Of a DNA stretch of 27,659 bases, positions 1-27,659 are shown piece after piece. The DNA lies in IMG/VR virus record IMGVR_UViG_3300012012_001280, positions 1 through 27,659 of that record; one strand, given 5' to 3'. The translations under genes were made by a program, and so were the position numbers. The notes under the pieces are model-generated. The model did no database searches. It saw only the letters and a list, made by a program, of their open reading frames with translations, and had not been told where the DNA came from. The DNA is from a virus. Numbering within the stretch: the first letter of the stretch is position 1; the number at the start of each line of letters is the position of its first letter.

Positions 1-64
1 CCATATATCTGTTTTTATAGATTTAATCTATATTATAAATATATAAATAATTAGCAAAAGTCTA
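1..64. repeat. Terminal direct repeat, left copy
   Basis: These 64 bases match 27596-27659 except at position 10 (T here, C at 27605). The last 54 bases are identical. The copy starts inside the first codons of the small minus-strand gene that is complete at the other end, and runs to the stop codon of the 62-427 gene. The likely explanation is one circular or terminally redundant molecule of about 27,595 bp. The single mismatch may be a population variant or an assembly error. Confidence 0.85.
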
Positions 65-427
65 AACCTTATCGATTTTTTTATATATCCATTTTTCCAT
101 GAATTGTATATGCACACTTTTTTCACCATCAGTATCGTAACCCATTAATCGCAAAAATTCTTGGGTATTCTCAAAATCTTCATCAGTTAATTTTGAATAA
201 TGCAAATGTTTGTTGTCTTCTTGTGCTTGACGTTCTTCTTTGGTTAATCTATTGTTTTTGAGATAATGTGAACGGCATACTTCATTTTTACCATACACCC
301 CATTTTTTTTACGATAGAAACTTGTCTCTGGTTTCCACGTTCCACACATTTTACAGAAATACATCATAATCCCTTCTTCATTTAGATATCTCAACCCAAT
401 ATTTTTTTTTAATCTTTCATCACCCAT
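62..427 (-). CDS. Small zinc-finger-like protein
   Basis: This encodes 121 residues with a Cys-rich segment near residues 25-53: C-x2-C (CKMCG), then KPETSFYRKKNGVYGKN, then C-R-S-H. The pattern resembles small zinc-binding modules of phage HNH/endonuclease VII-type proteins, in which C-x2-C, an aromatic FYR segment and a second metal pair bind one zinc. No nuclease domain follows; the rest is charged and helical. The start at 427 lies only seven bases from a promoter-like TATATTTA box, so that transcript would be almost leaderless. The internal Met-Met at residues 21-22 (bases 362-367) follows a GAAGAAGGG stretch and would put the zinc motif right at the N-terminus, so it may be the true start. 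On a circular map the gene reads straight into the late block. Zinc binding is inferred and the function is unknown. Confidence 0.7.
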   Translation of the reverse strand: MGDERLKKNIGLRYLNEEGIMMYFCKMCGTWKPETSFYRKKNGVYGKNEVCRSHYLKNNRLTKEERQAQEDNKHLHYSKLTDEDFENTQEFLRLMGYDTDGEKSVHIQFMEKWIYKKIDKV

Positions 428-433
428 TATTTT

Positions 434-458
434 TAAATATAAATAATTTTATCAAAAG
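434..458 (-). promoter_or_regulatory. Putative phage promoter, CTTTTG-N11-TATATTTA
   Basis: On the minus strand CTTTTG (453-458) is followed after exactly 11 bases by TATATTTA (434-441). The same two boxes with the same spacing occur before 27599 and, on the plus strand, before 696. TATATTTA resembles the Bacteroidota -7 box TAnnTTTG. It probably drives the 62-427 gene and perhaps everything downstream on the circle. Confidence 0.5.
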
Positions 459-520
459 TTGAGATATTTATATATTATAAGGAGTCTTTGTCGACTTCCA
501 TTTTTTATTTTATTTTTATT

Positions 521-552
521 AACCCGGGATTTTGAAATCTCGGGTTTTTTTT
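521..552 (+). terminator. Rho-independent terminator 1 of the control region
   Basis: A ten-pair stem (521-530 with 537-546, core CCCGGGAT/ATCTCGGG) is followed by a run of eight T. One pair is G-U in plus-strand RNA but would be C-A in minus-strand RNA, so the structure favours plus-strand transcription. No plus-strand gene lies upstream, so it must end a short RNA or block antisense read-through. A weaker hairpin (481-499, GGAGTC with GACTTCC) followed by a T-rich stretch lies just before it. Confidence 0.8.
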
Positions 553-561
553 GTATATTTG
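531..561 (+). promoter_or_regulatory. Bacteroidota-type promoter TTTG-N19-TATATTTG
   Basis: TTTG (531-534) and TATATTTG (554-561) are separated by 19 bases, an exact match to the -33/-7 arrangement described for Bacteroides and Flavobacterium housekeeping promoters. The -33 box lies in the loop of terminator 1. A start near 568 would give a transcript of about 70 bases ending at the second terminator, or a leader for the 696 gene if that terminator is read through. Confidence 0.55.
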
Positions 562-567
562 ATTTGG

Positions 568-639
568 ATTTATAATATAGGTCCAGTTTTTGTTTTTGTA
601 AGTCCAGCGATTTTGGTGTAGTCGCTGGACTTTTTTTTT
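568..639 (+). ncRNA. Possible short RNA or attenuated leader
   Basis: The stretch lies between a good promoter and a strong terminator and has no open frame of note. GTCCAG occurs twice (581-586 and 602-607) and both copies can pair with CTGGAC at 625-630, so a competing hairpin is possible. It could be a stable small RNA or an attenuator ahead of the replication operon. Expression is inferred only from the flanking signals. Confidence 0.35.
601..639 (+). terminator. Rho-independent terminator 2 of the control region
   Basis: A perfect ten-pair stem (AGTCCAGCGA at 601-610 with TCGCTGGACT at 622-631) is followed by a run of T to 639. This is a strong plus-strand terminator only 55 bases before the 696 gene. 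Confidence 0.85.
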
Positions 640-652
640 GATTTATTTTGAA

Positions 653-677
653 CTTTTGATTTTTTTTTGTATATTTA
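653..677 (+). promoter_or_regulatory. Putative promoter of the replication operon, CTTTTG-N11-TATATTTA
   Basis: CTTTTG (653-658), 11 bases, TATATTTA (670-677), then an A-rich leader of 18 bases to the ATG at 696. The boxes and spacing are the same as at 434-458 and 27631-27655. A TTTG at 647-650 lies 19 bases from the same TATATTTA, so the site also fits the ordinary host -33/-7 pattern. It is probably the main promoter for 696-2229. Confidence 0.6.
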
Positions 678-695
678 TAATAAAAAAAACAAACT

Positions 696-1190
696 ATGAA
701 AAATTTTTTTGAAAACTATTATGTTACACAACACGGTGAAGTCTACCAAAAGACTGATAACGAGTATGTTTGGGTTGAACCAAGAATGTGGCAAGGACTA
801 AGGGTGCTCGATTTATTTGATACCAAAAATAGAAAGAAAATACGATTTAAAATTCATCGACTGGTTGCGGAAACATATATTCCAAATCCAGAAAATCATA
901 ATGAAGTTATTCATATTGATTTTAATAAATTAAATAATCATGTTGATAACTTAAAATGGGTCCCTCGATACTATTCACTGCATTATACAAAACATCAAAA
1001 TCATAATGCAAGTGGTGAAATGCACGGTAATGCAAAAATAAGGGAAGAACAGGTTATCTTTATCCGCGAAAACTTTTATCAAATGGGTATAACTCAAAAA
1101 GCAATGGGACAAATGTTTGGTATTAATCAACAAACTGTTAGCAATATTTTACATAATAAAAGTTGGAATAAAATCAAAGATAATGAATAA
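696..1190 (+). CDS. HNH-type homing endonuclease-like protein with C-terminal HTH
   Basis: This 164-residue protein has the layout of NUMOD4-HNH phage endonucleases. The N-terminus (YYVTQHGEVYQ) is NUMOD4-like, the middle carries IHRLVAETYIPNP and an HNH core (VIHIDFNKLNNHVDNLKWV, about residues 71-89), and residues 107-160 are a helix-turn-helix (ITQKAMGQMFGINQQTVSNIL). The HNH core normally reads N-H-x-D; here the Asn is Ile72 while His73 is kept, so cleavage may be weakened. The HTH closely resembles those at 2029-2229 and 26898-27395. It is the first gene of the plus-strand operon and overlaps the next by eight bases. It could be a homing nuclease or a domesticated DNA-binding regulator. 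Confidence 0.8.
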   Translation: MKNFFENYYVTQHGEVYQKTDNEYVWVEPRMWQGLRVLDLFDTKNRKKIRFKIHRLVAETYIPNPENHNEVIHIDFNKLNNHVDNLKWVPRYYSLHYTKHQNHNASGEMHGNAKIREEQVIFIRENFYQMGITQKAMGQMFGINQQTVSNILHNKSWNKIKDNE

Positions 1191-1980
1191 AAGAATAAAT
1201 CGAGCAAGTGACACTATTGGAATTAAAGGGACAATTCCAATAAAAAAAGAAACATTACATCCAAAAAAAAATTATAGTGTTGATGAACAGATTATTTTAC
1301 TTTATTTACTATCTTTACCTCCGCAATGGAATTTGAAGCAAGATTGGATAATACGTCAGTATGATGGTATAATAGGTAGGAATAGAATTAAGAAAGCTTG
1401 GGCATCCTTAAAATTGAAAGGTCATTTAATTAAAAAAACCGGTACCAACTTTACTGATGTATATTGGATAGTTTATGAATTACCGGTATACCGAGAACCG
1501 GTACACCGGGAACTGGTACACAATAATACTAAGATTAAAGATACAGATAATAAAGAAACAGATAATAAAGAAAATACTAGTATTATACTGGGTAAATTTG
1601 AAAATAAAGAAAAAGATAATTATATTTGTAATACAAATGATGAAGAAATGAAATACACGCAAGAACAATACCAAAAATATTTTGAAGAATATAAAAAGCA
1701 AAATGCTTATAAACTGGGTATCAAAATTCAAGATGAAATTCCATTACCAAAAAAAGTTGATGGATTTGTTGCAAAACAAAATTTAGTTGATATAGAATAT
1801 CAATTGCAAAATGAATTTTATAAAATTGATAAAAATTTATTATTTGAATACATCAAAAATAATCAAGAAGATAGATTACCATTAATCATGGGCAAACAAT
1901 TAACTATGTCGCAACAACAATTGTGTGAGAAGTATAGAGAAATGATTTCCCAACCGAACGTTAGTGAAGGAAATCTTTGA
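1183..1980 (+). CDS. Winged-helix replication initiator-like protein
   Basis: The ATG at 1183 overlaps the end of the previous gene and gives 265 residues; an earlier in-frame ATG at 1117 would overlap that gene by 74 bases and is unlikely. Residues 30-100 form a winged helix typical of phage and plasmid initiators (YSVDEQIILLYLLSLP, then GRNRIKKAWASLKLKGHLIKK). A low-complexity linker (residues 100-135, rich in Asp, Asn, Lys) leads to a helical C-terminal half with no motif I recognise. The DNA coding for the linker holds short tandem repeats like an origin. This is the architecture of lambda O: DNA-binding head, origin in the linker, and a C-terminal part that would recruit the host helicase. 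No polymerase, primase or helicase is encoded nearby. The replication role is inferred from fold and context. Confidence 0.65.
   Translation: MNKRINRASDTIGIKGTIPIKKETLHPKKNYSVDEQIILLYLLSLPPQWNLKQDWIIRQYDGIIGRNRIKKAWASLKLKGHLIKKTGTNFTDVYWIVYELPVYREPVHRELVHNNTKIKDTDNKETDNKENTSIILGKFENKEKDNYICNTNDEEMKYTQEQYQKYFEEYKKQNAYKLGIKIQDEIPLPKKVDGFVAKQNLVDIEYQLQNEFYKIDKNLLFEYIKNNQEDRLPLIMGKQLTMSQQQLCEKYREMISQPNVSEGNL
1437..1583 (+). other. Candidate replication origin: iterons plus AT-rich repeats
   Basis: Three tandem copies of a 15-base unit start at 1482, 1497 and 1512 (ACCGGTATACCGAGA, ACCGGTACACCGGGA, and a diverged ACTGGTACACAATAA). A fourth related copy (AACCGGTACCAAC) lies at 1437-1449. They are GC-rich islands in AT-rich DNA. 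Thirty bases on, a 15-base AT-rich unit (ACAGATAATAAAGAA) is repeated twice at 1543-1572, followed by the palindrome ATACTAGTAT (1574-1583). Iterons beside an easily melted repeat inside the initiator gene match the lambda O/ori arrangement. Confidence 0.5.
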
Positions 1981-2028
1981 TAAAATGAACACCTCACCTC
2001 TTAGTGTAACCAATTAAAAACAAAAAAA

Positions 2029-2229
2029 ATGAAAAACCCTAAACATCGATATGGCGAGAATCATGGTCGCAGTAAACTAAGAGAAGACCAAGTGAGAGAT
2101 ATTCACTACCTTTATAACACGGGTAATTTAACCCAACAAGAAATTGCAACAGAATTAGGTGTGAACCAACGAACAGTTTCCAACATTGTTAACGGTAAAA
2201 GTTGGAGACATCTAAAACTTGACGAATAA
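2029..2229 (+). CDS. Stand-alone HTH protein related to HNH C-termini
   Basis: This 66-residue basic protein is almost entirely one helix-turn-helix (LTQQEIATELGVNQRTVSNIVNG, about residues 34-56). It aligns from end to end with the C-terminal domain of the 696-1190 protein: both have GE-x-HG, K-[LI]-REEQV/REDQV, TVSNI and N/GKSW. It therefore looks like an HNH-endonuclease DNA-binding tail living as an independent protein, plausibly a small repressor or activator of this phage. It has its own A-rich leader and lies 48 bases behind the initiator gene as the last gene of the operon. It could instead be a degraded remnant, but its clean start and good leader argue against that. Confidence 0.75.
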   Translation: MKNPKHRYGENHGRSKLREDQVRDIHYLYNTGNLTQQEIATELGVNQRTVSNIVNGKSWRHLKLDE

Positions 2230-2315
2230 GACATTATTTTTGTTAGGTGGTATACTGATACCAAAAACAAAAAATAATTCAACCTGATTAATCTGGTGAA
2301 GAAACTCGATAAGTT
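2230..2315. other. Convergent intergenic region with inverted repeats
   Basis: The plus operon and the minus late block converge here. I see two inverted repeats: GGTAT-ACTG-ATACC (about 2255-2268) and a near-perfect 16-base palindrome, ACCTGATTAATCTGGT (2282-2297). Neither is followed by a T run on either strand, so no standard terminator is evident. The palindrome could be an operator. Confidence 0.4.
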
Positions 2316-2606
2316 TTAAAGGTTAATGTTGAGTTCCTTTAACTTTTCCTTCAGAAATTGATTCTCACCCTCAAGTTTTGCCATATGTTTTTCCATTTCA
2401 AATATCTTGGTTCCCATATTAACAATATCCTCTTTTAATTTTTCAATTTCTTCTTTTTGTTGTTGACTAGTCTCGCGCCACATTTGTAAGACTTCTCTTG
2501 CATTTTGTATTTCACTTGTCGTGGCTTGAAATTTACCGGCAGTAAACCAAGTAATTACACCGGTTATAATTGCAACAATAACTTCTGATATTGGTATTTG
2601 GTCCAT
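2316..2606 (-). CDS. Membrane-anchored coiled-coil protein, holin/spanin candidate
   Basis: This 96-residue protein has a single hydrophobic segment at about residues 8-25 (EVIVAIITGVITWFTAG), followed by a long charged coiled coil (QQQKEEIEKLKEDI to the end). One N-terminal membrane helix with a periplasmic or cytoplasmic coiled coil fits an inner-membrane spanin (Rz-like) or a pinholin. It is the last gene of the late block, one base after the adaptor gene, and is the only candidate lysis protein in the window. No endolysin gene is recognisable beside it. The topology is readable from the sequence; the lysis role is inferred. Confidence 0.6.
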   Translation of the reverse strand: MDQIPISEVIVAIITGVITWFTAGKFQATTSEIQNAREVLQMWRETSQQQKEEIEKLKEDIVNMGTKIFEMEKHMAKLEGENQFLKEKLKELNINL

Positions 2607-2607
2607 A

Positions 2608-3195
2608 TTAAGAATTAGTTACGTGACCGTACCAAGCGGGATAGGGACAATTTCTTTCATCAAACCAACCCCAATTACCTGGCATTGAAATAGGTGATTT
2701 GAACGCAGTATTTTGACTTGGTTGCAATTGTTCCTTTTGGTTATCCGTATATTCGGGAAAAAGATTTGAATTAAATATAAGATATCTTCTCATCATATTG
2801 TTATTAAATTCAGCATCATCTTTAACATTTGTTTTTAGTTGAAGATATGTTTTGAATTCAATCTTTTGACCTTGTTCAGAACTATTTGATACCAATCCAA
2901 TTGATAAGAATTTTGCAATGAAATTATCCAATGCACGATAAATAGAAAACCCAATTAAAGTGGGTTGGATATATTTGTCCAATAAAGTTTTGTAATGAAT
3001 ATTACCGGCTTGATTGATTGTATTATTATCAACCAAATCCAAAATTTTATTGTATAATTTTGTTCCAAGTGTTTCTTGGATTTCAATATTTTGACTGGTT
3101 AAAATTGAATATCTTAATTCATTGGCTTGAACATTTTCACCAATGTAACTATAAGATTTTAATACATTCTCTGATATTAATAATATGTTATTCAT
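2608..3195 (-). CDS. Head-tail adaptor (neck) protein
   Basis: This 195-residue, mostly helical protein has the pattern of Bacteroidota phage neck or adaptor proteins: an early helix pair with IQETLGTKLYNKILDLV, then LLDKYIQPTLIGFSIYRALDNF. The Trp/Pro-rich tail (GNWGWFDERNCPYPAWYG) is also seen in such proteins. It would dock under the portal and form the first ring of the connector. Its ATG shares one base with the portal stop codon, so the two are translationally coupled, as expected for partners in the connector. The family assignment is from resemblance and position. Confidence 0.6.
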   Translation of the reverse strand: MNNILLISENVLKSYSYIGENVQANELRYSILTSQNIEIQETLGTKLYNKILDLVDNNTINQAGNIHYKTLLDKYIQPTLIGFSIYRALDNFIAKFLSIGLVSNSSEQGQKIEFKTYLQLKTNVKDDAEFNNNMMRRYLIFNSNLFPEYTDNQKEQLQPSQNTAFKSPISMPGNWGWFDERNCPYPAWYGHVTNS

Positions 3196-4250
3196 TATTC
3201 TAAAATTTTGTTTTGTATTATTTTTAAATCAACATTCTCATCCAAATGTATTAGTTTAACAATGTTATCTAGTTCTCCTATTAAATACTTTTGAAATGGT
3301 TTAATTGTTGTTGATAAGAATAAATTATACGATGTGGTTAATTGGTCTGCAGATGAAGAAAAACCTTGTGGTGATGGTAAACCGATGATTGCACCATCGA
3401 TAATTTTATGACCACTCATGATTTGTCTTTGTACCAATTCAAAGATACTACTGAAATAACCATCTTCAACATTGGTTTGGATTTGAGTAATCTCCGGTTT
3501 TTGTTCTGACTCGCCATAACTTATAATTACCCTTCCCGCATTCTCTGCACCCTGATATCTTTCTTCAATCTTTCGCAACACTTGGAATTGTTCATTCTCA
3601 CTTTCAGGTTGTTGTTGATTAAAGTGAACCCACAATGATGGACTTAGACCATTCTTAATGTTATGTAAATTGAAAACAGATATCTGTTCATTTAATTTAA
3701 CGTCATTGATAACACTAATCCAATCAGGACAACCGTAATAATCAAATGCAGCGTGTTCTTGTTTTATGTGGATTACTTGACGATTTTCTCTATCTTCAGA
3801 ATTAAAACTCGCAAATTCAATCACATTTTTTTTGGTTGGTTTCCACCATTCTCTGCAATAAAAATAATTATCATCTTTTCCGACCCTCATGTATTTTGCT
3901 GGTAAAATATGAACACTCGCCAAACCTTCGTTTCTATCACGTCTCCATACTGCTTCCAAAAATAAATTACCTGTCACCATATATTCAAAGACCATTTTTC
4001 TAAACAAAAAATTCAATGAATCAGATTCATTCATCATATAGTTTTTCTCAAATCCCATTCCCACAATTGCATCAATCTTGGAACGAAGACATGCGTTATG
4101 AATTGGAGAAACGTCTGTTAATCTCAATAATTCATAAGGGTACATATTGTTTGCACCCCATCGAATATATGGTTCATTTTTATTTTCTGTGACCTCAATG
4201 AAAGTTTCAGTTGTGTCATATTTTGAAAAGTCTAATCTATGTATTTTCAT
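3195..4250 (-). CDS. Portal protein
   Basis: This encodes 351 residues from the ATG at 4250; a longer reading frame to 4316 would overlap the previous gene by 80 bases, so the inner start is preferred. Typical portal features of Bacteroidota siphophages are PYIRWGANNMYPYELLRL near the N-terminus, HNACLRSKIDAIVGMGF, FEYMVTGNLFLEAVWRR, and a helical C-terminal half with FSSSADQLTTSYNLF. The portal forms the dodecameric DNA channel at one head vertex, takes TerL during packaging and the adaptor afterwards. It is coupled to the adaptor gene. It lies more than 20 kb from TerL on this strand, which is unusual. Confidence 0.8.
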   Translation of the reverse strand: MKIHRLDFSKYDTTETFIEVTENKNEPYIRWGANNMYPYELLRLTDVSPIHNACLRSKIDAIVGMGFEKNYMMNESDSLNFLFRKMVFEYMVTGNLFLEAVWRRDRNEGLASVHILPAKYMRVGKDDNYFYCREWWKPTKKNVIEFASFNSEDRENRQVIHIKQEHAAFDYYGCPDWISVINDVKLNEQISVFNLHNIKNGLSPSLWVHFNQQQPESENEQFQVLRKIEERYQGAENAGRVIISYGESEQKPEITQIQTNVEDGYFSSIFELVQRQIMSGHKIIDGAIIGLPSPQGFSSSADQLTTSYNLFLSTTIKPFQKYLIGELDNIVKLIHLDENVDLKIIQNKILE

Positions 4251-4692
4251 ATACTTTAAATTGTATTTCTGATAAGTTATTTGATGTATTTCCTGTGTTA
4301 CTATCGTAAGTTTCAAATGTTATATTTTCTGTCACACGTAATATACTTTCGTTTACAACATTATAAGAATTGATTGGATTTAAATTCGTTGATGATGTTT
4401 GCTCATAAACCAATAAATAATATTCGCCAGGAATTAAATGAAGATTAACATTGGTTATTGATGTTCCCGTATATATTTCTGCAGCATTTGGATTAACATC
4501 AATGTTAAAATGGTCTTCTGCGGGAAGATAACTAACACTGGGTGGAATACGATAAGGTATTGCTCTCCATATTTGGTTGGTTACCTTATGTTTAAAATTA
4601 AAAAGATAATAAACTGTACCCGATAATAACTTATTCCTCGAACAAGTTAAATACATGGTTTGACCTGTTGTGTCACCAGAAAGATATATCAT
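4237..4692 (-). CDS. Beta-rich putative virion protein
   Basis: This 151-residue protein looks all-beta, with alternating hydrophobic strands and many Ser, Thr and Asn residues. A central segment, LIPGEYYLLVYEQTSSTNLN, resembles Ig-like or fibre-type modules in Bacteroidota phage structural proteins. There is no signal peptide. The start overlaps the previous gene by four bases (ATGA) and the end overlaps the portal start. Lying among connector genes, it may decorate the head or neck. The exact function is not recognised. Confidence 0.6.
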   Translation of the reverse strand: MIYLSGDTTGQTMYLTCSRNKLLSGTVYYLFNFKHKVTNQIWRAIPYRIPPSVSYLPAEDHFNIDVNPNAAEIYTGTSITNVNLHLIPGEYYLLVYEQTSSTNLNPINSYNVVNESILRVTENITFETYDSNTGNTSNNLSEIQFKVYENT

Positions 4693-4910
4693 ATTTTATA
4701 CTTATTTAATTCTTGTTCAACAAATTTTATTAAATTTTCATTTGTTATATTATTATCGCTTTTGGCGGGATAGTTTATAACTATTGAACATTTACGTTGT
4801 ATTTCATCATCACCGAATTCAATGAGAATTTGACACTCATTAAAATCAATATCAAAACAAACTTGCTTGATTATATAATACGCATATAATGTATTATTAA
4901 TTGAAAACAT
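4689..4910 (-). CDS. Small protein of unknown function
   Basis: This 73-residue protein has alternating strands and one C-terminal helix (NENLIKFVEQELNKY). I recognise no family. It is the first gene after the double terminator and is coupled by an ATGA overlap to the next gene, so it probably belongs to the portal/adaptor unit. Its leader carries GGTATTTATTATAG just before the ATG. Confidence 0.55.
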   Translation of the reverse strand: MFSINNTLYAYYIIKQVCFDIDFNECQILIEFGDDEIQRKCSIVINYPAKSDNNITNENLIKFVEQELNKYKI

Positions 4911-4954
4911 CTATAATAAATACCTAATTTGAAGAAGAAAATCAGATTTATAAC

Positions 4955-4992
4955 AAAAAACCCTGCTATTCATTAAGAATTAGCAGGGTTTT
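4955..4992 (-). terminator. Rho-independent terminator, late block (second)
   Basis: The stem CCCTGCTA (4961-4968) pairs perfectly with TAGCAGGG (4981-4988) and is extended by A-T pairs. On the minus strand it is followed by six T. It lies between the 5016-5045 promoter and the 4689-4910 gene, so it either ends a short RNA or partly attenuates the portal unit. Confidence 0.8.
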
Positions 4993-5015
4993 GATATGAC
5001 CAACATTCAATAACA

Positions 5016-5045
5016 TAAATATACGAAATATTTTTATTTTTTCAA
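5016..5045 (-). promoter_or_regulatory. Putative promoter TTG-N19-TATATTTA
   Basis: On the minus strand TTG (5043-5045) and TATATTTA (5016-5023) are 19 bases apart. The site lies between two terminators, as at 531-561. It would start RNA near 5008, either a transcript of about 55 bases or the portal-unit mRNA if the next terminator is read through. Confidence 0.45.
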
Positions 5046-5051
5046 TAATAT

Positions 5052-5085
5052 AAAAAAAAACCCCCGAATTTCTTCGAGGGTTTTT
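5052..5085 (-). terminator. Rho-independent terminator after the capsid genes
   Basis: The stem CCCCCGAA (5061-5068) pairs with TTCGAGGG (5073-5080) around a four-base loop and is followed on the minus strand by nine T. One pair is G-U only in minus-strand RNA, which fixes the strand. It lies about 20 bases after the stop of the 5104-5643 gene and would end the highly expressed capsid transcripts. Confidence 0.85.
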
Positions 5086-5103
5086 AATCAGATTTAATTC
5101 CAA

Positions 5104-5643
5104 TTATTGAACAGTGATACCTGTCATGACCGCTTGGAGGGTAGTGGTCACATCAATTTCCATGCTTGGATTAGGTTCACCACCTGACATAGTAAATGTC
5201 ACACCGTTGGCATCGTTGTAAGCCTGACCCATTAACATGGAACCAGCACTTACGGTAAGACCATTTTCTTGGCCAACCAACCAATAACGACCGTTATTGT
5301 CTTCAATTATGATTATTAAATCATTGGGTTTGATAAGGTCAAACCATTTTGTACGTAAAATTTGGTCTAATTTAGGTAATGTTACAACTAAACTTGGGAC
5401 AAATACTACTGATTGGGCTGTCTCGTTCACCTGAAGTTCTTCAGTAAACGAAGAAGACTGTTTTACAAGTTCGTACTTGTAAAATGTTCCTGTACCCGCA
5501 ATCGCAGTGATGCCACCTGTTTGAGTTGATGTTACACCTGTAATTGCATTACCAGCTCCGCCTAAAACCCAAAGGGCTTTAACACCACCAGTACTTGCAT
5601 TACGACAATCTAATGTATGACCGCTCGAAATATAACAACTCAT
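5104..5643 (-). CDS. Abundant virion protein, tail-tube or capsid-associated candidate
   Basis: This 179-residue, beta-rich protein starts MSCYISSGHTLDCRNASTGG and contains KALWVLGG, a pattern I associate with structural proteins of Bacteroidota tailed phages. The middle has PSLVVTLPKLDQILRTKW and a hydrophobic strand (DLIIIIED) followed by GRYWLVGQ. It directly follows the major capsid gene and is closed by a strong terminator, which suggests a second very abundant protein. Its length suits a tail-tube protein, and no other tube candidate is visible in the window. A capsid cement protein is the alternative. Confidence 0.55.
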   Translation of the reverse strand: MSCYISSGHTLDCRNASTGGVKALWVLGGAGNAITGVTSTQTGGITAIAGTGTFYKYELVKQSSSFTEELQVNETAQSVVFVPSLVVTLPKLDQILRTKWFDLIKPNDLIIIIEDNNGRYWLVGQENGLTVSAGSMLMGQAYNDANGVTFTMSGGEPNPSMEIDVTTTLQAVMTGITVQ

Positions 5644-5678
5644 AGTTTTTTATAATTTTTAATTTTAAGGTTTATGCA

Positions 5679-6623
5679 TTATTTGCAGATTGCGAAAGAC
5701 GCTACGTCGAATACACCAAGACCATAAGTTACATTGGCCATGATTTTAACGATATCCTCGAACGGGTCGTAGACAGCTTTAACAGTCATTATCTCGGAAT
5801 TCATACCGAACAAGTAGTAACCAGCAGGACCGGCGTAGTATGCGGACACACCATCAAGACCTACGGTTGGGATTACTCTTACATTGGTACCAGGTAACAT
5901 CAACGACCATTCTTCACCGGTTGCGACACCTGCACTATCCATTGTAAACAAGTTAACAAAAGAAGAATTTCTCATGCTTGAAACAAGTCCACGATAGTTG
6001 GCGTAAGAACAGTAAATGACAAGGTCATCACGATGTAATACGTTGGAAGGAATGTTTTCATAGATTTTGGTGAATACATCCAAACCGTTGCTTGAAGTAG
6101 CACCTGTGTATGCAATTTGTGTTGCACCGTTACCAGAGGTAATCAAGTATTCAACACCATTGAAACACTGAGAGTTAAATTCAGTAGCACCAGTTGCGGT
6201 TGTATTTCTCCACAATGCTTTTTCAACTTTGTTTGCAATTCTGTTAGAGATATCTTCCAAAATTACTTCTTCGAATGGAACATTCTCTTGGAAGTTCGCA
6301 TCACTCAAAGATTGAGAAAGATATGTGTCATATAAAGAATAAGGACACAAAGTTTGGTTTACTTTTTTGTTACACAAATCAACGGTAACAAGGTTTTGGG
6401 TGGTTGTACCAGATTGGTTAAATCCGCAAGATAAATCTTGCAAATAAACGTCGTTTGTTACGAAACCAACTTTTTCGGTAGTACCTTTCAAATTAGGTCT
6501 TACCGTAGCATATTTTGGAAGAGTCAATCCCAAAACTGCTTTAATTAACATATCCGAACCATATGAATTGTAGGTTGGGAGATTTGTTAAATCATAAGCG
6601 AAATTTAATTTCTGTTTATTCAT
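5679..6623 (-). CDS. Major capsid protein (HK97-like fold)
   Basis: This 314-residue protein has the composition and layout of an HK97-type capsid protein: a short N-arm (residues 1-60), an E-loop-like beta region with Cys and Gly (LSCGFNQSG), the spine-helix region EEVILEDISNRIANKVEKALW, the P-domain segment LVIYCSYANYRGLVSSM, and a C-terminal A-domain rich in Gly, Tyr and Val (GPAGYYLFGMNSEIMTVKAVYDPF). There is no fused scaffold; the separate acidic gene upstream at 6635-7171 fits that role. The leader is a pure A/T stretch (AAAAATTAAAAAAATG), the kind that supports strong translation in Bacteroidota. Confidence 0.85.
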   Translation of the reverse strand: MNKQKLNFAYDLTNLPTYNSYGSDMLIKAVLGLTLPKYATVRPNLKGTTEKVGFVTNDVYLQDLSCGFNQSGTTTQNLVTVDLCNKKVNQTLCPYSLYDTYLSQSLSDANFQENVPFEEVILEDISNRIANKVEKALWRNTTATGATEFNSQCFNGVEYLITSGNGATQIAYTGATSSNGLDVFTKIYENIPSNVLHRDDLVIYCSYANYRGLVSSMRNSSFVNLFTMDSAGVATGEEWSLMLPGTNVRVIPTVGLDGVSAYYAGPAGYYLFGMNSEIMTVKAVYDPFEDIVKIMANVTYGLGVFDVASFAICK

Positions 6624-6634
6624 TTTTTTAATTT

Positions 6635-7171
6635 TTAAATACTGTTTAGTTTTTCAAAATCACGAATCATTTTTAATTTGAAGTCACCTCTGTTAGCAAC
6701 TCCTTTGATTGAATTTTGTGTTTTATGTACAGGCTCTTTTTCTGCACTAAGTTTAAATGCTTTAAATTCGCTGGAAAGTTTTTCCATACGCTTATTAATC
6801 TCGGCTAATGTAGCCACATAAGTTTTAATAAGTTTTCTCATTTCTTCCTCATCATCTCTGTTTACATCTTCTGCAACTCTATCTGCTTCAGACTCACCTT
6901 CTCTCTCATCTTCTTTTTCATAAATGGCCACAATTTGACCGGCCTCATCTACTTCAAGAACAAAACCTTCGGTGGTTTCGTGTTTGCCAGCAGGAGCGGG
7001 AGATAGTGTGGATTCTTTCTGAATATAAAGATATTGACCAACTTCAAATTCTTGGGTTTCTTCGTTGTTAGAAACAACGGTTCCATCCAATAAAGTTGCG
7101 GTTGCGAACTTCAAAGATTCAAATTCTTGTTTGAAAAAACCTTTAACTTTTTCTATCAAGCTATTTTTCAT
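6635..7171 (-). CDS. Capsid scaffold/assembly protein
   Basis: This 178-residue protein lies immediately before the capsid gene. Residues 20-95 contain a small beta module (FATATLLDGTVV and the VGQYLYIQKE region), followed by a highly acidic stretch (EKEDEREGESEADRVAEDV). A helical coiled-coil part comes next (MRKLIKTYVATLAEINKRMEKLSSEFKAF), and the tail is basic (KGVANRGDFKLKMIRDFEKL). Acidic helical proteins with a basic C-terminus just upstream of the capsid gene are typical scaffolds; the tail would bind the capsid protein. The upstream protease probably degrades it during maturation. Confidence 0.65.
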   Translation of the reverse strand: MKNSLIEKVKGFFKQEFESLKFATATLLDGTVVSNNEETQEFEVGQYLYIQKESTLSPAPAGKHETTEGFVLEVDEAGQIVAIYEKEDEREGESEADRVAEDVNRDDEEEMRKLIKTYVATLAEINKRMEKLSSEFKAFKLSAEKEPVHKTQNSIKGVANRGDFKLKMIRDFEKLNSI

Positions 7172-7189
7172 ATAATAATTTTTTAATTT

Positions 7190-7222
7190 ATGTTATTGAT
7201 AACATTTATAAATATAAATGTT
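7190..7222. repeat. Two overlapping inverted repeats
   Basis: ATGTTATTGATAACAT (7190-7205) and a 22-base inverted repeat with ten-base arms AACATTTATA/TATAAATGTT (7201-7222) share five bases, so only one hairpin can form at a time. No T run follows on either strand. The larger one contains TATATTTA on the minus strand. It lies in the leader of the scaffold/capsid genes and could be an operator or a leader structure. Confidence 0.55.
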
Positions 7223-7250
7223 TAATTAAATGATATTTTTTATTACAAAA

Positions 7251-9485
7251 TTAATTTAAGATAAAATTACCTTCAACAGATAATCCTTTTACTTCACCAT
7301 CTTTGATTTTCTTCCATAACATATTTCCTTCTTCACTTTCAATAATATAGAAAACACCAACCCATGAACCAAATGGAACATCATCTTTGGTAAAATAATT
7401 GTAAATTTTATCGTTCTCATTTTCAACCAACCAATTTTCAACCAATACAGCATCTTTCATTGATTCATCTGAATTATGTTCAAGATTGGTATTTCTCATT
7501 CTTCCCTCCAAATTATATTTTCTTTGGATTTGTTCAATGGTTTGAGGTGAGAATTTAACATAATACTTTTCACCATTTACCTCGTTTCTTCTTGGAATAA
7601 GAATGTTAGGTATCATCAATGGACTTACCACCAGTCTTTTTTCCTCATTTACAAAACGGAAGGATGATTTAAAGTTTTTTTTTACTTTCTCTTCAATGAT
7701 ATCAAGATGATTTTCCACAAAAGTTAAATCATATTTCTCACCTTTTAAGATTTCAATTTGTTCAAAGATTTCATAGAAATCATTTTTCAATTTTATTGCA
7801 TTTTGATAATCTTCCTCGGTAATTTCTTCTTTTGCTTCAATCTCAAAAATTTGGTCGACAATAACTGCCGCAATTCTAATCATTACAACTTCATCTCTCG
7901 TATTTTCTTCTGAAACTAATTTTTTAAATAATTGTTGGGCTATTGCACACAAATAAAAATATTTTGTGGTATAACCGAATATTGTCATTTCCATAGATTT
8001 AAAATTTTTAAAATCTGATATACAGATTGCAATTGCTTGGTCTTGTTTGTATCCTTCACCAATTAAAACGGGAATACAACGACCAAGGTAATCGTCTTTT
8101 GATTCGCCAGGTAATCTCTCAACAAAATTAATTTGAGACATCCTTGGGTTTAAATAACCACGATTTGGTTGGTCAAACATTGGTGTACCGGCTTTACCTC
8201 TTGCAGGTCCTTTGGATTCTTGATTACGTAATGTTGCATATACTTTCTGCCAATAATGTTTACAGTTCGGTCCACCTTTATAAAACCATATATCATAGGT
8301 TGATGAACCATCAGGACCAAAACCAGCATTGACCGCAATGTTATTGGCTTGTTTAACTTCCTCATACGTATAGAGTCTATTAAGACCCATCAATTGACGA
8401 CAAAAATCTCGTTCAGGATTTGGACCAGTGTATTTGTAAAATGTTCTACCTTTCTTTTCATCTCTTGGTAAGATATCACCTTCACCCCATGGAATTTCAG
8501 CAGCATCAGCAAACTCCATTTTGAATTGTTCTTCGGTAATTCCGCAATTTGAGAAATATTCAATTAACATATCGTTATCGGTTTTACCCGTTGGATAATT
8601 TACATATTCAGGAAGATTTGAAACATCGATTTCCATATCTTCTGATTTACCCTTTTTTGGATGACCACTTGGTAATAAATCATTATCGGTAACATATTTG
8701 CTATTTTCAGGACGACCATTCTTTACCAAATAAAGAAACGCATTAACACGAGCCATCGCCCATTGTTTTGCTGAATTTACATTGGGTGAATGACTTGTAT
8801 TGTATGCTCCCATTCCTCGTTGATAAACTGATTTCAACATTCCCACGGTTGTACCATATCCCAATTTATCTTTATACTTCTCATTGAATTCATCCGACTT
8901 TTTTTGCAAAGATTCTTCGGTTTGTTTATCAACTTCCGCTGAACGTGTGTCGGATGCTTTACCACGAGCAGAACCTTCTCCTTTTGGATTTGGATTGGGT
9001 GTATCTGATTTTGGTGCTTTGGGAGATTCTTTAATTCCACCACGAGGACCAATTTCGGCCATTTCTTCTCTGATTTGACCTAACTTTCTTTGTGCCCATT
9101 CCACACCTTCATCACCACCCCATGCATCCCACATGAGTTTTCCACAACCTTCACCATATGGCGTTTCAGAATTTTGTCTGTGTCTTTCAAATGCTGCCAT
9201 CCTAGCGATTGTTTCTTCTGTAACATTTTCTCCATTACACAATTGATTTGCACGAATTTTTCCCACGGGAGTTCCACAAGAACCCCATCCGTTTTCTTCG
9301 GCCCATTTGATGGCTCTACATGCATTATTTTTTGCTGCTTCAGGATAATCATTATAACTTTCAAATTCTTCAGAATTGAAATATATAAATTTGGTTTCAA
9401 TCGCAGGATTCTCAACAAATGCTACCGCATCGACTCCACTATCTTCTGCAAATAAATCCTCAATTGTTAGTTCTATAATTTTCAT
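7251..9485 (-). CDS. Multi-domain prohead protease, XkdF-like C-terminus
   Basis: This 744-residue protein is far longer than a simple prohead protease (about 200 residues). Residues 1-36 (IELTIEDL, VDAVAFVENPAIE) and about 610-744 belong together as an XkdF-type serine protease. The C-terminal part has VSPLMIPNILIPRR, a catalytic-looking His670 in LEHN and Ser736 in GLSVEG. Inserted between are a module with YPEAAKNNACRAIKWAEENG, CGTPVG and MWDAWGGDEG (about 47-140), a second module with AKQWAMARVNAFLYLV and DLLPSGHP (about 185-278), and a third with FCRQLMGLNRLYTYEE, DIWFYKGGPNC and a helical repeat (about 355-490). GSARGKA (171-177) and GPARGKA (426-432) flank these pieces like repeated junctions. 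It should cleave scaffold and capsid protein during head maturation; the inserted modules have no role I can name. Confidence 0.75.
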   Translation of the reverse strand: MKIIELTIEDLFAEDSGVDAVAFVENPAIETKFIYFNSEEFESYNDYPEAAKNNACRAIKWAEENGWGSCGTPVGKIRANQLCNGENVTEETIARMAAFERHRQNSETPYGEGCGKLMWDAWGGDEGVEWAQRKLGQIREEMAEIGPRGGIKESPKAPKSDTPNPNPKGEGSARGKASDTRSAEVDKQTEESLQKKSDEFNEKYKDKLGYGTTVGMLKSVYQRGMGAYNTSHSPNVNSAKQWAMARVNAFLYLVKNGRPENSKYVTDNDLLPSGHPKKGKSEDMEIDVSNLPEYVNYPTGKTDNDMLIEYFSNCGITEEQFKMEFADAAEIPWGEGDILPRDEKKGRTFYKYTGPNPERDFCRQLMGLNRLYTYEEVKQANNIAVNAGFGPDGSSTYDIWFYKGGPNCKHYWQKVYATLRNQESKGPARGKAGTPMFDQPNRGYLNPRMSQINFVERLPGESKDDYLGRCIPVLIGEGYKQDQAIAICISDFKNFKSMEMTIFGYTTKYFYLCAIAQQLFKKLVSEENTRDEVVMIRIAAVIVDQIFEIEAKEEITEEDYQNAIKLKNDFYEIFEQIEILKGEKYDLTFVENHLDIIEEKVKKNFKSSFRFVNEEKRLVVSPLMIPNILIPRRNEVNGEKYYVKFSPQTIEQIQRKYNLEGRMRNTNLEHNSDESMKDAVLVENWLVENENDKIYNYFTKDDVPFGSWVGVFYIIESEEGNMLWKKIKDGEVKGLSVEGNFILN

Positions 9486-9500
9486 ATATATATAAATATT

Positions 9501-12431
9501 TTATAATGTCGTTAATTGTTCCAATTTTCTGTTGATGGTTTGTGCATTGGTAATATCTGATTCAAATACATAAGCACGAATTGGTTCTTGTCTACCTTTT
9601 GCAAGAACTTCAACCAAACGAGAATCAAGAACATTGTTGATGATTGGACGACCTCCACCCGATTCATTAATTGATGATAACAACCCACCATAATTTAAGG
9701 ATGATTGACGATTAATTACAGCCTCACCACCTTCCAATTCGAATCTTCCAAAATTAACACCACCCTGTTCATGACTTGGACCTACGACCATACCACCAGT
9801 TGCCATTTGTTTTTTAATTTTACCACCACGTCTTAATGCTTGTGCTTGCGCAATTTGTTGACGAATGGTAGCAATGGACGCTGTGGCCAATAACCCTTCA
9901 ATACCAATGATGATGGCTTTTCCTGCGGGACCAAGATTTGGATTGGCCAATGTCGTTACAACCGCTTGTGCTGCACTTGCAATCGTTTGAATTAAGGTCG
10001 CTTGAAGAGATGAAATTCTTGCTTGTTTTTCAATCTGTTTCTTTTTTTCTTGATAGATTTTTTCGGCTTCTGTTCTTTTTGCATTTGCTTCAACCGTATC
10101 ACCAACAATATTATCCATTGTTTTTTGATAGTCACTTTCCAATTTTTCCAATTGCATTGAAAATTGTGTCTGTGTTAATTGACTAATTGTATTAATTGCA
10201 TTTGAAAAAGTTTGAAGATAAGTTTGAATATTACCTAATGCATTTTGAAAAGAATCATCGATTGGTTTAACATTAGTTGCGGTATTGATTGCGGTTTGTA
10301 ATTCTAATGCACGATTTTTTAATTTCTCAAGTTCAACAGGGTCAATAACACCTGCAACATAATCATTGATTTGTTTTTTAACTCTCGCCAATTCACCTTG
10401 GATTGCCGCCAAATCTTCTTGAGGAGTTATTCCTTCAATAAATGGTCCACCAAATTCCGTTGTTAATCTTCCTTCTAATTGTGCTCTTCTTGTATTGAGA
10501 GCATTTAAATCCTGATTATATTTTTCATATATACGGATTTTTTCATCAACCAATTTTTTCTCCGTTTGTAAATCACGGAGTTTTCTCTGGTTGTCAAGAT
10601 TTGTAATTTCTCTATCTAATCTTTCCTTATCACCTTTATAGGTTTCTTGGAGTTTTAATAAATCAGTAAAATATTGTTTGTCGTTTTGTAAAACTTCCTC
10701 ATTGGATTTCTTTTCCGCTTGAGTTATTTCATTAACTAATTTTAAACGTTCAATATTAATTTTTCGTAATAACTCTAAACTTTTTTGATATCTGTCGGTT
10801 TCTAATTTTACTATTGCGGCTAATCTTGATTGTTCTATAAAAGTTAAATCTCTATTTTGACCTTGTAAAATTTTTTCTTTTTCTCTAAATTCAACAAAAG
10901 ATTTAAATTTATTTAATTCGGCTGTTTCAAATTGTTTAAATTCTCTTTCATATAATTCAATTTGATTATTTAGATTTTGTTTTCCTAAATTTTCTTGTAA
11001 TTCATTTAAAGATTTTAATCCTTCAATAATTTGTTTATTGGCAAATTCAACAGCATCAGTGCGTTGTTTTTGTGTTAATCTTTCTAAGATTATATTTTTC
11101 TTAAAATATTCTGTATCATAAATTTCAAAGTAGTCTTGAAAGAATTTTTGAAATTGTTCTAAAGTTCTTTTTTGAGATAAAGCAAATTTATCAGATTCAC
11201 TTAAAAAATTCTCTTCTTGTAAATCATCAATTGTTTTGAAAAAAGTTTCATAAATTTTTGCTCTATCTTGATTATATTTTTTCTCAAGATTAAGTCTATC
11301 TTGTTTTCTTGTTTTATCAATTTTATCTAAATCAGTATTAAATTTTTCTTCTAATGTGGCTAATTCTCTTAAAGTTTGATTTTCAATAAGACTAATTTCT
11401 AACGCTCTACTTTCAGCTCGACGTTCTTTATTAATACGAGCTTGTTCTTCACGTTGTTTTTTCTTTTCATTGGTGATTTCAATCTCATTTTTCAATTGTT
11501 GATTACCTAATGTAATTAAAGAATTGGTGGTTGTAATATAATCCTTATTTAATTGTTGAAGTAAATCAAGTTCTTCTTTTGTTGCCCTTCCTGTTGCTTT
11601 TAAATTTGATAATCTTGCAATTTGATTATTTAATTGTTGTTGTAGAAGTGTTAACATTCTACGTTCATTATCAACACCCTGTTGTCTTAATCTAGCAATT
11701 TCTTGTTCTGATGCTCCACGTTTTTCAGCCAATAAAACTTGTTGTTCATCAAGTAATTTTTGTCTTGCGATTTCTTGATTTGTATTTTGTGCCGCATTTT
11801 GTAGTTTTTCTAAACTAACAGCCGCTTCATCCACAGAATCACTAAACGCAAGATATGCGGCTGCTAACGCACCAACTACCGCAAGTATTGCTGTATATGG
11901 ATTCGCTAATAAGGTTGCATACAACGCTCTCAAATTGGCGGTGAGTCCTCTTGTTGCAATTGTTTGTGCCGTGGTCGCAAGGGTCGCCGCTTTGGTTGAT
12001 GCAACTTGAATTAATGTATTCGCACTGACCGCAACTTCTGCAATGGCTCTAGCACCTAATGCTACTGTTAATAAATTTTGTGCGGTTGTTGCCGCCTTGG
12101 TAATCTGTTCTTGAGATTCTTGTTCAGCACCCAATAATTGTGCTGCTGCAGTAGCCGCAGCAAAACCAGCGGTAACACCTCCTGTGAATTTCCCTACCGC
12201 TTCAATTTGACGTTCAAGAGATATCCCTTCTGACCTTTTATTAAAGTCTTCTAATTCACCTGATGCGGCACGTAATTCACCTTGTAAACGTTTAAATTCA
12301 TCACTCCCAATCGCAACACCTTTTAATCTCTGTTGGAGATTTTGAATTTCAGTTTCAAGTTCTTTAATTGATGATACTGTTTTACTTACACCATCAATTT
12401 TAATTTCTAAACCAATTGTTCTAACTGCCAT
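9501..12431 (-). CDS. Tail tape measure protein
   Basis: This 976-residue protein is dominated by coiled coil. It starts with IKELETEIQNLQQRLKGVA and a typical early segment (GSDEFKRLQGELRAASGELEDF), has a hydrophobic stretch at about residues 165-200 (LLANPYTAILAVVGALAAAYLAF), and then about 500 residues of charged helix. Near the end are an Ala-rich helix (ASAAQAVVTTLANP) and the motif ATGGMVVGPSHEQGG, with FELEGGEAVINRQSS, common in Bacteroidota tape measures. It sets tail length; at about 0.15 nm per residue the tail would be close to 145 nm, so a long, siphovirus-type tail. It is the longest helical protein in the window, between the tail-tip gene and the protease. Confidence 0.88.
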   Translation of the reverse strand: MAVRTIGLEIKIDGVSKTVSSIKELETEIQNLQQRLKGVAIGSDEFKRLQGELRAASGELEDFNKRSEGISLERQIEAVGKFTGGVTAGFAAATAAAQLLGAEQESQEQITKAATTAQNLLTVALGARAIAEVAVSANTLIQVASTKAATLATTAQTIATRGLTANLRALYATLLANPYTAILAVVGALAAAYLAFSDSVDEAAVSLEKLQNAAQNTNQEIARQKLLDEQQVLLAEKRGASEQEIARLRQQGVDNERRMLTLLQQQLNNQIARLSNLKATGRATKEELDLLQQLNKDYITTTNSLITLGNQQLKNEIEITNEKKKQREEQARINKERRAESRALEISLIENQTLRELATLEEKFNTDLDKIDKTRKQDRLNLEKKYNQDRAKIYETFFKTIDDLQEENFLSESDKFALSQKRTLEQFQKFFQDYFEIYDTEYFKKNIILERLTQKQRTDAVEFANKQIIEGLKSLNELQENLGKQNLNNQIELYEREFKQFETAELNKFKSFVEFREKEKILQGQNRDLTFIEQSRLAAIVKLETDRYQKSLELLRKINIERLKLVNEITQAEKKSNEEVLQNDKQYFTDLLKLQETYKGDKERLDREITNLDNQRKLRDLQTEKKLVDEKIRIYEKYNQDLNALNTRRAQLEGRLTTEFGGPFIEGITPQEDLAAIQGELARVKKQINDYVAGVIDPVELEKLKNRALELQTAINTATNVKPIDDSFQNALGNIQTYLQTFSNAINTISQLTQTQFSMQLEKLESDYQKTMDNIVGDTVEANAKRTEAEKIYQEKKKQIEKQARISSLQATLIQTIASAAQAVVTTLANPNLGPAGKAIIIGIEGLLATASIATIRQQIAQAQALRRGGKIKKQMATGGMVVGPSHEQGGVNFGRFELEGGEAVINRQSSLNYGGLLSSINESGGGRPIINNVLDSRLVEVLAKGRQEPIRAYVFESDITNAQTINRKLEQLTTL

Positions 12432-12461
12432 ATTAGATAAATATTATTTTTTATAACCATT

Positions 12462-15095
12462 TTATGGAATAGTACATGGACTTGGTAGAACTTCTTCAAT
12501 CATTCCACCATAATCTGCAACTACACATAATGGTGTTGTTGATACTCTTCTTAAGAATGTTCCAAATGGTAACACATTGAAGTTCGTATCATATACAATG
12601 GTTCCTGTAAAATTAAATGTTCCAAACCAACGTAATTGGACATATGATGCTGTACTATCACATACCTCATCATAATTAACACTCACATAGAAATAATCTT
12701 GAGAATATCCTGTTAATTGTGGTGCAAGTGCGTTTGGTTCTAAACTATATACTGGTGCTGGTAAATCTGCTGATGTCTGTTTATAATATTCAACAATATC
12801 TCTAACCAAAATAACATCAGTTAATTTTTCAACAGTTAAATCTGCATCGGTTATCTTTTCAATTCGATAACTAGCATTCTTTATATATATTTTATCAGTT
12901 AAACTGACATCCGCGATTTCTTGTGGTGTCAACCATATCTTTGCTTGAACCTTTCTAAATTCTTTGGAATATATTCCATTAATCAAATCCGACCAAAAGA
13001 AATTAAATAAGGTGTTTTGTGTTGAGAACACTGATAATGTTGTATTCCTTGAGAAGAAATCAAAATCAGAATTGAATGATAAATCTGAAACAAAATTTGG
13101 GTCAAGAATATCCAAATTGCTTAAGTGAGAAACGCATGGATAGGTTGTCCATGGTTGTGCCACAAAACTGTCATTAAAAATATAATATGGTTGAACAAAT
13201 GACTTGGTATCACCACTATACGCGTAGCGATTTCCAACCCAAAAGAATATATGTGGATTAGCGTTGTATTGTTCATAAGTTCCTGTATCTGAGTTAAATC
13301 TACTTGTGTTTGGAATAATAAAGTTTGGAGCACCAGGTAATCCATCAGTTGGTAATGGTGAGAATATCAATTCATATTTTTGTTCATCCGTTAAAATGTT
13401 GGATGATGACACAAATCGTTTTCTACCAAATACATAAGTGTTTTGGTCTTCAAACATTTTGTTTAAATACTCATCTTCACCACTTAGATATGACCATTCT
13501 TGAATTTTGGCTAGTTCAAAATTATTCGGAGAAATTTTATAGGTTGAATCTAAATCAAGTTTTTTGTTCCAATCTTTTTTGATTCTACTTGTTTCATCAA
13601 AATACCAATTGTATGGAACCATTCTAATTGTTCTTGATTCATCATCGGTAACAATAACCAAATTAAACATGGTCACCAACGATTTAATGAAATCAACACA
13701 ACTCGTATTAACAATACCTTGATTTATGTTAATCACTGTTGCTGGGTCAATTCCCGGTGAATTATACAATTCAAACATCGGTGCTTGTTTTGTTATTCCA
13801 CCAAAATTATATGGATACAATACGACGTTTGCTTCGGGTCCATTACCAGCATTAAGAACTAAAAATAGTTTTATATATTCACCCGCATTTAAATTAACAT
13901 TGAAAAATAAATTCTGTGGAACAAAATCAGTTGGAATACCATTAACAAACAATGAATTTGTGGAATAGACAATCGTCCCATTCACCAATCCTGATGTTGA
14001 TGATGATTTTCTTGCAATGATTTGGAAATAAGCAATTCGACCAGGGAAATTAAATGATGCTGCAAAATTGAACATCAAATTAAAATAATATTGTCCCGTT
14101 CTTGGTGCTCTAAAATAGTTGTTGATTGGTGGTGTTGATGAAGATGAAAAAAAGATATAATTATTCAAATTATCATACCCATCTGTTCCAAAAGAATTAA
14201 ATTGAATTTCTTGTTGTCTTGATGTGGTAAATGGTGGAGCAAAAACATTTGAATTATGAAAAAATGTTTGTTCACTTGGGGAGTATATTCTAAAAAGATT
14301 TTGATTGGTATTACCTGATTGACTTAGTTCTTCTGAATTAAATCCATTAGAAAATAAATCCATATATATGGATTTAAAATAATCGGTATCAAAAAATTCT
14401 GAATTGATTGTAAATGTTGTATTTTCAGCAATTCTGTCAATAACAGTTTTAATTTGAATTGCTGGTTTGAAATAATCTGTTGGGATTGCATAGATTGGAT
14501 TGGTTATCGTTCGTCCTGAATTATAGGTGAATTCCCATTGTGGAATGGTCGTACCAGTACCACCAGGATTGTCATATCTCAATCCATAGTTAATCATGGG
14601 GTAAATTATCTTACCACCAAATAAACCACTTACACCGTCTCCATTTGCTTCCCAACTTGTTGTTACATTGGAATAAGTTCTGTCATGTATCAAATCACCA
14701 AAATCCAATTCTTGTAATTGGTAATCTTTGATTTGACTAAAAAAATCTGTTAGATTGGATACAACAAAAACTTCATATTCGTAACTGGTATTGTTAATTG
14801 TTACAGAATTAAGTCTTAAATATCCCTGAAATAAAATGGTTGTTTTACTTGTAATAATACAAGGTATTTTTTGTAATGCATCAAAATCCGTGGATATTAA
14901 TGAATAAAAATTCTTGAAGAATTTGTTATTGGTATTTGTGCCAGGTATTGTAAATGTTTTTGAGAAACTCGATTTTCTTGCATCAACTTGAAGAACATCG
15001 GTCTCTTGGATAGTTACAGAAATAGGAATCTCATCGAACAGGTCGAGACTGTCCCATCGGTTTTCTGCTATCTGAACAAGTAATTGTGTTTCCAT
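12462..15095 (-). CDS. Tail-tip/distal tail protein
   Basis: This 877-residue, beta-rich protein lies directly upstream of the tape measure gene in transcription order. The N-terminus (RWDSLDLFDEIPISVTIQE, then DARKSSFSKTFTIPGTNTNN and IPCIITSKTTILFQGYLRL) resembles the large tail-hub proteins that follow or precede the tape measure in Bacteroidota siphophages. The middle, about residues 270-450, is Phe/Asn-rich and beta-structured (jelly-roll-like). Near 470-560 there is CVDFIKSLVTMFNLVIVTDDESRTIRMVPYNWYF, a tail-hub-like segment. The C-terminus is variable and beta-rich. It probably forms the baseplate hub. No lysozyme or peptidase motif is visible. Confidence 0.65.
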   Translation of the reverse strand: METQLLVQIAENRWDSLDLFDEIPISVTIQETDVLQVDARKSSFSKTFTIPGTNTNNKFFKNFYSLISTDFDALQKIPCIITSKTTILFQGYLRLNSVTINNTSYEYEVFVVSNLTDFFSQIKDYQLQELDFGDLIHDRTYSNVTTSWEANGDGVSGLFGGKIIYPMINYGLRYDNPGGTGTTIPQWEFTYNSGRTITNPIYAIPTDYFKPAIQIKTVIDRIAENTTFTINSEFFDTDYFKSIYMDLFSNGFNSEELSQSGNTNQNLFRIYSPSEQTFFHNSNVFAPPFTTSRQQEIQFNSFGTDGYDNLNNYIFFSSSSTPPINNYFRAPRTGQYYFNLMFNFAASFNFPGRIAYFQIIARKSSSTSGLVNGTIVYSTNSLFVNGIPTDFVPQNLFFNVNLNAGEYIKLFLVLNAGNGPEANVVLYPYNFGGITKQAPMFELYNSPGIDPATVININQGIVNTSCVDFIKSLVTMFNLVIVTDDESRTIRMVPYNWYFDETSRIKKDWNKKLDLDSTYKISPNNFELAKIQEWSYLSGEDEYLNKMFEDQNTYVFGRKRFVSSSNILTDEQKYELIFSPLPTDGLPGAPNFIIPNTSRFNSDTGTYEQYNANPHIFFWVGNRYAYSGDTKSFVQPYYIFNDSFVAQPWTTYPCVSHLSNLDILDPNFVSDLSFNSDFDFFSRNTTLSVFSTQNTLFNFFWSDLINGIYSKEFRKVQAKIWLTPQEIADVSLTDKIYIKNASYRIEKITDADLTVEKLTDVILVRDIVEYYKQTSADLPAPVYSLEPNALAPQLTGYSQDYFYVSVNYDEVCDSTASYVQLRWFGTFNFTGTIVYDTNFNVLPFGTFLRRVSTTPLCVVADYGGMIEEVLPSPCTIP

Positions 15096-15114
15096 TCATT
15101 GTTAATTAGTTTTA

Positions 15115-15327
15115 TTAAATAGATGGAGTAACGCTTGGTGTTGGTGTTATAGAAATCGATGGAGTAACACTTGGTGTTGGACTCGGACTTGGAGAAGGAA
15201 TATCTTCTTTTTCAACATTCATTATTATTTGACCATCAAATCTGGCACCATAAACATTACCTTGCCACTTCTTTTCACCGAGTGGTTTTAAGAGTTCCTC
15301 AATGGGATATTTTATCTTTCTTTTCAT
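15115..15327 (-). CDS. Small protein with Pro/Thr/Ser tail
   Basis: This 70-residue protein has a 42-residue basic N-terminal part (MKRKIKYPIEELLKPLGEKK) followed by [19 protein letters not shown] to the end. The start overlaps the stop of the 180-residue gene (ATGA). The tail has the same repeat type as the linkers in the 15877-17790, 18349-22653 and 22670-24382 genes but leads to no domain. It looks like an anchor-plus-linker piece whose distal domain is missing. The function is unknown. Confidence 0.55.
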   Translation of the reverse strand: MKRKIKYPIEELLKPLGEKKWQGNVYGARFDGQIIMNVEKEDIPSPSPSPTPSVTPSISITPTPSVTPSI

Positions 15328-15866
15328 CTGTTGTTACCTACTAATGCTATATTATTCGCATAAACATAAGTTATCTCCAAATTATAAATAGGTTGGAAAT
15401 TTTCTATTTTTCTTACGTACTCTGCGTTAGTTATATTTACTGGTCTTAATTGATTATCATCATTGATAATATACACTTCTGAACTTGTCATCAATTCTTC
15501 TAACCACTGAAATTCTTCCAATGATATGAATCCTGTATTTACGATGTGAGTTTCAATAATAGAAACATCTGCGTCAGTAAGACCTCTATCGTATCTTTGT
15601 TTATTTAAATTGGCCAATTTATCTGTCCAAGAAACTGACCATGTTTTATAACTTTGTCGTGATATTCCCAATCCTTCTTCAATACTTCCTTTGAACCACA
15701 TATAATCATATAATCCAAATCTGTTTTTGAACATGAATTGTTTTTGGTTATAACCACGCGTGCAATCGGGTTCAATCTCAAATGTAAATAATTCTGAGAC
15801 TGCGGTATATGTTTGACAATTACCACTTATATAACTGGTTGGTACTGGATTTACTGGAACACTCAT
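15324..15866 (-). CDS. Tail protein, probable partner of the 637-residue adhesin
   Basis: This 180-residue protein has LFTFEIEPDCTRGYNQKQFMF, then W-rich WSVSWTDKLANLNKQRYDRGL, then ISLEEFQWLEELMTSSEVYII and PVNITNAEYVRKIENFQPIYNLEITYVYAN. The W-T-D-K-L and EW-LEELM segments resemble the C-terminal half of a tail protein that, in related phages, I believe follows the domain found at the N-terminus of the 15877-17790 gene. Here they are two genes ten bases apart. It is probably a tail-tip component. The link between the halves is inferred. Confidence 0.5.
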   Translation of the reverse strand: MSVPVNPVPTSYISGNCQTYTAVSELFTFEIEPDCTRGYNQKQFMFKNRFGLYDYMWFKGSIEEGLGISRQSYKTWSVSWTDKLANLNKQRYDRGLTDADVSIIETHIVNTGFISLEEFQWLEELMTSSEVYIINDDNQLRPVNITNAEYVRKIENFQPIYNLEITYVYANNIALVGNNR

Positions 15867-15876
15867 ATATTAATTT

Positions 15877-17790
15877 TTAACCTGGAGGTGGACAAGCACC
15901 ATTTAATGTTATTACGATATTTTTACCAGGTGGAATTGATTCAGGTAAACTACATGAACAGAATGTTGATGTAGCACCTGCACCAATAACTACTGAAGTT
16001 GATTGACCTGTTGTACAACTTGTATATCCGACCGTTGTTGAAGTTGCTTCGTTATTTTGTACGGAATATTCACTACATGCACAAGGTGTGGATGATGGAG
16101 TCGGTGTTGGTGTTGGTGTTAAAGTTCTCGTTGGAGTTGGAGTTGGTGTTTGAGTTCTCGTTACAGTTGGTGTTGCACTTGTTGATGGAGTTGGACATGG
16201 ACAAGAATTACACACATAAATTATCTCAATAAATCCATCTTCAGTGGTTGGGAATGTACAACTACAAACTTGAATAACTGTATTCTTACTTATACTTTTT
16301 CTGGTTAATACTTTTGTTGTGCAATCAAAATATTCATATGTTCCAACATCTAATAAACTACCATTTGTTATTTGATATGTTTCACAAGTACATGGAGTTG
16401 TAGATGGTGTTAAAGTTGGGGTTAAACTTGGGGTAACTGATGGTGTTCTTGTTAAACTTGGAGTCACAGACGGTGTTAAAGTTTGACTTGGCGTTGGTGT
16501 CAGAGATAAATTAATACTTGCAGATGGTGTGGGTGTTGGACTTGTTGATGACGTTAATGATGGGGTAACCGATGGTGTTGGTGTTTGACTTCTCGTTACA
16601 CTTGGCGTTGGTGTTAATGAGGGTGTTGAACTTGGAGTTGGTGTTACTAATACACATGCACCATTGTCAGTCACGTCAATAATTGGTGGATATAAAATAG
16701 AATCAATACATGCACAAATTGTCTGACTTTGTAATGCTCGAATCGAACCTGTGATTCTTGTCTTTATTGTACAATCAATATAAGAATATACTTGTTCATT
16801 TATCGCATCATTATTTGTCAACGTATATTCATTACAAACGCAATCAGGAGTTGTGGATGGGAATGGAGTTGCGGTTGGTGTTGGAGAAACATCTTCAACC
16901 GAACCTTGATATCCACCAAATAATTGTACCGTATATCTTTTCGTATTTGCTGGCATAATACTAGCCAAATTCTTTGGACCGGCACCAACATATAATACAT
17001 TATAATCTGTTACAAATTTGGTAAATACAAATCCAAGATAATTGGCGTTACAATCATTTCTTGGTCCACCACCATTTTGTAATATATTATCGTATGTTAC
17101 AGTTGATAATAAATTATTATTGACATCATAAAATTTATATTCAACATAATAAGGTTCTGCAACTCTTACATCACTAATCCACCAGTTTGTGAATCCCAAT
17201 GTAAACCAATCTCTTTCACGTATATATGTGGTTCTTGGTGCATTGGTCATGAATCTACCTAAGTCAGGTAAACCATCCATAACAATAGTTTGATAATCAA
17301 AATTTTCTAAATCAGAATCTTGGTTTGAACCCATCGTTCCGTTATAGACCTTATATGTACCATTTTGTTGTGCGGGACTACCGACATTACTTCCAATACC
17401 TGTAAATCCTGTTACAGTTCCAAATTGGGTTGATGAATATTCTTCACCACATCGAACCACATAATATTTTACAAATGTGTTACCAGTTCCCGTTTCAATA
17501 TTTGGATTGGAAAATGGAAATGTTTGGTGAACATAAATTGATGTCCCTGACCAACTACTGACTGGTTGATTGTTTAAATAATTCTTTAATATTTCTGATA
17601 CATCAATTGTCCCTAGACCATATGGATTTGGTGTCGTTTTTCCTGCATAAATTTGAACACCATTAACTGAAACAGTAAATGTATATTTGTAATCAAATTT
17701 ATTTGTTGTATCACCACTAACGATGAAATACAATCCATCACTCAAAACGGGACTAAATGGTTCAGGACTGCGTACAATTGATATCGCCAT
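15877..17790 (-). CDS. Linker-rich tail adhesin with three Cys-rich repeats
   Basis: This 637-residue protein has an N-terminal beta domain (about 1-298) with [40 protein letters not shown] and an [11 protein letters not shown] segment, probably the virion anchor. Next come three copies of a 60-70 residue module that starts C-x-C-x-x-Y-x-[LIV]-x-N ([30 protein letters not shown]), has a central [DS]CT, then CAC or CSC, and in copies one and three ends NGAC. The modules are joined by Thr-Pro-Ser linkers of 20-80 residues. In a cytoplasmic phage protein the paired Cys may bind metal or form disulfides after release. It is likely a receptor-binding stalk. Confidence 0.65.
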
Positions 17791-17796
17791 ATATTG

Positions 17797-17826
17797 TAAA
17801 TATAAATATTTTAATTAAAATCCAAA
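17797..17826 (-). promoter_or_regulatory. Weak promoter candidate TTTG-N18-TATATTTA
   Basis: On the minus strand TTTG (17823-17826) and TATATTTA (17797-17804) are 18 bases apart, six bases before the ATG at 17790. It overlaps the end of the upstream gene. In DNA this AT-rich a chance match is quite possible. Confidence 0.25.
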
Positions 17827-18347
17827 TTCTCCTTTATGTAATTCTCGAAATATATCTTTGCTGCTTCACCAATCTTTTCTTCAATTTCATCAATTGTTGT
17901 ATTGATTGCATTCTCCAAAAATTTAATTCCGAATATACCATATTTTCCAATTGAACGTCTGATTAAATAAACCAACGATTTTCTTGGAATAAATCTACCT
18001 TTCTCATCTCTAGCTGGTTTAACTCTTCTTACGGTCCATCTATCTATCGGACCTAATGGTGGATAACGACCAGGTCTTCTTCCATTTTCAACATATTCCC
18101 AATAATCAGCAGAACCAAAATCAACAACCAATTTTGGAAGACCATCATCAAAATCAGATACCCATTCAACATTAACTGAATTATATAAATTACCACTTGC
18201 AATCTTATTTGCAATGGGTGTTGGATATCGACCACTTACAGGTTTTGCTTGACCCGAATAAGTTCGTGATGGATAATTCTTTTTTAAATTGGACTGAATA
18301 TTTGTTTTTAACAAATCAGCAATTTGATTTAATATCTGTTCTTCCAT
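17811..18347 (-). CDS. HK97 gp10-like head-tail joining protein
   Basis: This 178-residue protein has the pattern of the gp10-like tail-completion family: an N-terminal helix ([18 protein letters not shown]), a conserved [10 protein letters not shown] strand, [19 protein letters not shown] followed by [13 protein letters not shown], then a helical C-terminus ([21 protein letters not shown]). The Y-x-x-Y-x-E-x-G-R-R-P-G motif with a following Trp is characteristic. Members form a ring or adaptor between neck and tail tube. It lies next to the two tail-terminator-like genes, which supports calling this stretch a neck module. Confidence 0.75.
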
Positions 18348-18348
18348 A

Positions 18349-20715
18349 TTAACTTAATTGAACTGAAGTAACTGAAGAATTAAATGCTGTTCCAAGATTT
18401 GTATAGAATGCGGTATCTTCGGTTCCGTCTGAATTTAATCTAACTAATCTATTTCTTGTTAATCCATTAAATGTTGTATATAAACCGCCCACTAATATTT
18501 TTCCATCGTTTTGGGCATTAATAAAATTAGTAGCACTAGTACCAAATGCTGTTCCTAAATTTGTATAGAATGTAGTATCTTCGGTTCCATTACTGTTTAA
18601 ACGAATTAATCTATTTCTAACATTACCATTAAATAATGTAAATGCACCACCAATTAGTATTTTTCCATCAGATTGAATTAAGATATCGGTTGCACTTGTA
18701 GTAAATGCTGACCCAAGATTTGTGTAGAATGCAGTATCTTCAGTTCCATCACTATTTAATCTAATTATTCTATTTCTAACATTACCATTAAATCCTGTAA
18801 AATTACCAACTATTACTATTTTTCCGTCAGATTGTAATTTAACATCACTAGTAATAGCACTAAATGATGTACCTAAGTTTGTATAGAATGCCGTATCTTC
18901 GGTTCCATCATTGTTCAATCGAACAAATCTATTTCTTGTAATACCATTTAATGTTGTATATTGACCAGCAACTAAAATTTTTGTATCGGATTGTTCTTGA
19001 AATCCTCTCACAACATCACCAAATCCTGTTCCTAAATTTGCATAAAACGCGGTATCTTCAGTTCCGTCTGAATTTAATCTAATTATTCTATTTCTTGTAT
19101 TTCCATTAAAATTAGTAAATAAACCACCCACTAATATTTTTCCGTCAGATTGTACAAATATTGCTTCGACACTAACACTAGCACCAGTAAAAGCGGTTCC
19201 AAGATTTGTATAGAATGCCGTATCTTCGGTTCCATTACTATTTAAACGAACTAATCTATTTCTTGTATTTCCATTTAATGATGTTATAGTACCTCCAACT
19301 AATATTTTTCCATCAGATTGTATTGTTGTACAAGCTATATTACCAACAAATCCTGTTCCAAGATTAGTATAAAATGATGTATTTTCTGTTCCATCATTAT
19401 TTAATTGAATCATTCTGGCTCTTGACAATCCATTAAAAGTAGCAAAATTACCACCGACTAATATTTTTTGAAGAGGCAATGTTGATGGTGTAGGAGATGG
19501 TGTAACACTTGGTGCGCCTCCTTGACTTGGTGTTGGAGTTGGAGTTGGGGTTAATGATGGTGTTATGCTTGGTGTTGGTGTTGGAGTAACCGGTGGAACG
19601 GTACCAAAATTTAATAATATTGCTAATACTGTTAAATTAAATGATGCTCCTAAGTTTGAATAAAATGAGGTATCTACAGTTCCATCTGAATTTAATCTCA
19701 TTCCATATAATCTAGATACACTATTTAATTGTGTAAATGCACCACCAACAACTATTTTCCCATCAGATTGAATTTCAATATCATGAACAGTATTATTATA
19801 ACCCGTTCCAAGATTTGTGTAAAATGAAGTATCTTCTGTTCCGTCTGAATTTAATCTAATTAATCCATTTCTAGTATTACCATTAAATTGTGTTATAGTA
19901 CCACCTACAACTATTTTACCATCTGATTGGATTTTACAACTATATACTTGACCTGTAAATCCTGTTCCTATATTTGTTGTAAATGATGTGTCTTCTGTTC
20001 CATCTGAATTTAATCTAACTAAATCATTTGTAGTATTTCCATTAAATGTAGTCCAATTACCTGCTATCAATAATTTACCATCAGATTGAATAATGATATC
20101 ATTAATCGGACCATCAAATGCTGTTCCTAAATTTGCATAAAACGCGGTATCTTCAGTTCCATCACTATTTAAACGAATTAATCTATTTCTTGTATTTCCA
20201 TTAAATGAAGTATATACACCACCTACCAATATTTTTCCATCAGATTGTTCATTTTGTACTCGAACAGTATCAGCAAATGATGTACCTAAATTTGTATAGA
20301 ATGCAGTATCTTCAGTTCCATCACTATTTAAACGAACTAATCTATTTCTTGTATTACCATTAAATGTTGAAAAAACACCTCCAACTAATATTTTTCCATC
20401 AGATTGTATTTTTACACATTGAGTAGTAGTATTAAATGCCGTTCCAAGATTTGTGTAGAATGCCGTATCTTCAGTTCCATCGCTATTTAAACGAACTAAT
20501 TTATTTCTTGTAATACCATTTAATGTTCCGAATGAACCAGCAAGAATTATTTTATTATCAGATTGTCTATCTGCCCAATTAATCTGACCATTAAATCCTG
20601 TTCCTAAATTTGTATAAAATGTTGTATCCTCTGTTCCACTTTCATCTAATTGTAAGGCTCTTTGTCTTACTTGACCATTAAATTGTGTAAATTGACCACC
20701 AAATAATAATTTAAG
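18349..20715 (-). repeat. Two sets of seven blade repeats (about 160 bp each)
   Basis: Fourteen units of about 159 bases code for DUF5122-like blades, in two sets separated by a linker at about 19479-19598. The units are similar at DNA level as well as in protein. For example, 45 bases at 18434-18478 recur exactly at 22917-22961 in the next gene. Confidence 0.8.
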
Positions 20716-22653
20716 ATAGGAAGGAGTTGAAGATGTTGATGATGGAGTAGGTGTTAATGATGGTGTTACACTTGGAGTTGCTGAAGGAGTAACACTTGGG
20801 GTTTCAGATGGTGTTACACTTGGAGTTTCTGAAGGAGTAACACTTGGGGTTTCTGAAGGAGTAACACTTGGGGTTTCAGATGGTGTTACACTCGGAGTTT
20901 CAGATGGTGTTACACTCGGAGTTTCAGATGGTGTTATACTTGGAGTTAATGATGGGGTTGGAGTTGGTGATAATGTTGGTGTTGGGGTTGGAGTAACATA
21001 TGGTGCAAAATTTACAATAGTTGGACATGCACATGCCGACGTATCAACATTGTTCACACTAAAACCTGTTACACATTCACCAGGTTGTAATACAGGATTT
21101 AAATTAAAACTATGATTATGGTCTCCTTGTGCAATTGTTTCAGTTCCACAATAAATCGTACCTAAATCACCATATGCACATCCTGATACAATATAATTGC
21201 AAAATGCGTTTGCTGGACTTGTAAATGATGGGTCATTAAATAATGATAATTGAAAATTATGACAACCACCAAAATCAACTTCCAAATATTGTGTAATAAT
21301 TTGACAACTCGGAGTTATCGATGGAGTTAATGATGGTGTCGGTGTTAAAGATGGAGTTTCACTTGGTGTTACACTCATAGATGGTGTCAATGATGGGGTT
21401 ACACTCGGAGTTTCAGATGGAGTAACACTTGGGGTTTCTGATGGGGTTAATGATGGTGTAGGTGTTAAAGATGGAGTTTCAGATGGTGTTACACTCGGAG
21501 TTTCAGATGGTGTTACACTCGGAGTTTCTGATGGGGTTGCAGTTGGGGTTTCAGATGGTGTTAATGATGGTGTCGGTGTTAAAGATGGAGTTACACTTGG
21601 AGTTGCAGTTTCTGATGGAGTCGGAGTTGGACTTTCAAAAGGAGTAACACTTGGAGTTTCTGACGGGGTTGCAGTTGGAGTTTCTGAAGGAGTTAATGAT
21701 GGTGTAGGTGTTAAAGATGGAGTTTCTGAAGGAGTAATACTTGGGGTTTCTGATGGGGTTAATGATGGTGTAGGTGTTAAAGATGGAGTTTCACTCGGTG
21801 TTACACTTGGAGTTTCTGAAGGAGTTAATGATGGTGTAGGTGTTAAAGATGGAGTTACACTTGGAGTTTCTGATGGGGTTAATGATGGTGTCGGTGTTAA
21901 AGACGGAGTTTCACTCGGTGTTATACTCGGAGTTTCTGATGGGGTTAATGATGGTGTAGGTGTTAAAGATGGAGTTTCTGAAGGAGTAATACTTGGAGTT
22001 TCACTCGGTGTGACACTCATAGATGGAGTAATACTTGGGGTTTGACTTGGTGTAATACTTGGGGTTTCTGATGGAGTCGGAGTTGGGGTTTTAGATGGGG
22101 TTAATGATGGTGTAGGTGTTAAAGATGGGGTTCCTGAAGGAGTAACACTCGGAGTTTCTGATGGGGTTGCAGTTGGAGTTGGGGTAAGAGTTGGAGTTGG
22201 TGTTGGAGATACATACTGGTCGCATGCATTAATATCTTCAAAATATACTATATTAATATCCAATGCAACACCACCAATATGGTCATTGAATCTTTCAACA
22301 AATGTGTTTGATATAACAGGTACAACAACATCAAAATAATCATAAAATGTTCCACCTTTATTTGAAATCTGACTCATGAAATCTCTTGCTGCAAGACTCA
22401 TATCACTTACAACATCAACCTGATTTGATAAATCTGTATTAACAATATCACCAAAAATTATGGATAAATTTGCTTGTGTTGTATTTTCATCATAAGTAAA
22501 TTGAAGTGGTGTTACAAACATTAATGGATATAATGTGTTCTCATTTCTTTCACCAAAATAAACGATATCTCCATGACCAAAACTCTTCATTTTGATTGGA
22601 AGATTATCTTTAATTAATTCAATTAATTTGTAATATGTTAAGTAATGTTGCAT
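18349..22653 (-). CDS. Giant neck/tail fibre: terminator-like head, PTS linkers, two beta-propellers
   Basis: This 1434-residue protein is modular. Residues 1-148 form a compact domain ([39 protein letters not shown]) nearly shared with the neighbouring 570-residue protein and plausibly a tail-terminator fold. Residues 149-449 are a Thr-Pro-Ser linker containing [11 protein letters not shown] nine times. About 450-552 is a Cys-rich domain ([19 protein letters not shown] to CACPTIV). A second linker runs 553-645. About 647-1018 is a seven-bladed propeller of delta-60/DUF5122-type repeats ([37 protein letters not shown], about 53 residues each). A third linker (1019-1058) leads to a second seven-bladed propeller up to the end. 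It is probably a flexible adhesin. Confidence 0.75.
21307..22209 (-). repeat. Thr-Pro-Ser linker tandem repeat
   Basis: About 900 bases of degenerate nine-base codon triplets for T-P-x, organised in longer units that encode [17 protein letters not shown]. Many stretches are nearly identical. A similar but shorter array lies at about 20720-20997, and others occur in 15115-16650 and 23795-23940. Slippage or unequal recombination is likely here. Confidence 0.8.
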
Positions 22654-22669
22654 ATTATATATATGAATC

Positions 22670-24382
22670 TTAATTTAATGACATTGAAGTTAATGAACCT
22701 ACATTAAATCCTGTTCCAAGATTTGTATAGAATGCAGTATCTTCGGTTCCGTCATTATTTAATCTAACTAATCTATTTCTTGTTAATCCATTAAATGTTG
22801 AATATGCACCAGCTACCAATATTTTACCATCAGGTTGTTCCATAAGAGAAGTTACAGTACCACCAAATGCTGACCCTAAATTTGTATAGAATGCAGTGTC
22901 TTCTGTTCCATCATTATTTAATCTAACTAATCTATTTCTTGTTAATCCATTAAATGTTGTAAAATTACCAGCAATTAGTATTTTTCCATCAGATTGAATT
23001 AAGATATCGTTTGGACCAATAGTAAATGCTGTTCCTAAGTTTGCATAGAATGCAGTATCTTCGGTTCCGTCATTATTTAATCTAGCGATTCTGTTTCTAG
23101 TATTTCCATTAAATGTTGTGAATCCACCAACAATTACTATTTTACCATCGGATTGAGGAGCAACATAATTAATCTGACCACTAAATCCTGTTCCTAAATT
23201 TGTATAAAATGCAGTATCTTCTGTTCCATCAGAATTTAATCTAACAATTCTAAGTCTAGTATTTCCATTAAATGTTGAATATGAACCAACTACCAATATT
23301 TTTCCATCAGATTGAATAGCCGAATGAAATAGTTGAGCACCAAATCCTGTTCCAACATTTGTATAAAATGCAGTATCTTCAGTTCCATCACTATTTAGTC
23401 TAACAATTCTGTTTCTAGTATTTCCATTAAATGTTGTGAATCCGCCAATAACTACTATTTTTCCATCGGATTGAAGTGATGCCCAATTTAAAATAAGATT
23501 AAATGATGTACCTAAATTTGTATAGAATGCAGTATCTTCTGTTCCGTCATTGTTTAAACGAATTAAATATATTCTTGTTAATCCATTAAAAACACCAAAA
23601 GTACCGGCTAATATTATTTTTCCATCAGGTTGAGTTATTGTTGTATTAACACCACCAGTGGTAAATGCTGTACCTAAATTTGTATAAAATGCAGTATCTT
23701 CTGTTCCATCACTATTTAATCTAACAATTCTATTTCTAGTATTTCCATTAAATGTTGTATAACTATTACCAACTATTGTCATTCCTGTAAAAGTCACTGG
23801 TATAGATGATGGTGTTGGTGTTGGAGTTGGTGTTAAAGATGGAGTTACACTCGGAGTTTCTGATGGAGTTACACTCGGAGTTATTGATGGAGTTAATGAA
23901 GGTGTGGGTGTTACACTTGGAGATGGACTTGGAGACGGGATTGGTTCGTATTGGTCACACGCATTCATGTCCTCAAAGATTGTTACAGGAATGTTTAATT
24001 CGACACCTCCCAAATGGTCATTAAATCGTTCCAGAAACGTCGTTGATGTGTTTGGTAGGTCTGTATCAAAATAATCATAAAATACACCCAGCTTAATCTG
24101 TGATAGAAAATCCCTACATGCAAGATTCATATCACTTATGACATTAACCTCATTACTCATGTCAGTGTTTACAATATCACAAAATAAAATGTTTAGTGTA
24201 AACTGAGTTGTATTTTCATTATATGTTATTTGATTTGGAACAACATGCATCAAAGGATAAAGTGTTGGATTATTTTCTTTACCCAAATAACTTAAATCAC
24301 CAGTATTAAAACTTTTAATTTTAATTGGAAGATTTTGCGATATTAACTCAATTAGTTTTTTATAAGTTAAATAATGTTCCAT
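22670..24382 (-). CDS. Terminator-like domain fused to one beta-propeller
   Basis: This 570-residue protein is a paralogue of the next gene. Residues 1-148 match its N-terminal domain along the whole length ([71 protein letters not shown]). Residues 149-197 are a short PTS linker. About 198-570 is one propeller of seven delta-60/DUF5122-type repeats with the usual QSDGK-[IV]-[LV], FNGNTRNR and LN-[SN][13 protein letters not shown]. The chain starts in the middle of a blade ([13 protein letters not shown]) and ends with the missing strand, the normal closure of a circular propeller. A tail-terminator role of the first domain is inferred from length, context beside gp10-like and resemblance; the propeller would be a displayed binding domain. 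Confidence 0.75.
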
Positions 24383-24399
24383 TCTTTAATAAATACTTT

Positions 24400-24552
24400 T
24401 TAACGAACGTTATTTTTACCCTGCATTTTTTTCATTTCATTCTTCATTTCAATTGCCTCGTCCTTTTTATAAGATAAAAAATTCAAACATAGAATTACAT
24501 TCATATTATTGATTTGTTCCATTTTTGTTATGTCATCATTACAGAGAATCAT
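24400..24552 (-). CDS. Small ORF coupled to the 217-residue gene
   Basis: This 50-residue frame (MILCNDDITKMEQ at the start, KKMQGKNNVR at the end) starts in a TGATG overlap with the stop of the previous gene. It is Met/Lys/Asn-rich and probably helical. The overlap points to reinitiation. In lambda the two-part tail chaperone G/GT is made by frameshift; here no slippery sequence is visible, so a separate small partner protein is more likely. The function is unknown. Confidence 0.5.
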   Translation of the reverse strand: MILCNDDITKMEQINNMNVILCLNFLSYKKDEAIEMKNEMKKMQGKNNVR

Positions 24553-25205
24553 CAAGCATTTCCAATAAAACCTCGCAGTTTGGTTTTTATCTTTTGGAAC
24601 ATCTTCTTGAACTTGTTCTTTATTCTCGTCTTGACCATCTGTATTTGACTCTTCTGTTTCAAAGAATCCGCTAAAACTTTTGTGAATATTGTTACGCTTT
24701 GCAAAAAAAAACCTGATACACTTAAATAAAATTCTAATGGTAAATCCAAGAATTCTTCTGCTCGTTGTTCAATATCATTTGAATTATAATTTTCAATTTG
24801 ATATTTGTTATTTTTTAATTTCTTAACAACAGGTCGATATAATGTGGCCATAATCTTATGAATGTTATCCAATACATTTTCACCATTTGAATATACCTCA
24901 AGGTCAACCCATTCTGCCATGGTTAATTTATAAAAGTCTTGGACCAATCCATATTCCTTATCATTGTGTTTAAATTGAAAAATAATTTTACTTGGTTTTT
25001 CAACATGTAACATGGGTACTAGTTTCTTTTCAAGGAAATTAAAATTATCGGATTCCAATTCTTTTAATTCATTTTCAGGAATACCAGTCAAAACAGAAAT
25101 AATTTGAAATGTGTTTGGGTTACCAATCTTGGTTAAAGTTTGATAATGTCTAATACTAAGTGTTTGAGGTAATTCTATTTTTTGGTCGTTATTGTATATT
25201 ATCAT
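24552..25205 (-). CDS. Tail assembly chaperone-like protein
   Basis: This 217-residue protein directly follows TerL with an ATGA overlap. It has an N-terminal beta-hairpin (MIIYNNDQKIELPQTLSIRHY), then FQIISVLTGIPENELKEL, then the motif LTMAEWVDLEVY followed by HKIMATLYRPVV, and a strongly basic C-terminal helix (KTRIKNKFKKMFQKIKTKL). In Bacteroidota siphophages the E-W-x-D-L-E and LYRP segments occur in small proteins I associate with tail assembly, and the coupled 50-residue frame fits a two-part chaperone. The assignment is tentative. Confidence 0.45.
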   Translation of the reverse strand: MIIYNNDQKIELPQTLSIRHYQTLTKIGNPNTFQIISVLTGIPENELKELESDNFNFLEKKLVPMLHVEKPSKIIFQFKHNDKEYGLVQDFYKLTMAEWVDLEVYSNGENVLDNIHKIMATLYRPVVKKLKNNKYQIENYNSNDIEQRAEEFLDLPLEFYLSVSGFFLQSVTIFTKVLADSLKQKSQIQMVKTRIKNKFKKMFQKIKTKLRGFIGNA

Positions 25206-26356
25206 ATGATTAATAGTTTTGATTTATTGTCCAGGAATTGAACCACCACATATTTTGTGGCATCAATTAAGTGGTCTTTTCCTGTTGTTGTATTTGTTAT
25301 GTTACCAATACGGTCCTTCTTAAATTTATAGTTTGAGAATTCATTTATCAAATCAACTGAATCTTCATGTACATAAATTGAGAATTGTTTTAATTTTTGG
25401 ATTGCATATAAGATACTGGTCTTGCTAACCGGTCTAACATTTAATCCATGTTTTTTTAATTCACTGATTGATTTTGGTTCTGCTGAATCACAGACAATGT
25501 TTGCGTTTCTGTCAATACCAATCTCTTTTATTTTAAATGCAAGGTCTTCGTTTGTTAATCCCAAATCATATATAATTTGTTTTATATATATATTTTTTCC
25601 ATCCACATTTACTTCGACCATTGCACATTCATCATTACTAAAACCAAAGTCAATACCATAATATTTCGATTTAATTGTTGGAGGTAATTCGGAATATGTT
25701 TTTGGTTGGGTGAATATCTTTTCTTTTGGTTCGACTATGAGACCTAAATTATATATTTGATATAAGTCCTCATCAACATTTTTTAAATCTTTGATTGCTT
25801 GAATTGTTGCATCATCCAAAAATGGATTTTGATTAAATGTTGAATGTATCATTATTCCATTCTCTTTTCCTTCATAATCCAAACCCCACCAATCCATTGG
25901 AATTTCGGGGTTGTAACAACAGATAATATATTTGGATGTTCTTATATCGAGTTGAACAAATTCGTTTTTATTGCACGTGTTTATTTCATCCACAAGAACA
26001 ATGTCAGATTTTAGTCCACGTAGTTTACCAGTGGAATCATCGAGACCAATAAATCTTACAATTGAACCATTATCAAATTTATATATAAGTTCTGACTTAT
26101 TGAAATTTTCATCTTTGAATATATCTAATGATTCCAAGATTGATTTGAAATCTTGAATGATTGTTGCTTTAAGACTGACTTGGGTTGCTCTGGCAATGGT
26201 TAATGTTATTTTATTTAATAAACATTCAACCACCACATTTTGTGTTGCAGCATAAGTTTTACCACTACGAGTTGAACCACGCAAAAAGATATATCTTTTG
26301 TTATCAGTCTTTGCGTTTTCTATTTTTTCATATAGTTCACTTACCTGAAGCTTCAC
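25202..26356 (-). CDS. terL: Terminase large subunit
   Basis: This 384-residue packaging motor has both enzyme domains. ATPase: Walker A GSTRSGKT (27-34) and Walker B IVLVDE (119-124). Nuclease (RuvC-like fold): Asp236 in YYGIDFGFS, Asp290 in IVCDSAEP, and Asp361/Asp365 in KDHLIDATKY. The start is GTG at 26356, inside the end of the small upstream gene, with a 20-base overlap. The protein is on the short side for TerL (usually 420-500), with a compact ATPase N-terminus, but no key motif is missing. It docks on the portal and cuts and pumps DNA into the head. Confidence 0.92.
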   Translation of the reverse strand: MKLQVSELYEKIENAKTDNKRYIFLRGSTRSGKTYAATQNVVVECLLNKITLTIARATQVSLKATIIQDFKSILESLDIFKDENFNKSELIYKFDNGSIVRFIGLDDSTGKLRGLKSDIVLVDEINTCNKNEFVQLDIRTSKYIICCYNPEIPMDWWGLDYEGKENGIMIHSTFNQNPFLDDATIQAIKDLKNVDEDLYQIYNLGLIVEPKEKIFTQPKTYSELPPTIKSKYYGIDFGFSNDECAMVEVNVDGKNIYIKQIIYDLGLTNEDLAFKIKEIGIDRNANIVCDSAEPKSISELKKHGLNVRPVSKTSILYAIQKLKQFSIYVHEDSVDLINEFSNYKFKKDRIGNITNTTTGKDHLIDATKYVVVQFLDNKSKLLII

Positions 26357-26507
26357 TCTTTTTTTCTTTTAAAAGAATAGCTATCGCTCCATCAACCGTT
26401 GTTTCATTTTTAAGTGCCAGATAACGAATCTGATGATGTACCTCGGGACTTACCCATAATGCACGATAGTTGTAATTGTATTCTTTGCCGTCGCGTTTAA
26501 ATTTCAT
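26337..26507 (-). CDS. Ribbon-helix-helix-like small protein
   Basis: This 56-residue protein starts in an ATGA overlap with the end of the TerS-like gene and ends inside the start of TerL, so all three are coupled. The sequence reads as a beta strand then two helices: RALWVSPEVHHQIRYLALKN followed by TTVDGAIAILLKEKK. This resembles the ribbon-helix-helix (Arc/CopG) fold, with V-S-P-E-V-H and a following I-x-x-L-A. It could bind DNA near the packaging site, act with TerS, or regulate the late genes. The fold is inferred from the pattern only. Confidence 0.55.
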   Translation of the reverse strand: MKFKRDGKEYNYNYRALWVSPEVHHQIRYLALKNETTVDGAIAILLKEKKSEASGK

Positions 26508-26893
26508 AATATATCTTTTGGTTTGATTATTTCTATTTGTAATTTATTTTCTTGAATTTTTTCACCCTGACTGGTAACATCTACTTGTTGTTTATCGGAC
26601 CAATTTTTTCCGAACTTATTCCTCATAATTAGCGACCATAATCTTGCGTTATAGTTACGTCCACCATTTTCAATCATGTGATTGTGTGCATTGTTAAACC
26701 ACCATTGTTCACAAAGTTTCTGATAACTACTTACGGTCTCATGGTACTCTTTATTTCGGTCCAATAATTTGTCGTGTGCTTCCCAAGATATATTAAGTTT
26801 AATTAAAAAATCAGTAATATGTTTTCCTTCTTTACCCGATTCTAAAATTAATTCTTTCCAATTTTCAGGAAATGTGGTTTCTACTTTTTTCAT
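26504..26893 (-). CDS. Terminase small subunit-like protein
   Basis: The preferred start is the ATG at 26893 (129 residues), five bases after the upstream stop; the frame runs open to 26950 but that part overlaps the HNH gene. Features are an N-terminal helical part (PENWKELILESGKEGKHITDFLIKLNIS), a middle with HDKLLDRNKEYHETVSSYQKL and WWFNNAHNHM, and the C-terminal motif NARLWSLIMRNKFGKNWSDK followed by QQVDVTSQGE. The last motif is common in small terminase subunits of Bacteroidota phages. It should recognise the packaging site and recruit TerL, two genes downstream. Confidence 0.7.
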   Translation of the reverse strand: MKKVETTFPENWKELILESGKEGKHITDFLIKLNISWEAHDKLLDRNKEYHETVSSYQKLCEQWWFNNAHNHMIENGGRNYNARLWSLIMRNKFGKNWSDKQQVDVTSQGEKIQENKLQIEIIKPKDIL

Positions 26894-26897
26894 GATA

Positions 26898-27395
26898 TTA
26901 TATATGTTTCCACTTTTTATTATTAAGTATTCTGCTAACTTGACTAACACTTAGTAGAAATATATTTGCTAAATCTTTTTGTTTGTAACCACCAGTTTTA
27001 TACATTGAACGTAAATTTTGAACTTCAAATTCAGTAAGTTTTGACATCCCATTTTTTTCGCCCTTTAAAGGGTCTTTTAGATTATTTGCAAATGCATGTT
27101 TCATATTTTCACTACAAGTTACCCATTCCAAATTTTCAATGTTATTATCCGTTTTAATTCCATTGATATGATTACATTGAAGAGTTTTATCATCGGTGGG
27201 TTTAAAGGTTTCTAGTATCATCCTATGTACTTTTTTCGTGATTTTTTTACCATCGATATGGATTGATGTACAAACATATCCTTTGTTGTTTATTGTCGTG
27301 GCCATTTTTTTTAATTCCCCTGATTTAATGGAATATACATCTCCTTCTGCTGTTACATAATAGTCGGTTTTTTCATACTGTTTTAAATTGGTCAT
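26898..27395 (-). CDS. HNH homing endonuclease with C-terminal HTH
   Basis: This 165-residue protein is a full NUMOD4-HNH-HTH protein. The N-terminal module has YYVTAEGDVYSI (12-23); then VHRMILETFKP (His57) and the HNH core QCNHINGIKTDNNIENLEWV (73-92) with Asn75, His76 and Asn84/85 all present. An HTH follows at about 113-165 (KQKDLANIFLLSVSQVSRIL). Such nucleases often sit beside terminase genes, where they are homing elements or nick near cos. Unlike the 696-1190 copy, the N-H-x-N core is intact here, so this one is probably active. Confidence 0.85.
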   Translation of the reverse strand: MTNLKQYEKTDYYVTAEGDVYSIKSGELKKMATTINNKGYVCTSIHIDGKKITKKVHRMILETFKPTDDKTLQCNHINGIKTDNNIENLEWVTCSENMKHAFANNLKDPLKGEKNGMSKLTEFEVQNLRSMYKTGGYKQKDLANIFLLSVSQVSRILNNKKWKHI

Positions 27396-27401
27396 ATTGT
27401 T

Positions 27402-27599
27402 TTAAAGTGTTAATTTTTTCAAAACCTCCAACGCATTTTCATAAGTTGTTGGTTTTGAATTTGGATACATGCGATGATAAAAATCAAATATTTTATTCGC
27501 GTCGAATTCAGGTGTATCAACCAAATAATCTCTTATTTCTTTTTTTAAGTAGATATCCTTCTCGTTGTTAATAACATATTTTTTGCAATTACATCCCAT
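27402..27599 (-). CDS. Small MGCNCKK protein
   Basis: This 65-residue protein has a short N-terminal Cys pair (MGCNCKKYV), then a charged helical part (EKDIYLKKEIRDYLVD, DANKIFDFYHRMYPN, YENALEVLKKL). Small genes with the MGCNCKK start recur near the terminase in Bacteroidota phages, in my recollection, without known function. It is the first gene of the terminase block, preceded by the promoter inside the terminal repeat. The Cys pair may bind metal. Confidence 0.6.
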   Translation of the reverse strand: MGCNCKKYVINNEKDIYLKKEIRDYLVDTPEFDANKIFDFYHRMYPNSKPTTYENALEVLKKLTL

Positions 27600-27659
27600 A
27601 TATCCGTTTTTATAGATTTAATCTATATTATAAATATATAAATAATTAGCAAAAGTCTA
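27596..27659. repeat. Terminal direct repeat, right copy
   Basis: This repeats 1-64 with one mismatch (27605). It includes the start codon of the MGCNCKK gene, its leader and its promoter, and ends at the point equivalent to base 64, the stop codon of the zinc-finger gene. Joining the two copies gives a coherent circular map in which the 62-427 gene leads into the late block. Confidence 0.85.
27631..27655 (-). promoter_or_regulatory. Putative promoter of the terminase block, CTTTTG-N11-TATATTTA
   Basis: On the minus strand CTTTTG (27650-27655) and TATATTTA (27631-27638) are 11 bases apart, about 32 bases before the ATG at 27599. It is the third site with the same boxes and spacing as 434-458 and 653-677. 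Its upstream edge overlaps the stop codon of the preceding gene on the circle. Confidence 0.5.

Follow-up and report, generated by a model that had tools for sequence, protein, structure and literature searches.

We find that two adjacent genes of a phage, gA and gB, probably encode tail terminators that anchor exchangeable adhesins at the neck. They lie in a 27,659-base IMG/VR virus record (IMGVR_UViG_3300012012_001280), the whole of which was analysed and is called the window below. The architecture of the two proteins, the folds predicted for their parts, the gene order around them, the exchange of their arms at a linker boundary and purifying selection on the N-terminal domain, or socket, support this reading. 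From these we infer a hexameric ring, outward display of the arms, adhesion, the type of ligand and the placement of the two paralogues.

The window is probably a near-complete, circularly permuted genome, because its ends overlap (64 bases, 98.4% identity) and three related records, L003, L008 and L010, read across the junction. Most structural genes are on the minus strand. Their reading order starts with HNH, TerS-like, TerL (Terminase_3), P217, gA, gB and gp10-like genes, continues with proteins of 637, 180, 70 and 877 residues and a tape-measure-like protein of 976 residues, and ends with proteins of 744 and 178 residues, a capsid-like protein of 314 residues (a label taken from a weak PHROG match), a 179-residue protein, a portal of 373 residues and others. 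The gp10-like neighbour proposed in an earlier, sequence-only reading of this DNA proved to be real, as judged by its PHROG match (Table 1). Upstream of gA, P217 contains a -1 slippery site that is G/GT-like, a mark of long-tail assembly genes, and the heptamer was found in phase somewhere in the frame in all 60 tabulated homologues. The best-ranked TerL matches were mostly phages of Bacteroides and relatives (31-34% identity). The phage is probably a small siphovirus infecting Bacteroidota, the host being only a guess, because the 1107 records that match TerL span many hosts and Nonlabens phage P12024S infects a Persicivirga strain.

gA encodes 570 residues (24382-22670, minus strand) and the adjacent gB encodes 1434 (22653-18349, minus strand). 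Their N-terminal domains are identical in 97 of 152 alignment columns (66%), confirming that two neighbouring genes share this domain, as had been noticed from the letters. The proposed propeller count, one for gA and two for gB with 21 blades altogether, was likewise borne out: PF17164 (DUF5122) matched 7 times in gA (E 5.9e-92, 302 bits) and 14 times in gB (E 5e-169, 549 bits), the cut-off being 27 bits. Blades are spaced by 52-56 residues, except at the linker between the gB propellers. The linkers of gB measure about 302, 93 and 39 residues. Between the first two sits a Cys-rich module that the earlier reading had missed; no Pfam match was obtained over this stretch, and the module recurs in the extensions of six relatives (L009, L017, L023, L037, L042 and L054).

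Table 1. Features of the neck and tail gene region, in reading order (positions in the window).
Feature	Position	Strand	Basis or remark
P217, frame 0 of a tail-assembly-chaperone-like gene with a -1 slippery site	24552..25205	-	Weak Phage_TAC_7 match, E 0.08
P217 slippery heptamer T TTT TTT	24705..24711	-	
P217 -1 frame continuation, 101 aa and stop	24400..24705	-	Ends 17 bases before gA
gA residues 1-147, predicted tail-terminator N-domain	23942..24382	-	AF2 model, Foldseek/VIA, 51-member alignment
gA residues 148-193, Thr-Pro-Ser linker	23804..23941	-	
gA residues 194-570, seven-bladed DUF5122 propeller	22673..23803 (stop codon 22670-22672)	-	7 PF17164 matches, AF2, VIA
gB residues 1-147, second predicted tail-terminator N-domain	22213..22653	-	66% identical to gA N-domain
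gB residues 148-449, 302-residue Thr-Pro-Ser linker	21307..22212	-	Tandem repeats, periods e.g. 24, 66, 120 bases
gB residues 450-552 (about), Cys-rich 'TQYLEV' module	20998..21306	-	
gB residues 553-645, second linker	20719..20997	-	
gB residues 646-1018, propeller 1	19600..20718	-	PF17164 matches
gB residues 1019-1057, third linker	19483..19599	-	
gB residues 1058-1434, propeller 2	18352..19482 (stop codon 18349-18351)	-	PF17164 matches
gp10-like neck/tail completion gene	17811..18347	-	Directly after gB; phrog_5 (tail completion or Neck1), E 3.3e-7
637-aa protein: N-terminal part conserved, followed by Thr-Pro-Ser linkers with Cys-rich stretches	15877..17790	-	
70-aa protein, linker at its end	15115..15327	-	

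The N-domain was modelled with AlphaFold2 on an alignment of 51 N-domains (pLDDT 85.9, pTM 0.82). The model shows the terminator fold, a sheet of four main strands flanked by two helices. When it was compared with the PDB by Foldseek, rows 1-38 were all tail-terminator, collar, neck or connector entries from phages and phage-tail-like particles, and the first unrelated entry came at rank 39. The best matches were lambda gpU (E 4.8e-4), T5 p142, Bxb1 and Diffocin; E-values were modest, with seven rows below 1e-3, and TMq ranged from 0.34 to 0.61 over rows 1-38. In VIA-align, Z was 10.8 against 3fz2_A (123 residues, 3.1 A), the value also listed for gpU and the Chi neck, and the R2 pyocin collar came close with 10.6. 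Among the 50 matches listed, a clearly unrelated fold first appeared at Z 7.3, below an unnamed protein (7.6) and an archaeal virus tail (7.5). The same list includes 4acv and 2gjv, which a passage of the T5 paper names among the terminators that crystallise as hexamers (PMC11784142). Model, Foldseek and VIA-align agree on a terminator-like N-domain, as had been suspected, and by fold we predict it to be a tail terminator.

Only the fold comparison was decisive for this assignment, sequence methods having returned nothing named. Searches of Pfam, PHROGs and PDB sequences gave no significant match to a named terminator; the best PHROG match over the 51 members had an E of 5.8e-4, to a family of unknown function, and the single PDB-sequence match an E of 0.98. 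The domain had no tblastn match in INPHARED, and in species genomes none of the 91 stretches matched by two peptide patterns was a relative by tblastn. Among predicted viral structures (BFVD), 103 matches were found at E <= 1e-3. Among the 50 of these that were listed, 13 are proteins of 400-1035 residues with the N-domain, which suggests that the extended arrangement is wider than the 60 loci described below. Four of the 13 bear annotations (ConA-like lectin, 1; collagen repeat, 2; SO2946-like, 1), and a further listed match, of 154 residues, is annotated as a tail completion protein. The nearest isolate encountered is Nonlabens phage P12024S, whose terminator is bare; an HMM search over a small set of ORFs detected the domain there (E 3.7e-6), as did BFVD (E 6.1e-10), single-sequence hhalign giving a probability of only 32.7%. 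The Bacteroides phages EMB2 and BT638P2, which are near by TerL, have genes of fitting size close to TerL. No N-domain homology is claimed for these two phages, because the hhalign probabilities were 0.2-0.9%.

For the propeller, gA residues 196-570 were modelled on an alignment of eight propellers. The model (pLDDT 91.6, pTM 0.90) consists of seven repeats of strands and a helix; its best VIA match was the seven-bladed designed protein 7bid (Z 27.5, 278 residues), with other propellers close behind, and its best Foldseek match was CylK. The repeats are thus predicted to fold as the seven-bladed propeller that had been proposed. The blades were compared with one another after the last blade of each of the three propellers had been dropped. 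Across the remaining 18, variation was greatest in alignment columns 21, 22, 26-32 and 43; in the model, columns 27-32 form the first strand of the blade and columns 21-26 the preceding loop. By general propeller topology, this first strand presumably lines the central channel. Between the propellers of relatives, dN/dS was 0.61-1.80 in the first strand and loop and 0.25-0.51 in the rest of the blade, the strip exceeding the rest in nine comparisons out of nine. These values are a hint of selection on the strip and not proof, because its positions were chosen by sequence pattern after the variation had been noticed and divergence is high; the higher ratio may reflect relaxed constraint. Recent blade amplification or gene conversion was considered as the main story and rejected, the 18 blades averaging 63% identity in amino acids and 71% in DNA, with 28% of equal-residue codon pairs differing.

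The N-domain is present in 60 viral loci. TerL and P217 lie upstream of its gene in 58 of them, and in the other two the gene starts at base 142 or 234 of the locus. A gp10-like gene follows in 44 loci; of the 16 others, 14 end at most 407 bases past the N-domain gene, and in L027 and L038 a fibre frame comes next. The order TerL-P217-N-gp10-P637-P180-P877 is conserved and is largely kept in the isolate P12024S, so the N-domain gene lies among neck and tail morphogenesis genes, as a terminator gene would. The C-terminal extensions were counted over the 68 N-domain genes outside the window's own pair, near-duplicate records being kept and 10 genes cut by a contig end being dropped. The complete genes number 58: in 37 the extension has non-linker content, 20 have 35 extra residues or fewer, and one, frame-broken, has a linker only. 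The device is therefore dispensable, since 20 of 58 complete genes are without a sizeable extension. A DUF5122 search of 20 of the 60 N-domain records gave matches in 12 at E <= 1e-3, with 10 over the cut-off, and none in 8. Twenty extended proteins were scanned against Pfam, and 15 had no match at E 0.01. DUF5122 also turned up outside the window lineage, in L042 (3 stretches) and L055 (4 stretches); the L028 extension scored 32.9 bits with this model, no stretch passing singly, and that of L036 matched an arabinofuranosidase model (29.6 bits against 25). Other extensions hold Cys-rich modules, repeats of other kinds or long fibre-like tails.

Comparison of close relatives showed where the arms are exchanged. 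Between the window and L004, the N-domain of gA is identical at 145 of 147 residues and the extension is unrelated. TerL (377/384 residues), gp10 (175/178) and the 637-aa protein are 95-98% identical between the two, and P217 and the gB N-domain 92%. The similarity fraction of the gA extension is 0.04 when either L003 or L008 is compared with L004. Along gA, DNA identity to L004 per window of sequence stays at 0.90-1.0 up to codon 120, is 0.77-0.87 up to codon 150 and falls to 0.3 from codon 151, the collapse coinciding with the linker. Similarly, L047 and L059 have 100% identical N-domains with extensions of 126 and 24 residues, and L050 and L051 have N-domains 98% identical with extensions of 24 and 324 residues. 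In six loci (L016, L022, L027, L029, L038 and L041) the terminator has no more than 50 extra residues and is followed by a gene for a collagen-like fibre; gp10 follows the fibre in all four of these that reach that far. Evolution keeps the N-domain socket and swaps the arm at the linker boundary. A candidate transfer of a module from gB to gA was seen in L005, a single contig of 4.7 kb that ends in five blades. Purifying selection is strong on both N-domains (dN/dS 0.05-0.15; for gB, 0.13 against L006 and 0.15 against L004).

Two N-domain genes in tandem occur in 8 of the 60 loci, namely the window group and L034/L035, in which the first copy is bare and the second extended. The domain was duplicated at least twice, since the two copies of L034 are sisters in the tree (support 100/90; 122 of 156 residues identical), apart from the window group. 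The junction of gA and gB in the tree is weak (84/23). In L004, gA is extended and gB has a tail of only 28 residues.

Several known systems resemble gA and gB in part. Tail terminators (lambda gpU, SPP1 gp17, T5 p142, T4 gp15, the R-pyocin collar) are like the N-domain in predicted fold, size and gene position, but gA and gB continue into linkers with large modules that can be exchanged, and duplicates of the gene exist. As terminator additions, the relevant passages of the 2024 T5 paper describe only sheath-interacting domains and the duplicated terminator domain of PVC16 (PMC11784142). Arms that reach outward have a precedent in pyocin and Milano, whose terminators, according to one passage, extend C-terminal arms into the sheath (PMC10491603). 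The neck passage structure (NPS) of lactococcal 936/P335 phages is described, in parts of two papers, as nearly identical over its first ~180 residues, with variable C-terminal groups and carbohydrate-binding ends, and as optional, being present in 73 of 113 phages (PMC6669499; PMC10747895). The gA/gB family shares this plan of a conserved N-terminal part and variable C-terminal modules, for which the NPS sets a precedent at the neck. However, the NPS anchor is given there as a predicted BppU-like beta-sandwich with a coiled-coil stalk, whereas gA and gB have a terminator fold and a Thr-Pro-Ser stalk; because anchor and stalk differ, we liken gA and gB to the NPS and do not class them as such. 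The whiskers and spikes formed by T4 wac and XM1 gp40 are neck appendages, as we propose for the gA/gB arms, but they are carried by a separate collar and not by the terminator. With DUF5122 proteins (PF17164) gA and gB share 21 matches and the predicted propeller fold, their carrier being a phage neck domain, unlike those of other phage propellers. The uncultured Caudovirales proteins of BFVD (400-1035 aa, e.g. A0A6J5LS77 and A0A6J5NWP7) have a terminator-like domain, are annotated by another part or not at all and, compared through the fold match, are likely the same kind of device. Neck adhesion appendages are thus already known; a terminator as their anchor was not found described in the open-access literature searched, nor was a terminator fused to adhesins among the matches listed there.

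In the mechanism that we propose, the N-domains of gA and gB would be part of a hexameric ring that sits on the tail tube at its head-proximal end, and the C-terminal linkers would leave this ring as flexible stalks holding exchangeable binding modules. The arms of the window phage would consist of one and two seven-bladed propellers and the Cys-rich module. The ring would bear several propellers that could contact glycans or proteins on the surface ahead of the tail tip, the neck device making the first, reversible contacts with the host surface. In evolution the module is exchanged at the linker boundary, some relatives have lost it, and in others its slot is taken by a separate fibre gene. 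Two paralogues for one ring would be unusual, which speaks against the socket reading, and it is conceivable, though rather unlikely, that labour is divided, one paralogue being the true terminator and the other a whisker base stacked on or beside the ring. The tandem genes, duplicated at least twice, the bare and extended copies of L034/L035 and the short-tailed gB of L004 all fit such a division. However, both N-domains are under purifying selection, and 27 of the 44 complete single-copy genes are extended, so that these would have to do both jobs.

An adhesion role of the gA/gB arms is plausible. That they would instead be general stickers (for glycans, mucus or particles), or serve other ends such as fibre assembly, we consider unlikely: the arms show free variation in linker length and module and are missing from some relatives, and T4 whiskers matter for tail-fibre assembly according to a passage of PMC10491603, but the variable strip in the propeller argues against both, and the occupation of one slot by a propeller, a Cys-rich module or a collagen-like fibre fits binding better than assembly. 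The N-domain might also have a terminator-like fold and yet form another ring of the neck. Some of its Foldseek matches are neck or connector maps whose titles name no chain, and sequence links are absent; nevertheless, most of the matches that carry a name are true terminators (gpU, p142, gp15, Mu, R4C), the domain has a fitting size and position, and the adjoining gp10-like gene accounts for the tail completion or Neck1 role, which makes this alternative improbable. Finally, the repeats are long, and an assembly that joined pieces of different phages through linkers and blades could mimic the architecture. Single contigs of the window group can indeed be wrong, because L005 ends in five blades that match gB of L006, and the linker of the L007 gB contains a frame break. 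For the window an artefact is largely refuted and would be very surprising: L003 and L008, whose records share 98.7-99.9% identity with it in the compared stretches, each give 21 DUF5122 matches, the gA extension of L008 has the same length and 422 of 423 residues identical, its gB differs in length by 16 residues, and extended genes are frequent elsewhere (37/58).

Tail terminators tend to be seen as conserved plumbing. Should they serve as adhesin sockets in this group, one could use the terminator-fold N-domain to search for neck adhesins whose present annotation covers only their ends or is lacking altogether, and the family would offer a simple natural system for swapping binding modules without touching the assembly interface. 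More tentatively, a large clade of small environmental siphoviruses may use the terminator ring as a universal plug-in adhesin socket. The window paralogues might then form a mixed ring showing two arms, with linker-plus-module cassettes also on the 637-aa protein, on a Gly-rich relative of the 70-aa protein, on a relative of the 877-aa protein and on a 'SDYLGENRAILD' protein, and with the propeller channel evolving as a binding surface that varies while its frame stays fixed.

Propellers and linkers were found on other carriers. DUF5122 propellers had been thought to be known mainly from bacterial proteins, which is too narrow, as 326 viral stretches in a propeller-only scan encode a relative (77 loci kept); in INPHARED, only 3 of 50,697 records match at E <= 1e-5. 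Among the 49 kept loci whose carriers were examined, the terminator N-domain is on three propeller frames, each from the window group; a further three (L069-L071) represent later parts of that group's gB. A propeller alone says nothing about the neck, because DUF5122 sits on many other phage proteins. The 637-aa and 70-aa proteins nearby also contain linkers like those of gA and gB. The first 41 residues of the 70-aa protein match a counterpart of 394 residues in L004 (E 5.4e-29, in a two-sequence set), which continues into a Gly-rich domain. A propeller protein of L073 also matched the 70-aa protein (phmmer E 1.7e-7) and is not counted as a carrier, because the match rests on the linker: without it there was no match at E <= 10, and the L069 frame, which starts in a gB-type linker, matched too. 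The records behind L022, L054, L041 and L027 encode a protein with a 'SDYLGENRAILD'-like start and DUF5122 matches, and a pattern search of the window found no such segment. L122 has a relative of the 877-aa protein (BLASTP E 3e-16, for the part outside the linkers) in which a propeller is accompanied by 71 TPS/TPT motifs.

P217, the gene between TerL and gA in the window, looks like a tail assembly chaperone of the lambda G/GT type, situated next to the predicted tail-terminator gene. A slippery heptamer, T TTT TTT, was found in phase in P217 at 24705-24711 (-), and the -1 frame, open as far as 24400, holds a conserved domain of the type ARFYFxLTYQLAKEDITK. The heptamer was in phase inside the frame overlap in 57 of 58 P217-type sequences, and at any place in the frame in all 60 P217 homologues. 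In 56 of the 58 sequences, all except those of the related viral loci L004 and L061, the -1 frame gave the longer open stretch. In L004, a gene at 3569-4054 lies between P217 and gA and adjoins the exchanged C-terminal module. It is similar to the HNH endonucleases of the window, as judged by eye only, and might favour gene conversion at this module.

The terminators of six loci (L016, L022, L027, L029, L038, and L041) are short-tailed, end in an ILFEDxDIMTTE-like tag, and are followed by a gene for a collagen-like (GSSGTSG)n fibre. This tag could be a docking site. In L051 (4685-6139), the terminator extension is made of degenerate 'SYDGITWSASTNGN' repeats that possibly form another propeller; compared with Pfam, it matched no family above the family's own cut-off. 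In L007 (4343-8352), the gB reading frame is broken within the linker, which may be genuine or an assembly error in repeats.

Linkers were also found on other proteins. In the 637-aa and 70-aa proteins, they are accompanied by Cys-rich stretches or end with nothing attached. In the 2277-aa protein, the N-terminus is followed by long linkers, then by a propeller and Cys-rich stretches, and the chain finishes in Gly-rich sequence.

Location of P217 and of further linker-bearing proteins
Feature	Locus	Position	Strand	Description
P217 and -1 frame	window	24400-25205	-	slippery heptamer and open -1 frame
637-aa protein	window	15877-17790	-	further structural protein bearing Thr-Pro-Ser linkers
70-aa protein	window	15115-15327	-	further structural protein bearing Thr-Pro-Ser linkers
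2277-aa protein	L122	2179-9012		N-terminus resembles the 877-aa protein of the window

Finally, the ends of the window overlap (1-64 with 27596-27659, 98.4% over 64 bases) and the junction is spanned by the sequence of relatives, probably indicating a near-complete permuted genome.
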